Positions 1 through 64,000 of a stretch of 64,000 nucleotides of DNA are shown piece after piece. This DNA is from Phycicoccus sp. Soil802 (GTDB lineage: Bacteria; Actinomycetota; Actinomycetes; Actinomycetales; Dermatophilaceae). Position numbers and translations under genes: made by a program. The DNA lies in assembly GCF_001429605.1 (NCBI RefSeq), contig NZ_LMSS01000005.1, positions 478,618 through 542,617 of the forward strand. The letters run 5' to 3'. Position 1 is the stretch's first letter, and each line of letters opens with the position of its first letter. The notes under the pieces are model-generated. The model did no database searches and was not told the DNA's origin. It worked only from the letters and a program-made list of their open reading frames with translations.

Positions 1-2
1 TC

Positions 3-593
3 CAGCACCTCGACCTGCGGCAGAACGCGTCGTTGGCCGAGCAGTGGGCCTACGGCAACCGCAGCATCCTCGGCGGCCTGGTCGGTGCGTGGGCCGGGGT
101 GCACGTCGCCAAGCGCCTCAGTGGCTACCGACCGCGCACCGGCGATCTCTTCGCCCCCGCGGTCGCCGCCGGCATGGCCGTGGGCCGGGTGGGCTGCCTG
201 CTCACCGAGCGCCCCGGCAGCCCCACCGGGACGTCGTGGGGGATCACCCTCGACGAGGCGGCCGCGGCGCGCACGGGTGCGCCGGCCGGCATACCGCTGC
301 ACCCGTCGTTCGTCTACGAGATCGTCTTCCACGTCGCCGCGTTCGCGGTCATCTGGTGGTGGCTGCGCCACCGCCCGGTGCCGAGTGGTGAGCTGCTGGT
401 CTGGTACCTCGGTGCCTACGGGACCGCCCGCTTCTTCCTCGAGTACGTCAGGGGCAACGAGATCGCCTGGCTGGGGCTGACCCGCCCGCAGCTCTTCCTC
501 GCACTGACGGTGCCGTTGATCCTCCTGCGAGTGGCGGTGCAGGCGCGTCGCGGCGCCTACCGCGGGCTGCGGCACGAGACAGTGGTCGCGTGA
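3..593 (+). CDS. Lgt-like diacylglyceryl transferase family protein (5' truncated by window)
   Basis: The frame is open from the first bases, so the N-terminus lies outside the window. The visible part resembles the C-terminal two thirds of prolipoprotein diacylglyceryl transferase, a multi-pass membrane enzyme that moves diacylglyceryl from phosphatidylglycerol to a lipobox cysteine. GRVGCLLTE (nt 183-209) aligns with the Lgt GR-x-GN signature, HPSFVYEI follows near nt 300, and YGTARFFLEYVRG near nt 417 matches the conserved C-terminal arginine motif. Several hydrophobic segments agree with a membrane enzyme. The catalytically important His of the Lgt HGGL motif reads Leu here (ILGGL, nt 66-80), so ordinary lipoprotein modification is doubtful. 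The stop overlaps the GTG of the radical SAM gene by 4 bases, which suggests translational coupling and a joint role, possibly in lipid chemistry (inference). Confidence 0.75.
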   Translation, partial: QHLDLRQNASLAEQWAYGNRSILGGLVGAWAGVHVAKRLSGYRPRTGDLFAPAVAAGMAVGRVGCLLTERPGSPTGTSWGITLDEAAAARTGAPAGIPLHPSFVYEIVFHVAAFAVIWWWLRHRPVPSGELLVWYLGAYGTARFFLEYVRGNEIAWLGLTRPQLFLALTVPLILLRVAVQARRGAYRGLRHETVVA

Positions 594-2179
594 GCACCCG
601 CACCGGACCCGGTATGCCGTTGCGTGGCGACCGCATCCACCGTTACGTCAACGCCTTCTGCCCCCTGTGCCATGAGGAACGGCCCGACCGCCCGCTCACC
701 GAGGTGCACCGCCTGTCCGGGTGGCTCGTGGAGCGCGAGGGTCGGATCTGGCTGGAGCGCGGGTGCACGACCCACGGCCTGGTGCGGACCCTCTACGACG
801 AGTCGCCCGAGATCCTGAGCTACCTCGAGCAGTGGACCGCGCCCACCAAGGTGCACACCCCCGACCTGGCCGGGAACTTCGCCCCGGTGCCGGCTGCCTA
901 CGCCTACGGGCTGCCCGAGATGCAGACCCAGCACACCTGCATCCTGCTCGAGGACCTGCTCGACCACTGCAACCTCAAGTGCCCGACCTGCTTCGCCGCG
1001 TCGGCTCCGGCCCTCGCATCGGTCGTGCCGCTCGACCAGGTGCTCGCCTCGGTCGATGCCCGGCTGTCCCGCGAGAACGGCCGGATCGACGTGTTGATGC
1101 TCAGCGGGGGCGAGCCCACCCTCTACCCGTGGCTGGCCGAGCTGCTCGACGCCGTGGCGACCCGGCCGATCGTGCGAGTCCTGGTCAACACCAACGGGAT
1201 CGCCATCTCCAAGGACGACGCACTGCTCGACCTCCTGCGCCGGCACCGCGACCGGGTCGAGGTCTACCTGCAGTACGACGGCGAGTCGGCCCAGGCCTCC
1301 ACCCACCACCGCGGCGCCGACATCAGGCGGTTCAAGGAGCGGGCGATCGACCGCCTGTCCGGAGCGGGCATCTTCACCACCCTGACGATGACCGCCGCGC
1401 TGGGCGTCAACGACGACGAGATCGGGTTCGTGGTCAAGCGCGCCCTCGACACCCCCTACGTCGGTGGCGTGACGATCCAGCCGGTCTTCGGCTCCGGTCG
1501 CAGCACCGGCATCGACCCGCACGACCGGCTCACCCACACCGGCGTCCTCGCCCGGCTCGAGGGCCAGACGGCCGGGCAGGTGTCCTGGCGCGACCTGACC
1601 GCGCTGCCCTGCTCCCACCCGCACTGCTGCTCGGTGGGCTACCTCCTGCGTGACGACTCGGGGACGTGGCGCTCGCTGGTCTCGCTCGTGGGGCACGAGC
1701 GGCTCAAGGAGTGGCTCGACCTCGAGCCCGACGTGCTCGCGAACCGGATCGCCGACGACGCGCTCCCCGCATCGCTCCGCTCGGCTGTCAAGCAGTCGCT
1801 GCTCGACCTGCTGTCAGAGCAGTCGTCGCTGTCGCACCCCTCGATGGCGGGCATCTGGCGCGACGTCTGCAGCGGGTGCGACCTGGGCATCGGCACCCTC
1901 GCGACCCTGGCCGCGGGCAAGCTTCCGGGCCAGCGCGAGAAGCTCCGCGCCCTGCTGGGAGAGCGCGTCCTACGGATCACCGTGAAGCCGTTCATGGACA
2001 TGAACACGATGATCGAGGAGCGCCTGACACAGTGCTGCGTCCACGTGGCCACAGTGGGCGACGACGGCGGTCACCAGTGCGCGCCGTTCTGCGCGGTGCA
2101 GGCGTGGGCACCCCTGTCACGGCAACGGATCTCGACCGCCGTGGGCCTCCCGCTCGCCGCGACGAAGGCCACGCCATGA
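590..2179 (+). CDS. Radical SAM protein of the MJ0619/tetraether lipid synthase (Tes)-like family
   Basis: 529 residues from a GTG that overlaps the upstream stop. The N-terminus has CPLC (residues 24-27) followed by a GRIWLERGC-x-THG stretch, the metal-binding preface typical of the MJ0619 family. The radical SAM cluster motif is CNLKCPTC (Cys 127, 131, 134), followed by LSGGEPTLYP near 170, the SAM-binding GGE. The C-terminus carries further cysteines (CCVHVA and QCAPFC, about 482-501), as in family members with auxiliary clusters. Archaeal Tes joins lipid tails to make membrane-spanning lipids; bacterial homologues are widespread and mostly uncharacterised. Many are auto-annotated as pterin methyltransferases, an alternative to keep in mind. 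The Lgt-like gene upstream and membrane proteins downstream favour a lipid substrate (inference). The family call is firm; the reaction is not. Confidence 0.7.
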   Translation: MSTRTGPGMPLRGDRIHRYVNAFCPLCHEERPDRPLTEVHRLSGWLVEREGRIWLERGCTTHGLVRTLYDESPEILSYLEQWTAPTKVHTPDLAGNFAPVPAAYAYGLPEMQTQHTCILLEDLLDHCNLKCPTCFAASAPALASVVPLDQVLASVDARLSRENGRIDVLMLSGGEPTLYPWLAELLDAVATRPIVRVLVNTNGIAISKDDALLDLLRRHRDRVEVYLQYDGESAQASTHHRGADIRRFKERAIDRLSGAGIFTTLTMTAALGVNDDEIGFVVKRALDTPYVGGVTIQPVFGSGRSTGIDPHDRLTHTGVLARLEGQTAGQVSWRDLTALPCSHPHCCSVGYLLRDDSGTWRSLVSLVGHERLKEWLDLEPDVLANRIADDALPASLRSAVKQSLLDLLSEQSSLSHPSMAGIWRDVCSGCDLGIGTLATLAAGKLPGQREKLRALLGERVLRITVKPFMDMNTMIEERLTQCCVHVATVGDDGGHQCAPFCAVQAWAPLSRQRISTAVGLPLAATKATP

Positions 2180-2478
2180 CCGGCCCCGACCCCCGGCAGG
2201 TCGCGCCGCCGCACGCCGCACAGCCCGATCACCAGCCGACCGCGCCCTTCGACCCGCTGCGGCTCTGCGTCTTCGCCACGGTCGCGCTGCTGGGGTGGGT
2301 GCTGGGTCCGGTGGCGCTGCTCGGCTTCTCCGTGCTGGCCATCGTCGGCTACGCCAGGGCCCGGCGGGCTGGCCTCCTGCGCTCGCGCTGCAAGCTCGGC
2401 GACACCCGACTGGTCCTGCTCTACCTCACCGTGCTCGCCGCCGCGGCGGGTGTCGGCATCTACGTCTGGATCGACTGA
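2176..2478 (+). CDS. Small membrane protein, unknown function
   Basis: 100 residues. The ATG overlaps the radical SAM stop (ATGA), so it is probably translationally coupled. The N-terminus is Pro/Gln/His-rich (about 25 residues) and should be cytoplasmic. Two hydrophobic stretches follow: a long one around residues 32-60, possibly a hairpin of two short helices, and one at about 80-98 near the C-terminus. Between them lies a basic patch (RARRAGLLRSRCK) that would sit at the inner face. I recognise no family. Position and coupling suggest it assists the two preceding enzymes, perhaps as a membrane anchor; this is inference only. Confidence 0.6.
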   Translation: MTGPDPRQVAPPHAAQPDHQPTAPFDPLRLCVFATVALLGWVLGPVALLGFSVLAIVGYARARRAGLLRSRCKLGDTRLVLLYLTVLAAAAGVGIYVWID

Positions 2479-2491
2479 AGGGGACACGCAC

Positions 2492-2821
2492 ATGACACAG
2501 CCAGCCCGGCGGCGGAGACTCTCCAACGTCGCGAGGTTCTGGATCGGGGTGGCTCTGTGCATCCCGGTGCTGTTCCTCGCGGGCCTCCTGGTGTCCCTCC
2601 CCTCGGTGGTTGGCAACGAGCTGAACCTGCCGGGCGAGCTGAGCGGCCTCGCCACCTTCGGCATGAGCATCGGCCTGCTGGCAACGGGGATCCTGGGACT
2701 CGTGCGGGAGGGCACCCGCTTCATCGTCGTCGGCATCCTGGCGGGCCTGGCGATCCTCTTCGTCCTGGCGGCCGGTGCGTGCATCGTCCTGCTGGCCGGG
2801 CTCGGCAACCCCAACTCCTGA
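2492..2821 (+). CDS. Small three-helix membrane protein, unknown function
   Basis: 109 residues. The ATG at 2492 is preferred because GAAGGGG lies just upstream, while the longer in-frame option overlaps the previous gene without a ribosome site. The first ~15 residues are basic (PARRRRLSN), then come three predicted helices at roughly 17-38, 50-70 and 75-102. There are no charged catalytic residues or cysteine motifs. It starts 13 bases after the preceding stop and is probably the last gene of the Lgt-like/radical SAM operon. No family recognised. Confidence 0.6.
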   Translation: MTQPARRRRLSNVARFWIGVALCIPVLFLAGLLVSLPSVVGNELNLPGELSGLATFGMSIGLLATGILGLVREGTRFIVVGILAGLAILFVLAAGACIVLLAGLGNPNS

Positions 2822-2832
2822 CCCCCGCCTTC

Positions 2833-2906
2833 GTGGAGTCGGGCAGTTGGCCGATCTTCCGGCCGATCCGCGCGCGTGAGCCCGTGGAGTCGGGCAGTTG
2901 GCCGAT
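2833..2906 (+). repeat. 23-bp direct repeat pair
   Basis: Two identical 23-bp copies beginning GTGGAGTCGGGCAGTTGG lie at 2833-2855 and 2884-2906, 51 bp apart start to start. They fill most of the short gap between two convergent operons. The sequence is not an inverted repeat and I cannot assign it to a regulator or mobile element. Confidence 0.8.
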
Positions 2907-2923
2907 TCTCCTGACGGTGCGCC

Positions 2924-3781
2924 TCAGCGGCGGGACTTGGCGGCCTTGGCGGCGGCGCGTTCGTTCAGCCGGCGGTGGCCGGTTGCCTGGCCCTGGATGA
3001 CCGCTCGGGCCAGGGGCGGTGCGTAGCGCAGCAGGCGCCACATGGCGTGCGCGAGGAACCCCACCGGGATGACGGCCTTGTTGGCGGCGAGGCCGTCCAC
3101 CGCCCGCTTCGCGGTCTGCTCCGCCGTGAGGAACTTCGGCTGCAGCAGCCGGACCCGTGCCCGGACGCTGCTGCCCCCGAAGCTGTCGGGCGCGGCATAC
3201 ACGTCGTCGAGCAGCGGGGTGTCGACGAAGCCGGGGCACAGCACGCTCACCTGCACGCCCTGGCTCGCGGCCTCGGCGCGCAGCGCCGTCGAGAGCCCCA
3301 CCACGGCGTGCTTGGTGGTCGTGTAGGGCAGCATCGCCGGGGCCGGGATGAGTCCGGCGAGGGAGGCGGTGTTGAGGATGTGACCGCTGCCCTGCGGGCG
3401 CATCACCTCGTATGCCGCCGTGACCCCGTTGACCACGCCGCGCAGGTTGACGTCGAGGGCCTTGGCCCAGTGCCGCTCGTCGAGCTCCTCGAGCAGGCCG
3501 CCGATGGCGACGCCCGCGTTGTTGACCATGACGTCGAGCCGGCCGTGCTCGGCGGCGACGCTGCGGACGAGGGCGGTGACCGCGGCCGCGTCCGCGACGT
3601 CGAGCGTGGCAGCGCTGGCCGAGGGTCCCAGCTCGTCAGCCGCCCGGACCGCCCCGGCTGCGTCGAGGTCGGCGACCACGACGTGGCTCCCGCGGGCGAC
3701 CAGCTCGGCGGCGATGGCGCGTCCGATACCGGAGGCGGCGCCCGTGACGATCGAGACCTTGGGCTCAAATGCCTTGCGCAT
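2924..3781 (-). CDS. Short-chain dehydrogenase/reductase
   Basis: 285 residues, a classical-size SDR. The NAD(P)-binding motif TGAASGIG sits near residues 13-20, NNAG near 88, and the catalytic Ser...YTTTK appears as NTAS...YTTTKHA around 138-158. The C-terminus is basic and alanine-rich (about 35 residues), an extension beyond the core fold. ATG at 3781 is chosen because GAAGGA lies 8 bases upstream; TTG at 3784 is an alternative. The start overlaps the end of the flavin monooxygenase gene by 17 bases, so the two are probably co-translated. SDRs next to Baeyer-Villiger-type monooxygenases usually oxidise an alcohol to the ketone the monooxygenase attacks; substrate unknown here. Confidence 0.88.
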   Translation of the reverse strand: MRKAFEPKVSIVTGAASGIGRAIAAELVARGSHVVVADLDAAGAVRAADELGPSASAATLDVADAAAVTALVRSVAAEHGRLDVMVNNAGVAIGGLLEELDERHWAKALDVNLRGVVNGVTAAYEVMRPQGSGHILNTASLAGLIPAPAMLPYTTTKHAVVGLSTALRAEAASQGVQVSVLCPGFVDTPLLDDVYAAPDSFGGSSVRARVRLLQPKFLTAEQTAKRAVDGLAANKAVIPVGFLAHAMWRLLRYAPPLARAVIQGQATGHRRLNERAAAKAAKSRR

Positions 3782-5264
3782 CAACGGATTCCTTCGCTGG
3801 GGAGTGGCGTCCGGGGCTGACCACCTCGAACTGGGAGTCGTCCAGCCTGCGGGTGCGGAGCCAGTAGCCGAGGGTCGATCCCGGCCACAGGGCGGTGTTG
3901 TTGCCGAACTCGTCGAGGTACCAGCTGCGGCACCCGGTGACCCAGATCGTGTGGCGGGAGCGTCGCACCATCTCGCGGGTGAAGGCGTCCTGTGCCCGTC
4001 TGGTGGTCACGTGCGGGCCGGCCGCGCCCCGGTCGATCGCCTTCAGCACGTAGTCGGTCGCGAACTCGATCATCGTGACGACGCTGTTGTGGCCGAGCCC
4101 GGTGTTCGGGCCGAGCAGCAGGTAGAGCTCGGGGAAGCCGGCCACCGTGATGCCGAGGTTGGTGTGCATCCCGCCGCTCCAGGCGTCGGCGAGGGTGCGA
4201 CCGCCGAGGCCCCGGATGTCGATGCGGTCGGTGCTGCCGTTCACGTCGAAGCCGGTGCCGAGGACGAGCACGTCGACCTCGTGCCGGGTGCCGTCGGCCG
4301 TGACCACGGCGTCGGGCTCGACGCGCACGATCGGGTCGGTCACGAGGCTCACGTCGGGGCGGGCGAAGGTAGGCCAGTAGTCGTTGGACAGCAGGATCCG
4401 CTTGCAGCCGATCCGGTAGTCGGGGGTCAGAGCGGCCCGCGTCTCGGGGTCGGGGACCGCGGCGGCCAGCTCGCGCAGCGCGATCCGCTCGACGAACCGC
4501 GCCAACCCCGGGAGCCGCACGAACAGCGGCGCCCTGGCCTCCAGCGACCAGTAGGTCCGCCAGCGCACCAGCCGCTGCAGGGCCGGCCAGCGCGCGAAGA
4601 GCCGCTGACGCGTGGGGCTCCACTCCTGGTCGTGCTTGGTCATCGTCCACGCGGCAGTGCGCTGGAAGACCGTCGTGTGGCTCGCGACCGGGGCGACCTC
4701 GGGGACCACTTGCACCGCGCTCGCCCCGGTGCCGACGACGCCGACCCGCCGACCCGCCAGCTCGGTGCCCTCGGGCCACCGCGCCGTGTGGGCCAGCTCG
4801 CCGGCGAACGACTCGAGCCCCTCGATGTCAGGGAGCCTCGGCTCGTGCAGCGCTCCGGCGCCGAGGACGAGGGCGTCGCAGGTCCACTGGCGACCGTCGC
4901 CGGCGGTCAGCGTCCAGCGCCCGGTCGTCTCGTCGAACTCGGCCGCGCGCAGGTCGGCACCGAACTCGATCCGGTCGCGCACGGCATACCGGTCGGCCAC
5001 CTGGCGCAGGTAGGACCAGATCTCGCCGGCCGTCGCGAAGTCGCGGGACCACCGCGGGAACTGGGCGAACGAGAAGGAGTAGAGCCGCGACGGGACGTCG
5101 CAGGCGCACCCCGGGTACCGGTTGTCGCGCCACGTGCCGCCGACCTCGTCGGCCTTCTCCAGGACGACGTAGTCGTGGTCGCCGCGCTGGGCGAGGCGGA
5201 TCGCCATCCCGAGCCCGGAGAACCCGGTGCCGACGATGACCACCCGGTGGTGAGGTGTCGCCAT
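3765..5264 (-). CDS. Flavin-containing monooxygenase, Baeyer-Villiger type
   Basis: 499 residues. The FAD-binding GTGFSGLG (about 12-19) starts a Rossmann fold. The Baeyer-Villiger fingerprint F-x-G-x3-H-x3-W-P reads FAGELAHTARWP (about 153-164), and the NADPH-binding motif is GTGASA (about 177-182). KADEVGGTWRDNRYPG is also typical. Such enzymes insert oxygen beside a ketone or hydroxylate heteroatoms using NADPH and O2. It is first in a two-gene minus-strand operon with the SDR and is transcribed away from a TetR gene. AACTTA, read on the minus strand as TAAGTT, lies 6 bases before the ATG, so the transcript is probably leaderless and its -10 sits inside the TetR operator. Confidence 0.88.
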   Translation of the reverse strand: MATPHHRVVIVGTGFSGLGMAIRLAQRGDHDYVVLEKADEVGGTWRDNRYPGCACDVPSRLYSFSFAQFPRWSRDFATAGEIWSYLRQVADRYAVRDRIEFGADLRAAEFDETTGRWTLTAGDGRQWTCDALVLGAGALHEPRLPDIEGLESFAGELAHTARWPEGTELAGRRVGVVGTGASAVQVVPEVAPVASHTTVFQRTAAWTMTKHDQEWSPTRQRLFARWPALQRLVRWRTYWSLEARAPLFVRLPGLARFVERIALRELAAAVPDPETRAALTPDYRIGCKRILLSNDYWPTFARPDVSLVTDPIVRVEPDAVVTADGTRHEVDVLVLGTGFDVNGSTDRIDIRGLGGRTLADAWSGGMHTNLGITVAGFPELYLLLGPNTGLGHNSVVTMIEFATDYVLKAIDRGAAGPHVTTRRAQDAFTREMVRRSRHTIWVTGCRSWYLDEFGNNTALWPGSTLGYWLRTRRLDDSQFEVVSPGRHSPAKESVDAQGI

Positions 5265-5270
5265 GGCGTC

Positions 5271-5289
5271 AACTTACCATCAGTAAGTT
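5271..5289. promoter_or_regulatory. TetR-type operator in divergent promoter
   Basis: Perfect inverted repeat AACTTAC-CATCA-GTAAGTT: 7-bp arms and a 5-base centre, in the 52-bp gap between the monooxygenase and the TetR gene. The left arm coincides with the predicted -10 of the monooxygenase and the right arm lies where the -35 of the TetR gene would be. A bound repressor would therefore shut both promoters. Confidence 0.75.
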
Positions 5290-5304
5290 CGGTCGCAGCC
5301 GGGG

Positions 5305-5316
5305 TAGAGTTGCCAC
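5305..5316 (+). promoter_or_regulatory. Leaderless -10 element of the TetR gene
   Basis: TAGAGT at 5305-5310 is followed by exactly 6 bases and then GTG at 5317. This TANNNT-N6-start arrangement is what a leaderless Actinobacterial transcript needs. No Shine-Dalgarno precedes the GTG, so the element also decides the start codon. Confidence 0.5.
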
Positions 5317-5958
5317 GTGCCGCCGAGTCCCCAGCCGCCGATCGCCCCTCCCGCACCGCGGGTGCGGATGCCGCGTGCCCAGCGCGAGGAGCAGATCCTG
5401 CGGATCGCCGAGGAGGTCTTCGCGGAGCGGGGGTTCCAGGCGACCACGATGGAGGACATCGCCGAGCGGGTGGGGGTCACCAAGCCGCTGATCTACGAGT
5501 ACTTCGGCTCCAAGGAGGGCCTCCTCTCGGCGTGCATCACCCGCGCGCGCACCCAGCTCCGGGTGGCGACCGAGGCGGCCTGGCAGGGGGTCGGCGCAGA
5601 GGCGCCGCTCGAGGTGGTGTTCCGGGCCGGGGTCCGCGCGTTCTTCGAGTTCATCGAGGAGCACGCCAACGCCTTCGTCCTCATCCAGCAGGAGGGGGCG
5701 GTCGCGTCGCAGGCCAGCCCGCTCATCGAGAGCATCCGCGAGCAGCAGTCCGCGGCGACGATGGCCACCTTCCGCAAGGCTCCGGCGCTCGCGGAGGTGC
5801 CCGACCGGCTGCTCGAGGGCTACGTCGAGGTGATCATCGGCGCGTGCGAGCGGGTCGCCGTGTGGCGCACCCGCCGCCCCGGGGTCTCGACGCAGGAGGC
5901 GACCGACATCGTCGTGTCGACCGTGTGGGCCGGGCTCGATGCCCTACTCCCCGGCTGA
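5317..5958 (+). CDS. TetR/AcrR family transcriptional regulator
   Basis: 213 residues from GTG. A proline-rich lead of ~17 residues precedes the HTH domain: EEQILRIAEEVFAERG, then TTMEDIAERVGVTKPLIYEYF (about 27-66), the classic TetR N-terminal helix bundle. The rest is an all-helical ligand-binding half with no obvious conserved ligand residues. ATG at 5368 is an alternative start just before the HTH. It is divergent from the monooxygenase/SDR pair across a perfect palindrome, so it most likely represses that operon until an inducing substrate binds. Its 3' end overlaps the convergent ppx/gppA gene by 15 bases. Confidence 0.88.
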   Translation: MPPSPQPPIAPPAPRVRMPRAQREEQILRIAEEVFAERGFQATTMEDIAERVGVTKPLIYEYFGSKEGLLSACITRARTQLRVATEAAWQGVGAEAPLEVVFRAGVRAFFEFIEEHANAFVLIQQEGAVASQASPLIESIREQQSAATMATFRKAPALAEVPDRLLEGYVEVIIGACERVAVWRTRRPGVSTQEATDIVVSTVWAGLDALLPG

Positions 5959-6909
5959 GTCAGCGGTCGACAGCGCGATCCCGTCGAGGATGTCGTGCTC
6001 CGAGGTGATCACCCGGTGCACGCCCAGACCGGCCAGTCGGCGCACCACCTCGTGCCAGACCAGGGCCCCGGCCCCGATGACGTCGACCCGGCCGGGGTGC
6101 ATGAAGCCCAGAGCCGCCCGCTGCGCCCTCGGCATGTGCAGCAACGACTCGCAGGCCCGCAGCACGTCGTCGGACCCGAGCTCGGTGAGGTGGATCCGCA
6201 CCGGGTCGTAGGCGGTCAGGCCGAGCGCGTGGGCGGTGATCGTGGTGACACTGCCGGCCAGGCCGACGAGCGCCCCGACCCCGGCGAAGTCGACCACCTC
6301 GGCGGCACTGTCGATCGCGGCGTTGATGTCGCGGACCGCCGCCGCGATCTCAGCGTGCGTCGGCGGGTCGGACTGCAGGTGCCGCTCGGTCATCCGCACG
6401 CACCCGATGTCGACCGAGCGCGCCGCCTCGACCGTCTCCGTGCCGCGGACGAACTCCGTCGACCCACCACCGAGGTCCACCACCAGATAGGGACCGGGTA
6501 TGCCGCGTGCGCGCAGCTCGCCCGTGGCGCCCCGGAACGAGAGCGCGGCCTCCTCGTCACCCGAGATGACCTCGGGCGCGATTCCGTAGTGGGAGAAGGC
6601 TGCTCGCACGCCGACCACGAACTCGTCGGCGTTCGACGCATCCCGCGACGCGGACGTCGCCACGAAGCGGACCCGCTCCGCGCCCACCTCGCGGCACTGC
6701 GCGGCATACTCACCGGCCATCGCCAGCGTGCGCTCCATCGCGACCGGGTCGATCCGGCCGGTGCGGTCGACGCCGTAGCCGAGCCGCACCACCTCCATGC
6801 GACGCACGACGTCGACGAGCGTGCCGCGCTCCGGGTCGACGTCGGCGACGAGCAGGCGGATCGAGTTCGTGCCGCAGTCGACCGCGCCGACGCGGGTCAC
6901 CGCACCCAT
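5944..6909 (-). CDS. ppx: Ppx/GppA family exopolyphosphatase
   Basis: About 321 residues from ATG 6909, giving the usual start MGAVTRVGAVDCGTNSIRLL. The actin-like ATPase fold is seen as phosphate-1 DCGTNS (near 11), VVDLGGGSTE (phosphate-2, near 144) and GLAGSVTT (near 214). It hydrolyses terminal phosphate from polyphosphate or pppGpp. The length fits the short two-domain Actinobacterial form without the C-terminal HD domain. It is last in the minus-strand run eno-ftsB-DUF501-ppx, 7 bases after DUF501, an order conserved in Actinobacteria. An in-frame ATG at 6930 would overlap DUF501. Confidence 0.9.
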   Translation of the reverse strand: MGAVTRVGAVDCGTNSIRLLVADVDPERGTLVDVVRRMEVVRLGYGVDRTGRIDPVAMERTLAMAGEYAAQCREVGAERVRFVATSASRDASNADEFVVGVRAAFSHYGIAPEVISGDEEAALSFRGATGELRARGIPGPYLVVDLGGGSTEFVRGTETVEAARSVDIGCVRMTERHLQSDPPTHAEIAAAVRDINAAIDSAAEVVDFAGVGALVGLAGSVTTITAHALGLTAYDPVRIHLTELGSDDVLRACESLLHMPRAQRAALGFMHPGRVDVIGAGALVWHEVVRRLAGLGVHRVITSEHDILDGIALSTADSAGE

Positions 6910-6916
6910 GACGCGC

Positions 6917-7432
6917 TCACGCCTCGCCATCGGGAGCCGGTGCAGGCACGCAGGAGCCCGACGCCCACCAGTCGTCGAGCCGGGCCAGCGCCTCGTCACC
7001 GAGCGGGTTCACCCCCGGGCCGACGGCCAGCGAGTGGCCCACCAGCACGTGCAGGCACTTCACGCGGGTCGGCATGCCACCTGCGGAGATGCCCTCGATC
7101 TCCTCGACCTGGCCGAGCTCGGCGCGCCGGGTCAGGTAGTCCTCGTGCGCCGCGGCGTAGGCGGCCGCGAGCTCGGGGTCGTCGGCGAGGCGGTCACTCA
7201 TCTCCTTCATCAGCCCGGTGGACTCGAGGGTGGAGATCGCGCCGGTCAGCTTGGGGCAGGTCGCGTAGAAGGTCGTGGGGAACGGCGTGCCGTCCGGGAG
7301 GCGCGGCTCGGTCTTGAGCACGTCGGGGTGCCCGCAGGGGCAGCGGTGGGCCACGGCGGCAACGCCCCGCGGGACCCGACCCAGCTGGGCCTGCACCGCG
7401 TCGAGGTCGGCCTGGGTCGGCTGGTCGCTCAC
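6917..7432 (-). CDS. DUF501 domain protein
   Basis: 171 residues from GTG 7432, whose first bases overlap the ftsB stop (GTGA). The family is recognised from RCPCGHPDVLKTEPRLPDGTPFPTTFYATCP, with a cysteine cluster (C-P-C, later C-P and VKCLH), plus GMPTRVKCLHVLVGHSLA and the NPLGDEAL region. The conserved Cys/His residues suggest metal binding. Function is unknown, but it is nearly always between ftsB and ppx in Actinobacteria, as here. Confidence 0.9.
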   Translation of the reverse strand: MSDQPTQADLDAVQAQLGRVPRGVAAVAHRCPCGHPDVLKTEPRLPDGTPFPTTFYATCPKLTGAISTLESTGLMKEMSDRLADDPELAAAYAAAHEDYLTRRAELGQVEEIEGISAGGMPTRVKCLHVLVGHSLAVGPGVNPLGDEALARLDDWWASGSCVPAPAPDGEA

Positions 7433-8112
7433 TTGGCGGGGGTGGTCGAGCCGGTCGACCCGGGCGAGCCAGTCGAGCCGGTCGCGGCAGGACCGGCGTC
7501 GGCGACCTGCACCGACTCCCACAGCTGGCCGTACCAGGGGTGGTCGCTCGACGCCGCGGGGGCCGTGGCCACCCCGGGCAGGGCCTTGGCCGAGGGCTTG
7601 CCGTCGATCACGGTGTAGGACTTCTCACCGACCTTGACGAACTTGAGCCGCTCGCGGGCCTGCTGCATGACGTAGGCGTCGTCGTTCCAGCGGGCCTGTT
7701 CCTTCTGCAGGTCGCTGACGCCCTGGCGCTGCTGGCTGACCTGGCCGCGCAGGGCGTCGATCTCGCCCTGCTGGCGCAGGTAGGAGCGGAGGGTCGGGAC
7801 GAGCGTGACGGCCAGGAGCACGAAGATCGAGGCGAGCACGACCACCCGCATCACCCCGCGGGAGCTGCGCCGCTCGGGCAGGATCGGCGACCCGGCCACC
7901 TTGCGGGCCGCACCCGAGGCGGTGGCGCGGGAGCGACCGGGACCGGCTCCGGGGCGCGCCGACGCAGCGCGGGCCGTGCCCGGTCGCCCGGTGCCGCTGC
8001 GTGGCGTGGTCGTCCGAGGCGTCGTCGAGCGAGGGGCTGCCTTCCGGGCGGGCGCGCCGGACGGACGGACCGGCTTGTCCTGCCCGTCCGTGCTGTGCCG
8101 CGAGTCGGCCAT
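7429..8112 (-). CDS. ftsB: Septum formation initiator, FtsB/DivIC family
   Basis: 227 residues. The first ~85 are disordered and rich in Arg, Ala, Pro and Thr. One membrane helix follows (VMRVVVLASIFVLLAVTLVP, about 87-106). A coiled coil comes next (YLRQQGEIDALRGQVSQQRQGVSDLQKEQ, about 110-140), then the DivIC motif DDAYVMQQARERLKFVKVGE. This is the bitopic FtsB layout, which with FtsL and FtsQ activates septal wall synthesis. The C-terminal ~35 residues are low-complexity Ser/Thr/Gly. It is 23 bases downstream of eno and overlaps DUF501. Confidence 0.9.
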   Translation of the reverse strand: MADSRHSTDGQDKPVRPSGAPARKAAPRSTTPRTTTPRSGTGRPGTARAASARPGAGPGRSRATASGAARKVAGSPILPERRSSRGVMRVVVLASIFVLLAVTLVPTLRSYLRQQGEIDALRGQVSQQRQGVSDLQKEQARWNDDAYVMQQARERLKFVKVGEKSYTVIDGKPSAKALPGVATAPAASSDHPWYGQLWESVQVADAGPAATGSTGSPGSTGSTTPAK

Positions 8113-8135
8113 GGTCAGCCCCTGCCAGTCAGCCG

Positions 8136-9479
<1,344 letters not shown>

Positions 9480-9572
9480 CTACCCGCCCGCACCCCGCCC
9501 AGCGACGACCGACCCGCACCGTGGACGTACCCCGTGGAGCCCGCCCCGCGGCATACCTCGCGGTTGTCACAG

Positions 9573-9657
9573 CTTTATCGGGTCTAGCAGGAAAGTTGAC
9601 CCTCGCACGTGTTCGGAAGCGGTGCGAGGATCAAAGTTCTTGCCAGACCCGATAAAG
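9573..9657. terminator. Long imperfect hairpin between psuG and eno
   Basis: Two 36-base arms (9573-9608 and 9622-9657) pair at 31 of 36 positions around a 13-base loop. The outer 13 bases (CTTTATCGGGTCT) and inner 8 (CCTCGCAC) are perfect. It lies just past the psuG stop and before the eno promoter, so it most simply terminates the psuKG transcript. There is no T-tract. The stem is unusually long for a terminator; a processed RNA or insertion remnant is possible. Confidence 0.55.
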
Positions 9658-9674
9658 GTGAGGTTCGGGGGTGG

Positions 9675-10601
9675 TCAGGGCAGCAGGCGTTGGTATGCCG
9701 CCGCGAGCGCGGCTCCCAGCCGGGCGTTGTGCCGCACGAGGGCGATGTTGGTCTCGAGGCTCGCACCCCCGGACAGCTCGACGATCCGGCCCAGCAGGAA
9801 GGGCGTGATGTCCTTGCCGTGGATGCCGCGCTCGGCGCACTCGGCGAGGGCCTGGTCGATCAGCCCGCCGATCTCGGCAGCCGGGATCTCGTCCTCGACG
9901 GGCACCGGGTTGGTGACCGCGATACCGCCGGACAGGCCCAGCGACCACTTCGCGTGCATCATCGCGGCGACGTCGTCGGCCCCGTCGACCCGCATCGGCG
10001 CCGGGTGCCCGCTCTCGCGCGAGTAGAAGGACGGGAACTCGTCGGAGCCGACGACCACGACCGGCACTCCCAGGGTCTCCAGCGACTCGAGGGTCAGGCC
10101 GATGTCGAGGATCGACTTCACCCCGGCGCTGATCACGGCCACGTCGGTCTGTCCCAGCTCGGTGAGGTCGGCCGAGATGTCGAAGCTCGTCTCGGCGCCG
10201 CGGTGCACCCCGCCGAGGCCACCGGTCACGAACACCCTGATCCCGGCCAGGGCCGCGAGCCGCATCGTGCTGGCGACCGTGGTGGCGCCGTGCGCCCGCC
10301 GGGCGATGACGTAGGGGAGGTCGCGGATGCTGACCTTGGCGACGTCGGGGTGGGTCGCCAGGGTCTCGAGCTCGTCGCGGGTGAGGCCGATCCGCGGCAC
10401 CCCGTCGAGGACCGCGATCGTGGCCGGGACCGCACCGCCGTCGCGGATGATCTGCTCGACCTCGAGCGCCATCTCGACGTTGCGGGGGTATGGCATGCCG
10501 TGGCTGATGATCGTGCTCTCGAGGGCCACGACCGGTGGGCCGGCGGCGAGCGCCTCGGCCACCTCGGTCGTGAGCTGGAGCGAGGGGTGCGGGGTGGTCA
10601 T
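9675..10601 (-). CDS. psuG: Pseudouridine-5'-phosphate glycosidase
   Basis: 308 residues. It reversibly cleaves pseudouridine 5'-phosphate to uracil and ribose 5-phosphate. ALESTIISHGMPYPRN near 27 is the hallmark of the family. VTGGLGGVHRGAE (about 125) and VISAGVKSILDI (about 155) build the Mn-binding active site. NPVPVEDEI and GKDITPFLLGRI near the C-terminus are also conserved. The ATG overlaps the psuK stop by 4 bases, so kinase and glycosidase are co-translated and catabolise pseudouridine together. Confidence 0.95.
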   Translation of the reverse strand: MTTPHPSLQLTTEVAEALAAGPPVVALESTIISHGMPYPRNVEMALEVEQIIRDGGAVPATIAVLDGVPRIGLTRDELETLATHPDVAKVSIRDLPYVIARRAHGATTVASTMRLAALAGIRVFVTGGLGGVHRGAETSFDISADLTELGQTDVAVISAGVKSILDIGLTLESLETLGVPVVVVGSDEFPSFYSRESGHPAPMRVDGADDVAAMMHAKWSLGLSGGIAVTNPVPVEDEIPAAEIGGLIDQALAECAERGIHGKDITPFLLGRIVELSGGASLETNIALVRHNARLGAALAAAYQRLLP

Positions 10602-11794
10602 GCGTTCTCCTTGGACGTGCTCTTCGGGGCCGTGCTGCTGGCCGTCTTGCCACTCTGGGTCGCGTCACGCAGCACCTTGCGGAGCTCGGCGTCGATGAGC
10701 CGGGGGGTCAGGTCGGGGCGGACGGTCTCGGGGCTGGCGACCGTGAGCGCGGCCGCCATCTGGCCGAACCGGGCCGCGTCGACCGGTCCGTCGCCACGCA
10801 TGAGCGCGTGGACGAAGGCCGCGGTCATGGCGTCGCCGGCGCCGGTGACGTCGACCGGCGTGACGGGCGGGGCGGCGAGGGTGACGACCGTGACGCGCCC
10901 CCCTGCGCCCAGGCTGCTGAGCAGGCTCCCCTTGGTGCCGCGACGGACCCAGACGTTCTGCACGCCCACGTCGTGCAGCCGGCGGGCGGCCCGGGAGATC
11001 GCGACGCGCGTCTGGGGCACGGTCTCGCCGACGATGGCGGACAGCTCGTCGAGGTTGGGGGTGAGCGCCAGCACCGGCCGCTGCGGCGACAGCAGGTGCG
11101 CCAGTGGTCGCGCCTTGGCGACGCTGACCGGTTCGAGCACCACCGGCACCTCGACGGCCGCGGCGAAGTCGAGCAGCCAGGCGGCCGGCGCCTCGGGGAT
11201 GTTGCCGTCGAGGACCAGCAGCGTCGCGTGGCTGAGCAGGTCGCGCGAGGCCATCAGCTGGCGCACGGTGAGCCGGTCGGTCGCCCGCATGTTCGACACC
11301 GCCACCACCAGCTCGCCGGTGGAGTCGAGCACGGCGAGGTAGGTGCCGGTGGCATCGTCCGACGCGATCATGTGGTCCACCACGACCCCGGCCGCCCGGG
11401 TGGCGGCAACGATCTCGTCGCCGAACGAGTCGCCACCCACGGGGGCCACGAGGTGGGTCGGGCTGCCCAGCCGGGCGAGGTTCTCGGCGATGTTGCGGCC
11501 CACTCCCCCAGGGGTGCTCATGGCCGCACCCGGGTTGGAGGTGCGCAGCTGGATCGCGTCCTTCGAGTGCGCCTTGATGTCCATGTTGGCGCCACCGACC
11601 ACGACGACGGAGTGCGCATCCGGGCGGACGATGTAGCCGCGACCGAGGATGGCGCCCTTGCGGGTGAGGTTGGACAGGTGCACCGACACGGCTGCCTTGG
11701 TCGACCCGAGCCGCTCCGCGATGGCCGCGGCGTCGAGGAGGGGCTGGGCACGGAGCAGGTCGACGATGTCCCGCTCACGGTCGGTGAGGCTCAT
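10598..11794 (-). CDS. psuK: Pseudouridine kinase, PfkB family with N-terminal HTH
   Basis: 398 residues. Residues 1-60 form a winged helix (LTDRERDIVDLLRAQPLLDAAAIAERLG...AAVSVHLSNL). From about 65 on it is a PfkB sugar kinase: VVVVGGANMDIKA, GGVGRNIAENLARLG, and the anion-hole motif DVTGAGDA near the end. Next to psuG the substrate should be pseudouridine. The HTH suggests it also controls its own promoter, which has an inverted TTGGAA/TTCCAA repeat. ATG at 11794 is chosen because a leaderless -10 sits 7 bases upstream. Confidence 0.9.
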   Translation of the reverse strand: MSLTDRERDIVDLLRAQPLLDAAAIAERLGSTKAAVSVHLSNLTRKGAILGRGYIVRPDAHSVVVVGGANMDIKAHSKDAIQLRTSNPGAAMSTPGGVGRNIAENLARLGSPTHLVAPVGGDSFGDEIVAATRAAGVVVDHMIASDDATGTYLAVLDSTGELVVAVSNMRATDRLTVRQLMASRDLLSHATLLVLDGNIPEAPAAWLLDFAAAVEVPVVLEPVSVAKARPLAHLLSPQRPVLALTPNLDELSAIVGETVPQTRVAISRAARRLHDVGVQNVWVRRGTKGSLLSSLGAGGRVTVVTLAAPPVTPVDVTGAGDAMTAAFVHALMRGDGPVDAARFGQMAAALTVASPETVRPDLTPRLIDAELRKVLRDATQSGKTASSTAPKSTSKENA

Positions 11795-11830
11795 GCTTGG
11801 AACTCTAAGGGCACTTGTAATTCCAAACAA
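11795..11830 (-). promoter_or_regulatory. psuK promoter with inverted-repeat operator
   Basis: Read on the minus strand: -35 TTGTTT (11825-11830), 17-base spacer, -10 TAGAGT (11802-11807), then 7 bases to the ATG, so the mRNA is probably leaderless. TTGGAA (11797-11802) and TTCCAA (11821-11826) form an inverted repeat that brackets the -10 and touches the -35. It is a likely site for the HTH of PsuK itself. Confidence 0.55.
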
Positions 11831-11862
11831 GAGCGGGGTTGCAGCCCGGTGTCCCACAGCGC

Positions 11863-11895
11863 GGGGGCCCGGCACCTACTCGGTGCCGGACCCCC
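11863..11895 (-). terminator. Stem-loop terminator after the small secreted protein gene
   Basis: A 14-base stem GGGGGCCCGGCACC (11863-11876) pairs with 11882-11895 around a TACTC loop, with one mismatch. It lies 21 bases past the stop at 11917 on the minus strand and before the psuK promoter. There is no T-tract, as is common in Actinobacteria. Confidence 0.7.
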
Positions 11896-11916
11896 GGGTG
11901 TCGCTCGAGCCCCCGG

Positions 11917-12234
11917 TCACGCGGGGTGGGCCAGGTGACCGTGGTTCCGGCGCGAGAACGCCGCCGCACCGGCACCGGCGAGGGCGATACCGGCGAGCAG
12001 GCCGGCGCCGAGCTGCAGCACCTCGACTCCGTTGTCGTCGATCGGGTTGGGCAGGGACCGCTGGTTGCCGCCGGTCGCGGGGCCCTCGTAGCAGTTGACG
12101 GAGCAGTGCTGGTCGGCCCAGTCGCCGTTCCCGGGCACCTGGCGGGCGCTGGCCGGGCCGGCGATGGAGAGGGCGATGAGTCCGGTGGCTCCGAAGACGG
12201 CGGCCGACCGGCGAAGGCTGGTGGTGTGCGACAT
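11917..12234 (-). CDS. Small secreted, membrane-anchored protein
   Basis: 105 residues. A signal peptide (LRRSAAVFGATGLIALSIAG, cleavage after ASA near 31) leads to a ~35-residue exported segment with two cysteines (HCSVNC) that could form a disulfide. A C-terminal helix (VLQLGAGLLAGIALAGAGAAAF) and a short basic tail (SRRNHGH) follow. It resembles a short cell-surface anchor protein, but I recognise no family. The start ATG has GGACCAGGACC upstream. It is divergent from the first giant SARP gene. Confidence 0.7.
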   Translation of the reverse strand: MSHTTSLRRSAAVFGATGLIALSIAGPASARQVPGNGDWADQHCSVNCYEGPATGGNQRSLPNPIDDNGVEVLQLGAGLLAGIALAGAGAAAFSRRNHGHLAHPA

Positions 12235-12304
12235 GGTCCTGGTCCTTTGCGTGAGCTGGTGGTTCGTGCCGGACGGGTTGTCCACGACCGTTGTCGCACC
12301 CACC

Positions 12305-12385
12305 GGTACCGGGACAGCGCCGGGCGGGTATCAGCCGGGTATCAGCGCCGTTGACGGGGTGCCGGTGGAGGGTCACATTCGAGGT
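12305..12385 (+). promoter_or_regulatory. Leaderless promoter with 11-bp-phased heptamers (copy 1)
   Basis: Heptamers GGTATCA at 12327 and 12338 and CGTTGAC at 12349 are exactly 11 bp apart. A weaker GGTACCG lies two turns upstream at 12305. -35 TTGACG (12351-12356), 17 bases, -10 CACATT (12374-12379), 6 bases, then GTG 12386. Eleven-bp-spaced direct heptamers are the known operator style of SARP regulators. Confidence 0.7.
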
Positions 12386-15300
12386 GTGCGCATCGCCGTG
12401 CTCGGCCCCCTCGAAGTCGACGAGGGACGGATCCTCCTGGCGCCGCGGGACCAGGTGGTCCTCGAGGCACTGGCCGCCCGCCCCGGTGAGACCGTCCGGG
12501 CCGATGCCATTGCGGAGGCCCTCTGGGGCGAACACCTCCCGCCCTCGTGGCCCAAGGTGGTGCAGGGGTGCGTCTCCCGGCTACGGAAGGCGCTCGGCGC
12601 GGCCGCGATCGTGACGTCGGGGACGGGGTACCGGCTCGTCCTGCACCGCGACGACTTCGACCACCTCTGCTTCGAGGACCTGCTGCTGCGCGCGGGCGAG
12701 CTGCTGGCGACAGGTGAGCCCGAGCGGGCGCGATACGCCAGCGGCCAGGCGCTGGGCCTGTGGCGCGGCGACCCGTTGGAGCGACTGACGGACTGGGACG
12801 TCGGACGGATCGAGACCGAGCGCCTCGCCGAACGCAGGCGTGACGGCGAGGACCTGTATGCCGAGTCGGCCATCCGCGCGGGCCGGCACCGCGACGTCCT
12901 CGGCGAGCTCCACCGCATGGTCGCCCAACAGCCCACCCGCGAACGCCGGTGGGGGCTGCTGGCCCTCGCGCAGTACCAGGCGGGTCGTCAGGCGGAGGCC
13001 CTCGGGACGCTCCAACGCGCCCGGGCCACCCTCGTCAACGAGTTCGGGCTCGACCCCGGACCCCAGCTCGCCGACCTCGAGGAGGCGATCCTGCGGCAGG
13101 ACCCCACCCTGGTCACCCAGGGCACACCCCCCGAGCAGGACGCCGCCTGTCCCTACCTCGGACTGGTCGCGTACGACGTCGGTGACGCACCGGCATACTT
13201 CGGCCGCGAGGCGGACGTCGCCGCCTGCCTGCGGCGCCTCGACGAGGCCGGCGTCCTCGCGGTGGTGGGGCCGTCCGGGTGCGGCAAGTCCTCGCTGATC
13301 CGGGCCGGGGTGGCGGCGGCACTGGTCCGCGACGGTCACGCGGTGAAGATCGTGACGCCGGGGACCCACCCGGAGGAGGTGCTGGCGCAGGCATCGGCCG
13401 GGGTCGGTGCGGTGTTCGTCATCGACCAGTGCGAGGAGGCACTGGGCCTCCCGGAGACGTCCCCGGAGCGGGAGGCGTTCTTCGCGGGACTGGTCGAGTT
13501 CGCCAGGCGGGGTCGGCTCGTCCTCTCGCTGCGCGCGGACCGCCTCGGCGAGCTCGCCGTCCACCCCGAGTTCGCCCACCTGGCCGAGAAGGGTCTCTAC
13601 CTGTTGGGGGGCATGGGTCCGGCCGAGCTGCGCAGTGCCGTGGAGGGGCCCGCGGCGCAGGCCGGGCTGCGGCTCGAGCCGGGGCTGGTCGACCTGCTCG
13701 TGCGCGAGGTCGAGGGCTCGCCCGGGGCGCTGCCCCTCCTGTCCCACGTGTTGCGCCAGACGTGGCGGCGCCGCGAGGGCGACACGTTGACGGTCAAGGG
13801 GTATGCCGCGACCGGAGGAGTGCGCGAAGCCGTCGCCCAGTCGGCCGAGCGGCTCTACCGCGAGCTGAGCCCCAGCCAACAGGGCATGCTCCGTGATCTC
13901 ATGGTGCGTCTGGTCTCGTCGGACGACTCCGGCGAGCCCGTGCGCACCCGGGTGTCCCGGCGCGTCGTCACGTCGGACGACGAGCACACCGCTGTCGTGG
14001 AGGCGCTGGTGGGGGCCCGGCTCGTGAGCAGTGACGGCGACACGGTGGAGATCGCGCACGAGTCCCTGGCGGTCGCCTGGCCGCGGCTGCGCTCGTGGTT
14101 GGACGACGACGTCGACGGGCTCCGGATCATGCGCCACCTCACCGTGGCCGCCGAGAGCTGGGACGAGCTGGGACGGCCCGACAGCGAGCTGTACCGCGGC
14201 GTCCGGCAGGCCCGGGCAGCGGAGTGGCGGCGCAGCCACGACCCCGAGCTCACTCCCCCGGAGCGGGCCTTCCTCGACACCTCGGCCGAGCTGGCCGAGA
14301 CCGAGCAGCGGGCCACCGAGGAGCAGGTCCGCCGGGAACGGCGCTCCAACCAACGGCTCCGGGCCGGGCTCGCCGCGGTCGCCGTCCTGCTCGCCGTTTC
14401 GATCGTCGCCGGGGCCCTCGCCAAGACCGCCGCAGACCGTGCCGACCAGCAGAAGGCCGTGGCCTCCGCCGCGGCTCGCGCCGCAGACGCGCGACGGCTC
14501 AGCGCCGAGGCACTGCGATCGACCGAGATCGACCGCTCGCTGCTGCTCGCCACCGCCGGTACGGCACTGCACGACTCCGCCGACACCCGATTCGCACTCG
14601 CGCAGGTGCTCGACCGGGCGCCTCAGCTCATCCGCGCCGTCCGGAACACCGGCGGGTTCATCTCGCTCTCCCTGCACCCGGACGGAAAGACCATCGCCGC
14701 GGCCGAGCCCTTGGGCGGCGTGGCGATCTTCGACAGCGGCACTTTGGCCGAGGTGGCACGCAACGACGAGGTCACCACCCGGTCAGTGCGGTTCAGCCCC
14801 GACGGTAGGCAGCTGGCGGCCAGCGCGAACCCCTGGACCCCCACCGGGGAACGTCCGGTCCACGCCATTCCTCTCCGCCTGCTCGACCCGCGGACCGCAA
14901 AGCTGCTCCCAACCCAGCTCGGCGGCGTGCCGTCCGGGCGGGTCCTTCACGAGAGCTTCGCCTACAGCGCCAACGGGAAGTGGCTTGCGGCGGGTTTCAT
15001 CCACCCTCGCGAGGCTGATGGCAGGACGGTCTTCCGCGTGTGGGACACAGCCCACGTGGGCACACCGATCGCCTCCTTCAGCGTTTCCTGGATCGCCAGC
15101 GTCCCACCTGCGGTCAGCGGCGACGGCCGACGGGTCTATGTGACGTCGGACGACGGTGGGCACGTCTTCGACGCGTCCTCGGGCCGCGAGCTGAAGCACC
15201 TCGCGGCCGCACAACCGGAGGGGTTCGTGACGAGCCAGGACGGGTCGAAGCTGGCCCTCCGCGACGGCTCCCAGATCCGGGTCCTCGACCCGGGGCGCCT

Positions 15301-16570
15301 GACCACGCTGGCCACCCTGCGCGAGGACGGGCAGATCGACCACCCGATCGCCTTTGACCCCGAGGGCAAGCGGGTGGCGTATGTCGTCGACGGGACGACA
15401 GTCGTGCGCTCCATTGGCACGCCCGACCTCCCGGGGGTGCCCTACCCGACGGGCGACGAGTTCGCTGCCGCGGCACTGGTCTTCGGACGCGACGGGACGA
15501 CGCTCTTCGGGGCGCGCACGGACGGCCTCCTGCTGGCGTGGGACCTCAAGGGCGATCGACGGTACGTCCCCACGACCGCGTCGGTGGAGCACGACCCAGA
15601 GGTCAGTCCCTACGTCGCTGCCGTGTCGCCCGACCATCGCACGCTCGTCCAGTTCGGCCGCACCGACAAGGGGCCAGCCGTCCAGTTCCGCACCGTGGGG
15701 AACGGCACACTAGGCCCTGCCACACCCACGCGTCAGACGGAGGGCTGGTACGTCGGCCTGGCGTGGCGACCGGACAGCACGGCCGTGGCCTCGATGCTCG
15801 ACGACGAGTGGGTCCGGGTGTGGGCTCGCGATGACGGCAGCCTCCTCGACGAGCACCGGGTCCCCGGGGACGGCGTGTTCTCGGCGTCGTTCAGCCGCGA
15901 CGGCACCCGCCTTGCGATCGGCACCCGGAACGGCTGGGTCAGAACGTTCGGCACCGGCGGGCGGGCGTCGGGACCCGACATCCGCATCAGCACGCAGAAG
16001 CCGGCGGGTGCGGTGGCGATGACCCGGGACGGCCGCCGCGCGGTCGCGACCGCGGGCGAGCAGGTCGTGCTCCTCGATCTCGAGTCCGGCAAGGAGCTGC
16101 GCAGGGCCGACCTCGGCTTCGTGGCCGTCGGTGTGAGCTTTGCTCCCGACGGCCGGACGATCGCCGCCACGGGTCTCGCCCCCGCGCAGGCCTACTTCGG
16201 GGCCACTTCGGTGCTCGACGCCGGCACCCTGGCGACAGCATGGTCGGTGTTCGGGCCCCAGGCCGGTGGAGACTTCCCGACCTACTCCGCCGACGGAACG
16301 CGGTTCCTCACCGTCGGGGACGGGCAGGTACGGGTCTACGACCTCACCGGTGGACTGGTGGGATCGATGCAGTCGGAGGGGCTCGCGGCTGCCTCGTTCG
16401 CGGACGATGCCGGGGCCATCACGCTCGTGTCGTCCACGGGGGCTCTCTCGCGGTGGGACTACCGGCCCGAGGCCGCCCGGCGGGCTGCGTGCCGGATCGC
16501 GGGACGTGATCTCACTGACCAGGAGTGGGACAAGTTCCTTCCTGAGCGGCAACGCATCAAGGTCTGCTGA
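12386..16570 (+). CDS. SARP-BTAD-STAND NTPase-TM-WD40 regulator, copy 1
   Basis: 1,394 residues. Residues 1-90 are a winged-helix DNA-binding domain of OmpR/SARP type (recognition region VVQGCVSRLRKAL). About 92-245 is the BTAD helical domain. An nSTAND1-type NTPase starts at CPYLGLVAYD (about 255), with P-loop GPSGCGKSS at 295-303 and Walker B VFVIDQCEEAL near 345. Family motifs LPLLSHVLRQTW and IAHESLAVAWPRLRSWL follow. One membrane helix (GLAAVAVLLAVSIVAGALA, about 661-680) separates this from a WD40-like propeller (about 730-1,360) with repeated SPDGR-type turns. The DNA-binding end must be cytoplasmic, so the propeller should be outside. GTG is chosen by comparison with the other two copies. 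Most divergent of the three; its targets probably include its own promoter. Confidence 0.85.
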   Translation: MRIAVLGPLEVDEGRILLAPRDQVVLEALAARPGETVRADAIAEALWGEHLPPSWPKVVQGCVSRLRKALGAAAIVTSGTGYRLVLHRDDFDHLCFEDLLLRAGELLATGEPERARYASGQALGLWRGDPLERLTDWDVGRIETERLAERRRDGEDLYAESAIRAGRHRDVLGELHRMVAQQPTRERRWGLLALAQYQAGRQAEALGTLQRARATLVNEFGLDPGPQLADLEEAILRQDPTLVTQGTPPEQDAACPYLGLVAYDVGDAPAYFGREADVAACLRRLDEAGVLAVVGPSGCGKSSLIRAGVAAALVRDGHAVKIVTPGTHPEEVLAQASAGVGAVFVIDQCEEALGLPETSPEREAFFAGLVEFARRGRLVLSLRADRLGELAVHPEFAHLAEKGLYLLGGMGPAELRSAVEGPAAQAGLRLEPGLVDLLVREVEGSPGALPLLSHVLRQTWRRREGDTLTVKGYAATGGVREAVAQSAERLYRELSPSQQGMLRDLMVRLVSSDDSGEPVRTRVSRRVVTSDDEHTAVVEALVGARLVSSDGDTVEIAHESLAVAWPRLRSWLDDDVDGLRIMRHLTVAAESWDELGRPDSELYRGVRQARAAEWRRSHDPELTPPERAFLDTSAELAETEQRATEEQVRRERRSNQRLRAGLAAVAVLLAVSIVAGALAKTAADRADQQKAVASAAARAADARRLSAEALRSTEIDRSLLLATAGTALHDSADTRFALAQVLDRAPQLIRAVRNTGGFISLSLHPDGKTIAAAEPLGGVAIFDSGTLAEVARNDEVTTRSVRFSPDGRQLAASANPWTPTGERPVHAIPLRLLDPRTAKLLPTQLGGVPSGRVLHESFAYSANGKWLAAGFIHPREADGRTVFRVWDTAHVGTPIASFSVSWIASVPPAVSGDGRRVYVTSDDGGHVFDASSGRELKHLAAAQPEGFVTSQDGSKLALRDGSQIRVLDPGRLTTLATLREDGQIDHPIAFDPEGKRVAYVVDGTTVVRSIGTPDLPGVPYPTGDEFAAAALVFGRDGTTLFGARTDGLLLAWDLKGDRRYVPTTASVEHDPEVSPYVAAVSPDHRTLVQFGRTDKGPAVQFRTVGNGTLGPATPTRQTEGWYVGLAWRPDSTAVASMLDDEWVRVWARDDGSLLDEHRVPGDGVFSASFSRDGTRLAIGTRNGWVRTFGTGGRASGPDIRISTQKPAGAVAMTRDGRRAVATAGEQVVLLDLESGKELRRADLGFVAVGVSFAPDGRTIAATGLAPAQAYFGATSVLDAGTLATAWSVFGPQAGGDFPTYSADGTRFLTVGDGQVRVYDLTGGLVGSMQSEGLAAASFADDAGAITLVSSTGALSRWDYRPEAARRAACRIAGRDLTDQEWDKFLPERQRIKVC

Positions 16571-16624
16571 CGAGGCGAGACCGACACTGCGGCATACCTC
16601 TCCCGACCCGGGTGAAACCGGCTC

Positions 16625-16705
16625 GGTGTCACCTTCGTGCGGCGCCGGTGTCAGGCCGGTGTCAGGGCGGTTGACGCCGCCTCCGGCGAGGATCACTGTC
16701 GAGGC
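16625..16705 (+). promoter_or_regulatory. Leaderless promoter with 11-bp-phased heptamers (copy 2)
   Basis: GGTGTCA occurs at 16625, 16647 and 16658 (22 and 11 bp steps), then GGTTGAC at 16669 in the same 11-bp phase. -35 TTGACG (16671-16676), 17 bases, -10 CACTGT (16694-16699), 6 bases, ATG 16706. No ribosome site is present. Confidence 0.75.
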
Positions 16706-19700
16706 ATGCGCATTGCGCTGCTGGGAACGCTGCAGGTCAACGAGGGTCGGACGACTCTCGGTCCCCGCGACCGCATCATCCTGCAGGCCCTCGCCACCCG
16801 CCCCGGCACGGAGCTAAGCGCCGAGGCGCTAGCCGAGACCCTGTGGGGCGAGGACCTGCCCGAGACCTGGCAGAAAGTGGTCCAGGGCTGCATCGTCCGT
16901 CTTCGCAAGGCGCTCGGCGCCGAAGCGATCCAGACCTCACCGCACGGTTATCGCCTGGACCTGCACCAGGACGAGGTGGACCACCTCCAGTTCGAGCACC
17001 TGCTGACGCGGGCTCGCGAGCTGTTGGCGAGCAGCGAGCCCGAGCGCGCCCGCTACGTCACCGGGCAGGCCCGCGAGCTGTGGCGGGGCGAACCGCTCGT
17101 CGACCTCGCGGACTGGGGTCCCGGACGCGTCGAGGCGGAGCGCCTGATCGAGCTGTGGCGCGACGCCGAGGACCTCCACGCCGAAGCCGGCCTGCGCTGC
17201 GGCCGCTACCAGGAGGTGCTCGGTGACGCCCTGCGCATGGTGTCCGAGCAGCCGACTCGCGAGCGCCGCTGGGGCCTGTTGGCTCTCGCGCAGTACCAAG
17301 CGGGAAGACAGGGCGACGCCCTCCAGACGCTGCACCGCGCCAAGCTCACGCTTGCCAACGAGCTGGGCCTCGATCCCGGCCCGGAGCTGGCCGACCTGGA
17401 GCAGGCGATCCTGCACCAGGACCCGTCGCTGGCGGCACGGACGGTCCTGCCCCCGTCCAGCGTCGAGTGCCCCTACCTCGGGCTGGTGGCCTACGACATC
17501 GCGGACGCCCCGACCTTCTTCGGTCGGGACCAGGTGACCGCCGCGTGCCTTCGCCGCCTCGACCAGTCCGGCGTGCTCGCGGTGGTGGGGCCGTCGGGAT
17601 CCGGCAAGTCCTCCCTCGCGCGGGCGGGCATCGCAGCAGCCCTCGAGCGTGACGGTCGGGTCATCCATGTGCTCACGCCGGGTAGCCGCCCCATGCGTGC
17701 CCTCAGCAGTGTCCCGTCGCGTCCGGGCACCGTCCTCGTCGTCGACCAGTGCGAGGAGGCGCTGGCCGTCGACGAGTCCGCGCCGGAACGCATCGAGTTC
17801 TTCGCGACGCTGGTCGACTTCGCCGAACGGCACCCGCTGGTGGTCACCCTGCGCGCGGACCGGTTCGGGGAGCTGGCTCCGCACCCCGACTTCGCCCGGC
17901 TCGTCGAGGGCGGCCTCTACCTCCTGGGCCCGATGACCGAACCCGACCTGCGACGAGCGATCGAGGGTCCCGCCGCCCAGGCCGGCCTGCGGCTCGAACC
18001 GGGCCTCGTCGACCTCCTCGTGCGTGAGGTGGCCGGCGAGCCCTCGGCCCTCCCCCTCCTGTCCCACGTGCTCCGCCAGACGTGGCGACACCGCGAGGGC
18101 GGCACCCTCACGGTCGAGGGGTATGCCGCGACAGGTGGCGTTCGCGAGGCGGTGGCCCAGTCGGCCGAGGGAGTGTTCCGCGCGCTGGACCCCGAGCGCC
18201 AGGCCATGCTCCGAGACCTGATGCTGAGGCTGGTCACGCCCGACGAAGGAGGCGACCCGGTGCGCACCCGGGTCCCACGGCGGTCGATCACCGGAGACCA
18301 GGAGCACCTCGAGCTGGTCGAGCAGCTGGTCGGGGCCCGCCTGCTGGCGAGCGACGGTGACACCGTCGAGATCGCGCACGAGTCACTCGCGGTGGCCTGG
18401 CCGCGCCTGCGGTCGTGGCTGGACGAGGACGTCGACGGGCTGCGCACGCTGCGTCACCTCACCGTCGCGGCCGAGAGCTGGGACGAGCTCGGTCGCCCCG
18501 ACAGCGAGCTCTACCGTGGCGTCCGCCAGGCGCGGGCGGCCGAGTGGCACCAGCGGAGCTGTGCCACGCTCACGGAGACCGAACGCGACTTCCTGCATGA
18601 CTCCGCCGCGCTGGCCAACAAGGAGCAGCGGGCCACCGAAGCCCAGGTGCTCCGCGAGCGCCAGCTGAACCAGCGCCTGCGCCTCGGCTTGGCGGCAGTC
18701 GCCGCCCTGCTGGCTGTCGCGATCGTCGCCGGGGCCGTGGCGCTCACCGCCCGGGACAACGCCGACCAGCAGGCTGCGAGGGCGTCTCGACAGGCGCGCG
18801 CGGCAGACGCTCGTCGGCTCGGGTCCGAGGCACTGCGGGCCACCGAGGCCGACCGCTCCCTGCTGCTCGCTGCGGCAGGGGTCTCGCTGGACGACTCGCT
18901 GGACACCCGGACGAACCTCCTGGCCACCCTCGACCGCGCGCCCGCCCTCCTCGCGAGCGCCCGCAGTGCCGGCCGGATCTACCACCTGGCGGCCAACCCG
19001 ACGACCGACCAGGTGGCGGTGATGGCCGCTGACGGCATCGGGCTCGAGCTGTATGACGGACGGACCCTCCGCCGCATGCCGCTGCCGGAGAAGCTCGTCG
19101 GTGGGACCGTCGTCGCCAGGCCGGACGGCCTGGGCTACGCCGTATCTGTCTCGGGCGACCTCGTGGAGAGCGGGCAGCCGCCCATCCTCCTGCTGGATCG
19201 GACCGGCGCCAGGTCGACGGCGCAGCTGGGAGGACTCCCGCCCCGCTACCAGGTCCTCGACCTGGGGTTCCCCCGCCGCTGGTACCTCGGGTTCTCCCCG
19301 ACCAGCCGCTGGTTCGCCGCATCCCTGGTCCGCATGCCGGAGGACGGCAAGACGCTCACGTTCGTCTGGGACCTCGAGCACCCTGAACGACCGGTGGCCA
19401 GGCTCGAGCTCGGGTGGGTGGGCAGCGCTGCCACCATCAGCCCCGACGGGCGCACGCTCTACTCGGGCGCCTACGGCCTGGACCTCGTGCCCGGCGGGAA
19501 GGGCCAGCTGCTCGTCACCAAGCTCCCCAGCGGCACGACGCGCCGGACCCTGGACCCCGCTGACCTGGCCGTCCGCCAGCTCGACGACGTGCTGGCGCAG
19601 AGCCCGGACGGCCGGACCCTAGCGGTCGGGGCCGGCGTCGAGGTCGTCCTGGTGGACACCGCCACGCTGAAGCCACGAGCGCACCTCTCCGGGCAGGGGG

Positions 19701-20935
19701 CCACCCAGGCGTTGGCCTTCTCGGCGGACGGCACCCAGCTGGCCGCGAGCGGAGACCGCCTGACGGTGTGGGACCTCAGCGCCGACGAGCCGGTGGTGGT
19801 CCTCAGCCAGGTCGGTGAGGTCGACGACCCTGCCTTCAGCCGTGACGGGAAGACGCTCTACACGAAGACCGTCGCCGGTCTCGTCCAGGCATGGGACCTC
19901 AGCGGCGACCGACGCTTCCTCTCCGCCCGGCGCGGTCAGCACCTGGACTGGCCAGACTACTGGCTCAAGTTCTCCCCTGACCGGTCGAAGGTCGCCTACG
20001 TTGCCAACGGACCCAAGTTCCGCATCCGCGACGTCGCCACCGGCCGGCTCGGTCCGGAGGTCGCACCGAAAGCCATGGCACAGGGGAGCTACAACGACAT
20101 CGCGTGGCACCCCGACAGCACCATCGTCAGCATGACGTCGGGAGACCCGTGGGTCCGGACCTGGGACGCCACCACCGCCCGGGAGCTGGCTGCCCGGAGG
20201 CTCGCTCCCGCCGCCTCTGGCGAGTCCGCTGCCGCCTCCTACTTCAGCCGCGACGGGAAGTACCTGCTCGTCGGCACCACCGAGGGTCGGATCCACGTCC
20301 TCGACGCACGGACCCTCGTGCCGGCCCGTGCCCCGATCCAGGTACACGAAGTGAAAGACAGCGAGCCCAGGGCTGACGACGTCTGGAGCTTCGTCGCGAG
20401 CGGCGACGGCCACACCGCATACCTCAACGACGCGATCGTGGACTACCTCGCCGGGACGGTCCGATCCCTGCCGGACCTCGGCTTTACGGTCGTGGACATG
20501 TACCCGTCGCCCGACGGAAAGCGCCTCATCGTCGGCACCGGCCCCACCGGCACTGGGCTCCTCGACGCCACCACCATGCGCTGGATCTCCCGGCCCAGTG
20601 CTGCCCAGGCCGGGCTCGTCGGCAACTACACGACCACCTGGAGCGACGACGGGACTCTGGTGGCCAGCGTCAACCAAGACGGTCGGGTGACTTACTGGGA
20701 CGGGCGCTTTGGGGATCTCCTCGGCAGCACGACGGCAGTCCCCGGAGGCGACCCCGCGTTCTCGATGGATCACCAGCGGCTGCTCATCGCCGCCGATGAC
20801 TCGGTCCTCAACTGGGACCTCGACCCACACTCCTGGGTCACAGCAGCCTGTCGGCGGGCCGGCCGCCCCCTGACCGAGCACGAGTGGCACAACTACCTAC
20901 CGGACCGCCCTTTCGAGCCGGTCTGCGCTTCCTGA
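16706..20935 (+). CDS. SARP-BTAD-STAND NTPase-TM-WD40 regulator, copy 2
   Basis: 1,409 residues with the same layout as copies 1 and 3: winged helix 1-90, BTAD to ~245, P-loop GPSGSGKSS at 295-303, Walker B VLVVDQCEEAL near 345, one membrane helix (LGLAAVAALLAVAIVAGAVAL, about 660-680) and a C-terminal propeller. In the first ~90 residues it differs from copy 3 at only about four positions, while the propellers agree at roughly half. The two sensors have diverged on a nearly constant DNA-binding head. The C-terminal CRRAGRPLTEHEWHNYLP is the usual cap of such propellers. The ATG is set by the shared leaderless promoter. A 2H phosphoesterase follows 21 bases later and may be co-transcribed. 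Confidence 0.87.
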   Translation: MRIALLGTLQVNEGRTTLGPRDRIILQALATRPGTELSAEALAETLWGEDLPETWQKVVQGCIVRLRKALGAEAIQTSPHGYRLDLHQDEVDHLQFEHLLTRARELLASSEPERARYVTGQARELWRGEPLVDLADWGPGRVEAERLIELWRDAEDLHAEAGLRCGRYQEVLGDALRMVSEQPTRERRWGLLALAQYQAGRQGDALQTLHRAKLTLANELGLDPGPELADLEQAILHQDPSLAARTVLPPSSVECPYLGLVAYDIADAPTFFGRDQVTAACLRRLDQSGVLAVVGPSGSGKSSLARAGIAAALERDGRVIHVLTPGSRPMRALSSVPSRPGTVLVVDQCEEALAVDESAPERIEFFATLVDFAERHPLVVTLRADRFGELAPHPDFARLVEGGLYLLGPMTEPDLRRAIEGPAAQAGLRLEPGLVDLLVREVAGEPSALPLLSHVLRQTWRHREGGTLTVEGYAATGGVREAVAQSAEGVFRALDPERQAMLRDLMLRLVTPDEGGDPVRTRVPRRSITGDQEHLELVEQLVGARLLASDGDTVEIAHESLAVAWPRLRSWLDEDVDGLRTLRHLTVAAESWDELGRPDSELYRGVRQARAAEWHQRSCATLTETERDFLHDSAALANKEQRATEAQVLRERQLNQRLRLGLAAVAALLAVAIVAGAVALTARDNADQQAARASRQARAADARRLGSEALRATEADRSLLLAAAGVSLDDSLDTRTNLLATLDRAPALLASARSAGRIYHLAANPTTDQVAVMAADGIGLELYDGRTLRRMPLPEKLVGGTVVARPDGLGYAVSVSGDLVESGQPPILLLDRTGARSTAQLGGLPPRYQVLDLGFPRRWYLGFSPTSRWFAASLVRMPEDGKTLTFVWDLEHPERPVARLELGWVGSAATISPDGRTLYSGAYGLDLVPGGKGQLLVTKLPSGTTRRTLDPADLAVRQLDDVLAQSPDGRTLAVGAGVEVVLVDTATLKPRAHLSGQGATQALAFSADGTQLAASGDRLTVWDLSADEPVVVLSQVGEVDDPAFSRDGKTLYTKTVAGLVQAWDLSGDRRFLSARRGQHLDWPDYWLKFSPDRSKVAYVANGPKFRIRDVATGRLGPEVAPKAMAQGSYNDIAWHPDSTIVSMTSGDPWVRTWDATTARELAARRLAPAASGESAAASYFSRDGKYLLVGTTEGRIHVLDARTLVPARAPIQVHEVKDSEPRADDVWSFVASGDGHTAYLNDAIVDYLAGTVRSLPDLGFTVVDMYPSPDGKRLIVGTGPTGTGLLDATTMRWISRPSAAQAGLVGNYTTTWSDDGTLVASVNQDGRVTYWDGRFGDLLGSTTAVPGGDPAFSMDHQRLLIAADDSVLNWDLDPHSWVTAACRRAGRPLTEHEWHNYLPDRPFEPVCAS

Positions 20936-20956
20936 GCGAGCAGGCAGAATGCCGGT

Positions 20957-21481
20957 GTGGCGCTTGCGGTGTGCCTTCTCTTCGACCCGGACACCGACGG
21001 GGCGATCCGCCGGCTGTGGGCGGCCCTGGAGGAAGCCGGCATCGGGACGCTGTTGACCCACACCCACCGGCGGCACGTGCCCCACCTGTCGTATGCGGTG
21101 CTGCGCAGCTTCGACGTCGAGGCAGTGACCGCCGCCGTCGAGGGGCTGGCTGGAGGCCCGACTGCGGAGGTGCGGTTCGACTCCGTGGGCCTCTTCACGC
21201 GCGGGCGCGGCGCCCTCCTGGCGCCGGCGACCATGGACTTGCTGGCTCGGCAGCGGGCGGTGGTCGAGGCGGTCACGAGCAGCGGCGCGGACCTGCACTG
21301 GCACTACCGACCCGGGCGGTGGATCCCGCACTGCAGCCTCACCACGGGGACCACTCAGGAGCTGCTGCCCACGGCGGCGGTTCGCGCCTTCGACGTCCTG
21401 CCGCTCGAGGGCCGGACAGTGAGTGCCGCCCTCATCGACAGCGGCACCGGCCAGCAGTGGCCCCTCGCCCACCTCCCGTGA
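20957..21481 (+). CDS. 2H phosphoesterase (2'-5' RNA ligase-like)
   Basis: 174 residues. Two H-x-S/T motifs mark the 2H superfamily: PHLSYA (about 37-42) and PHCSLTT (about 117-123). They lie in the two symmetric halves of the fold and supply the catalytic histidines. Members hydrolyse 2',3'-cyclic or 2'-5' phosphodiester bonds in RNA or nucleotides. The GTG start is 21 bases after copy 2 and has CAGAAT 6 bases upstream, so it could be leaderless or read through from the giant gene. It ends just before the operator of copy 3. Whether it works with the regulators is unknown. Confidence 0.78.
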   Translation: MALAVCLLFDPDTDGAIRRLWAALEEAGIGTLLTHTHRRHVPHLSYAVLRSFDVEAVTAAVEGLAGGPTAEVRFDSVGLFTRGRGALLAPATMDLLARQRAVVEAVTSSGADLHWHYRPGRWIPHCSLTTGTTQELLPTAAVRAFDVLPLEGRTVSAALIDSGTGQQWPLAHLP

Positions 21482-21490
21482 CATCCATCC

Positions 21491-21571
21491 GGTGTCGCTC
21501 TCGTGCGGGGCCGGTGTCAGTCCGGTGTCAGGGCTGTTGACGCCGTCTCGGGCGAGGATCACTGTCGAGAC
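21491..21571 (+). promoter_or_regulatory. Leaderless promoter with 11-bp-phased heptamers (copy 3)
   Basis: GGTGTCG at 21491, GGTGTCA at 21513 and 21524, and TGTTGAC at 21535, all on one 11-bp phase. -35 TTGACG (21537-21542), 17 bases, -10 CACTGT (21560-21565), 6 bases, ATG 21572. It is nearly identical to the copy 2 promoter. Confidence 0.75.
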
Positions 21572-24500
21572 ATGCGCATCGCGCTGCTGGGGTCGCTGCA
21601 GGTCAACGAGGGTCGGACGACCCTCGGCCCCCGCGACCGCATCATCCTGCAGGCCCTGGCCACCCGCCCCGGCACGGAGCTCAGCGCCGAGGCTCTCGCG
21701 GAGACGCTGTGGGGCGAGGACCTGCCCGAGACCTGGCCGAAGATCGTCCAGGGGTGCATCGTCCGGCTCCGCAAGGCGCTCGGCGCGGACGCGATCCAGA
21801 CCTCACCGCACGGCTACCGCCTGGACCTGCACCAGGACGAGGTGGACCACCTCCACTTCGAGCACCTCCTGACGCGGGCTCGCGAGCTGCTGGCGAACGA
21901 CGAGCCGGAGCGGGCCCGCTACGTCACCGGGCAGGCCAGGGAGCTGTGGCGGGGTGAACCGCTCGTCGACCTCGCAGACTGGGGCCCGGGGCGGGTCGAG
22001 GCCGAGCGCCTGGTCGAGCTGTGGCGCGACGCCGACGACCTCCACGCGGAGGCGGGGCTGAGGTCCGGCCGCTACCAGGACGTCCTCGGTGACGCGCTGC
22101 GGATGGTGGCCGAGCAGCCGACCAGGGAACGCCGCTGGGGTCTCCTGGCCCTCGCGCAGTACCAGGCCGGACGACAGGGCGACGCCCTCCAGACCCTGCA
22201 CCGCGCCAAGGTGACCCTCGTCAACGAGCTCGGCCTCGACCCCGGGCCCGAGCTGGCCCAGCTCGAGCAGGCGATCCTGCGCCAGGACCCATCCTTGGCC
22301 GCCCAGACCGTCCTCCCCCCGACCAGCGCCCAGTGCCCCTACCTCGGGCTGGTCGCCTACGACGTCGCCGACGCACCGGCCTTCTTCGGTCGCGAGGCCG
22401 ACATCGCCGCGTGCCTGCGGCGTCTGGACGAGGGCCAGGTCCTGGCCGTCGTCGGACCCTCGGGATGCGGCAAGTCATCACTGGCCCGGGCGGGCGTCGG
22501 GGCGGCGCTGGAGCGCGATGGTCGTCGGGTGAGGGTCTTCACGCCGGGCGCCCACCCGACCGACTCACTCTCGGCCGCCAACCCACGCGCGACCGACGTC
22601 CTCGTGGTCGACCAGTGCGAGGAAGCCCTCGCGCTGGACGCCGACTGGACCGAGCGCACGGAGTTTTTCGACCACCTCGTCGCCTTCGCCACCCGCGGGC
22701 GGGGCGTCCTCGTCATCTCGCTGCGGGCGGACCGGCTCGGCGACCTGTCCACCCACCCGGAGTTCGCCCGGCTGGTCGAACGTGGGCTGTACCTGCTCGG
22801 CGCCATGACCGAGCCCGACCTGCGGGCCGCGATCGAGGGGCCCGCTGCGCAGGCCGGCCTACGGCTCGAACCCGGCCTGGTCGACCTGCTCGTGCGCGAG
22901 GTGCAGGGCGAACCGGCCGCCCTCCCCCTGCTGTCCCACGTCCTGCGCCAGACGTGGAAGCACCGCGAGGGCAGCACGCTCACCGTCGCGGGCTATTCCG
23001 CGACCGGTGGTGTGCGAGAAGCCATCTCCCAGTCGGCCGAGGGCGTCTTCCGCGAACTGACACCGGTCCAGCAAGGGGTGCTTCGCGACCTCATGGTGCG
23101 GCTCGTGGCACCCGACCACCTCGGCGAGCCGGTCCGCCAGCGGATCCCCCGCCGCTCAGTGGCCACCGACGACGACCACACCCTGCTCATCGAGCGGCTC
23201 GTCGGTGCCCGGCTGCTCAGCACCGACGGCGACACCGTCGAGATCGCCCACGAAGCCCTGGCCATGGCGTGGCCGCGGTTGCGGTCGTGGCTGGACGACG
23301 ACGTCGACGGGCTGCGCATCATGCGGCACCTCTCCGTGGCGGCGACCAGCTGGGACGACCTCGGCCGCCCCGACAGCGAGCTCTACCGCGGCGTCCGGCA
23401 GGGGCGGGCCGTGGAGTGGCGCGACCGCGCCACCCCGTCCCTCACCCCTGCGGAGCAGGACTTCCTTGCCGCTGGAGCGGCCCTGGCCGAGACCGAGCGG
23501 CGGGCCACCGAGGAGCAGGTGCGACGCGAACACCGCTCGAACCAGCGCCTCCGCGCCGGTCTCGCCGCCGTGGCCGTGCTCCTCGCAGTGGCCATCGTCG
23601 CCGGGGCCCTCGCCAAGACGGCGGCCGACCGGGCCGACCAGCAGGCGCGCGTGGCCGACGCCCGTCGCCTCGGCGCGGAGGCCCTCAGGGCCGACGACCT
23701 GGACCGTTCCCTGCTGCTCGCCGCTGCCGGCGTCACCCTGGAAGACTCGGTGGACACCCGGAACGCCCTCCTGGCCACCCTTGACCGCGGCCGTTCCCTG
23801 GTCAGCAGCGCGCGCGTCGACGGCCGCGTCCTCAGCATGGATGTCAACGGCGCCACCGGGCAGGTCGCGACCGCCGCGGCCGACGACGTGGGGGTGGAGC
23901 TGCGCGACGGCCGGACACTGGACAGGATCTCCACCCCGGAGAAGATCGCCGGAGTCGCCGTGGTCGCCAGCCCGGACGGCGCTCGTTACGCAGTGTCGAT
24001 GTGGACCGACCTGGTCGAAGCCGGCGTAGAGCCGCCGGTCGTGCTCCTGGAGAAGACTGGAAGACGGTCCGCGACCCAGCTGGGCGGCTTCCCGTCCGGA
24101 TACCACGTGTTCCACAACATGGGCTTCAGCCCCAACGGCCGGTGGCTCGTGGTCTCGATGACCCACCTGCACGGGAGCACGGGGGACGTCACCGCCGTGT
24201 GGGACCTGCGTTCGCCCGCCAAACCGGTGGCAACCCTAGAGCTCCCTGAGGGGTTCTCCCCCAACGTCAGCGCCGACGGTCACACGCTCTACTCGACCAA
24301 CCCCGGCGGAGGAAGACTCGTCGTGACGGAGCTGCCGAGCGGCCGCACGCGTCAGGTGATCGAGGCAGGTGACCTCGGCGTGCGCCAGCTCGACGAGACG
24401 CTGGTCCAGAGCCCGGACGGGCGGCTGCTGGCGGTCGGCGCCGGCGTGGAGGCCGTCTTGGTCGACACCTCCACCCTGCGGCCGCGCACCTACCTGTCCG

Positions 24501-25735
24501 GCCAGGGCCGGACGACAGGGTTGGCCTTCTCCGCCGACGGCACGCGAGTGGCAGCTTCGGGCGGCCGGCTCACGGTCTGGGCGCTGGCGGGGGACGAGGC
24601 GCGCGAGATCCTCGCCCAGGACAGCTCCGTGGGAGACCCAGCGTTCAGCCACGACGGGCAGACGCTCTTCACCGCCACCTTCGCTGGGCTCATCCAGGCT
24701 TGGGACCTCCAAGGAGACCGGCGGTTCCTGGCCACGAGAACCGGCGAGCCCCTGGGCTGGGGCCAACCCGGCGCGCGGCTCTCCCCCGGTCTTGACAAGG
24801 TGGGCTATGTCGAGGGGGGACCCCTCTTCCGAGTCCGCGACGTTGCCACCGCGGCGCTGGGTCCGCTGCGGAGGCCGGCGATGCAGCAACGCAGCTACAA
24901 GGACCTCGCCTGGCACCCCGACAACTCCACCCTGAACATCACCAGCGGGGATCCGGTGGTGATGACCTGGGAGGCCGCCACCGGTCGGGTACTTGCTCTC
25001 CACAGGCTGAGCCCGGACTCCGACGAGGGCGCTGCCATCGCGTTCTTCAGCGTCGACGGCAAGTACCTGCTCGTCGGCAGCACCACCGGGAGGCTGCACG
25101 TCCTGGACGCCCACACTCTGGAACCGGCACGTGAGCCCATCCAGGTGCGCGAGAACAGGCCGGGCCAGACGGAGGGGCTGGCACTGGATGGGTTCGCCCC
25201 GAGTGGTGACCACCGCACCGTCTACACCAACGACCTCATCGTGGACTACGTGGCCGGGACCATCCGGCCGATGCCGGACCTCGGCGCCCCCGTGCAGCTC
25301 GCCATCCCATCGCCAGACGGCACCAGGCTGCTGGTGGACCTGGGCGATTCGGGTGTCGGCCTCCTGGACGCCGCTTCCATGGAGTGGGTTGCCCGGCCCA
25401 ACGCCGCACAGGCGCACCTGATGGGCTACTTCACCAAGTTCAGTGACGACGGCACCCTCGTGGCGAGCGTGAACGAGGGCAAGCTCAGCCATTGGGACGC
25501 GCGGACCGGCGCCTACCTCGGCTCCGCGACGGTCGACGAGGACGGTGACATGGCCTTCACGAAGGACAACAGCCAGATCCTCTTCGCCGGAGCCAGCGGG
25601 GCCCTGATCACGTGGACCCTCGACCCCACGACGTGGCTTGCCAAGGCCTGTCAGCTCGCCGGCCGCTCGCTCACCGAGCAGGAGTGGCGCACCTACCTGC
25701 CGGGTCGTCCGTTCGTGTCGGTCTGCTCGTCCTGA
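21572..25735 (+). CDS. SARP-BTAD-STAND NTPase-TM-WD40 regulator, copy 3
   Basis: 1,387 residues. Winged helix 1-90 (IVQGCIVRLRKAL), BTAD to ~245, STAND NTPase with P-loop GPSGCGKSS at 295-303 and Walker B VLVVDQCEEAL. One membrane helix (LAAVAVLLAVAIVAGALAK) follows, then a WD40-like propeller ending CQLAGRSLTEQEWRTYLP. It lacks ~12 residues of the post-helix segment present in copies 1 and 2. STAND proteins hydrolyse ATP or GTP to switch oligomeric state; here that would couple an outside propeller to DNA binding inside (inference). Its last 43 bases overlap the convergent mazG 3' end. Confidence 0.87.
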   Translation: MRIALLGSLQVNEGRTTLGPRDRIILQALATRPGTELSAEALAETLWGEDLPETWPKIVQGCIVRLRKALGADAIQTSPHGYRLDLHQDEVDHLHFEHLLTRARELLANDEPERARYVTGQARELWRGEPLVDLADWGPGRVEAERLVELWRDADDLHAEAGLRSGRYQDVLGDALRMVAEQPTRERRWGLLALAQYQAGRQGDALQTLHRAKVTLVNELGLDPGPELAQLEQAILRQDPSLAAQTVLPPTSAQCPYLGLVAYDVADAPAFFGREADIAACLRRLDEGQVLAVVGPSGCGKSSLARAGVGAALERDGRRVRVFTPGAHPTDSLSAANPRATDVLVVDQCEEALALDADWTERTEFFDHLVAFATRGRGVLVISLRADRLGDLSTHPEFARLVERGLYLLGAMTEPDLRAAIEGPAAQAGLRLEPGLVDLLVREVQGEPAALPLLSHVLRQTWKHREGSTLTVAGYSATGGVREAISQSAEGVFRELTPVQQGVLRDLMVRLVAPDHLGEPVRQRIPRRSVATDDDHTLLIERLVGARLLSTDGDTVEIAHEALAMAWPRLRSWLDDDVDGLRIMRHLSVAATSWDDLGRPDSELYRGVRQGRAVEWRDRATPSLTPAEQDFLAAGAALAETERRATEEQVRREHRSNQRLRAGLAAVAVLLAVAIVAGALAKTAADRADQQARVADARRLGAEALRADDLDRSLLLAAAGVTLEDSVDTRNALLATLDRGRSLVSSARVDGRVLSMDVNGATGQVATAAADDVGVELRDGRTLDRISTPEKIAGVAVVASPDGARYAVSMWTDLVEAGVEPPVVLLEKTGRRSATQLGGFPSGYHVFHNMGFSPNGRWLVVSMTHLHGSTGDVTAVWDLRSPAKPVATLELPEGFSPNVSADGHTLYSTNPGGGRLVVTELPSGRTRQVIEAGDLGVRQLDETLVQSPDGRLLAVGAGVEAVLVDTSTLRPRTYLSGQGRTTGLAFSADGTRVAASGGRLTVWALAGDEAREILAQDSSVGDPAFSHDGQTLFTATFAGLIQAWDLQGDRRFLATRTGEPLGWGQPGARLSPGLDKVGYVEGGPLFRVRDVATAALGPLRRPAMQQRSYKDLAWHPDNSTLNITSGDPVVMTWEAATGRVLALHRLSPDSDEGAAIAFFSVDGKYLLVGSTTGRLHVLDAHTLEPAREPIQVRENRPGQTEGLALDGFAPSGDHRTVYTNDLIVDYVAGTIRPMPDLGAPVQLAIPSPDGTRLLVDLGDSGVGLLDAASMEWVARPNAAQAHLMGYFTKFSDDGTLVASVNEGKLSHWDARTGAYLGSATVDEDGDMAFTKDNSQILFAGASGALITWTLDPTTWLAKACQLAGRSLTEQEWRTYLPGRPFVSVCSS

Positions 25736-26715
25736 GCTGCAGCGTCGAGCCTGGCCAGGGCGAGGCGCACCAGCGCTTCCGCCGACTCCCCACGCTCGCG
25801 CGCCCGGGCGGCCAGCGCCACGATGGCCATGCCGAGGTCGTCGTCCGCGGCTCCCACCGTGGCGAGGTCACCACCGGTCCGGTCGAAGCGGGCCAGCACC
25901 TTCTCGGCGGCGAGCAGGCTCGGCAACGACCTCGGTATGCCGTGCAGCAGCCCTTGGTGCCCGTCCTCGCCTCCGCCGTGCGGTGCCTTGGCCGCGCGCT
26001 CGGCGGCCTTGATCTGCTCCCAGGCGCGCTCCACCTCGGCGGGGGTGAAGGCGTCGCCGTCGGCGAACACGTGCGGGTGCCTGCGGACCAGCTTCTCGAT
26101 GATGGCGCCGGCCACGTCGTCCACGTCGAACGGCTCGGTGGCGTGCTCCTGGGCGACGCGGGCCTGGAAGACCACCTGGAGGAGCACGTCGCCGAGCTCC
26201 TCACGGATGTGGTCGCGGTCGCCGGACTCGATCGCCTCGGCTGCCTCGTGGCTCTCCTCGATGAGGTACTTCACCAGCGTCTCGTGGGTCTGCTCGGCGT
26301 CCCAGGGACACCCGCCCGGCGAGCGCAGCCGGTCCATCACCGCCACCAGGTCGAGCAGCCGCGACCCGGGGACGTCCCAGGAGGCGACGAGCACCTCGAC
26401 CTCCGGCGGTGAGCCCAGCCGGGACACCTCGGACGCGATGGCATCGGTGAGCCCGGGGTCACCGTCGGCCGAGGAGACCCACACGACGTCGCCCACGGCG
26501 GCCCGGTCCATCAGCGTGCGGGACAGCGCAGGTGGGCTGAGCTCGCCGAGGTGAGCCACCGGCACGCCCGCCTCGGACACGGCGTCGGCGAGCGGCTCCG
26601 ACGCGTCGCGGGCCAACACCGCGTCGGCGGCGTCGAGGGCCTGCCAGGCGGTGCGGGTGAACAGCCCTGGCGCGATGCGGGGGCTGCCGACCAGCAGGGT
26701 CAGCCGTCCCGTCAC
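25693..26715 (-). CDS. mazG: Nucleoside triphosphate pyrophosphohydrolase MazG
   Basis: 340 residues, longer than the ~263-residue E. coli protein. The extra ~95 N-terminal residues (LTLLVGSPRIAPGLF...VSSADGDPGL) look like a reduced tetrapyrrole-methylase-like domain, as in YabN-type fusions. The MazG core begins at LDLVAVMDRLRSPGGCPWD. It has the Mg-binding EESHEAAEAI and EELGDVLLQVVF helices (E-x-x-E and E-x-x-D), followed by the conserved RRHPHVFAD. It removes abnormal or excess NTPs. It sits downstream of mfd and a lipoprotein gene, a conserved order. The end is a TAG stop inside the copy 3 regulator gene. Confidence 0.93.
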   Translation of the reverse strand: MTGRLTLLVGSPRIAPGLFTRTAWQALDAADAVLARDASEPLADAVSEAGVPVAHLGELSPPALSRTLMDRAAVGDVVWVSSADGDPGLTDAIASEVSRLGSPPEVEVLVASWDVPGSRLLDLVAVMDRLRSPGGCPWDAEQTHETLVKYLIEESHEAAEAIESGDRDHIREELGDVLLQVVFQARVAQEHATEPFDVDDVAGAIIEKLVRRHPHVFADGDAFTPAEVERAWEQIKAAERAAKAPHGGGEDGHQGLLHGIPRSLPSLLAAEKVLARFDRTGGDLATVGAADDDLGMAIVALAARARERGESAEALVRLALARLDAAAQDEQTDTNGRPGR

Positions 26716-26722
26716 GGGTCGC

Positions 26723-27268
26723 TCAGCCCGCAGGGGTGGTGGGAGCGGGCTCAGCCGGGGCGGGCTCGGCCTTGATCCAGTTTGGCTGGCTCACGTCGAA
26801 CCGGACGGCCTTGGCGTCGAAGGTGCCGTAGCGCGGGTTCATCGTGACCTGGGCCTTGCGGGCCAGCTCCACGACGTGGCCCTGCTCGACGGTGGTGAGC
26901 TGCTGCGAGGCCAGGCTCGACTTGACCAGCTCGAGGGTGGCCGGGCTCGGGTCCTCGATCTCGGTGATGGCGGCCTTGGCGGCGCTGTCGGACAGGCCCT
27001 TGCCGGACTCGTCGGCGATCTGGTTGATGAACCCGGCCATCACGAGGCTCGACAGCGCGTTGGCCGTGTTGAGCGACGAGTCGGGGTAGGCCTTCGTGAT
27101 CTGGGCGGTGGCCTCCTGGACCTCCTGCTCGGTGATCCGGTGGCCGTTGACGACGGCCGCGGTGTCGGCGGTCGCGCAGCCGGACACGGCCAGCACACCT
27201 GCCACGGCGACCGTCACGACGGCCCCACGCAGGACGCTGAATGCCTTCACGGGATGGCCCTTCGTCAT
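26723..27268 (-). CDS. Lipoprotein with SurA-like N-terminal region
   Basis: 181 residues from ATG 27268, chosen because GAGAGGG lies 6 bases upstream. Residues 1-31 are a lipoprotein signal ending in lipobox LAVSGC. The mature part (VVNGHRITEQEVQEATAQI...) resembles the SurA/PrsA N-terminal chaperone region, but no parvulin PPIase domain follows. The C-terminus is Pro/Ala-rich. It is commonly found between mfd and mazG in related genomes and would be a membrane-anchored outside chaperone-like protein. It is 7 bases ahead of mazG. A GTG at 27250 is an alternative start. Confidence 0.75.
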   Translation of the reverse strand: MTKGHPVKAFSVLRGAVVTVAVAGVLAVSGCATADTAAVVNGHRITEQEVQEATAQITKAYPDSSLNTANALSSLVMAGFINQIADESGKGLSDSAAKAAITEIEDPSPATLELVKSSLASQQLTTVEQGHVVELARKAQVTMNPRYGTFDAKAVRFDVSQPNWIKAEPAPAEPAPTTPAG

Positions 27269-27315
27269 GTACAGCCCTCTCACCTTGCTCAGTCTCACCA
27301 CGGTCGGCTCCACGC

Positions 27316-30300
27316 TCATCGAGCCGAGTCCGCACCCTGTCGGGTGCCCACCCGGGCGGCGTCGGCGACGCTGCCCAGCAGGACGGACCGGATGAGGTCG
27401 CTGGCCCACTGCAAGACTGCCGTGTCACGCAGCGGTTGGCCACCCACCCGAGCCGTCATCGGCTTCGGCACCAGAATGGTATGCAGCGCGTCCTTGACGA
27501 GCGACTTCGGGTAGAGCCGCTGCAGCCTGAGCTGCGCCGACTCGGGGAGGTCCACCGGCCCGAACCGCACGAAGTTGCCCTGCACCGAGATGTCGGCCAC
27601 CGACGCCTGCCGGGCGACGGTGCGCAACCGGGCCACCTCCATGAGGTTGCGGACCGGCTCGGGGAGCGGGCCGTAGCGGTCGACCAGCTCGGCCTCGATC
27701 TCTGCGAGCGCCGGCTCGTCGACCACGCTGGCGAGCTTCTTGTAGGCCTCCAGGCGGAGCCGCTCCCCCGGCACGTACTCGTGCGGCAGGTGGGCGTCGA
27801 CGGGCAGCTCGATCTTGATCTCACCCGGGGGGGCCTCGTCGCCGCGGAAGTCCGCGACGGCCTCCCCCACGAGTCGCACGTAGAGGTCGAACCCGACTCC
27901 CGCGATGTGGCCCGACTGCTCCCCACCCAGCAGGTTGCCCGCGCCCCGGATCTCGAGGTCCTTCATCGCGATCTGGATGCCGCTGCCGAGGTCGGTGTGG
28001 CTGGCCATCGTCTGGAGCCGGTCGTGCGCCGTCTCGGTCATCGGCTTCTCGGGCGGGTAGAGGAAGTAGCAGTAGGCCCGCTCACGGCCACGCCCCACAC
28101 GACCGCGCAGCTGGTGCAGCTGGGAGAGGCCGAGCACGTCGGAGCGCTCGACGATCAGCGTGTTGGCGTTGGAGATGTCCAGGCCGGTCTCGACGATCGT
28201 CGTGCAGACGAGGACGTCGAACTTCTTGTCCCAGAAGTCGACGACGACCTGCTCGAGCTTGTGCTCGCCCATCTTGCCGTGGGCGGTCGCCACCCGCGCC
28301 TCGGGGACGAGCTCACGGATCCGGCTGGCGGCGCGCTCGATGCTCGAGACCTTGTTGTGGACCAGGAAGACCTGCCCCTCGCGGAGCAGCTCGCGCCGGA
28401 TGGCGGCCACGATCTGCTTCTCGTCGTACGCGCCGACGTAGGTCAGCACGGGGTGCCGCTCCTCGGGAGGTGTTGCGAGAGTGGACATCTCCCGGATGCC
28501 GGTCACGGCCATCTCGAGCGTGCGCGGGATCGGCGTGGCCGACATGGCGAGCACGTCGACGGCGGTGCGCAGGGTCTTGAGCTGCTCCTTGTGCTCGACC
28601 CCGAAGCGCTGCTCCTCGTCGATCACGACCAGGCCGAGGTCCTTGTAGCGGATCGAGCCACCGAGGAGCCGGTGCGTGCCGATGACCAGGTCGACGCTGC
28701 CGTTGGCCAGCCCCTCGATGGTCTCGCGCGCCTCCTTGTCGCTCTGGAACCGCGAGAGCGCACGGACGGTCACCGGGAACTGCTGGTAGCGCTCGGTGAA
28801 GGTCTGCAGGTGCTGCTGCACGAGCAGCGTCGTCGGCACCAGCACCGCGACCTGCTTGCCGTCCTGGATCGCCTTGAAGGCGGCGCGGACCGCGATCTCG
28901 GTCTTGCCGTAGCCGACGTCGCCACAGATGAGGCGGTCCATCGGCACGGTGCGCTCCATGTCGGCCTTGACCTCGTCGATCGAGCTCAGCTGGTCGGGCG
29001 TCTCGACGTAGGAGAAGGCGTCCTCGAGCTCGCGCTGCCACGGGGTGTCCGGCGCGAAGGCGTGCCCGGCCGTCGCCATCCGGGCCGAGTAGAGCTGGAT
29101 CAGCTCGGCCGCGATCTGCTTGACGTACTTGCGCGCCCGTCCCTTGGTCTTGGCCCAGTCGCTGCCACCCATCTTGTTGAGGGCCGGCATCTCGCCACCG
29201 ACGTAGCGGGTGACCTGGTCGAGCTGGTCGGTCGGCACGAACAACCGGTCGCCCGGTTGGCCACGCTTGCCCGGGGCGTACTCGATCACGAGGTACTCGC
29301 GGGTCGCACCGCCGACGGTGCGCTGCACCATCTCGACGAACTTGCCCACGCCGTGCTGCTCGTGGACGACGAAGTCGCCGGGCTTGAGCTGGAGCGGGTC
29401 GACCTGGTTGCGCCGCCGCGAGGGCATCTTGCGCATGTCCTTGGTCGAGCCACCCTGACCCGGGGTGCCGGTCAGGTCGGTCTCGGTGATGAGCGCGAAC
29501 TTGCTTGCCGGAGCGAGGAACCCGCTGCCGACCGTGCCGGTGGTCAGGTGCACGACGCCATCGGTGAGGTCGGTGAGGTCGGCGTCCAGCCGCGCCGCCA
29601 CGGACTCCCCCGCGAGCACCTCGGCCACCCGCCGGGCCAGACCCGGGCCCTCGGTCACGACGACGACCCGCCACCCGTCGGCCACCCAGCCCTGCAGGTC
29701 GCCGACCGCGTCCGGGGTGCTGCCGCGGTAGCGCGGCGCCTCCTCCAGACCGGTGTTGACGACGACCGAGTCACCGTCGGCGAGCTCCTCGTCGGCGACG
29801 AACGGGCCGAGGTCCCACCACGGCATACCCGCCTGCGCGGCGTGGGCGCGCAGGTCGGCGAGGCTCCAGAACGAGGCGGTGCCGAGGATGCCCTGGAGGT
29901 CGATCGGCACGCTGTTGCCGACCGCGGCGTTGGCCCAGCCGGCCTCGAGGAACTCCTGGCTCGTGGCGACCAGGTCGTGGGCTCGCGTGCGGACCCGCTC
30001 GGGGTCGCACAGCAGGACCGCGGTGCCGTCCCGCAGCGTGTCGAGGACGCTCTCCATGCCGTCGACGAGGGCCGGCGCCAGGGACTCCATCCCCTCGACG
30101 GCGATTCCCTCGGCCAGCTTGGACAGCAGGTCGACCGCCCCCGGGAGCTGGTCGATGAGGGCACTCGCGCGAGCACGCACCGACTCGGTCAGCAGCACCT
30201 CGCGGCACGGTGGAGCCCACAGGCCGTGCTCGGCGACCTCGAGGCTGCGCTGGTCGGCAACCCTGAACCAGCGGATCTCCTCCACCGTGTCGCCCCAGAA

Positions 30301-30909
30301 CTCCACGCGCACCGGGTGGTCCTCGGTGGGCGGGAAGACGTCGAGGATGCCGCCGCGCACGGCGAACTCACCACGCCGCTCGACCAGGTCGGTGCGCGAG
30401 TATGCCGCGGCCGCGAGGTCCTCGACGACCTGCTCCAGGGGCGCCTCGTCGCCGGCCTTGAGGGCGACCGGCGCGAGGTCGCCGAGGCCCTGCGAGACCG
30501 GCTGCAGCACGGCGCGCACCGGGGCCACCACGACGTCGAGCGGGCCGTACGTGGCGTCGGTGGGGTCGGGGTGCTTGAGGCGCCGCAGCACCGCGAGGCG
30601 CTTGCCGACGGTGTCGCTGCGGGGGCTGAGCCGCTCGTGCGGGAGCGTCTCCCAGGCCGGGAAGTCGGCCACCCGGTCGGGGTCGAGGTAGCAGCCGAGG
30701 GCGGCGACGAGGTCCTCGGCCTCTCGCGTCGTCGCGGTGACCGCGAGGATCGGCCGACCGCTGTCGCGGGCCAGGGCGGCGACCAGGGCCGGTCGGGCGC
30801 CCGCCGGCACGGCGAGGTCGGCGACCGGTTCCCCGGCCCGCGCCACCGCCAGGGCTCGGGCGACGGCGGGGTCGGTGCCCAGCAGGTCGAGCAGCGGGGC
30901 GAGGGTCAT
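27316..30909 (-). CDS. mfd: Transcription-repair coupling factor Mfd
   Basis: 1,197 residues. The order of parts is an N-terminal UvrB-like region ([38 protein letters not shown]), then the RNA polymerase interaction domain ([16 protein letters not shown], near 516). The RecG-like translocase motor follows with Walker [12 protein letters not shown] near 665, VIDEEQRFG near 763 and [21 protein letters not shown]-terminal TRCF domain closes the protein. It dislodges stalled RNA polymerase and recruits UvrA to template-strand lesions. ATG 30909 with GGAGCCTCCTC upstream is preferred to a longer frame. It begins the mfd-lipoprotein-mazG run. Confidence 0.96.
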
Positions 30910-31058
30910 GAGGAGGCTCCTGGGACAGACCGGGTGTAGACAGCACAAACGCCCCACAGCAAAGGGCTGGTGGGGTGGGTGTCCACCCTAACCCCGCATC
31001 GGGGGTGACCCGGCGTCCGTCGTTTGCATGAGTCGCCCGAAGCCCCGGTCCAACAAAC

Positions 31059-31088
31059 TTGGGTGAACTGCATACGACGCCGTAAGAA
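31059..31088 (+). promoter_or_regulatory. Candidate promoter of the polysaccharide plus-strand genes
   Basis: TTGGGT (31059-31064), 18-base spacer, TAAGAA (31083-31088), about 20 bases before the first start codon, in the 200-bp gap divergent from mfd. On the minus strand TTGCTG-N16-TCTACA about 30-50 bases before the mfd ATG is a matching candidate for mfd. Both are weak by sequence alone. Confidence 0.35.
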
Positions 31089-31109
31089 ACAGCTGTAGGG
31101 GGAACGGGA

Positions 31110-31583
31110 ATGAGCGAGCTTGTGAGGCCGGGCGGAGGGGCGCCAGGTCCTGGAGGAGGCGAGGGAATGGTTCGGGGCTACGTTCCCGGGGTCTTCGACC
31201 TCTTCCACATCGGGCACCTCAACATCCTCCGCAGCGCCCGCGAGCAGTGCGACTGGCTCATCGCGGGCGTGGTCACCGACGAGAACGCCTACCGCGCCAA
31301 GTCCAAGATGCCGGTGATCCCCCTCGCCGAGCGGGTGTCCATCCTCGAGCACATCACCCTCGTCGACGAGGTCATCATCGAGCACCAGCCGAGCAAGCTC
31401 GACGTGTGGCACGACCACCCCTTCGACGTCATCTTCAAGGGCGACGACTGGCGGGGCACGCCCAAGGGCGAGCGGCTCGAGCGTGACCTCGCCACCGTGG
31501 GGGTCGAGGTCGCGTACTTCCCCTACACGATGCACACGTCCAGCACGCTGCTGCGTGCTGCCCTGGAGCAGTTCGCCTCCTGA
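31110..31583 (+). CDS. Glycerol-3-phosphate cytidylyltransferase-like nucleotidyltransferase
   Basis: 157 residues. GVFDLFHIGHLNIL is the cytidylyltransferase signature with HxGH (HIGH). VIFKGDDWRGT and the final TMHTSSTLLRAAL correspond to the family's nucleotide-binding C-terminal motif. Such enzymes make CDP-glycerol, CDP-ethanolamine or related CDP-alcohols. Two starts are possible: ATG 31110 (AGGGGGA upstream) or ATG 31167 (GGAGGAGG upstream), the latter giving a typical 138-residue length. The stop overlaps the CDP-alcohol phosphotransferase start (TGATG). The pair therefore probably makes and then transfers a phospho-polyol onto a surface lipid or polysaccharide. Confidence 0.85.
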   Translation: MSELVRPGGGAPGPGGGEGMVRGYVPGVFDLFHIGHLNILRSAREQCDWLIAGVVTDENAYRAKSKMPVIPLAERVSILEHITLVDEVIIEHQPSKLDVWHDHPFDVIFKGDDWRGTPKGERLERDLATVGVEVAYFPYTMHTSSTLLRAALEQFAS

Positions 31584-32383
31584 TGTCCGACGAGACCCTC
31601 AGCCCGCCGGTCCGCCGCATGGCCCAGGCCCGGGCCCTGTCCGCCGGTGCCGGGAAGTCCAACCGGGGAGCCCCCGGCTACTCGCGCTGGATCAATCGGC
31701 CCGCCGGCCGCCAGCTGGCCATCCTCGCCTTCCGCATCGGGCTGTCGCCCAACCAGGTCACCCTGCTGTCGGGGCTCACCAGCCTGGTCGGCATCGTGGT
31801 GCTGGCGCTCGCACCGGCCACCGTCCCGGTCGGCGTCCTGGTCGCCTTCCTGCTGGCCCTCGCCTACGCGCTCGACTCGGCCGACGGCCAGGTCGCGCGC
31901 ATGCAGGGTGGTGGCAGCCGCACCGGGGAGTGGCTCGACCACGTCATCGACTGCGTCAAGATCGCCGCGCTGCACTCCGCGGTCCTGGTCGCCTGGTACC
32001 GCTCCTACGACCTGCCCGACGCGATGCTGCTGGTCCCGATCGTCTTCGGGATCCAGGCCTCCACCTACTTCTTCACCAAGATCCTCACCGACCAGCTCCG
32101 CGACTCCGCAGCTGTCTCGGCTGCTGCGGCCGCCACGGCGGCGGCCGACGCACCGGTCGAGCCCACGACGCCGCCCGCCGTCAGCGTCGACGACGGGCGG
32201 CCCCCGGTGCTCGCCTCGCTGCTCGTGCTGCCCCTCGACTACGGCCTGCTGTGCGTGACGTTCGTCCTGCTCGGCTTCCACCAGCTCTTCGTCTGGGCCT
32301 ACTGCGCGCTCGCCCTGATGGGCGTCGTCCTGCTCGTCGCGGCCTTCGGGAAGTGGTACCGCGACCTGTCCCGCGTGGCCTGA
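31583..32383 (+). CDS. CDP-alcohol phosphatidyltransferase family protein
   Basis: 266 residues, integral membrane. The family motif D-x2-D-G-x2-A-R-x8-G-x3-D-x3-D is complete: DSADGQVAR then G-x3-D-x3-D in TGEWLDHVID (about 96-121). It binds two metals and displaces CMP from a CDP-alcohol. About six helices are predicted. An Ala/Pro-rich insertion (AAAAATAAADAPVEPTTPP) splits the last helices. The substrate is presumably the product of the overlapping cytidylyltransferase. Confidence 0.87.
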   Translation: MSDETLSPPVRRMAQARALSAGAGKSNRGAPGYSRWINRPAGRQLAILAFRIGLSPNQVTLLSGLTSLVGIVVLALAPATVPVGVLVAFLLALAYALDSADGQVARMQGGGSRTGEWLDHVIDCVKIAALHSAVLVAWYRSYDLPDAMLLVPIVFGIQASTYFFTKILTDQLRDSAAVSAAAAATAAADAPVEPTTPPAVSVDDGRPPVLASLLVLPLDYGLLCVTFVLLGFHQLFVWAYCALALMGVVLLVAAFGKWYRDLSRVA

Positions 32384-32484
32384 GCAGGCCTGATCGCAGT
32401 GGCACGACTGGTATGCCGGGTGGCCGGCGCGCCCTCTAGGGTTGCCACGACGCGCAGCGACGTCCACGACGGGGGGCAGGAGAC

Positions 32485-33606
32485 ATGACGAGGACGGTAC
32501 GGATCCTGGGCACCCACGGTGTGCCCGCGGCATACGGGGGCTTCGAGACGGCCGCCGAGCAGATCGGGCTGTACCTCGTGGAGCAGGGCTGGCGCGTGGT
32601 CGTCTACTGCCAGGCCGACGGCAAGGGACCCATCACCTACGACACGTGGCGCGGCATCGAGCGGGTCACCATCCCCCAGCACCGCGTGGGCTGGCTGGGC
32701 ACGTCGGCCTTCGACTGGACCTCGATCCGGCACGCCATCCAGCACGACGACGTCTGCCTCACCTTCGGCTACAACACCGGCGTCTTCAACATCCTGCAGC
32801 GGCTCAAGCGGATCCCCAACGTCATCAACATGGACGGCATGGAGTGGACCCGGCGGCGCTGGGGCATCCCGCGCCAGGCCATCCTGCTGGCCAACGAGCG
32901 GTTCGCCAGCCTGTTCGGGCACCACCTGATCGCCGACCACCCCGACATCGAGCGCTACCTCGCGCGGTGGGCCCGGCGGAGCCGGATCAGCATGATCACC
33001 TACGGCGCGCACGCGGTCACCGAGGCACCCACGGGGCCGGTCGAGGCGATGGGGCTCACGCCGGGGGGCTACCTCACGGTGATCTGCCGCCCCATCCCCG
33101 AGAACTCGCTGCTCGAGATCGTCGAGGCGTTCTCGGCCAAGCCCCGCGAGCGCACCCTCGTGGTCCTGGGCAACCTCGACGGCGCGACGGACGACTACCA
33201 CCGGCAGGTGCTCGCGGCGGCCAGCGACGAGGTCGCCTTCCCGGGCGCCATCTACGACCCCGAGGTGGTGCAGGCCTTGCGGTTCCACTCGCTGGCCTAC
33301 GTGCACGGCCACACGGTGGGCGGCACGAACCCCTCGCTGGTCGAGGCCATGGCGGCCGGCAACCCGGTCATCGCCCACGACAACGTCTACAACCGGTGGG
33401 TCGCCGGACCCACCCAGCGCTACTTCACGACAGCGCAGGAGCTCGCCGCCCAGCTCGACGAGCTGCTCGCTTCTCCCGACGTCCTCCACCAAATGCACGA
33501 CGCGGCCCGGGGTCGCCATGCGGAAGAGTTCACGTGGGAGCACGTGGCCGGCCAGTACGAAGCCGTCCTCGCGCGCTTCCACGCAGGACTCATGCACCGC
33601 GCCTGA
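32485..33606 (+). CDS. Glycosyltransferase, DUF1972/rhamnosyltransferase type
   Basis: 373 residues, GT-B fold. VRILGTHGVPAAYGGFETAAEQI at the start is the DUF1972 signature found in polysaccharide rhamnosyl- and glucosyltransferases. The C-terminal half has YVHGHTVGGTNPSLVEAMAAGNPVIAHDN, the donor-binding E-x7-E-like motif of GT4 enzymes. It is soluble or peripheral and should add a sugar to the lipid-linked repeat unit. CAGGAG lies 5 bases upstream of the ATG. Confidence 0.87.
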   Translation: MTRTVRILGTHGVPAAYGGFETAAEQIGLYLVEQGWRVVVYCQADGKGPITYDTWRGIERVTIPQHRVGWLGTSAFDWTSIRHAIQHDDVCLTFGYNTGVFNILQRLKRIPNVINMDGMEWTRRRWGIPRQAILLANERFASLFGHHLIADHPDIERYLARWARRSRISMITYGAHAVTEAPTGPVEAMGLTPGGYLTVICRPIPENSLLEIVEAFSAKPRERTLVVLGNLDGATDDYHRQVLAAASDEVAFPGAIYDPEVVQALRFHSLAYVHGHTVGGTNPSLVEAMAAGNPVIAHDNVYNRWVAGPTQRYFTTAQELAAQLDELLASPDVLHQMHDAARGRHAEEFTWEHVAGQYEAVLARFHAGLMHRA

Positions 33607-33678
33607 GGGGGCGCTGCCGGTCGCATCCGCCGACCGGCAACGAGGTGGATGGGGGCCACAGATACGGAGTTAGTCGTC

Positions 33679-34785
33679 GTGATCACCATGGGGGTCGTCG
33701 GGCTCGGCAAGATGGGCCTCTCCCACCTGTCCATCTTCCGCGCGCACCCGGAGGTCGACCTGGTCGCCGTGTGCGACTCGACCGGTTACGTCCTCGACGT
33801 GCTGAGCAAATACACCGGGCTGCGGACCTACAAGGACCTCAGCGCGATGCTGGCGGCCGAGCAGCTCGACGCGGTGGTCATCGCCACCCCCTCCCACCTG
33901 CACGCGCCGATGGTCCGGACCGCGCTCGAGGCCGGTGTCCACGTGTTCTGCGAGAAGCCGTTCACCCTCGACGACGCCGACGGCCAGGCCCTCACCGCCC
34001 TGGCCCGCGAGCGCGGCCTGGTCACCCAGGTCGGCTACCACAACCGGTTCGTCGCGGCCTTCGCCGAGCTCAAGCGCCTCATCGACGGCGGCGCCCTCGG
34101 TGCGGTCACCCACGTCGTCGCCGAGGCCTACGGCCCGGTCGTCCTGGCCCCCAAAGGGGGCACCTGGCGCAGCCGCCGGTCGTCCGGCGGTGGCTGCCTC
34201 TACGACTACGCCGCCCACCCGATCGACCTGGTGCAGTGGTACCTCGGCATGCCGACCGGCGTGGAGGGCAGCCGGCTCAACCGGATCTTCTCCGCCGAGA
34301 CCGACGACGAGGTGGTGTCGACGCTGATGTACCCCGGTGACGTCACCGCCCAGGTCTCGGTGAACTGGTCCGACGAGTCGCAGCGCAAGATGTCGACCAA
34401 GATCAGCGTCTGGGGCACCACGGGTCGCGCGGTCGCCGACCGGCAGGAGGTGCAGGTCTACCTGCGCGACACGGCCGCCGTCCCCGAGGGCTACCGCACC
34501 GGCTGGAACGTGCACTACACGACCGACCTCACCGAGCAGCCGTGGTTCTACCTGCGTGGCGAGGAGTACAGCGCCCAGGCCGACACCTTCGTCGGCCGGG
34601 TCGCCAACCGGATGACCGAGGGCCCCAACGTGTTCAGCTCGGCCGCGGCCACCGACCGGATCCTGTCGATGATCTCGGCTGATGCGCAGGGCGCCGGCGG
34701 CCCTCGCGAGCGCGCCACCTCGACCGCCACGGTGGCCCCGCGCCGCCGCCGACGGCTGGCCTTCGGCCGAGGGAGGACTGCCTGA
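33679..34785 (+). CDS. Gfo/Idh/MocA family oxidoreductase
   Basis: 368 residues from GTG 33679, which has GGAG 9 bases upstream; ATG 33649 is a longer alternative. The NAD(P)-binding GVVGLGKMGLSH opens the protein. CEKPF, the catalytic Lys motif of the family, sits near 85-89 and GGGCLYDYAAHPIDL follows in the middle. Members oxidise or reduce sugars and nucleotide sugars; here it may make an uncommon sugar for the polysaccharide. The last ~30 residues are basic and disordered. The stop overlaps the next start by one base. Confidence 0.85.
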   Translation: MITMGVVGLGKMGLSHLSIFRAHPEVDLVAVCDSTGYVLDVLSKYTGLRTYKDLSAMLAAEQLDAVVIATPSHLHAPMVRTALEAGVHVFCEKPFTLDDADGQALTALARERGLVTQVGYHNRFVAAFAELKRLIDGGALGAVTHVVAEAYGPVVLAPKGGTWRSRRSSGGGCLYDYAAHPIDLVQWYLGMPTGVEGSRLNRIFSAETDDEVVSTLMYPGDVTAQVSVNWSDESQRKMSTKISVWGTTGRAVADRQEVQVYLRDTAAVPEGYRTGWNVHYTTDLTEQPWFYLRGEEYSAQADTFVGRVANRMTEGPNVFSSAAATDRILSMISADAQGAGGPRERATSTATVAPRRRRRLAFGRGRTA

Positions 34786-35657
34786 TGGACCGCCTCCTGT
34801 TCGGTGACAACCAGTTCTTCGGCGTCAACCACATGTCCGAGGAGAAGGCGCGCAGCCAGCAGATGCGCTTCCAGGACCTCGGCGCGATCATGAAGGTCCT
34901 CGACGCCGCCTACGACGAGGGCGTCACGACCTTCATGTGCACGACCCACGACCGGGTCGCCGAGATCTGCGACCTCGTGCGCGCAGACCAGGAGCGCTAC
35001 GCGCGCATGGAGTTCTTCCCGTGCATGCCCTACGCCCACAAGTACGCCAACGCGATGACCGAGGACGGACCCCTCGGCGCCCTGCGGCGCTTCCTGCCCG
35101 ACCAGAGCGTGTTCAGCGCCGCCCTGACCGGCACGAAGTCGTTGGCCAGCAAGGACATCGACGGCATCACGCGGCTCCTCATCGACGCCGAGATGTCGAT
35201 GTTCCGCGGGCTGCGGACCCCGGTGGTCTTCCTCCAGAACGTCGTCGTCGACCTGCTGCTGGGCCTGGGCTTCGACGAGGCGTTCGTCATCTTCGCCGAC
35301 CACGTGCGCACGCGGTACGGCGCCGAGCCCGGCTTCATCACGATGAACCTCCCGCGTCTGCTCGACACCCTCGAGCGGCTCGGGATCGACAACCCGATCG
35401 TGTGCTCCAACATCAACAAGATCGGCTTCCGGATGCCCGGCGGCCTCGAGGCCTACGAGACCGCCCTGCGCGACCGTCGATTCCGCGCGATCGCCATGTC
35501 GGTCTTCGCCTCGGGCGCCATCCCCCCGGAGGAGGCCATCGACTGGGTGTGCGCCCAGCCCAACATCGAGTCGATCGTCTTCGGCGCCTCCAGCCGCCGC
35601 AACATCGCCTCGACGAGGGCCCTGGTCGAGAAGAGCTGGGCACCGGTCCCGCGGTGA
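34785..35657 (+). CDS. Conserved protein of polysaccharide clusters, possible TIM barrel, function unknown
   Basis: 290 residues. MDRLLFGDNQFFGVNHMSEEKA at the N-terminus is distinctive. The alternating pattern (FFPCMPYAHKYAN, VVFLQNVVVDLLLGLG, IVCSNINKIGF, AIAMSVFASGAIPPEEAIDW, SIVFGASSRRNI) and the closing FGASS-R-NI resemble aldo-keto-reductase-like (beta/alpha)8 proteins. I see no clear catalytic tetrad. One-base overlap with the oxidoreductase gene suggests the two act as a pair, perhaps on one sugar intermediate. Confidence 0.6.
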   Translation: MDRLLFGDNQFFGVNHMSEEKARSQQMRFQDLGAIMKVLDAAYDEGVTTFMCTTHDRVAEICDLVRADQERYARMEFFPCMPYAHKYANAMTEDGPLGALRRFLPDQSVFSAALTGTKSLASKDIDGITRLLIDAEMSMFRGLRTPVVFLQNVVVDLLLGLGFDEAFVIFADHVRTRYGAEPGFITMNLPRLLDTLERLGIDNPIVCSNINKIGFRMPGGLEAYETALRDRRFRAIAMSVFASGAIPPEEAIDWVCAQPNIESIVFGASSRRNIASTRALVEKSWAPVPR

Positions 35658-35778
35658 TGCTCTCCACCTTTCGGACGAGTGGCGGGGACCGCTCCGGAAC
35701 GCAGAATGGAACCACGACGACCCACCGACGGCGGATCCACGGCGAAGGCCGTGGCAGGAAGGGAAGGAGGGGCAGCCG

Positions 35779-37506
35779 ATGACCCTGCGCGCCTATCTCC
35801 AGATCCTGCTGAAGCGCTGGCGGATCGTCGTGGCCTGCACCGTGCTCGTGCTCGGCGCCGCGGCCACCCTCACCTACCTGACCCCTCCCACGTATGCCGC
35901 GAACGCGACGGCCTTCGTGTCGATCAGCTCCGCCGGTACGGCCGACGCCTCGATCTACCAGAGCTCGCAGTTCGCCATGCAGCGGGTGGCGTCCTACACC
36001 GAGGTGGTCAAGAGCCCCGACACGCTGCAGCCGGTCATCGACAAGCTCGGCCTGAAGATGAGCGTGCGCGACCTGCGCGCCGTGGTCTCCGCCGAGAACC
36101 CGGTCGACACCGTGCTCATCAAGGTCACCGCCACCGACAGCGACCCCCAGCGGGCCCAGGCGATCGTCAACGCCGTGAGCGACCAGATGGGGATCAACAT
36201 CGAGAAGCTGGAGACGCCTCGCGAGCCCGGGGGCAAGTCGCCCGTCAAGGTGACGACCACGGTCCCGTCCCTGGCCCCGCAGCAGCCGATCTCGCCCAAG
36301 ATCCCGCTCAACATGGCGCTGGGCCTGCTGGCCGGCCTGGCCCTCGGGGTGATCGTCGCGGTGATCCGCGAGCAGCAGGACACCACGGTCAAGGGCGACG
36401 AGCTCGAGGACCTCACGGGACGCCCGGCGCTGGCGCTGATCGGCCTCAACCAGCAGGTCAAGACCCACCCCCTGATCACCATGCAGGGCCACGGCCGGGG
36501 GGTGGAGGAGTTCCGCTCCCTGCGCACCACCCTGCAGTTCGTCGACGTGGACCAGCCGCCGCGCGTCATCGTCATCACCTCGGCGCTCGCTTCCGAGGGC
36601 AAGACGACAACCGCCTGCAACCTGGCGATCGCCCTGGCCCAGTCCTCCCTGCGCGTCTGCCTCGTCGAGGCCGACATGCGGCGACCCAATGCCTCGACGC
36701 TGATGGGCATCGACGGCTCGATCGGCCTGTCCAACGTCGTGGCCGGCCAGATCGACCTCGCGGACGCGCTGATGCCGTGGCACCGCGGGTTGCTCACGAT
36801 CCTGCCGGCCGGGACGACCCCGCCCGACCCGACCCGGTTGCTCGGGTCCAAGAACATGGCCGCCGTGATCGCGACCCTGCGAGCGGACTTCGACTTCGTC
36901 ATCATCGACGCCCCGCCGATCCTGCCGGTCAGCGATGCCGCGGTGCTCGCCAGGGGCGCCGACGGCGCCGTGCTGGTGGCTCGCTACGGCAAGACCCGGC
37001 GCGAGCAGCTCACCAGCGCCATCGCCGACCTCGAAGCCGTCAAGGCCCGGCTGATCGGCACCGCCCTGACCATGGTGCCGGCCCGCGGACAGCGTGACCT
37101 GCGTGGGCACGACGAGGACTACGCGGCCCTCGCAGCCGTCTCCGAGAGCGACTGGGCCGCCGCGCTGCCCAGCTCCTCGGGGGATGGCACCGGCCCCGAG
37201 TCCGACGGCGCGGCCAAGGTCGTCCCGGTGGTGGACGCCACGCCCGACGAAAGCGCTGACGCCTCGTCGTCGGACCATCCAGGCCCGCCGGCGGACAGCA
37301 CGGGTGACCCCAGTGGTGACCGCAGCCGCGACGGTGCCGACCACCGCGAGGGTGACCGCGACGGGGTCCTCACCCGCGAGGGTGACCGCGACCGTGCCGG
37401 CAACCGCGACGGCCGCCACGAGCGGCCGATCTCGCTCGATCCCAGGGTGCTCGGGACCAGCTTCTCGAAGCCGATGAAGCCCTCGGGGCGGGGCCGAGTT
37501 CACTGA
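35779..37506 (+). CDS. Polysaccharide co-polymerase/BY-kinase (Wzz plus CpsD-like fusion)
   Basis: 575 residues. A Wzz domain with helices at about 14-34 and 174-196 flanks an outside loop. The cytoplasmic part is a BY-kinase ATPase: Walker A in ALASEGKTTTACN (about 266-278), Walker A' VCLVEADMRRP and Walker B FVIIDAPP. It normally sets chain length and export by cycles of tyrosine autophosphorylation. The C-terminus is odd: instead of a tyrosine cluster there is an acidic then Asp/Arg-rich repeat tail (REGDRDG repeated), with a single Tyr (DEDYAAL) in the last ~120 residues. A strong AAGGAGG precedes the ATG. A phosphatase-like gene lies convergent 24 bases away. Confidence 0.88.
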   Translation: MTLRAYLQILLKRWRIVVACTVLVLGAAATLTYLTPPTYAANATAFVSISSAGTADASIYQSSQFAMQRVASYTEVVKSPDTLQPVIDKLGLKMSVRDLRAVVSAENPVDTVLIKVTATDSDPQRAQAIVNAVSDQMGINIEKLETPREPGGKSPVKVTTTVPSLAPQQPISPKIPLNMALGLLAGLALGVIVAVIREQQDTTVKGDELEDLTGRPALALIGLNQQVKTHPLITMQGHGRGVEEFRSLRTTLQFVDVDQPPRVIVITSALASEGKTTTACNLAIALAQSSLRVCLVEADMRRPNASTLMGIDGSIGLSNVVAGQIDLADALMPWHRGLLTILPAGTTPPDPTRLLGSKNMAAVIATLRADFDFVIIDAPPILPVSDAAVLARGADGAVLVARYGKTRREQLTSAIADLEAVKARLIGTALTMVPARGQRDLRGHDEDYAALAAVSESDWAAALPSSSGDGTGPESDGAAKVVPVVDATPDESADASSSDHPGPPADSTGDPSGDRSRDGADHREGDRDGVLTREGDRDRAGNRDGRHERPISLDPRVLGTSFSKPMKPSGRGRVH

Positions 37507-37530
37507 CGTGGCACGGATGGCCACGGTCGG

Positions 37531-38214
37531 TCAGGCTGGAACGGTCCTCGGTGAGGCGTCGGCCAGGCTCGACGCGAACGAGTCCAGCGCCTCGCGCAGG
37601 GCCGGTGCAGCCTTGCGGTGCGAGCCGCGCTCGCCGTGGGGGTCGAGGATGTCGTGCCCGACCACCTCGGCGGCCCTCCCGAACCGTCGGCGCCAGCCGT
37701 GCGGCTCCTCGGGGGGCAGTGCCACCAGGCCCCGGACCGCGTTCATCTCCTCCAGCAGCCAGATGAGCCGTTCGCGGGTGCCCAGCCGCCCGGTGCCGGA
37801 GTGCACGGCACCCTCGACGGACACCGCGGCACCTTCGGCCACCGTGCGGGCCAGCGCCTCCTTGGCCAGGATCGCCGCCTCCACGATCGTGAAGGTGTGG
37901 TCCGCGCTGGCGGCGTCGAGCAGGCGCGCGGAGCCGCGGTACTTGCGCTCGGAGACGAGGACGAGGTCGGCGGCCCGCACGAGCTCACTGGTCACCTGCT
38001 GCGCGCGGTGTGGTCGCATGATGAGGTCGTGGTCCTTGGTGAGCTGGTCGCTCATCTGCGGACACCACCCGGCGCCGATCTCGGCGCGGATCCCGGCCGA
38101 GACCACCTGGACCTGCCACTCGGCATGGGCCTGGAGGGCCGAGCGCAGGATCGTCGCCGCGGCGGGGGCCAGGCAGCGGTCGTTCGCGCACAGCACGAGC
38201 ACCGTCGTCTCCAT
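37531..38214 (-). CDS. Degenerate low-molecular-weight phosphotyrosine phosphatase-like protein
   Basis: 227 residues from ATG 38214, with GAGGTGG directly upstream. The N-terminal half has the LMW-PTP order: P-loop region VLVLCANDRCLAPAA (about 5-19), SAGIRAE, and DLIMRPHRAQQVTSEL...ADLVLVSERKY. In the P-loop the nucleophile Cys and second Cys are kept, but the catalytic Arg of C-x5-R is Leu and the following Ser is Ala. It may be inactive or only bind phosphate. The C-terminal ~90 residues are an extension with GWRRRFGRAAEVVGHDILDPHG. Its place next to the BY-kinase suggests a regulatory role. Confidence 0.72.
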   Translation of the reverse strand: METTVLVLCANDRCLAPAAATILRSALQAHAEWQVQVVSAGIRAEIGAGWCPQMSDQLTKDHDLIMRPHRAQQVTSELVRAADLVLVSERKYRGSARLLDAASADHTFTIVEAAILAKEALARTVAEGAAVSVEGAVHSGTGRLGTRERLIWLLEEMNAVRGLVALPPEEPHGWRRRFGRAAEVVGHDILDPHGERGSHRKAAPALREALDSFASSLADASPRTVPA

Positions 38215-38328
38215 AACCACCTCGTCCCCACGAGTCGTCGCGTGCTTCCAGTATGGGTCGCGGCAACCGGGACCAGATACCAGCAATCGGGCGAGCAGGC
38301 CTGCGTCATCCGGCGGAACCGAACAAGC

Positions 38329-39651
38329 ATGAACACGACAAAGCAGACACCACGGACGCCCACGGAGATCGCGCCCTGGCAGCTGTACGTCTGTTGTCTC
38401 CTCCTCGTCGCGTGCACCATCCCCTGGCGGCGCGGTACGTACTTCGCCGGCGCCCTCGACCCCGTGGTGGCGGCCAAGGGCCTCCTGGGCGGGGCCGGAC
38501 TAGCCCTGTCCTTCCTGCTCTCCAGGCGTTCCGCACGACCCACCGCCGTGGGCGCCCGCACCCTGACCCTGGCCGCCCTCTACCTCCTCGTGTCCTGCCT
38601 CGGGGGCTGGGCCGCCGGCCAGGCGCTCGCGTCGGTCGTCGTCGCGGTGCGGGTCGCGATGTTGCTGACCAGCCTGGCCCTGCTGCTTCACGCGGTCGGG
38701 GTGACCCGCCTGATCACCGCGATGATCCACTCGCTGGGCCTGGTCGCCCTCTTCGCGGTCGCGACCGGGGCAGGCACCTTGGGCAGCGGGCGCCTCCAGG
38801 GCGGCGTGCCGCCCCTGACCCCCAACGAGATCGCGCTCCTGACCGGCACCGTGCTCCTGCTGACCGTCCAACGAATGATCGAGAGCCGGGCCGCGCGCTG
38901 GGAGGCCGTCCTGGCGATCGGCCTGTTCGGCGTGGTGTGGCTGACCGGCTCACGGACCACGGCGGCGACCCTCTTCCTCGGCGTGGCCGTGATGGTGCTC
39001 CAGGCCCGCAAGTTCTCCGTGGCTGGGTTCGTCGCCATCGTCGCGGCCATCCCGGCGATGGCCTTCGCGGCCCTTGCCACCAGTGCGGTCACCAACCTTC
39101 TCCTGCGCGGTGGCGACCAGAACGTCACGACCCTCGCCTCCCGCACGATCGCCTGGCAGGCCGCACTCACCATGGAGGGTTCGACCTGGCAGCGCTGGTT
39201 CGGCGGTGGGCTGCCGATGAAGCACATCCCGGTGACCGGGCAGTTCTGGCAGAGCCAGCTCCTCGACAGCAGCTGGATCTCGGCGCTGGTCCAGACCGGT
39301 CTGATCGGCCTCGCGCTCACGGCCGTCTGGGTCCTGGCGACCGTGGGGTCGACGTTCCGCACGCCGCGGCCCTGGCGCCCGCTGTGGGTCGGCCTGATCG
39401 CCTTCGTCGGGCTGCGCAGCCTGCTGGAGAGCGGCCTGTTCGACGCCAGCACCTCGTTCATCCTCTTCGCGATGGTGAGCCTGATGAGCGAACCCGCCAC
39501 CCGCACGGCGCCGGACCCCGGCGCTCCCGTGGACCCGGAGCCGGCCGAACCGGATCCCATCGTGGTGTCGGACGCGACCCTGCGCGAGCTGCAGCTCCAG
39601 GGTCAGCCGGACCCGAGGTCCTCGAGGACCGCACTGACCGCCCGGCGGTAG
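38329..39651 (+). CDS. O-antigen ligase/polymerase-like membrane protein (Wzy)
   Basis: 440 residues with about ten hydrophobic segments from residue 18 to 385 and a large outside loop after LTPNEIALL. SRTIAWQAALTM...WFGGGLPMKH matches the periplasmic/outside loop of Wzy/WaaL proteins, where a conserved Arg and His act in glycan transfer. It would polymerise flipped repeat units. The C-terminal ~60 residues are Pro/Glu-rich and cytoplasmic. The 3' end overlaps the convergent glycosyltransferase gene by 49 bases. Confidence 0.82.
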   Translation: MNTTKQTPRTPTEIAPWQLYVCCLLLVACTIPWRRGTYFAGALDPVVAAKGLLGGAGLALSFLLSRRSARPTAVGARTLTLAALYLLVSCLGGWAAGQALASVVVAVRVAMLLTSLALLLHAVGVTRLITAMIHSLGLVALFAVATGAGTLGSGRLQGGVPPLTPNEIALLTGTVLLLTVQRMIESRAARWEAVLAIGLFGVVWLTGSRTTAATLFLGVAVMVLQARKFSVAGFVAIVAAIPAMAFAALATSAVTNLLLRGGDQNVTTLASRTIAWQAALTMEGSTWQRWFGGGLPMKHIPVTGQFWQSQLLDSSWISALVQTGLIGLALTAVWVLATVGSTFRTPRPWRPLWVGLIAFVGLRSLLESGLFDASTSFILFAMVSLMSEPATRTAPDPGAPVDPEPAEPDPIVVSDATLRELQLQGQPDPRSSRTALTARR

Positions 39652-40760
39652 CGCGCTGGGTGGTAGCGCTCGGCCGACTCGTCGGCATCACGCAACGCCT
39701 TGGCACGGGTCTGCGGCCACTGCTGGAGCAGTCCCCGCACCGCCTCCGCGACGGCCTCAGGCCGGTCGGCGGGCACGGCGACGGCCGCCTCGAGGTGGGC
39801 GGCGGCCTCCTTCAGCCCGGTGTGGTCGCTGACGACGACCGGGCGCGCGCTGAGCGCTGCCTCGATCACGCCGTTGCCGAAGGACTCCTCGGCCCTGGAC
39901 GGCACGAGCACGACATCGGCCTGCCGCAGGTGCGGCCAGACATCGGGGGTGAACCCGTGGAACCGCACGACATCGGTCAGCCCCTCGGCACGGACCAGGT
40001 CACGCAGCTCGGACTCGTACCACTCGTAGCCCGGGAACACCGCTCCCACGATGTCCAAGGAGGCCGCGGTGCCGTCCCTTCGCAGCGCGCTGAGCGCCCG
40101 GACCGCCACGTCGACGCCCTTGCGCGGGGACAGCCGGCCGACGAAGAGCAGCCGAGGGTCGACCACGGAGTCTCGTGGGGGCTCGACGCGGTCGGGGCCG
40201 GCCACTCCGTTGGGGATCACCTGCATGCGGCTGCGGCGACCCCCGGACCGGGCCGCGACCTCGAGGCTGGTGGTGCTGTTGCAGATCACCCGGGTGGCCA
40301 ACCGCGTGGGCACCGTCAGGCCGTACCGTGCGACCGCGGACGACGCACCCTCGGCCTCGTGGATGTGGATCGCCGTGGGGATGCGCAGCAGCCTGGTGAC
40401 GACCAGCCAGAAGGGGATCGTCACGGTGTTGACGTAGACCACGTCGGGCCTGACCCGTCTCACCAGGCGCACCATGGCGGGCACCCCGCGCAGCACGTCG
40501 ACGGCGAGCCGGACCATCCCCCGAGGGCTGAGGTTGGCGCGCCGCACGACGGGCGCGGGACAGACCTCGACGCTCGCACCGGCAGCCAGCAGCTCGCGGT
40601 CGAGGGGACCGCTCTGCGAGGCGGCGACCACGACCGTCCAGCCGAGCTCACCCAGCCCGCGGACGGTCTCGAGCAGCATCCGATCGGAACCATAGAGATC
40701 GGCAGACGGGTTGGCCACGAGGGCAACCCGCCTGCCGAGCTCTGGGTGCGATGACGTCAC
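39603..40760 (-). CDS. GT4 family glycosyltransferase
   Basis: 385 residues from GTG 40760, which overlaps the stop of the giant secreted protein (GTGA). N-terminal acceptor half: VALVANPSADLYGSDRML. C-terminal nucleotide-sugar half: LLFVGRLSPRKGVDVAVRAL, FHGFTPDVWPHLRQADVVLVPS and EESFGNGVIEAALSARPVV, the E-x7-E motif. It adds a sugar on the cytoplasmic side. It is the last gene of the long minus-strand operon that starts at the WbaP-type transferase. Confidence 0.88.
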   Translation of the reverse strand: MTSSHPELGRRVALVANPSADLYGSDRMLLETVRGLGELGWTVVVAASQSGPLDRELLAAGASVEVCPAPVVRRANLSPRGMVRLAVDVLRGVPAMVRLVRRVRPDVVYVNTVTIPFWLVVTRLLRIPTAIHIHEAEGASSAVARYGLTVPTRLATRVICNSTTSLEVAARSGGRRSRMQVIPNGVAGPDRVEPPRDSVVDPRLLFVGRLSPRKGVDVAVRALSALRRDGTAASLDIVGAVFPGYEWYESELRDLVRAEGLTDVVRFHGFTPDVWPHLRQADVVLVPSRAEESFGNGVIEAALSARPVVVSDHTGLKEAAAHLEAAVAVPADRPEAVAEAVRGLLQQWPQTRAKALRDADESAERYHPARYRRAVSAVLEDLGSG

Positions 40761-43700
40761 GGCTGCGGCGGCCCAACCCACCACTCGTCGATGGAGTACA
40801 CCACCGGGCCGTTGGTCGTGCTGCCGCTCAGGTAGGGGTACAGCCCGGCCGAACCGGCCGCCTGGAACCCTCCCGTGTTGTCGGTCGACGTGAGGGCCCA
40901 CGCCGCCGGCTCGCTGGCTCCGACCTTCCACACCTTGACCCGCAGGGTCGTCGGTGCGGTGCCGGTCGCCTGCAGGCGCACCCGCAGCGAGTCCCCGGCG
41001 TTGTAGCTCACACCAGCCAGTGTGGCACTGCTGAGGACCGTCTCGGCACCGCTCTGGTTGCGTGTCAGCCAGACCGCGACCGCACCGCCCGCAGCCATCC
41101 GCACCTTCGCGCGGTAGTCCACGGTGGAGCTGACCCGGCGACCGATGACGCTGACGTACTGTCCGCCACCGGTGGGCACCTTGTCGGTCGTGACCAAGGT
41201 CTTGACCTCGGTGCCCGTGCTGCTCACGCTCGGGAGGTATGCCGTGTAGCCGTCACCGGCGTTGAGGCTCACCTTGCCGGTGCCGCCGCCGACCGACCAC
41301 CGGGTGGTCGGACCACCGATGGTCCAGGCACCGCCGACGTCCGCCGTACCCCAGCCTCCGGTGACCGTGCGACCGAAGTCGTCACGAGCGAAGACCGTCG
41401 GTGCCGTCACCGTGACGGAGGCGGACTCGGTGTCCGTCCCGCCCAGGTTGTCGGTCACCGTGAGGATCACCGTGTAGGTGCCGGCCGCGGCATACGTGTG
41501 GCTGGTCGTGGCGCCCGAGCCGTTGGCGGTCAGGTCACCCCAGTTCCACGAGTACGACGCGATGGTGCCGTCCGGGTCGCTCGACGTGGACCCGTTGACC
41601 GAGGTGACCAAGTCGTTCTCGGTGTGGGTGAAGGCCGCGGTGGGCAGCTGGTTCGGCGGCGCGGTGACGGTCACCGAAGCGGTCTCGGTGTCGGTCTTGC
41701 CGCCGTTGTCGGTCACCGTGAGGGTCACCGTGTAGGTGCCGGCCGCGGCATACGTGTGGTTGGCCGTGGCGCCGGAGCCGTTGGCCGTTGCGTCACCCCA
41801 GTTCCACGAGTACGACGCGATGGTGCCGTCCGGGTCGCTCGAGGTCGACCCGTTGACCGAGGTCTGCAGGCCCGTCTCGCTGTGCGTGAAGGCCGCCGTC
41901 GGAGCCTGGTTCTCGACCACCGTGACGGAGGCCGTCTCGGTGTCCGTCGCCCCGTCGTTGTCGGTCACGGTGAGGGTCACCGTGTAGGTACCGGCTGCGG
42001 CGTAGGTGTGGTTGGCCGTGGCGCCCGAGCCGTTGGCCGTTGCGTCACCCCAGTTCCACGAGTAGGACGCGATGGTGCCGTCCGGGTCGCTCGAGGTGGA
42101 CCCGTTGACCGAGGTCTGCAGGAACGTCTCGGTGTGGGTGAATGCCGCGGTGGGCACCTGGTTGGGCGGTGGCGCGTTCACCGTGACCGTGGCGGTCTCG
42201 GTGTCGGTCTCGCCGTCGTTGTCGGTCACCGTGAGCGTGATCGTGTAGGTGCCGGCCACTGCGTAGGTGTGGTTGGCCGTGGCCCCGGAACCCGCAGCTG
42301 TGGCGTCACCCCAGTTCCACGAGTAGGACGCGATGGAGCCGTCCGGGTCGTTCGAGGTGGACCCGTTGACCGAGGTCTGCAGGAACGTCTCGTTGTGCGT
42401 GAAGGCTGCCACCGGCGGCTGGTTGGCGACGTTGCCGCCACCGAGCTCGAAGTGCTGCGTTGCCGCACTGCCCGGGAGCACCGAGGAGTAGACCGCGACC
42501 TCGTCGATGGTGCCGGCGAGGAACGGGCTGCAGCAGCCCCAGTGGTTGTCGCCACCGACCCGCCAGTAGCCGTTGTAGTTCTCGGCGTCCGTCTGCCCGT
42601 TCGTGCCGACCAGCGCGCCGTCGAGGTAGAGCTTCATCCCGTCGGTGTTGCTCTGGGTCGCCATCACGTGGTGCCACTGACCGTCGTTGTAGGCCAACGG
42701 CGAGTCGATGGTGTTGGTGAAGCCGGTCCAGACCCCGAAGGTGATCCGGCCGTCGTTGTTGACGTAGACGTGCCGGTCGTAGCAGCCCGACGTGCCGACG
42801 TTGGAGCAGCCGAACCCGAGGATCTTCCCGCCGCTGGTCGACGTGGTCTTGAACCAGGCCTCGAGCGTGTAGTTGTGCGGGTTGTTGTAGACCTGCTTCG
42901 ACGCCACGAACCCGTCGCTGCCGTTGAAGGCCACGGCCTTGTTGGTCGCTCCGTCGAACGCGCCGGTCTGGCCCTGGCTGTAGCCGCCCCGGTAGTCGCC
43001 GTCGGACTCGTTCGGACCGGAGTCCTTGGCCGTCGGGGTGGTGTCACCCAGTCGCCAGTACAGGTCCGGGTTCGCGTCCCACACCGCCTGGCCGTAGGCG
43101 TCAGCCGGTCGCGTCGGGACGTTGAGCGTGCGACCGCTCGCGGTGTAGTGCGACTGGACCATCGTCAGCGGGATGGCCGTCGGGTAGATGGCCACGTCGT
43201 CGATGTCGCCGGCGAAGTACGGGTTGCCGCTCCACGGGCTGTCACCACCGATGCGCCAGTAGCCCGAGTAGGCCTGGCCCACCGAGGTGCCCGCGTTGCG
43301 GCCGATCCGCTTGCCGTCCACGTAGAGGGTCACGCCAGAGGGCTCGAGGGTGCCGACCGCCTGGTGCCACTGCCCGTCGTTGTAGGAGTTGGGCGTGGTG
43401 ACCGTGAAGAAGCCGTCGTGGTAGATCCCGAAGGTGATCCGGCCGTCGGGCTCCATGTAGATGTGGCGGTCGTAGTTGCTCGACGTGCCGGTGTTGTTGT
43501 TGCCGAAGCCGACGATCTTGCCACCGCTGGTGGTGGTGGTCCTGAACCACGACTCGACGCTGAACACGTCGGGACCGGGGATGGGAGAGGCGGTGGCCCC
43601 GAAGCCGTCGCTGCCACCGAAGGTGGTCGACTTGTCCGAGTCGCCGATGATCGCGCCGTTGGCGCCGCGGGTGAAGCCGCCGTTCATCGTCAGGTCGTCG

Positions 43701-45478
43701 AAGCCGGCCCAGTCGATGGAGTTTCCGGACGGCTCACCGAGCCGCCACAGGTGGCTCGCCCCGTCGTCGATGACCTTCTGCGCGTATGGGCTCGGCGAAC
43801 CGCTGCCGACCGTGACCGTGTTGGAGACCGGGCTCCACAGCAAGTTGCCGTCAGGGTCGGTGATCCGCACCTGGTAGCGCACCTGGGTGCCCGGGGTGAG
43901 GTTCTTGTCGATGAAGCCCATGGTGGGCAGGTCCCAGTACGCCGAGTCGCCCGTGGTCGTGTAGACCCAGGTGTTGTTGTTGCGCAGCACCTCGTACTTG
44001 AGGTTCTTGTCGTCCTGGTCCCAGGCCGAGCCCCACGAGACGCGCACCGTGCCGGCGGTCAGCGAGACCGCGTTGGTGCTGGGTGTCGGGGTGGCCGGGA
44101 TCGTCGAGTAGCGCGGGCCGCGCAGCTTCGGCGCCCCGGACGCCCGCGACTTGAACCGGGTCAGTCCCTGCTGGTTGGCGCCGTTGACGCGCGGGAACTC
44201 GCCACCCATGAGGACGTAGTCGCCGGCGGTGTCGACGGCCCACGCGGCCTGGCTGGCCGAGGTGTAGGAGCCGAAGGCCAGGTCGGGCCACCAGGTGAGC
44301 ATCTTGGCGTACTGGTACCCGCGGTAGTCCCAGCCGTAGACGTCGTTCTTGGTCGTCAGGTTCGTGCCCGAGTTGTAGGTGACGACGGCCTTCTGCCAGC
44401 GTACGCGCGGGTTGGTGTCGCCGAACTCGTCGACCGCCGTGCAGTCGTGGTAGTGAGCCACCGCGTAGAGGAGGTTCTGGGTCGGGGCGACGTCGTAGGT
44501 GTCACCGAGGCAGTCGTTGACGAAGTTGATCGCACCGGTGCTGGGGTCGAGGCCGAAGGTGCCCTCGAAGTTGGCGTTGGAGTTGCCGAGCACGAAGGCG
44601 TAGCCGCTGCCGTAGACCTTCTGGCCGTCGGTCTTCAGCGCGGTGATGGCCGCGGCGCTGCCGCCCGCCTTGATCTTCTGGTTGGCGGCCCACGGCAGGG
44701 TCGCACCCGTCGCGGCGTCGACGGCGCCCATGCCGACGGCGGCCACGCCGTTGAGGGTGGTGAACGAGCCGCCGGGGATCACCTTGCTGTTGTCGGGCGT
44801 CATCGTCATGGTCCAGACGTAGCCGCCCTCAGCTGCCGGGGCCCAGGGGAGCATGGCGCCGTTGGAGTTGGCGAAGGCCGCGAGACGCACGCGGGAAAGG
44901 CCGTTGGCGGACAGGAAGTTGCCGCCGACGAAGACGGTGCTGGCCGTGACGCCGAGACCGCGCACCTGGGAGCCGATGTTCGGCGGGGTGTAGCCGGGGG
45001 GCGCCACCAGGGCTCCGGTGGCGGTGCTGAACGCCGCGAGGTGCCCCCGCGCGATGCCGTCGACCTGCGTGAAGTCACCACCGACGTAGATGCGCGAGCC
45101 GTCCGGAGAGGCCTTGATGACCAGGCCCTGGGCGTTGAGCGAGTGGCTGAAGGACGCCACGCGGTTACCAGTGGTGAGGTCGTAGGCGAAGATGTTGTTC
45201 GCCACGACCTCGCCGGCACCACCAGCTGCGACACCCGGTGGCCTCGCGCGGGTGAACGAGCCCGTGACGTAGACGGTCTGGCCCACGACGACCTGGCTGT
45301 AGACGACGCCGTTGATCTGCCAGGTCGGCAGAGCGTCGGCGGTCGCCACGTTGGCCGGGGCTGGGTCGGCGGCCTGGGCGGCCGTCGAGGGGATGACCAC
45401 CCCTGCGACGGCCAACGCCGTCACCACCGCTCCCACACCGACGGTGCGACACCACCGAGCTACTGGTCCACGTCCCAT
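40757..45478 (-). CDS. Giant secreted propeller/LamG/PKD protein, paralogue A
   Basis: 1,573 residues. A signal peptide (VGVGAVVTALAVAGVVIP, cut after AQA near 36) is followed by a beta-propeller-like region (about 45-455) with VYVGGDFTQVDG-type repeats. Then come a fibronectin-III-like segment (about 460-550), two LamG/concanavalin-like jelly rolls (about 560-780 and 795-1,005) each with SFxT/AWFKTTSTSGGKI and NDGQWH. Four PKD domains (about 1,015-1,355) with SYSWNWGDAT and HTYA-x-AGTYT follow, then a carbohydrate-binding-like C-terminal domain (about 1,360-1,573). No LPXTG or membrane anchor is present, so it is released or held by binding glycan. Encoded within the exopolysaccharide operon; probably a matrix or adhesion protein (inference). 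Same architecture as the next gene upstream. Confidence 0.85.
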   Translation of the reverse strand: MGRGPVARWCRTVGVGAVVTALAVAGVVIPSTAAQAADPAPANVATADALPTWQINGVVYSQVVVGQTVYVTGSFTRARPPGVAAGGAGEVVANNIFAYDLTTGNRVASFSHSLNAQGLVIKASPDGSRIYVGGDFTQVDGIARGHLAAFSTATGALVAPPGYTPPNIGSQVRGLGVTASTVFVGGNFLSANGLSRVRLAAFANSNGAMLPWAPAAEGGYVWTMTMTPDNSKVIPGGSFTTLNGVAAVGMGAVDAATGATLPWAANQKIKAGGSAAAITALKTDGQKVYGSGYAFVLGNSNANFEGTFGLDPSTGAINFVNDCLGDTYDVAPTQNLLYAVAHYHDCTAVDEFGDTNPRVRWQKAVVTYNSGTNLTTKNDVYGWDYRGYQYAKMLTWWPDLAFGSYTSASQAAWAVDTAGDYVLMGGEFPRVNGANQQGLTRFKSRASGAPKLRGPRYSTIPATPTPSTNAVSLTAGTVRVSWGSAWDQDDKNLKYEVLRNNNTWVYTTTGDSAYWDLPTMGFIDKNLTPGTQVRYQVRITDPDGNLLWSPVSNTVTVGSGSPSPYAQKVIDDGASHLWRLGEPSGNSIDWAGFDDLTMNGGFTRGANGAIIGDSDKSTTFGGSDGFGATASPIPGPDVFSVESWFRTTTTSGGKIVGFGNNNTGTSSNYDRHIYMEPDGRITFGIYHDGFFTVTTPNSYNDGQWHQAVGTLEPSGVTLYVDGKRIGRNAGTSVGQAYSGYWRIGGDSPWSGNPYFAGDIDDVAIYPTAIPLTMVQSHYTASGRTLNVPTRPADAYGQAVWDANPDLYWRLGDTTPTAKDSGPNESDGDYRGGYSQGQTGAFDGATNKAVAFNGSDGFVASKQVYNNPHNYTLEAWFKTTSTSGGKILGFGCSNVGTSGCYDRHVYVNNDGRITFGVWTGFTNTIDSPLAYNDGQWHHVMATQSNTDGMKLYLDGALVGTNGQTDAENYNGYWRVGGDNHWGCCSPFLAGTIDEVAVYSSVLPGSAATQHFELGGGNVANQPPVAAFTHNETFLQTSVNGSTSNDPDGSIASYSWNWGDATAAGSGATANHTYAVAGTYTITLTVTDNDGETDTETATVTVNAPPPNQVPTAAFTHTETFLQTSVNGSTSSDPDGTIASYSWNWGDATANGSGATANHTYAAAGTYTVTLTVTDNDGATDTETASVTVVENQAPTAAFTHSETGLQTSVNGSTSSDPDGTIASYSWNWGDATANGSGATANHTYAAAGTYTVTLTVTDNGGKTDTETASVTVTAPPNQLPTAAFTHTENDLVTSVNGSTSSDPDGTIASYSWNWGDLTANGSGATTSHTYAAAGTYTVILTVTDNLGGTDTESASVTVTAPTVFARDDFGRTVTGGWGTADVGGAWTIGGPTTRWSVGGGTGKVSLNAGDGYTAYLPSVSSTGTEVKTLVTTDKVPTGGGQYVSVIGRRVSSTVDYRAKVRMAAGGAVAVWLTRNQSGAETVLSSATLAGVSYNAGDSLRVRLQATGTAPTTLRVKVWKVGASEPAAWALTSTDNTGGFQAAGSAGLYPYLSGSTTNGPVVYSIDEWWVGPPQP
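41400..42425. repeat. Four near-identical PKD-encoding tandem repeats (gene A)
   Basis: Units of about 258-264 bp encode the four PKD domains. Long stretches are identical between units, for example around 41535-41605, 41800-41860 and 42055-42120. The same stretches recur in gene B near 46575-46640. Confidence 0.8.
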
Positions 45479-45535
45479 GACACCCTGCCGTTCTCCCGCG
45501 CCTTCGCGGGCTCCCTGCGTTGGTTGTGCGGATTG

Positions 45536-48500
45536 CTAGTTGCGAGGACCGACCCAGAGGTCGTCCACGCCGTACCCGACAGGACCGTTGGTGGTGCTGC
45601 CGCTCAGGTAGGCGTACAGGCCGATGGATCCGGGCGCCTGCAGTGCCGCCGCGCTGTCCGTGGTGGTGAGGGTCCAGGCGGCGGGCTCTGTGGTCCCGGC
45701 CTTCCAGATCTTCACCCGCATGGTGGTGGGGTTGGTGCCCCAGGTCTGGAGCTTGACCTTCATCGTGTCGCCGGCGTTGTACACGAGACCCGGCACCGTG
45801 ATGCTGGTGAGGACCGTCTCGGTCGCACCCTCGTTGCGGGTCAGCCAGACCGCCGTGGCGCCACCGGCTGCGAAGCGGATCTTCGCCCGGTAATCGGCGG
45901 TGGAGGTCACCCGGCGTCCGAGGACGCTGATGTACTGACCGCCGCCCGTCGGTGCCTTGTCGGTCGTGACCGCGACCTCGTACTGGTTGTCCGTGTTCGA
46001 GATGCTCGGCAGCGACGCCGTGTAGCCGTCACCGGCGTTGAGGCTGACCCGACCGAGCCCACCGGAGACCGACCACCGGGTGGCCACGCCACCGAGCGTC
46101 CAGGCGCCCCCGAGGTCGGCGGCGCCCCACCCGGAGGCGAGGGTCCGGCCGAAGGCGTCCTGCGCGAAGGCGGTGAGCGCGACGACCGTGATGTCACGGG
46201 ACAGGGTGCCGGTGGCGCCCTGGTCGTCCGTCACGGTGAGGCGCACCGTGTAGGTGCCCGCCGCGGCATACGTGTGGCTCGCGGTGGCGCCGGAACCGTC
46301 GGCGGTGCCGTCACCCCACTGCCAGGCGTACGACGCGATGGTGCCGTCGCCGTCCGCGGATGCCGAGCCGTTGACCGACAGGGCGAGGAAGCTCTCCGAG
46401 TCCGTGAACGACGCCGTCGGCGCCTGGTTGCCCGCCACGGTGAAGGTGGCCGTCTTCGTGTCGGTGCCGCCCCTGTTGTCCGTCACGGTGAGGCCCACCG
46501 TGTAGGTGCCGGACGCGGCATAGGTGTGGGAGGCCGTCGCGCCGGAACCGTCGGCGGTGCCGTCACCCCAGCTCCACGCGTAGGACGCGATCGTGCCGTC
46601 GGGGTCGCTCGACGTGGACCCGTTGACCGAGGTCTGCAGGAACGTCTCGCTGTGGGTGAAGGCGGCCGTCGGCAGCTGGTTGGGCGCCTGCGACACGGTG
46701 ATCGACCGGCTCGAGGTGCCCGTCAGGCCCTGGGCGTCGGTGACGGTGAGGCCGACCGTGTAGGTGCCCGCCGCGGCATACGTGTGGCTGGCCGTGGCGC
46801 CGGAACCGTTGGCGGTGCCGTCACCCCAGCTCCACGCGTAGGAGGCGATCGTGCCGTCCGGGTCGGACGACCCGGACCCGTTGACGGACAGGGCGAGGAA
46901 GTTCTCCGAGTCCGTGAACGAGGCCGTCGGCGCCTGGTTGGCCGCCACCGTCACCGAGGCGGTCTTCGTGGCCGTGGCGCCGTCGTCGTCCGTCACCGTG
47001 AGCGTCACCGTGTAGGTGCCGCCCGCCGCGTAGCTGTGGTTGGCGGTGACCCCGGAGCCGGCGGCGGTGCCGTCGCCCCAGTTCCACGAGTAGGTGGAGA
47101 TGGTGCCGTCGGCGTCGGTCGAGCCGCTGCCGTCGACCGCGAGGTCGAGGAAGGTCTTCGTCGACGTGAAGGCCGCGGTCGGCGGCTGGTTGACCGCCAC
47201 CTGCCCGGTGGCCTCGTAGTGGGCCCGGACCTGCGCACCCGTGAGGGCGGTCGGGTAGACGGCCACCTCGTCGATCTCGCCGGCGAAGTAGCTGCTCGTG
47301 GTGTTGCCGTAGTTGCGGTCACCGCCGAGACGCCAGTAACCGGTGTAGCTCTGCGCGTCGGTCGCCGCGGCGGAGGCGGACAGGACACCGTCGACGTAGA
47401 GCTTCATGCCGTCGGCACCCTGGGTCGCCACCACGTGGTGCCACTGCCCGTTGTTGAACGAGGTGGTCGTCGCGGCGAGGGTGCGCACGGCACCGTTGGT
47501 GCCGAACTGGAGCCGGCCGTTGTTGAGCATGACGACCTCACGGTCGTACGACGTGCTCAACCCGGTGGTGGCGCTGCCGAACCCGATGATCTTGCCGCCA
47601 CGCGTGGTCGTGGTCTTGAACCAGGCCTCGGTGGAGTAGGTCTTCGGGTTGTTCCAGGCCTCCTTGGCGACCACGAGACCGCTCGACCCGTTGAAGGTCG
47701 CGTCGCGCACGGGGGTGCTGGCAGGGGACCCGCCCGAGGTCAGGGAGACCCCGGTGACGATCGACCCGTCCTGACCGGCCGACGAGGAGTCGGCCACGGT
47801 CGAGCCGGACGTCTCGTTGAGGCGCCAGTAGAAGTCCGGGGACGATCCCGTCACTGCCTGCGCGTAGCCGTCGGTCGGGGTGGGCGAGGTCCACGCGGCC
47901 GAGCGACCGGAGGCGAGGTACTGCGCCTGGATCTCTGCCTGGCTCAGCACGGTCGGGAAGACCGAGACCTCGTCGATGGTGCCGGACAGACCAGCGTTGG
48001 TCGGGCGGTTCGACAGTCCCGAGGTCTGGTCGGCGAAGAGCCGCCAGAAGCCCTGGAAGGTCGCCAAGGTCACCGGAGTCTGGTCGCGACCGACCCGGCG
48101 GCCGTCCACGTAGAGCGAGATGCCGTCAGCACCGGCCGTCGCCGTCACGAGGTGCCACGCACCGTCGTTGACGCTGCGCGTGCTGGTGACCGTACGGGCG
48201 GTCCCGTTGGAGGTCATGAACGCGATCCTGTTGCCGCTGTTGACGTACAGCACCAGGTCGTTCGAGGTGCTGTTGTTGGTCTGGCTGGTGCCGAACCCGA
48301 TGATGCGTCCACCGGAGGTGCTGGTGGTCTGCATCCAGGCCTGGACGGTCGCCTCGACCGGGTGGCTCTCGGCATACGTCGTGTAGAGCTTGGGGCTGGT
48401 TCCACCGCTCGAGCGGACCGCGGCGTCACCGGTGGTGGCACCGGACTGGCCGAAGGTGACGCTCGTGGAGGTGCCGTCGCCGGCGCCCACGGAGTCGAGG

Positions 48501-50239
48501 AAGCCGGGCCCGGTGTCATTCAGCCGCCAGTGGTGCAGCGGGTTGTCCGCCCGGACCGCGGAGAGGTAGGCAGGGGTCGGGTCGGACGACACGGTGACCG
48601 GAGCCGTCGCAAGGCTCCACTGGACGTTGCCGTCCTTGTCCTTGGCCCGCACCTTGTAGGTGTGGGTGGTACCGGGTGCGACGCCGGTGTCGGTGAAGCT
48701 CAGGCCCGGGAGGGTCCAGAAGTTCGACGCCGACGTGAAGTTGCCGATGGAGGGGCCACCGTCGCGGTAGACGTCGTAGGTGAGCGTGGCGTCGTCACGG
48801 TCCCAGACGCTCTTGAAGAAGAGCTTGACGCGGCCGGCCTCGGTCGAGGTGGCGACCGGGTTGAAGGCCGCGGTGTAGATCGGCTTGGACAGCTTGGGGG
48901 CGGCGTTCGGTGCGGCGAACCGGACCAGGCCCTGCTGGGCCACGCCGTTGACCATCGGGAACTCGCCGCCGAAGCTCAGGTAGGTGCCGTTGCCGGTGAC
49001 CGACCAGGCCGCCTGGCGGTCGGGGGTGAAGTTGCCGAACTCGAAGTCGGGGAACCAGTGCAGGATCCCTGCGTACGGGAAGCCCCGGAAGTCCCAGCCG
49101 TAGGCGTCCTTGACCGTGATCATGCCGGTCGGGAAGGTCGGGGCGGCAAGGGCCTTCTGCCAGCGCGAGCGCGGGCTGGTGTCGGGGAACGAGCCGACGA
49201 CGGTGCAGTCGTGCTGGTGGGCGACGCTGTAGAGGACCTGGTTCATCGGCCAGGTGCTGTAGTTGTCGCCGAGGCAGTCGTTGATCCAGTTGATCGCGCC
49301 GGTGTCGGGGTTGGCCGAGAAGGTGCCCTCGAAGGAGGCGCCGGAGCCGAACGCGTAGCCCGAGCCGAACACCTGCGTGCCGTCGGTGGACAGGCTGGTG
49401 ATGCCACCGTTCAGCCCGGCGGTGCGGATCGAGGCGTTGGCCGCCCACGGCAGCACCGCGGCGGTCGTCGCGTCGACGGCACCCATGCCGTAGGCAGAGA
49501 CACCGCCGAGGGTCTCGAAGGAGCCGGCCAGGATGACCCGGCTCTGGTCGGGGGACATGACCATCGCCAGCACGGTGGCGTTGGAGCCCCCGGCGGTCGG
49601 CGACCAGGGCAGCAGCGTCGTGGAGGCTGCGGCGAAGGCAGCCCCTCCCGCGCGGGTCTGGCCACCGGCCGACGGGAAGCTGCCGCCGGCGTAGACGGTG
49701 GAGGACGTCGCGACGATGGCGCGAACCTGTCCACCGATGTTGGGGGTCCAGTTCGTCAGCGTGCCGCCCGCCGTGTTGAACGAGGCGATGTGGCCGCGGG
49801 AGGCGCCGTCGACGGTGGTGAAGTCGCCGCCGACGTAGATCTTGGAGCCGTCGGGCGAGGCCGCGATGGCCAGGCCCTGGGCGTTGAGCGAGTGGCTGAA
49901 CGCCGCGACCGGGTTACCGGTGGTGATGTCGTAGGCGAAGATGTTGAGGGCGTCGATCTCTCCGGCGCCGCCCACGGCCACACCCGGGGGGCGAGCCTTG
50001 GTGAAGCTGCCCGTCACGTAGACGGTGTTGCCGACGATGACCTGGGCCCACACGACACCGTTGATCTGCCAGGTGGGCAGCGCGTCGGCAGTTACGGTCG
50101 TGGGGGTCGGCGGAGTCGGAGCAGGGTCGGCCGCATGGGCGACCCCACCGGTCAGCGTGATTCCCCCCACCAGGAGGGCGGTGGTCGCGACCACTGCGCC
50201 GGCACGGCGGATCAGACCGCCGAAGGCCTCAACGTGCAT
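45536..50239 (-). CDS. Giant secreted propeller/LamG/PKD protein, paralogue B
   Basis: 1,567 residues from ATG 50239, with GGAAAGGCAG upstream; longer frames have no ribosome site and no signal sequence. The signal peptide is AGAVVATTALLVGGITLTGG, cut after AHA near 36. The domain order matches paralogue A: propeller-like 43-450 (IYVGGDFTTVDG), fibronectin-III-like 453-546, LamG at 556-770 and 793-1,000, PKD x4 at 1,013-1,351, C-terminal domain 1,360-1,567 (DDLWVGP end). It is 57 bases upstream of A and clearly a tandem duplicate. Its start overlaps the flippase stop by 11 bases, so its expression is tied to polysaccharide assembly. No cell-wall sorting signal. Confidence 0.85.
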   Translation of the reverse strand: MHVEAFGGLIRRAGAVVATTALLVGGITLTGGVAHAADPAPTPPTPTTVTADALPTWQINGVVWAQVIVGNTVYVTGSFTKARPPGVAVGGAGEIDALNIFAYDITTGNPVAAFSHSLNAQGLAIAASPDGSKIYVGGDFTTVDGASRGHIASFNTAGGTLTNWTPNIGGQVRAIVATSSTVYAGGSFPSAGGQTRAGGAAFAAASTTLLPWSPTAGGSNATVLAMVMSPDQSRVILAGSFETLGGVSAYGMGAVDATTAAVLPWAANASIRTAGLNGGITSLSTDGTQVFGSGYAFGSGASFEGTFSANPDTGAINWINDCLGDNYSTWPMNQVLYSVAHQHDCTVVGSFPDTSPRSRWQKALAAPTFPTGMITVKDAYGWDFRGFPYAGILHWFPDFEFGNFTPDRQAAWSVTGNGTYLSFGGEFPMVNGVAQQGLVRFAAPNAAPKLSKPIYTAAFNPVATSTEAGRVKLFFKSVWDRDDATLTYDVYRDGGPSIGNFTSASNFWTLPGLSFTDTGVAPGTTHTYKVRAKDKDGNVQWSLATAPVTVSSDPTPAYLSAVRADNPLHHWRLNDTGPGFLDSVGAGDGTSTSVTFGQSGATTGDAAVRSSGGTSPKLYTTYAESHPVEATVQAWMQTTSTSGGRIIGFGTSQTNNSTSNDLVLYVNSGNRIAFMTSNGTARTVTSTRSVNDGAWHLVTATAGADGISLYVDGRRVGRDQTPVTLATFQGFWRLFADQTSGLSNRPTNAGLSGTIDEVSVFPTVLSQAEIQAQYLASGRSAAWTSPTPTDGYAQAVTGSSPDFYWRLNETSGSTVADSSSAGQDGSIVTGVSLTSGGSPASTPVRDATFNGSSGLVVAKEAWNNPKTYSTEAWFKTTTTRGGKIIGFGSATTGLSTSYDREVVMLNNGRLQFGTNGAVRTLAATTTSFNNGQWHHVVATQGADGMKLYVDGVLSASAAATDAQSYTGYWRLGGDRNYGNTTSSYFAGEIDEVAVYPTALTGAQVRAHYEATGQVAVNQPPTAAFTSTKTFLDLAVDGSGSTDADGTISTYSWNWGDGTAAGSGVTANHSYAAGGTYTVTLTVTDDDGATATKTASVTVAANQAPTASFTDSENFLALSVNGSGSSDPDGTIASYAWSWGDGTANGSGATASHTYAAAGTYTVGLTVTDAQGLTGTSSRSITVSQAPNQLPTAAFTHSETFLQTSVNGSTSSDPDGTIASYAWSWGDGTADGSGATASHTYAASGTYTVGLTVTDNRGGTDTKTATFTVAGNQAPTASFTDSESFLALSVNGSASADGDGTIASYAWQWGDGTADGSGATASHTYAAAGTYTVRLTVTDDQGATGTLSRDITVVALTAFAQDAFGRTLASGWGAADLGGAWTLGGVATRWSVSGGLGRVSLNAGDGYTASLPSISNTDNQYEVAVTTDKAPTGGGQYISVLGRRVTSTADYRAKIRFAAGGATAVWLTRNEGATETVLTSITVPGLVYNAGDTMKVKLQTWGTNPTTMRVKIWKAGTTEPAAWTLTTTDSAAALQAPGSIGLYAYLSGSTTNGPVGYGVDDLWVGPRN
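46185..47200. repeat. Four PKD-encoding tandem repeats (gene B)
   Basis: Units of about 250-260 bp with shared blocks such as the CGGCATACGTGTGG segment and a common GACCCGTTGACCGA block. They are more varied than those of gene A. One unit is almost identical to gene A units, a sign of exchange between the paralogues. Confidence 0.75.
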
Positions 50240-51608
50240 GGTGGACTGCCTTTCCAAGACGAGCACCGCCGAGATCGGCGTTGCCGGGACGAGCACCGAC
50301 GAGCGGTGCGTCGACCAGCGGGTCACTGGTGGAGGTGGAGCTGGTGACCTGGGGCTGCCGCTGTTCACGCAGCATGGGTGCCAGGACGATCGAACGGGTG
50401 AGGAGACCGCCGACGAAGGGACCGACGGCGAGGACGAAAGGTGTTGCCTGGTAGGGCAACCCGATGGCCAGCAGCCCCGCGAGCGAGGCGAGCGACACGA
50501 AGGCGTCGGCGAGCCGGACGACGAGAGCGGCGCGCTGGCGGCCGCGGGCTGCCGCGAGGCTGACGAACGGCTGCAGCGTGGCTGTCGCGGCGGCATACAC
50601 CGCCCAGCCGAGCACGGTGACGGCCGGGAGCGTGAACGAGTCGCCGGTCACCCACGGACCCACGACCGGCGCCACAGCCCACAGGAGGACCCCGAGGGCC
50701 AGCGCCCCACCGGCCAGCCCCAGGGAGCTCCTGGACGCCCGCGCGACCAGGGCCCGCAGCGGCAGCGAGCGGTCGCGGGCGTAGGAGGCGAGCAGGTAGG
50801 AGCCGATGCCCTGGATGGCAAGGATGGCGGGGGCGACGTAGATGCGGGCCGCCTCGACCTGGCCGAGTGCGGCGCCGCCCGCCACGGCGATCACCAGGAC
50901 CCGCATGGCGGTGAAGACACCAGGATTGACCGACACCTGCGCGCCGCGCCACCCGCCGAAGGAGGCGACCTGGCGGATCCGCGCACCACGCAGGGAGACC
51001 AGGCGGCGCTCGTCGGCCGGCGCCAGGGCGATCGCGACGACGAGACCGGCGAGCTGGCCCGCGGCGATGGCGACGAAGAAGGTGCCGAGGGCGACGGTGC
51101 CGACAGCGGACACCACCACGAGGGCAACCATCGCGACCACCAGGGCCACCGAGTCGACCACCACGAGCCGCCAGAAGCGCAGCGTCGCCATGAGCAGGCG
51201 GCGGGCCACCTCCTCGACCTGGAAGAGGGCTGCCGCGACGCAGAACCACGCCGCCTCGGCCGGCTCGAGCACCCCGAACGACCACAGGGTCACGGTGGCG
51301 GCGACCGGACCGAGCAGGGCGAGCACACCGGCCCACCACTGCAGGCCCGCGCGGAGCCCGCGGTCGTGACGGTCGAGCACCGTGAGGGCATCACCGACGA
51401 ATCCACTGGTGACCGCGGTCGTCAGGATGATGACGCCGAGGCACAGCGCCAGCTCGCCGAGGCCCCGGGCACCGAGCAGGTGGGCCGCTGCGACCTGCAG
51501 GCCGAAGCTCGCCGCCGCCTGCCACACCTGGGCCACGAGGGCCCCGGCGGCATGCGACGAGGCGAGCGACCGCAGCCGCCCGAGTCGGGGAAGGGAGCCT
51601 TGGGTCAC
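50229..51608 (-). CDS. Polysaccharide flippase (Wzx-like, MATE/MOP superfamily)
   Basis: 459 residues from GTG 51608, overlapping the lipoprotein stop (GTGA). About 12-14 hydrophobic helices run from HAAGALVAQVWQAAASFGLQ to FVLAVGPFVGGLLTRSIVLAP. The N-terminal A-x2-Q...A-H-L-L-G-A-R-G-L-G-E region is typical of Wzx. It would move the lipid-linked repeat unit across the membrane. The C-terminal ~50 residues are disordered and end within the start of gene B. Confidence 0.82.
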   Translation of the reverse strand: MTQGSLPRLGRLRSLASSHAAGALVAQVWQAAASFGLQVAAAHLLGARGLGELALCLGVIILTTAVTSGFVGDALTVLDRHDRGLRAGLQWWAGVLALLGPVAATVTLWSFGVLEPAEAAWFCVAAALFQVEEVARRLLMATLRFWRLVVVDSVALVVAMVALVVVSAVGTVALGTFFVAIAAGQLAGLVVAIALAPADERRLVSLRGARIRQVASFGGWRGAQVSVNPGVFTAMRVLVIAVAGGAALGQVEAARIYVAPAILAIQGIGSYLLASYARDRSLPLRALVARASRSSLGLAGGALALGVLLWAVAPVVGPWVTGDSFTLPAVTVLGWAVYAAATATLQPFVSLAAARGRQRAALVVRLADAFVSLASLAGLLAIGLPYQATPFVLAVGPFVGGLLTRSIVLAPMLREQRQPQVTSSTSTSDPLVDAPLVGARPGNADLGGARLGKAVHHAR

Positions 51609-52264
51609 TTGGCCACGACCGCGCCCGTGTACGTGGCGGAGGTGTGGAGACCGTCGAAGTCGACGACCATCGCGACCTGGTTCAGCTGCTTGGTCGGCAC
51701 GGCGAACGCGTAGAGGGCCGTGGCGGAGGCGCCGGGCTTCACCGTGCCGGAGAAGTCGTAGGTGCCGGCGCTCTCGGTGTACACCGGGGCGGCCAGCTGC
51801 TTCGTCGCGCCGTAGCTGGTCGTCAGGACCACCTGGTTGAGGTTGACGGCCTTGGTCGAGCCGTTGGTGAGCTTGAGCGTGAAGCGGACGTACTCGCGCC
51901 CGGCCATGACGCCGGGACCGTGCCCGGTCTCGACACCCTTCTCGGCCTTGGTGATCACGAGGGTGACGCCATCGGGGTACTTCACTGCCGCGTCGAACTT
52001 CGCGCCCGGCGCGCTCACCGAGGGCGTGTTCGGCTGCCCGACCCGCTTGACCTTGGGGACGGACTTGACCGGCTGCGGGAGCGGGGGTGCCAGTGTGGTC
52101 GGCGTCGTCTCGGTCTCGGGGGTCTCGGTCGGCGCCGCGGAGGACGACGAGGACGTGCCAGGGGTGGAGGCGAGGGCCTGGCCGCTGCCACCGCAGCCGG
52201 AGAGGCTGGCGGCGACGAGGGCGAGACCCGCCAGGCTGGCGGCGAGACGGAGACGCGGCGACAT
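51605..52264 (-). CDS. Lipoprotein, unknown function
   Basis: 219 residues. Signal with lipobox SLSGC (Cys near 24), then a Ser/Thr/Pro-rich linker of ~45 residues. A beta-rich domain follows (VTLVITKAEKGV...REYVRFTLKLTNGSTKAVNL...SGTVKPGASATALYAF) resembling DUF4352/telomeric-repeat-like immunoglobulin folds seen in secreted lipoproteins. The start overlaps the WbaP stop by one base and the end overlaps the flippase start, so it is an integral member of the export operon, perhaps an outside assembly factor. Confidence 0.72.
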   Translation of the reverse strand: MSPRLRLAASLAGLALVAASLSGCGGSGQALASTPGTSSSSSAAPTETPETETTPTTLAPPLPQPVKSVPKVKRVGQPNTPSVSAPGAKFDAAVKYPDGVTLVITKAEKGVETGHGPGVMAGREYVRFTLKLTNGSTKAVNLNQVVLTTSYGATKQLAAPVYTESAGTYDFSGTVKPGASATALYAFAVPTKQLNQVAMVVDFDGLHTSATYTGAVVAK

Positions 52265-53790
52265 CAGTAGGCGCCCTTTCCACGAAGGACCGCACGAGCG
52301 GTGCGGACGATGATCTGGAGGTCGAGGACCAGCGACCAGTTGTCGACGTACCAGAGGTCGAGCCGCAGGGACTCGTCCCAGGACAGGTCGCTGCGACCGC
52401 TCACCTGCCAGAGGCCGGTCAGGCCCGGGCGGACCCGGAGGCGCCGCACGGCGTCGGACTCGTAGCCGGCGACCTCGTCCGGCAGCGGCGGTCGGGGCCC
52501 GACCAACGACATCTCGCCCCGCAGGACGTTGACCAGCTGGGGCAGCTCGTCGAGCGAGTAGCGGCGCAGGAACCCGCCGACCCGGGTGATCCGCGGGTCG
52601 TGGCGCATCTTGAACAGCACCGTGTTGCCGGCGTCTGCGGCGCCGGTCAGCTGGGCCAGCCGCTGCTCGGCGTCGACGCCCATGCTGCGGAACTTGAGCA
52701 TGTTGAAGGTCTCGCCCCGGGCCCCGACCCGCGTCTGACGGAACAGCACGGGACCCGAGGAGTCGAGGCGGATCGCGATGCCGATGGCCACCAGGACCGG
52801 AAGGGCAGCGATCGTCAGGCCGAGCGCGAGGCACCAGTCGACGGCCCGCTTCACCACGCGGCGGGCGCCGGACATGGCCGGCCGCTCGACGTGGAGCAGC
52901 GGCATCCCCGCTGCGGGGCGGATGGAGAGCCGCGGTCCGGCGACGTCGAGCAGGCCGGTCGCGACCACGAGGTCGACGGAACGCTCCTCGAGTGACCAGG
53001 CGAGGCGGCGCAGGGCCCGACCGCTCAGGTCGGGGTCCCCCGACACCGCCACGACCTCGGCGTTGAGGAGGTCGATGGCGTGCAGCGCCTCCTCCGGGTA
53101 GCCGAAGACCGGGATGCCCTCGACCTCGGAGGAGAAGTCGCCGCCGTTGGTGATGCCGGAGACGCAGGCGCCGACGACGTGCATGCCCTCGCCCGGAGCC
53201 TGCTGGAGCTGGCGGATCATGGGACCGACCGTGCGGACGTTGCCGATGACCACGGTGCGCTGGGTGTCGCGCCCGTTGGTGCGGCGCCGGAGGAGAGAAC
53301 GGCGCAGCAGGTTGCGGGAGACGAGCCCGAGGAGCATCAGCATCGGGACGACGATGAGGACGAGCCCGCGGGCGAGCTCGAAGTGCAGGAGCCACGAGCT
53401 CAGCACCGCCGCGACGCCGAGGCTGATCGCGGCCCTGGCGACGGAGCGGTACTCGTCGGTGGTGATGCCGAGGAACCGCTGCTCGTAGCCGTGGAACAGC
53501 TGGAGCATGAGGATCCACACGCCGGGCAGGAGCAGCGCAACGCCCCACCGGACGGACGCGGGGGCGCCGCCGACGGGGAGGACGATCACGGCCGCTGCGG
53601 TGACGAGGGCAGTGACGGCGTCGGACAGGAGCGCACGACGCCGGTAGCCCACGTGCCAGGGGCGCGCGGGCTTCGTGCTCTGGGGTGCATGACCAGGCGG
53701 GGCCGAGCGCGGCGAAGCCGTCGTCGTGCGCTTCCGCACCCATTCCGCCCCGACTGGCGAAACGGACTTTGCCCCCGCAAGATCCGTCAT
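52264..53790 (-). CDS. Undecaprenyl-phosphate sugar phosphotransferase, WbaP/exopolysaccharide type
   Basis: 508 residues. A cytoplasmic basic N-terminus leads into about four membrane helices (50-160), a CoA-binding-like middle domain (TVVIGNVRTVGPMI...) and a fifth membrane segment. The catalytic sugar transferase domain (about 325-508) has KRAVDWCLAL, LFRQTRVGARGETFNMLKFRSM, DELPQLVNVLRGEMSLVGPRPPLP and RPGLTGLWQVSGRSDLSW. It moves sugar-1-phosphate onto undecaprenyl phosphate and so starts repeat-unit synthesis. AGGGGAGT precedes the ATG. It is the first gene of the operon running to 39603. Confidence 0.92.
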   Translation of the reverse strand: MTDLAGAKSVSPVGAEWVRKRTTTASPRSAPPGHAPQSTKPARPWHVGYRRRALLSDAVTALVTAAAVIVLPVGGAPASVRWGVALLLPGVWILMLQLFHGYEQRFLGITTDEYRSVARAAISLGVAAVLSSWLLHFELARGLVLIVVPMLMLLGLVSRNLLRRSLLRRRTNGRDTQRTVVIGNVRTVGPMIRQLQQAPGEGMHVVGACVSGITNGGDFSSEVEGIPVFGYPEEALHAIDLLNAEVVAVSGDPDLSGRALRRLAWSLEERSVDLVVATGLLDVAGPRLSIRPAAGMPLLHVERPAMSGARRVVKRAVDWCLALGLTIAALPVLVAIGIAIRLDSSGPVLFRQTRVGARGETFNMLKFRSMGVDAEQRLAQLTGAADAGNTVLFKMRHDPRITRVGGFLRRYSLDELPQLVNVLRGEMSLVGPRPPLPDEVAGYESDAVRRLRVRPGLTGLWQVSGRSDLSWDESLRLDLWYVDNWSLVLDLQIIVRTARAVLRGKGAY

Positions 53791-53821
53791 GGCAACTCCC
53801 CTAAACCGCTCAGCGCCTGAA

Positions 53822-53845
53822 GGTAACTCCCAAGTGGGACTTACC
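53822..53845. promoter_or_regulatory. Inverted repeat in the leader of the polysaccharide export operon
   Basis: GGTAACTCCCA-AG-TGGGACTTACC: 11-bp arms, 2-base centre, one mismatch, 31 bases before the WbaP ATG. It could be a repressor site or an RNA hairpin in the 5' leader. Confidence 0.5.
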
Positions 53846-53907
53846 GATGTGCCCTCATGAGAAGACGTCCTCAGGCTCTGGAAATGCTGTCACCGCAGGG
53901 GATTCGG

Positions 53908-53937
53908 CACATACGATCACGGGGCTAGGCCAGACAA
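53908..53937 (-). promoter_or_regulatory. Candidate promoter of the polysaccharide export operon
   Basis: On the minus strand TTGTCT (53932-53937), 18 bases, TATGTG (53908-53913). This predicts a leader of roughly 110 bases containing the 53822-53845 inverted repeat. Confidence 0.35.
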
Positions 53938-53952
53938 CCTCACCTTGACTAC

Positions 53953-53969
53953 GGGGTATGCCGTACCCC
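53953..53969 (-). terminator. Short hairpin beyond pth
   Basis: GGGGTA-TGCCG-TACCCC, 6-bp arms, about 70 bases past the pth stop. A weak terminator candidate that also carries the GTATGCCG octamer. Confidence 0.3.
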
Positions 53970-54038
53970 TCTCCACCGTTTGAGGGAGAAGGTGGTGGCG
54001 TTCGTGGCGGGATGGCTCCGGTTGGGTGCGGACGGCCC

Positions 54039-54641
54039 TCAGGCCGGGGAGTGGTACTTCTGCTGGGCCGCGACGAGCCCCTCCACCACGACCATCTCGG
54101 CGGCGTCAGCGGCGTCTCCGAGGAGGAACGGGAGCTCCTTGCGCTCGGTCGTCCCGAAGTCCCGCAGCACGAAGTCGGCGGGGTCCATCCGACCCGGCGG
54201 GCGGCCGATGCCGACCCGAACCCGCAGGTAGTCCTTGGTCCCGACGGCGGAGGAGATCGAGCGCAGACCGTTGTGGCCGCCCTCTCCCCCGCCCTTCTTC
54301 AGCCGGACGTCGCCGGCCGGGATGTCGAGCTCGTCGTGGATGACGAGCAACCTGTCGACCTCGACCGAGAAGAACTTCATCAGCGCCTTGACCGGGCCGC
54401 CCGACTCGTTCATGTAGGACGACGGGACCGCGACGACCGCCGCCGGTCCGGGCGCCCCGCCCGGCCGCAGGCCGATCCGCACGGTCGCGGCGGAGGCCCG
54501 CGCCTTGTGGGAGGTGAGCTTCGCGCCGGCGCGCGAGGCGAGCTCGTCGACGACCATGGCGCCGACGTTGTGACGGTTCCCTGCGTACTTGGGGCCGGGG
54601 TTGCCCAGTCCCACCACGAGCCAGGTGCCGTCGTCACTCAC
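54039..54641 (-). CDS. pth: Peptidyl-tRNA hydrolase
   Basis: 200 residues. It frees tRNA from peptidyl-tRNA that drops off ribosomes. [21 protein letters not shown] holds the catalytic His near 21 and the tRNA-binding Asn. [40 protein letters not shown] and [11 protein letters not shown] are all standard. GTG 54641 is the family start; a longer frame runs through the upstream hairpin and is unlikely. Downstream of rplY as in most Actinobacteria. Confidence 0.95.
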
Positions 54642-54650
54642 GGGGCGCAA

Positions 54651-54697
54651 GTATGCCGGAAGGCCAGGTCCGTGACGGACCTGGCCTTCCGGCATAC
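54651..54697. terminator. Perfect 22-bp inverted repeat between rplY and pth
   Basis: Arms 54651-54672 and 54676-54697 are exact reverse complements with a 3-base TGA loop. Each outer end is the octamer GTATGCCG/CGGCATAC. It follows the rplY stop by 15 bases on the minus strand and precedes the pth start by 9. It likely terminates or attenuates rplY transcription. No T-tract. Confidence 0.8.
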
Positions 54698-54712
54698 AAC
54701 GGTGAGTGGGAC

Positions 54713-55405
54713 TCAGGCGTCCTCGGACTCGGCCTTCTCGCCCTCGGGGGCGTCGCCCTCGGCGGACTCGGCGGCGTCGCCCTCGGCAGCCTCGCCGTCG
54801 CCGGCCTCCTCGTGCTCGATGCCGGCCTCGGCCTCGGCCTCGGCCATCTCGGCGTCCAGCGCCTCCTGCGAGATCTGCTGGGTGATGTTGACGACCAGGG
54901 TGTCGGCGTCGACGACCAGGGTGGCGCCGGACGGGAGCACGAGCTCGGACGCCTTGATCTGCGTGCCGGCCTCGAGGCCCTCGACGGAGACGACGATGTT
55001 CTCGGGGATGTGGGTGGCCTCGACCTCGAGCTGGACGGTCTGGGAGTCGACGGTGACGACGGTCTCCGGAGCGGCCTCGCCCTCGACGTGGACGGGCACG
55101 TCGACGGTGACCTTCTCGCCCTTGCGGACGATGACCAGGTCGATGTGCTCAATGACGGGCTTGATGGCGTCGCGCTGCACGTCCTTGGCCAGGGCGAGCT
55201 GCTCCTTGCCGTCGATGACGATGGTGAGGAGCGCGTTCGCGACCTTCAGCGCCATCATCGTGTCGTGGCCGGGCAGGGTGATGTGCACGGGCTCGGCGCC
55301 GTGGCCGTACATGACGGCGGGGATCTTGTGGTCGCGGCGAATCTTGCGGGCAGCGCCCTTGCCGAACTGCGTGCGCGTCTCAGCGACGAGCTTGTTGTCA
55401 GACAC
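54713..55405 (-). CDS. rplY: 50S ribosomal protein L25/general stress protein Ctc
   Basis: 230 residues. The N-terminal L25 domain ([19 protein letters not shown]...IPAVMYGHG) binds 5S rRNA. A C-terminal TL5-like beta domain ([16 protein letters not shown]...) makes this the long Ctc form. The tail of ~45 residues is almost only Glu, Ala, Gly and Asp ([19 protein letters not shown]). AGGAGATTTCC precedes the ATG. It is paired with pth, separated by the strong hairpin. Confidence 0.95.
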
Positions 55406-55555
55406 GGAAATCTCCTGTGCGGTGGGGGACTCGAGGATGCGGTGGGCCTCGACGCGGGGCGCAGCACGGAGACCACACCGCGTCGAATTACGGACGTGAC
55501 CGGCCCCAGGTGGTGGCAGCCGTGCAGTGTCCCTCGCCGAGGCAACCCCGAGAGT

Positions 55556-56530
55556 CTAGGCGACGCCTGCGGGGAGTGGGAAATCCGCGTCCTCGGCGGC
55601 CGCCGGGCCCTGCTCCGGGCGACCCCGCCGCAGCTCGCCGAGGCGCACGGCGACCACCCCGGCGACGATGCAGACGCCACCGGCCAGCTGGACCAGGCCG
55701 GGCAGCTCGTCGAGCAGCACCCAGGCGAACAGCACGGCGAAGAGCACCTCGGTGAGGCCCACGAACGAGGCCACCGTCGAGCCCAGCATGCGGGCCGCCG
55801 TGACCCCGAGGAGGTATGCCGCGGCGGCGGCGATGAGTGCCAGCTCACCGATGGCGACCCACCAGGGCACGTCGCCACCCACCAGGGTGACCGGGGTGGC
55901 GGCGAACTCGAGCGGGATGACGTGGACGGCGCCGAGGATGCCGAGGGCGACCGAGCCCGCGGCCATGCCGAGCCCGGCGAGCGCGACCGGCGGGAGGGTG
56001 CTGTCCTCGGCCGCCAGGACGAAGAAGGTGGCCAACCCGGTGGCGGCGACCAGGCCCCAGGCAACCCCGACGAGGTCGGGCCGGCTCTGGCCGGAGAGGT
56101 CGAGCACGAGGACCAGCCCCACGACCGCGAGGACGACGCCCAGGCCGGTGAGGGCGCTCGGGGCGCGACGCGTGCGGAGCCACACCCAGAGCACGACGAG
56201 GACGACACCGAGGTACTCCAGGAGCAGGGCCACCCCGACGTCGAGTCGCTGCACCGCATAGAAGTAGGCCACCTGGCAGCCGGCCACGGCGACGGCGCCG
56301 TAGGCAAGGATCGTCAGGAAGTTGTCCCGGACGAGGGACCAGCGACCGCGCAGGGCCAGGATCGTCGGCACGGCCAGCACGAGGGTGGCTCCGGCCACCC
56401 GGAGCAGGACGATGGCGCCCGAGCTCCACCCCTCGACGAGCAGCGACTTCGCGAACGGACCGCTGCTCCCGAAGGTCGCCGCCGAGGCGAGCGCGAACCA
56501 GAGCCCGAGGCTCTTCGACCGTGCCGCCAT
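55556..56530 (-). CDS. EamA/DMT superfamily transporter
   Basis: 324 residues, ten predicted helices in two five-helix EamA repeats (ALASAATFGSSGPFAKSLL; and from VGVAWGLVAATGLATFFVL). Similar to RhtA-type exporters of amino acids and metabolites. The substrate is unknown. The C-terminal ~25 residues are acidic and cytoplasmic. It is divergent from a CGNR zinc-finger gene 88 bases away, a pairing common in Actinobacteria that suggests control by it. Confidence 0.87.
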   Translation of the reverse strand: MAARSKSLGLWFALASAATFGSSGPFAKSLLVEGWSSGAIVLLRVAGATLVLAVPTILALRGRWSLVRDNFLTILAYGAVAVAGCQVAYFYAVQRLDVGVALLLEYLGVVLVVLWVWLRTRRAPSALTGLGVVLAVVGLVLVLDLSGQSRPDLVGVAWGLVAATGLATFFVLAAEDSTLPPVALAGLGMAAGSVALGILGAVHVIPLEFAATPVTLVGGDVPWWVAIGELALIAAAAAYLLGVTAARMLGSTVASFVGLTEVLFAVLFAWVLLDELPGLVQLAGGVCIVAGVVAVRLGELRRGRPEQGPAAAEDADFPLPAGVA

Positions 56531-56618
56531 GCCACTTCCCTTCGCTGCCTGCCATACCTGTAACGGGTCAAACGCCTTATACTCATGACGGTAGCGATCG
56601 AGGCGGTCAGGAGTCAAG

Positions 56619-57167
56619 ATGCTTTTTGCCCATGACACAGAGGTGGCTCTCCGCGGGGCGGCCGCCCTGGTCAACACGGCGGCGACCCTGCTCACCGACA
56701 CCGAGGACCTCGCCACCGTCGCCGACCTCGACGAGTTCGTCCGCGACTGGGAGTGGACCGGCGCGCACAGCGGTGAGCCGGCCGAGCTCGAGGCCGTGAA
56801 GGCGCTGCGGCCCAGGCTGCGCCGGCTCTGGACCGCCGACACCGACGACGCCGTCGCCCTCGTCAACGAGCTCCTGGCCGAAGCGGGGGCACTCCCCCAG
56901 CTGGTGCGGCACGGCGAGTGGTCCTGGCACCTGCACGCCACCCCACCCGAGGCACCGCTGGCCACGCGCATGGCGGTGGAGGCGGCGATGGCGATGGTCG
57001 ACGTGATCCGCGCCGACGAGCTCGCCCGGCTCCGGGTCTGCGCGGCCGACGACTGCGAGGACGTGGTGGTCGACCTGTCCAAGAACCGGTCCAAGCGGTT
57101 CTGCGACGGCGGCTGTGGCAACCGCGCCAACGTCGCGGCATACCGGGCCCGCCAGCGACAGCACTAG
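56619..57167 (+). CDS. CGNR zinc finger (ABATE/DUF1470) putative regulator
   Basis: 182 residues. The N-terminal ABATE domain (LVNTAATLLTDTEDLATVADLDEFV) is followed by a C-terminal CGNR zinc finger, where RVCAADDCEDVVVDLSKNRSKRFC...CGNRANVAAYRAR holds four Cys. The basic end fits nucleic-acid binding. GGAG precedes the ATG by 5 bases and a TATACT at 56578-56583 is a good -10. It is probably the regulator of the divergent EamA exporter. Confidence 0.88.
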   Translation: MLFAHDTEVALRGAAALVNTAATLLTDTEDLATVADLDEFVRDWEWTGAHSGEPAELEAVKALRPRLRRLWTADTDDAVALVNELLAEAGALPQLVRHGEWSWHLHATPPEAPLATRMAVEAAMAMVDVIRADELARLRVCAADDCEDVVVDLSKNRSKRFCDGGCGNRANVAAYRARQRQH

Positions 57168-57348
57168 GCGACCGCAGGCAAACGCCCGACCGGCCGGCCG
57201 CGTGCTCATCCCTTTGCGGGATGGTTCACCCGAAATCGGCGACCACACTTTCGCCAGGCGTCATTTGCGTGGTGAAGGGCCGGGCACATGGTCGATGGAC
57301 GGGTGGGCTGTGCACGCTTTCCGCGCTGCCCCCACACGACGGGCTCCA

Positions 57349-57366
57349 CCCTTCAGCGACCCTTCA
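57349..57366 (+). promoter_or_regulatory. Pair of CCCTTCA heptamers 11 bp apart
   Basis: CCCTTCA at 57349 and 57360, 25-42 bases before the ATG at 57391, in the 223-bp gap after the CGNR gene. No ribosome site precedes that ATG, and TCTGCT lies 7 bases upstream of it as a possible leaderless -10. The repeat spacing is SARP-like but only two copies exist. I see nothing else in this gap. Confidence 0.35.
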
Positions 57367-57390
57367 GGGGTCGGGACTCTGCTGTGGCCC

Positions 57391-59634
57391 ATGGATAGGC
57401 CGACCCCCCACGACGCACTGGCCCAGGTGCTGCGTGACCACGGTCGGGTCGTCGGCAGCAATCCCGACCGGGTCCGCGGCCTGCTCTCCGACATCCTCGG
57501 GGTCGACGGTCGAGAATTCCGCGCCGAGGTCGACGCGCTCGTGGTCGCCTGCGAGGAGGGCGTGCCAGCCCTCCTGATCGGCACCGTCGAGTCGGCCGAC
57601 TCGGCAGTCACCGAGGGGGTGGGGCTGCTCGAGGCGCGTGGCCTGACGACGGACCGAGCAGCCGACGCGACCCTCACCTGGGCCTCGGCGCTGGACGCGC
57701 AGGTGTCCGAGTCCTTGTGGACGTCCCTGTCGTCCCGGCGATCCGACCCCACCCCAGGCCCGCGCGGCGGTGCGGTCCTGGCCACCGACGACACCTACCT
57801 CCCCCCTCCGCCGACGTTCGGCGCGTCTCCGGAGGCGCCGGGGACCTCCGCACCGGCCGCTCCTCCTCCGTCATCCGCCCCATCCAGGCCGACGCCGCCC
57901 CAGGACGTCCTCGACGTTGACGAGGCGGCAGGCCCCCGGTCTCGCCGGGTCGCGCTGACGATGGCGCCGGGGAGCAGGGTGCCGGTCGCCGCCGCACTCG
58001 TCGTGGCGGCTCTCGTCGCGAGTGCACTGGGAGCCAAGGCGCTCTGGCCCGACCGCCCAGACACCGCACACCCCCGTCCCGCGGCCGCGAGCGGGGGAAC
58101 GCTGCGCATGACCGCGAGCAGTGCACTCACCTGGGACCCCATGGAGACGACCGACCCGGGCTTGCGCCTCCTGATGAACCGGGCGCTCTACCGTGGGCTC
58201 GTCGCCTTCGACGCCGCCGCCGACGACCGACCGGCACAGCTCGTCGCCGACCTCGCGACCAGCACCGGACGGACCGTCGACAAGGGAAAGACCTGGTCCT
58301 TCGAGCTGCGTCCCGACGTGCGGTGGGAGGACGGGACACCCGTCACCTGCGCCGACGCCAAGGCCGGGGTGGCCAGGGCCTTCGGAGCTGCCAAGTTCTT
58401 CGGCTACTCCTACGAGGCGGCAGTGCTCATCGATGTGCCGCAGGGTGCGGACGGGCTGCCGACCTACAAGGGGAAGGGCACCGCAGGAATGGCGGCCTTC
58501 GACCGCGCGGTGAGCTGCGCGGGGTCGACGCTGACCTTCCGGCTCGCGTTCCCGGAGTACGAGTTCCAGCGCTACCTGGCCCTACCCGAGCTGGCTCCCT
58601 TCCGGGCCGCCCCCGCGGTGGGAACCGGCACCCGCTCACTGTCCAACGGGCCCTACGTCGTGGACGCCAGGAGCGCCTCGGCCACCACGGTCGCGTTGGT
58701 GCGCAACGGCCGTTGGTCCGCGACCACCGACGGCCTCCGGCCGGCCTTCCCCGACCGCATCGAGATCACCACCGCGGACGTCGACGACGTCGCCGCGGGA
58801 CTGGCTGCCGATGTCGTCGGGTACCGCCGGACGGTGACCCTCAGCGCGCTCCCCGCAGCGGTCGACAGCGCCTTCGCCAGTGCTCCGGACCGCTCGCAGG
58901 TCGCCCCGGCCGGCGTGACCGAGCTCCTCATCCCCAACCTCAGGACGGCGACGATGGCGTCGACGGCGAACCGCCGGGCGTTCGCGCTGTCGACCGACCG
59001 CGCGTCATACGTCGCCGCGATGGGCGGCCCGGCGTCCCGGATGGAGCAGCGTTCCACGGCGGGCACCTACCACAGCGGCCCCACCGTCGCGTTCGACCTG
59101 CAGCAGGCCCGCAACCTGCTGGCCGGCGACAAGCCGCGCCTGAAGGTGGCCTACCACTCCACTCCCGAGTCGGAGCGGGCCATGGCCGCGCTCTCCGCGG
59201 GGTGGAAGCAGGCCGGTTTCGCCGTCAACCTGGTCGCCTTCAAGGGCGACAAGGGCGCCTACGTCAAGGCCATGGCGGACGCGGCGACGACGACCACCTA
59301 CGACGTGGTGCGCGCCGACCACGTCGACGGCCTCGACCGCTCCCGGACGGCCCAGAGCGTCGACCCCCGGTTCGTGGCCGGTCTGCCGGCCGCCGAGGCC
59401 GCGACCCTGACCTCCGCCATCGACAGCGCCATCGGGACCGCCCCGGGACCGGCTCGTGACGCGGCCTGGCTCAACGTCGACGACGTCATCTCCGTCCTCG
59501 CCCTGCTGGTCCCGCTCGCCAACCGGGCGTCCCTCGTCGGCAGTGGCTCCGCGGTGCGCGGGGCCACCACCTCACTCGAGTTCTCCGGGGCCATCGACCC
59601 CCTCCGCATCTCGCTCGCCCCCACCGAGTCCTGA
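57391..59634 (+). CDS. Membrane-anchored solute-binding (SBP_bac_5-like) protein with shared N-terminal adaptor domain
   Basis: 747 residues. Residues ~4-105 form a helical domain (ALAQVLRDHGRVVGSNPDRV, GLLSDILG, then EVDALVVACEEGVPALLIG) that recurs in the next two genes. A Pro/Ser-rich linker (about 135-185) leads to one membrane helix (VPVAAALVVAALVASALGA, about 197-216). Outside, from about 235 to 740, is a family-5 extracellular solute-binding domain (LRLLMNRALYRGLVAFD, TWSFELRPDVRWEDGTPVTCADA, NRRAFALSTDR). Such domains usually feed oligopeptide ABC importers, but no permease or ATPase is nearby and the anchor is an N-in helix rather than a lipoprotein signal. This points to a receptor rather than a transporter subunit (inference). 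An operon with the next two genes is likely. Confidence 0.78.
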   Translation: MDRPTPHDALAQVLRDHGRVVGSNPDRVRGLLSDILGVDGREFRAEVDALVVACEEGVPALLIGTVESADSAVTEGVGLLEARGLTTDRAADATLTWASALDAQVSESLWTSLSSRRSDPTPGPRGGAVLATDDTYLPPPPTFGASPEAPGTSAPAAPPPSSAPSRPTPPQDVLDVDEAAGPRSRRVALTMAPGSRVPVAAALVVAALVASALGAKALWPDRPDTAHPRPAAASGGTLRMTASSALTWDPMETTDPGLRLLMNRALYRGLVAFDAAADDRPAQLVADLATSTGRTVDKGKTWSFELRPDVRWEDGTPVTCADAKAGVARAFGAAKFFGYSYEAAVLIDVPQGADGLPTYKGKGTAGMAAFDRAVSCAGSTLTFRLAFPEYEFQRYLALPELAPFRAAPAVGTGTRSLSNGPYVVDARSASATTVALVRNGRWSATTDGLRPAFPDRIEITTADVDDVAAGLAADVVGYRRTVTLSALPAAVDSAFASAPDRSQVAPAGVTELLIPNLRTATMASTANRRAFALSTDRASYVAAMGGPASRMEQRSTAGTYHSGPTVAFDLQQARNLLAGDKPRLKVAYHSTPESERAMAALSAGWKQAGFAVNLVAFKGDKGAYVKAMADAATTTTYDVVRADHVDGLDRSRTAQSVDPRFVAGLPAAEAATLTSAIDSAIGTAPGPARDAAWLNVDDVISVLALLVPLANRASLVGSGSAVRGATTSLEFSGAIDPLRISLAPTES

Positions 59635-59645
59635 AGGAACCTGCC

Positions 59646-60914
59646 ATGTCCGAGAACCAGCCCGAGGCCACAGCCGAAGCCCTGCAGCGTGCCGTCCGAG
59701 ACCTCGGTCGACGCGTCGGAGAGAGCCCCGACCGGGTGCGTGCCGTCCTCTCGGACGCCCTCGGCGCCGCCGCCCGCGAACACCGCTCTGAGATCGACGC
59801 GCTGGCCCTGGCGAGCGAGGAGGGGATCCCCTCGACTCTCATCGGCCGCGAGGAGTCGATGCTCACCGAGTCGGACGTGGCCCTCGACGACGGCAGGCTC
59901 CGGGCTCGACTCGTCGAACGCGGGCTCTCCGACGGTGCTGCTGACTACGCCATCGGGGTGTGGGCGGCTGCCCTCGGGTCCGTCACCACCCTGAGCGCCA
60001 CCGGGGGCCTGACCTCGGCGGTGTCCGGCCCGAGCGTGGGGTCGGTCTCCGATCCCGCGACGGAGCTGCCGCACGAGGGCGCAGCCGACGGCGCGGTCGA
60101 CGACGCAGGTGATGCCGGAGGCATCCTCGGCTTCCCCGTGTCCGCCGACCAGCCGGCCCGCCACCGACAGGTGGTCCCACTGGGTCGACGCGTGATGGCG
60201 GGATCGGCGGCCGCGGTCCTGGCCGTCGTGGCCGGGGCGGTGTGGTTCTCGACGGTCGGCGACGGGACGGACCGGACGACCCTCACGGACTCTGCGCTGC
60301 GCAGCCCGAGCGGCACGACGACGTCGGGCGCGACCACGGCCACCACCGGTGCCGCGACGAAGGTCCCGCCAGTGACCGCCACGGCGACCACGAAAGCCCC
60401 CACCAAGCCGCCCACCAAGGCGCCCGCAGCGCACAGCAGCACCTCGACGCCGCCGAAGCGCACGTCGAGCTCGACCCCGCCGAAGCGCACGTCGAGCTCG
60501 ACACCGCCCAAGAGCTCGTCGACGACGTCGAAGTCCGTCGCGCCGCCGCCTCCTGCGCCCAAGACCCTCAGGGCCGGCAACACGAGCGCAGCCTGGACCC
60601 CCAAGTTCTACGAGGACGGCATCGGGCAGTGCGTCGACTTCGTTCCTCCCAACGCAGCCGACAACCTCTGCCAGGCCAAGATCAACGTCGTCAAGTCGGG
60701 AACCGTGACGACCTGGTCGATCGCCAACGCGTCCTCGGTGAGCGGACACGGCTCGGTCAGCATCAGTGGCCACCAGATCCTCTACACCCCCCACCACAAC
60801 GGGTACTTCACCGACACCATCAGGTACCGGCTCACCGGGAGTGGCGTGACCAGCAACTGGGCGACCATCGCCATCACGGTCTACTGCAATGAGCAGATGG
60901 GGTGCTGGGGGTGA
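59646..60914 (+). CDS. Single-pass membrane protein with adaptor domain and beta ectodomain
   Basis: 422 residues. The shared helical domain is at about 8-110 (ALQRAVRDLGRRVGESPDRV, AVLSDALG, EIDALALASEEGIPSTLIG). A membrane helix (VMAGSAAAVLAVVAGAVWF, about 183-202) follows. Outside is a Thr/Pro/Lys linker with a tandem KRTSSSTPP repeat (27-bp DNA period at 60454 and 60481). A ~110-residue beta domain (TLRAGNTSAAWTPKFYEDG ... ITVYCNEQMGCWG) with four cysteines closes the protein. No known family for the ectodomain. AAGGA precedes the ATG by 8 bases, and the gene lies 11 bases after the solute-binding gene. The stop overlaps the next GTG. Confidence 0.7.
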   Translation: MSENQPEATAEALQRAVRDLGRRVGESPDRVRAVLSDALGAAAREHRSEIDALALASEEGIPSTLIGREESMLTESDVALDDGRLRARLVERGLSDGAADYAIGVWAAALGSVTTLSATGGLTSAVSGPSVGSVSDPATELPHEGAADGAVDDAGDAGGILGFPVSADQPARHRQVVPLGRRVMAGSAAAVLAVVAGAVWFSTVGDGTDRTTLTDSALRSPSGTTTSGATTATTGAATKVPPVTATATTKAPTKPPTKAPAAHSSTSTPPKRTSSSTPPKRTSSSTPPKSSSTTSKSVAPPPPAPKTLRAGNTSAAWTPKFYEDGIGQCVDFVPPNAADNLCQAKINVVKSGTVTTWSIANASSVSGHGSVSISGHQILYTPHHNGYFTDTIRYRLTGSGVTSNWATIAITVYCNEQMGCWG

Positions 60915-62098
60915 AGGACGTGCGACTCACTGACCGTTGGTCCAGCCCGGTGGGCGAAGCGCTGGCCGCCGCCCTGGCGGGGAACCCCTTGGCGTTCGCC
61001 GGGCAACCCTCACAGCTGCGGCTCAAGCTGACCCGCCTGCTCGGCGACGACGCCCACACCTACCGCGCTGACGTGCACCTCGTGGTGACGGCGCTCGACG
61101 AGAACGTGCCGGCCGAGCTGCTCGCCGCTGCTCCGCTCACGTCGGCCGACCTGCACCGCCACGCGCAGATCCTGGCGCAGGCCCGCGGCTGGACGGACGA
61201 CGCCGCGCTCACTGCGATCGGCCACTGGCTCCGAGCGCTCGGGATCGATGCGGCCGAGGCTCCCGACCCCGCATCCGTGTCGGATGGTGGCTGGGTCGGG
61301 TCGACACCGTCGGCCGGAAGCATCTCCAGCACCGACTCCGACCAGGCACCGGGCTCGACCCACGGTTCGGACGGTGCGGACCGGGGCGACGACCCCGATG
61401 GTCGCTCGACCGCGGCACCCGGCGGCGTCGGAGTCCCCCTCACCTCGGGGGCGGAGGACGCATCCACGGTCCTGCCTCCCGACCGCAGGCTCGACCCGAT
61501 GGCCACCGAGCTGCCCGACCGGTCGTCGGTGGTGGCACTCCCAGCAGAGCCCGCACCTGCGCCCACTCCCGGCCGCACCGGCGTCCCCGCCCTCCAGCCC
61601 GGGGGCGAGGCTGCCCCCACGGTCCCCTGGCCCGCATCGTCCCGCTTCGCGGTTGCTCAGGCGATCCAACGCGAGGGCTTCCCGATCGGGGCCTACTACG
61701 CATTCCGCGGCAGGAACCCCCACCTGAGGTATGCCGCCGTGGCCCTCTTCGCGGTCCTCGCTGCGGCCTCGCTCGTCCTCCCCGCAGGCCTGGCTCGCAT
61801 GGGCGTCCTGGCGGTGCTCATCGCGGCGGTCCTCGTGGTCCCGCTGAAGCTCGTGCGCAACGGCATCATGGTCGTGGACGACAACGGATTCCGTTGGTAT
61901 CCAGCACTTTCCAAGACTGGACCACCAGAGCTGAACGTCCCATGGTCAGGGGTCCAGGTCGCACCTGGCAACCCACCGCGGTTGCTCACGCCCCAGGGGG
62001 ACCTGTGGCTCAAGGGTCGCACGGGCCTGGTCGAGGCACTCGAGTCGCGCACGCCAACGGCGCAGCAGCAGCCGTCGTCACCGGCGAGCCCCCGATGA
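60911..62098 (+). CDS. Membrane protein with adaptor domain and PH-like cytoplasmic tail
   Basis: 395 residues from GTG that overlaps the previous stop (GTGA). Residues ~12-110 are a more divergent copy of the shared domain (ALAAALAGNPLAFAGQPSQL, LTRLLGDDAHTYRADVHLVVTALDENVPAELL). An acidic Ser/Asp-rich linker follows to ~240. Two close hydrophobic helices (about 273-293 and 298-318) make a hairpin, and the C-terminal ~75 residues (IMVVDDNGFRWYPAL...WSGVQVAPGNPPRLLT) resemble a bacterial PH domain. Both ends are therefore cytoplasmic. It ends 5 bases from the convergent kinase gene. Confidence 0.7.
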   Translation: MKDVRLTDRWSSPVGEALAAALAGNPLAFAGQPSQLRLKLTRLLGDDAHTYRADVHLVVTALDENVPAELLAAAPLTSADLHRHAQILAQARGWTDDAALTAIGHWLRALGIDAAEAPDPASVSDGGWVGSTPSAGSISSTDSDQAPGSTHGSDGADRGDDPDGRSTAAPGGVGVPLTSGAEDASTVLPPDRRLDPMATELPDRSSVVALPAEPAPAPTPGRTGVPALQPGGEAAPTVPWPASSRFAVAQAIQREGFPIGAYYAFRGRNPHLRYAAVALFAVLAAASLVLPAGLARMGVLAVLIAAVLVVPLKLVRNGIMVVDDNGFRWYPALSKTGPPELNVPWSGVQVAPGNPPRLLTPQGDLWLKGRTGLVEALESRTPTAQQQPSSPASPR

Positions 62099-62103
62099 GT
62101 CGG

Positions 62104-63390
62104 TCAGGTGGCCAGGCGGGCCTCGACGTCGCCGAGGCGGAGCACGGTGTCCGGGACGAGTGCCACGGCCTGTCCGGGTTCGATCTGCGTCGGCTCCCGC
62201 CCCGGGATCCGGGCCTCCCAGGTGGCACTGCCGGTGTTGCGCAGTCCCCACACGTCCCGCGTCGGGTGCCGGGTGACCTCTCCGACGGTGCGCTCGTAGT
62301 CGTAGTCCTTCGCGATGTGGTGGCGGTAGATCCGCGTCCCCGCGCCGAGCGCGAGCTCGGTGTGGGGGAAGACCAGGCGCATGGGCTTCGGCAGCACGGC
62401 CGAACAACCCCAGCAGGTCGTGGGGACGCCCGGCCCGGAGAAGTTCTCGCGGCCGCAGGCCTCGCAGGTCCGGACCGCGTCCAGGAGGCGCGCGAGGGTG
62501 GCGCGCCAGACACTCTCCCGGACCCGTCGCTGCGGGTTGCGGATGCCCTCACCGAAGGCCTGCACGAAGAGCCGCTTGACCGGTTCGGGGTGGATGGCCC
62601 AGTTCGCGAGCACGGTCTGGTGCTCGACCGGGTCGGGGGCGTTGGCGTCGTCGGTGGGGTCGAAGACGAAGAGGGCGCGGTCACCGAACAGGTCGCCCTC
62701 GGCATCGCGGTCCAGGCAGGGGTACTCGAGCTCACGCCGGCCGAGGAGGGGGTGGTGCACCATCAGCACGTAGAAGATGAGCACGGCCAACGAGTAGAGA
62801 TCCGTCTCGCTGCCCGGCTTGGCTTCCCCGCGCACGATCTCGGGGGCCATGAACCGGCGCGTCCCGAGGACGCCGCTCTCGCTCTCCCCGTCCACGCCCA
62901 CGTTGTCGTTGTCGCAGATCAGGATCGCGCCCGACCGCGGGTCGAAGGAGACGTTGCCGAAGCTGATGTCGCGGTAGCAGAGGCCCTGCGAGTGCAGCAG
63001 CAGGAAGCCGTGCGCCATGCCCAGGCTCAACCGCACCGCCAGGGACGGGGTCACGTCGACACGGCCTCTCAGCATCTCCCCCAGACCCACGAACTCGGGC
63101 GGCCGGATCGGCATCACGTAGCCGAAGCTGCCGTCGGGTGCGCTGATCACCTCCATGGGCCACAGGAACATCGGACCCGGGCTGTGCCTCGCTGCGACGG
63201 CCGTGATCGCAAGGCGCTGCTTCTCGCTCACCGACCTCGCGGCATACCACTTGAGCGCCAGCCGTCGGGCCGAGCCGTCCTGGGGTACCAGCTCGTGGAC
63301 CGTGCCCTGACCACCCTCGCCCAGGAGGCGGCCCACGGTCCACTGCGTGGCAGAGCGACGCAGCGTCACCACGTCCCCGGGCCTGACCAC
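62104..63390 (-). CDS. Serine/threonine protein kinase with Zn ribbon and FHA-like C-terminus
   Basis: 428 residues from GTG 63390. Kinase fold: glycine loop LLGEGGQGTV (22-31), Lys 47 in ALKWY, catalytic loop YRDISFGNV (Asp 141, Asn 146) in place of HRD-x4-N, and DND (160-162) in place of DFG. APE appears as MAPEIVRGEA. A four-cysteine Zn ribbon (CEACGRENF...CWGC) lies around 305-330. The last ~90 residues (TRIYRHHIAKDYDYERTVGEV...WGLRNTGSATWEA...LRLGDVEARL) look FHA-like. Zn-ribbon kinases of this kind accompany TerY vWA proteins in TerY-P triads. It is divergent from the vWA gene and convergent with the three-gene operon. It appears catalytically competent despite the altered motifs. Confidence 0.82.
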   Translation of the reverse strand: MVRPGDVVTLRRSATQWTVGRLLGEGGQGTVHELVPQDGSARRLALKWYAARSVSEKQRLAITAVAARHSPGPMFLWPMEVISAPDGSFGYVMPIRPPEFVGLGEMLRGRVDVTPSLAVRLSLGMAHGFLLLHSQGLCYRDISFGNVSFDPRSGAILICDNDNVGVDGESESGVLGTRRFMAPEIVRGEAKPGSETDLYSLAVLIFYVLMVHHPLLGRRELEYPCLDRDAEGDLFGDRALFVFDPTDDANAPDPVEHQTVLANWAIHPEPVKRLFVQAFGEGIRNPQRRVRESVWRATLARLLDAVRTCEACGRENFSGPGVPTTCWGCSAVLPKPMRLVFPHTELALGAGTRIYRHHIAKDYDYERTVGEVTRHPTRDVWGLRNTGSATWEARIPGREPTQIEPGQAVALVPDTVLRLGDVEARLAT

Positions 63391-63475
63391 GGGCTGGCCC
63401 TCCCCTCCTCGTCCACGCCCATGATGGCACCCGCACCTCGCGCTCGGGGCCCGATTGCCACCCGGAGGTCCGACC

Positions 63476-64000
63476 ATGCCTGAACGACCCGGCAGCCGAC
63501 TCGCCCAGCGGCCCCTGCACTTCTTCATCCTCGCGGACTGCTCGGGGTCGATGGCCAGCGACGGGAAGATGCGGGCGCTCAACGCCGCGATCCGCGAGGC
63601 GCTCCCACACCTGAGCGAGGTGGCCGACGGCAACCCCCACGCCGACCTGCTGGTGCGGTGCATCGCGTTCGGCACCGGGGCCCGGTGGCACGTCGAGACC
63701 CCGACGCCGGTGGACGAGCTGGTCTGGGACGACCTGGGCAGCGGCGGCTACACCGACCTCAGTGCCGGCCTCGACCTGCTGAGGTCGGTCCTGACCGTGC
63801 CCCCGATGGAGACCCGCGCCCTGCCACCGGCCATCGTGCTGATCTCCGACGGCATGCCCACGGACGAGTACACCGAGTCGCTGGAGCGGCTCGAGGCCGA
63901 GCCGTGGGGCTCCCGCAGTGTCCGGATCGCCGTGGGGATCGGGCGAGATGCCGACCACGCGATGCTGGTGCGGTTCATGGGCGATCCCGATGCGGAGCCG
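63476..64000 (+). CDS. vWA domain protein, TerY-like (3' truncated by window)
   Basis: The first 175 residues, still open at the end of the window. The MIDAS metal site is complete: DCSGSM (about 21-26), the threonine in GGYTDL (about 90) and SDGMPTD (about 124). RPLHFFILADCSGSM as an opening is characteristic of TerY-type vWA proteins of the tellurite/stress-response group, which act with a PP2C phosphatase and a Zn-ribbon kinase. GGAGG precedes the ATG by 8 bases. The kinase gene is 85 bases away on the other strand, so both probably share a control region. Confidence 0.85.
   Translation, partial: MPERPGSRLAQRPLHFFILADCSGSMASDGKMRALNAAIREALPHLSEVADGNPHADLLVRCIAFGTGARWHVETPTPVDELVWDDLGSGGYTDLSAGLDLLRSVLTVPPMETRALPPAIVLISDGMPTDEYTESLERLEAEPWGSRSVRIAVGIGRDADHAMLVRFMGDPDAEP

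Follow-up and report, generated by a model that had tools for sequence, protein, structure and literature searches.

Triads of a TerY-like vWA protein, a PP2C phosphatase and a kinase with a C-terminal Zn ribbon, encoded by adjacent genes, are known as TerY-P, and metal sensing has been hypothesised as their signal input (PMC11090510). T7SSc, described from Bacillota, encodes together WXG100, an FtsK-type ATPase without FHA domains, a kinase with a TM helix, a vWA protein and a PPM phosphatase; T7SSd, from Actinomycetota, has an FHA-bearing ATPase, a membrane protein kinase, WXG100, TsdH and TsdI, while the ubiquitin-like protein is absent (PMC11217815). TerY-P, an FtsK/EssC-like ATPase and WXG100 also come together in the EssC extension of Type III-A CoCoNuTs (PMC11090510) and in the H. 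pylori TerY-P island (PMC4978471). GAP1-N2 theme 3 of Actinobacteria joins a kinase with a Zn ribbon and a beta-rich domain to PP2C and a standalone vWA protein (Kaur 2020, PMC7159879); EADs are small non-enzymatic helical domains repeated on the diverse proteins of one system (Kaur 2020; Kaur 2021, PMC8195603). In the T6SS threonine-phosphorylation pathway, a kinase, a phosphatase and an FHA protein gate secretion, and tagQRST acts upstream of the kinase (PMC5995506). Our comparisons concern the portions of these sources that treat the systems named.

Here we describe a locus at the end of a 64,000-nucleotide window (the whole stretch of DNA that was analysed) from Phycicoccus sp. Soil802. 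The original prediction, made from the window, had placed a kinase and a vWA protein beside a three-gene receptor operon; that observation is confirmed as real. The features are collected in Table 1.

Table 1. Features of the receptor, triad and secretion locus
Feature	Position	Strand	Remarks
Receptor 1 (gene 1)	57391..59634	+	SD at aa ~1-105, then linker and TM-like segment; SBP_bac_5 of extracellular type
Receptor 2 (gene 2)	59646..60914	+	SD at aa ~1-112, TM-like segment near 183, stalk rich in Thr/Ser/Pro and small ectodomain
Receptor 3 (gene 3)	~60911..62098	+	SD followed by a long linker and a hydrophobic segment, then the C-terminal part; ORF open from 60902 too
Ser/Thr kinase	62104..~63390	-	Zn ribbon of C4 type, tail with atypical FHA fold; start set at 63390 in an ORF open to 63675
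TerY-like vWA protein	63476..64159 (crosses window end, 64000)	+	Intact MIDAS residues
PP2C phosphatase	64156-65319 (beyond window)		PP2C_2 3.4e-34
WXG100 gene	74560-74820		PF06013 29.0 bits (cut-off 27.3)

Results

Three receptor genes with a common domain

Alignment of genes 1-3 (57391-62098) reveals a common N-terminal domain of ~95 aa, here called SD, which bears out the predicted three-gene membrane set. Within the shared-domain set, identity is 27-45% to the gene 2 copy and 30-44% to the gene 1 copy, and a fourth SD protein is encoded beyond the window. Receptor 1 is the solute-binding receptor foreseen (PF00496, 2.6e-30, Pfam), with its TM-like segment at the peak of the hydrophobicity scan; compared with the G003 copy, identity is 82% in the SD, 31% in the linker and 75% in the SBP part. 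Receptor 2 has one TM-like segment in the same kind of scan and the small ectodomain expected of it, the Ig-like character of which comes only from a sub-cut-off match (Big_9, E 0.0017). By eye, one SD protein of genome G510 has a tail resembling that of receptor 2. The third gene had been read as a PH-like membrane protein; its hydrophobic segment is present, but the PH-like label for the C-terminal part finds no Pfam match and remains a guess. A homolog of receptor 3 adjoins the kinase in G510 (tblastn, 2e-25), and a receptor 3-like protein is seen, by eye only, in G448.

A complete TerY-P triad

The kinase matches Pkinase (Pfam, 1.2e-14), and K47, D141, N146 and C309/C312/C326/C329 are conserved in the homolog alignment, each of the four Zn-ribbon cysteines in 89/89 homologs; the copy in G003 aligns across all 428 aa. 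Foldseek against the PDB ranks FHA domains highest for the model of the tail (aa 299-428), with a best E of 2.8e-3 and no row at E<=0.001. By its cysteines and its tail model, the predicted Zn-ribbon/FHA-like kinase is thus upheld as a fold, with the canonical FHA motif altered or absent. The vWA protein matches VWA_2 under the Pfam cut-off (7e-5; 23.8 bits against 27), and its MIDAS residues D21, S23, S25, T93 and D125 are each found in 69/69 homologs, in agreement with the TerY-like assignment. The search past position 64000 that had been suggested finds a PP2C gene (D46 and G47 each in 66/66 homologs), completing the triad; the scanned cluster proteins have Pfam matches to neither a Ter nor a MoxR family. 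Kinase, vWA protein and PP2C are a TerY-P triad, of a kind already known (TerY-P; GAP1-N2 theme 3, Kaur 2020). This one differs from the TerY-P triads of PMC11090510 in the FHA-fold tail of its kinase, its SD receptors and its membrane-type T7SS cluster, with no DNA-processing family recognised by Pfam on the cluster proteins scanned; it differs from GAP1-N2 in that no GAP1 or GTPase family is recognised, and SD receptors and T7SS genes are found instead.

SD is a helical domain on many partners

Among 60 sequences, SD has no consistent Pfam or NCBIfam family, any one Pfam family matching at most 1/60 members. Its AF2 model is all-helical (pLDDT 90); Foldseek against the PDB and viral structures gives no fold relative at E<=0.001, and the SD profile against PDB chains reaches a best E of 0.46. 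Bcl-family likeness was considered and rejected: the best VIA-align Z of 4.7 (a Bak chain, then other Bcl-family chains) is too low for a helical bundle. Its partners in ten hand-picked proteins are FGE-sulfatase, Lcl_C, LRR, WD40, ankyrin, TPR, beta-helix, LRR_5, RCC1 and SH3 domains, to which the SBP of receptor 1 and three PASTA domains in a G510 SD protein are added. By its helical model and these ten partner domains, SD resembles EADs, as a small, non-enzymatic domain on many partners; it differs from them in lacking a consistent Pfam match and in not being seen fused to the kinase, vWA protein or PP2C of the triad. Indeed, 0 of 98 SD ORFs also match vWA or PP2C, and the one ORF that joins SD to a kinase-like stretch (L049; weak kinase-profile match, 2.2e-10) does not carry the triad kinase. 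Outside G000 and G003, 66/90 SD proteins have no TM-like segment after SD, and SD is therefore not tied to outside sensing. No description of SD was found in one open-licence library, a weak negative, and Anantharaman 2012 may describe it; the relevant portions of PMC10907252, PMC7517822 and PMC3482391 do not mention such a domain with a kinase-vWA-PP2C triad. SD is apparently a small adaptor domain without a known name.

SD is linked to the triad kinase

SD is held by 67/80 loci of the kinase family and by 59/64 of the kinase loci with a complete triad. Across 30 kinase-bearing genomes, 31/33 kinases have an SD no more than 20 kb away and 45/47 SD rows have a kinase no farther off than 15.1 kb, a recovery that is partly by construction because the SD model (A3) derives from those same kinase loci. 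An HMM made from the four SD copies of this genome alone finds SD in 46/80 kinase loci (E<=0.01), with 0 matches in reversed and shuffled ORFs (10344 each). The linkage spans several phyla. A count of co-occurrence had been proposed; SD and kinase keep together in the 30 kinase-bearing genomes, but SD is present in only 1 of the 3 kinase genomes among 396 Actinomycetota chosen irrespective of SD; with SD in 2/396 (one at E 9.6e-6), the kinase in 3/396 and both in 1/396, this sample is too poor for measuring co-occurrence. Two Streptomyces triads with full flanks have no SD, and the SD-less triad examined there (L081) lies alongside GAP1-N2 genes; the kinase stands alone in 8/80 loci, one of which (L083) has >8 kb on either side. 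The region is accessory, because most same-genus relatives are without the kinase (present in 1/10). The original prediction would have lost its ground had the neighbourhood not been conserved in other genomes, or had the operon mostly occurred without the kinase/vWA pair; the neighbourhood recurs in G003, G510, G448 and G459, and SD is seldom away from a kinase in the 30 kinase-bearing genomes.

The module sits within a type VII secretion cluster

Beyond the window, PP2C is followed by a T7SS cluster that reaches ~77.2 kb and encodes a trypsin-like protease with twin FHA domains, a regulator of SARP-FHA type, an FHA/FtsK ATPase, the fourth SD protein and WXG100. The triad-receptor module sits within this cluster, which the window could not show. 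The ATPase matches FtsK_SpoIIIE (3.9e-45, Pfam) and has two FHA domains (5.4e-30); its NCBIfam scores are under the cut-offs for both EssC (427.5 bits; cut-off 778.4) and EccCa (345.9 bits; cut-off 509.15), as are a YukD-like segment in it (E 8.2e-5, 23.7 bits; cut-off 27) and the match of the WXG100 gene to NCBIfam WXG100_ESAT6 (36.4 bits; cut-off 44.85). The FHA pattern G-R...S-R-x-H is found in both ATPase FHA domains, one protease FHA and the SARP FHA. No EccB, EccD, EccE, mycosin or envelope channel partner is recognised among the cluster proteins that were scanned; an EccB search of the genome itself was empty, but control queries were equally silent. An EspG-like label has no support in Pfam or NCBIfam and remains a guess.

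In the tree, the ATPase falls outside the two EccC rows, and the ATPases from five loci that have both triad and SD group in a single clade (100/100), separate from EccC, EssC and SD-less relatives. Four of these loci (G000, G003, G448, G459) were reached through the window or the kinase search, and only G510 through the ATPase. The protease is matched in 3/5 and the SARP in 4/5. G510, of another family, keeps the same gene order minus the protease, and two MAGs hold SD, triad and ATPase together. The predicted coupling of receptors to the kinase/vWA pair stands via SD, but an SBP receptor is not an invariant component, as one SD protein of G510 has three PASTA domains in place of SBP.

The cluster resembles T7SSc in gene content but differs in its Zn-ribbon/FHA-fold kinase, its two-FHA ATPase and its added SD receptors. 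With T7SSd it has in common an origin in Actinomycetota, an FHA-bearing ATPase, a protein kinase and WXG100. The T7SSd kinase TsdD has a TM helix, whereas a simple hydrophobicity scan of the kinase here gives a sole peak, inside the kinase domain; a Rothia locus, T7SSd-like by our judgement, falls in the SD-less sister group of the ATPase tree. In CoCoNuTs, an N-terminal coiled coil takes the place of the FHA and TM parts of the ATPase, with restriction or DNA-processing genes around (PMC11090510), and SD receptors are not mentioned in the CoCoNuT and H. pylori descriptions drawn on here (PMC11090510, PMC4978471). Likeness to the T6SS pathway is an analogy, with a different secretion machine and different proteins.

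Discussion

We think it probable that SD docks interchangeable sensors onto a kinase-vWA-PP2C (TerY-P) switch, which in this lineage controls the T7SS. In the scheme we propose, a receptor would bind an external ligand through its SBP or Ig-like part, or in G510 through its PASTA part, the receptors having the membrane topology presumed for them; the intracellular SDs would then rearrange, recruiting or releasing the kinase and its vWA partner. The kinase would phosphorylate threonines of cluster proteins, and these marks would be read by the FHA domains that the ATPase, the twin-FHA protease and the SARP regulator carry, thus gating WXG100-linked export and transcription, until PP2C resets the switch. 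The scheme builds on the genes present, the folds predicted for their products, the conservation of catalytic residues, the SD-kinase linkage in several phyla and the single ATPase clade; from these we infer the binding events, phosphorylation and secretion. Of the predicted route from an outside ligand through the shared domain to the kinase and vWA protein, the tie made by SD between receptors and TerY-type module stands, and the direction of signalling is likewise inferred. With sensors and triad beside T7SS genes, external signals may switch secretion on and off.

An adaptor that accepts PASTA, SBP, LRR, WD40 and FGE modules would answer, testably, what feeds TerY-P triads. If the scheme is true, the locus would represent a further T7SS variant, one gated by receptors and controlled by phosphorylation, and could account for the repeated presence of FHA domains, kinases and phosphatases in T7SS clusters. 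A wider reading, which we offer tentatively and find nearly as credible as not, is that SD is an undescribed multi-phylum adaptor through which TerY-P triads become a plug-in system of receptors and kinases, with sensor and kinase as separate proteins, and that in one actinobacterial clade it controls a new subtype of T7SS through threonine phosphorylation, as the type VII equivalent of the T6SS pathway.

The flow could also run the other way, with SD proteins as outputs: SD would tag substrates or effectors (LRR, WD40, FGE, SBP) to the kinase, and the trigger would be internal, with the Zn ribbon, the vWA protein or the FHA tail as examples of its sensor. The 66/90 proteins without a TM-like segment suit this, as do the proposal that helical EADs recruit effectors plus signalling components (Kaur 2020, PMC7159879) and the hypothesis of TerY-P as a metal-sensing switch (PMC11090510), each as worded in the portions cited; however, the SD proteins of this lineage have TM-like segments, the ectodomains recognised are of ligand-binding type (SBP, PASTA), and no scanned SD protein matches a toxin family, and we regard an output role as unlikely, if worth keeping in mind. 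Less likely again is a TerY-P-type phage-defence or conflict module, in which infection would trigger the triad and the T7SS genes would export or release a toxin. Anti-phage action is reported for TerY-P-like modules, and Type III-A CoCoNuTs pair TerY-P with WXG100 and an EssC-like ATPase (both in the portions of PMC11090510 cited); these points fit such a role, as does the patchy spread of the kinase within the genus. Against it, PADLOC matches (PD-T4-6, MAD6 and other kinase models) span the kinase domain only, five other scanned proteins have no PADLOC match, and no nuclease, helicase or restriction family appears on the scanned cluster proteins, barring weak P-loop matches of the ATPase.

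A chance meeting of three independent islands, the receptor operon, the triad and the T7SS genes, would agree with the accessory nature of the region and with the related T7SS ATPases that exist without SD or a comparable triad; yet this is very improbable and largely refuted, and we reject a chance neighbourhood on the SD-kinase linkage in several phyla, the gene order that recurs in another family, the two MAGs that combine SD, triad and ATPase, and the ATPase clade.

Organization of the locus

The system is real and recurring, and it is a variant of two known kinds, TerY-P and the type VII secretion system (T7SS). We followed the contig of the 4.29-Mb Phycicoccus sp. Soil802 genome past the end of the window and read the ORFs there; the cluster genes were assigned by Pfam and NCBIfam matches and the hydrophobic segments by a simple Kyte-Doolittle scan. 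Of the kinase and vWA pair of the original prediction, the kinase lies in the window and the vWA gene runs across the window's end; the missing PP2C phosphatase appeared just past that end.

Genes of the locus in window numbering, which is extended beyond 64000 (L003 position, minus 56000; L004 position, minus 75000)
Feature	Position	Strand	Remark
Receptor 1	57391-59634	+	
Receptor 2	59646-60914	+	
Receptor 3	60911-62098	+	
Kinase	62104-63390	-	
vWA protein	63476-64159	+	crosses window end
PP2C with TM-like segment	64156-65319	+	outside window
FHA-FHA-TM-Trypsin_2 protein	65316-67202	+	outside window
BTAD (SARP-type)-FHA regulator	67199-68335	+	outside window
FHA-FHA-(YukD-like)-TM-FtsK ATPase	68296-72957	-	outside window
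Fourth SD protein, TM-like segment and small ectodomain	73232-74446	+	outside window
WXG100 protein (WXG1)	74560-74820	+	outside window
Second small protein	74831-75118	+	outside window; read as WXG100-like, without Pfam support
369-aa protein	75118-76227	+	outside window; EspG-like by reading alone
303-aa protein with internal repeats	76270-77181 (L004:1270-2181)	+	outside window
PRPP-synthase-like gene			follows the 303-aa protein gene; named by eye

The 303-aa protein contains several copies of a glycine-rich repeat of about 25 aa and has no Pfam match; it is possibly a T7SS substrate or partner. Compared with G003, another genome with such a locus, SD (the N-terminal domain common to the receptors) is 80-83% identical, the receptor linkers 28-62% and the ectodomains 74-75%; the kinase is 94%, vWA 95%, PP2C 71%, ATPase 81%, WXG1 99%, the 369-aa protein 60% and the 303-aa protein 59% identical. 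In receptor 3 of G003 (L016:14636-15852), the reading frame changes after SD and before the TM part, giving two tblastn pieces in different frames; thus, this receptor was left unscored beyond the linker, and the gene is either broken or misassembled there.

SD and its linkage to the kinase

The most interesting part of the system is SD, apparently an unnamed adaptor domain. Among 60 SD sequences, no Pfam family matched more than one (E<=1) and no NCBIfam family matched any (E<=0.01). AlphaFold2 predicts an all-helical fold (pLDDT 90, pTM 0.82), and structure searches with this model gave no confident relative.

An iterated HMM seeded with the four Soil802 copies collected 98 SD domains at E<=0.01: four in Soil802, four in G003 and 90 in 80 kinase loci, the best kept of at least 565 confirmed places from one GTDB-genome scan with a four-row kinase alignment. 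Within these best 80, SD occurs in 67 loci and the complete triad in 64, 59 of them with SD. Five triads come without SD. In L044, L050 and L062, the contig breaks off 1.9-2.7 kb to one side of the kinase; the other two, L081 and L093 of Streptomyces, have full flanks. The kinase stands alone in eight of the same 80, in seven of which at least one flank is shorter than 4 kb; in L083 it is alone although more than 8 kb is present on both sides. Reversed and shuffled control ORFs (10344 of each) gave no match, and an HMM from the Soil802 copies alone still found SD in 46 of the best 80 loci (E<=0.01).

Of 30 kinase-bearing genomes drawn from these and picked largely because their contigs are long, 28 contain SD, and an SD lies within 20 kb of 31 of the 33 kinase copies. 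The kinase contig holds 45 of the 47 SD rows, at a distance of at most 15,040 bases (median 2,078); two of the 47 (G455:C16, 15633 and 15701) are fragments of a single site. This proximity is partly by construction, because the model was built largely from these kinase loci; this applies less to how seldom SD turns up elsewhere in the 30 genomes, yet distant SDs may escape the model. In a sample of 396 Actinomycetota genomes, SD was found in two, the kinase in three and both in one; the other two kinase genomes, G161 and G299, have no SD in this sample, and their stretches gave none with the iterated HMM (E<=0.01). The kinase occurs in 2/58 relatives, Soil802 itself counted, and in 1/10 of the same genus, which marks the system as accessory and as rare in this group.

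Ten SD proteins chosen for recognisable-looking tails carry FGE-sulfatase, Lcl_C, LRR, WD40, ankyrin, TPR, beta-helix, LRR_5, RCC1 and SH3 partners. Two of eight further actinobacterial SD proteins have a family over cut-off; three PASTA domains (9.9e-36) were matched in G510 and Glucodextran_B (4.7e-7) in L023. A separate SD protein, that of L043, gave no such match. No TM-like segment follows SD in 66 of 90 proteins (those outside Soil802 and G003). In G510, from another family of the order, three SD genes adjoin the kinase and encode the PASTA protein, a homolog of receptor 3 and a third protein whose tail, judged by eye, is similar to that of receptor 2. A Deltaproteobacteria MAG encodes a natural SD-kinase fusion (L049, ORF 5457-7214, minus strand), with SD, a kinase-like stretch (2.2e-10) and a hydrophobic segment.

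Conserved residues and the kinase tail

In homologs collected from the kinase loci, vWA D21, S23, S25, T93 and D125 are each conserved in 69/69; PP2C D46, G47 and D206 in 66/66, H48 in 64/66 and D254 in 65/65; and kinase K47 in 84/88, D141 in 91/92 and N146 in 92/92. The predicted Zn-ribbon/FHA-like character of the kinase is borne out by four cysteines, each in 89/89 homologs, and, at the level of a model, by its tail (aa 299-428; 52 sequences, pLDDT 88.8). The 50 best Foldseek rows against the PDB either carry FHA in their titles or are FHA proteins, namely EmbR, TIFA, OdhI, GarA and CEP170 (best E 2.8e-3, probability 0.98-1.00; no row at E<=0.001). VIA-align gave Z up to 10.1 (rmsd 3.4 over 92 residues), and 72 chains reached at least Z 8. 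By eye, the FHA G-R and S-R-x-H positions are substituted in the family alignment, which makes it uncertain that the tail binds phosphothreonine.

Link to the T7SS

The neighbourhood recurs in other genomes: ATPase, triad and SD occur together in five actinobacterial loci (Soil802, G003, G510, G448 (L023) and G459 (L053)), four of which were ascertained via the kinase or the window itself. Soil802, G003 and G448 gave matches to the protease, and the same three plus G510 to the SARP-FHA regulator, whereas the G459 matches were of FHA type only; WXG1 homologs were matched in G003, G510 and G459, with WXG100-like ORFs by eye in G448. At E<=1e-50, the N-terminal part of the ATPase is found in 2/149 genomes of the order, Soil802 and G510, each of which also has the triad and SD.

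In a 14-row ATPase tree, for which unlike letter make-up was warned in 10 rows and which includes no T7SSc-j references, the five loci group together (100/100), with Rothia, Embleya, two Streptomyces and Streptantibioticus as sisters (96/97) and two EccC and two Bacillota rows outside. The sister stretches (26-28 kb) showed no SD, and no triad gene save a weak Rothia kinase match (7e-8). The ATPase scores under the NCBIfam cut-offs for EssC and EccC, and no envelope channel partner was recognised at the locus. Both FHA domains of the ATPase, one of those in the protease and that of the SARP regulator retain the G-R...S-R-x-H pattern.

TerY-P beside WXG100/FtsK genes is already known in other settings (PMC11090510; PMC4978471), so the link is not in itself a novelty. 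The T6SS threonine-phosphorylation pathway offers a comparison (PMC5995506). Streptomyces L081 (2838-11290) joins a triad of the same kinase family, without SD, to GAP1-N2, GAP1-M, GAP1-C and DO-GTPase2 proteins, an arrangement that matches theme three of the GAP1-N2 systems in Kaur 2020 (PMC7159879). A Rothia terrae plasmid locus (L117:3186-14137) encodes a protein kinase, a large hypothetical protein, an FtsK-type ATPase and then an RHS protein, and looks T7SSd-like. Elsewhere in the window, a very large ORF (45536-50596, minus strand) looks by eye like a surface protein that is secreted and carries PKD/LamG-like repeats, and it has long antisense ORFs, as is typical for high G+C DNA.
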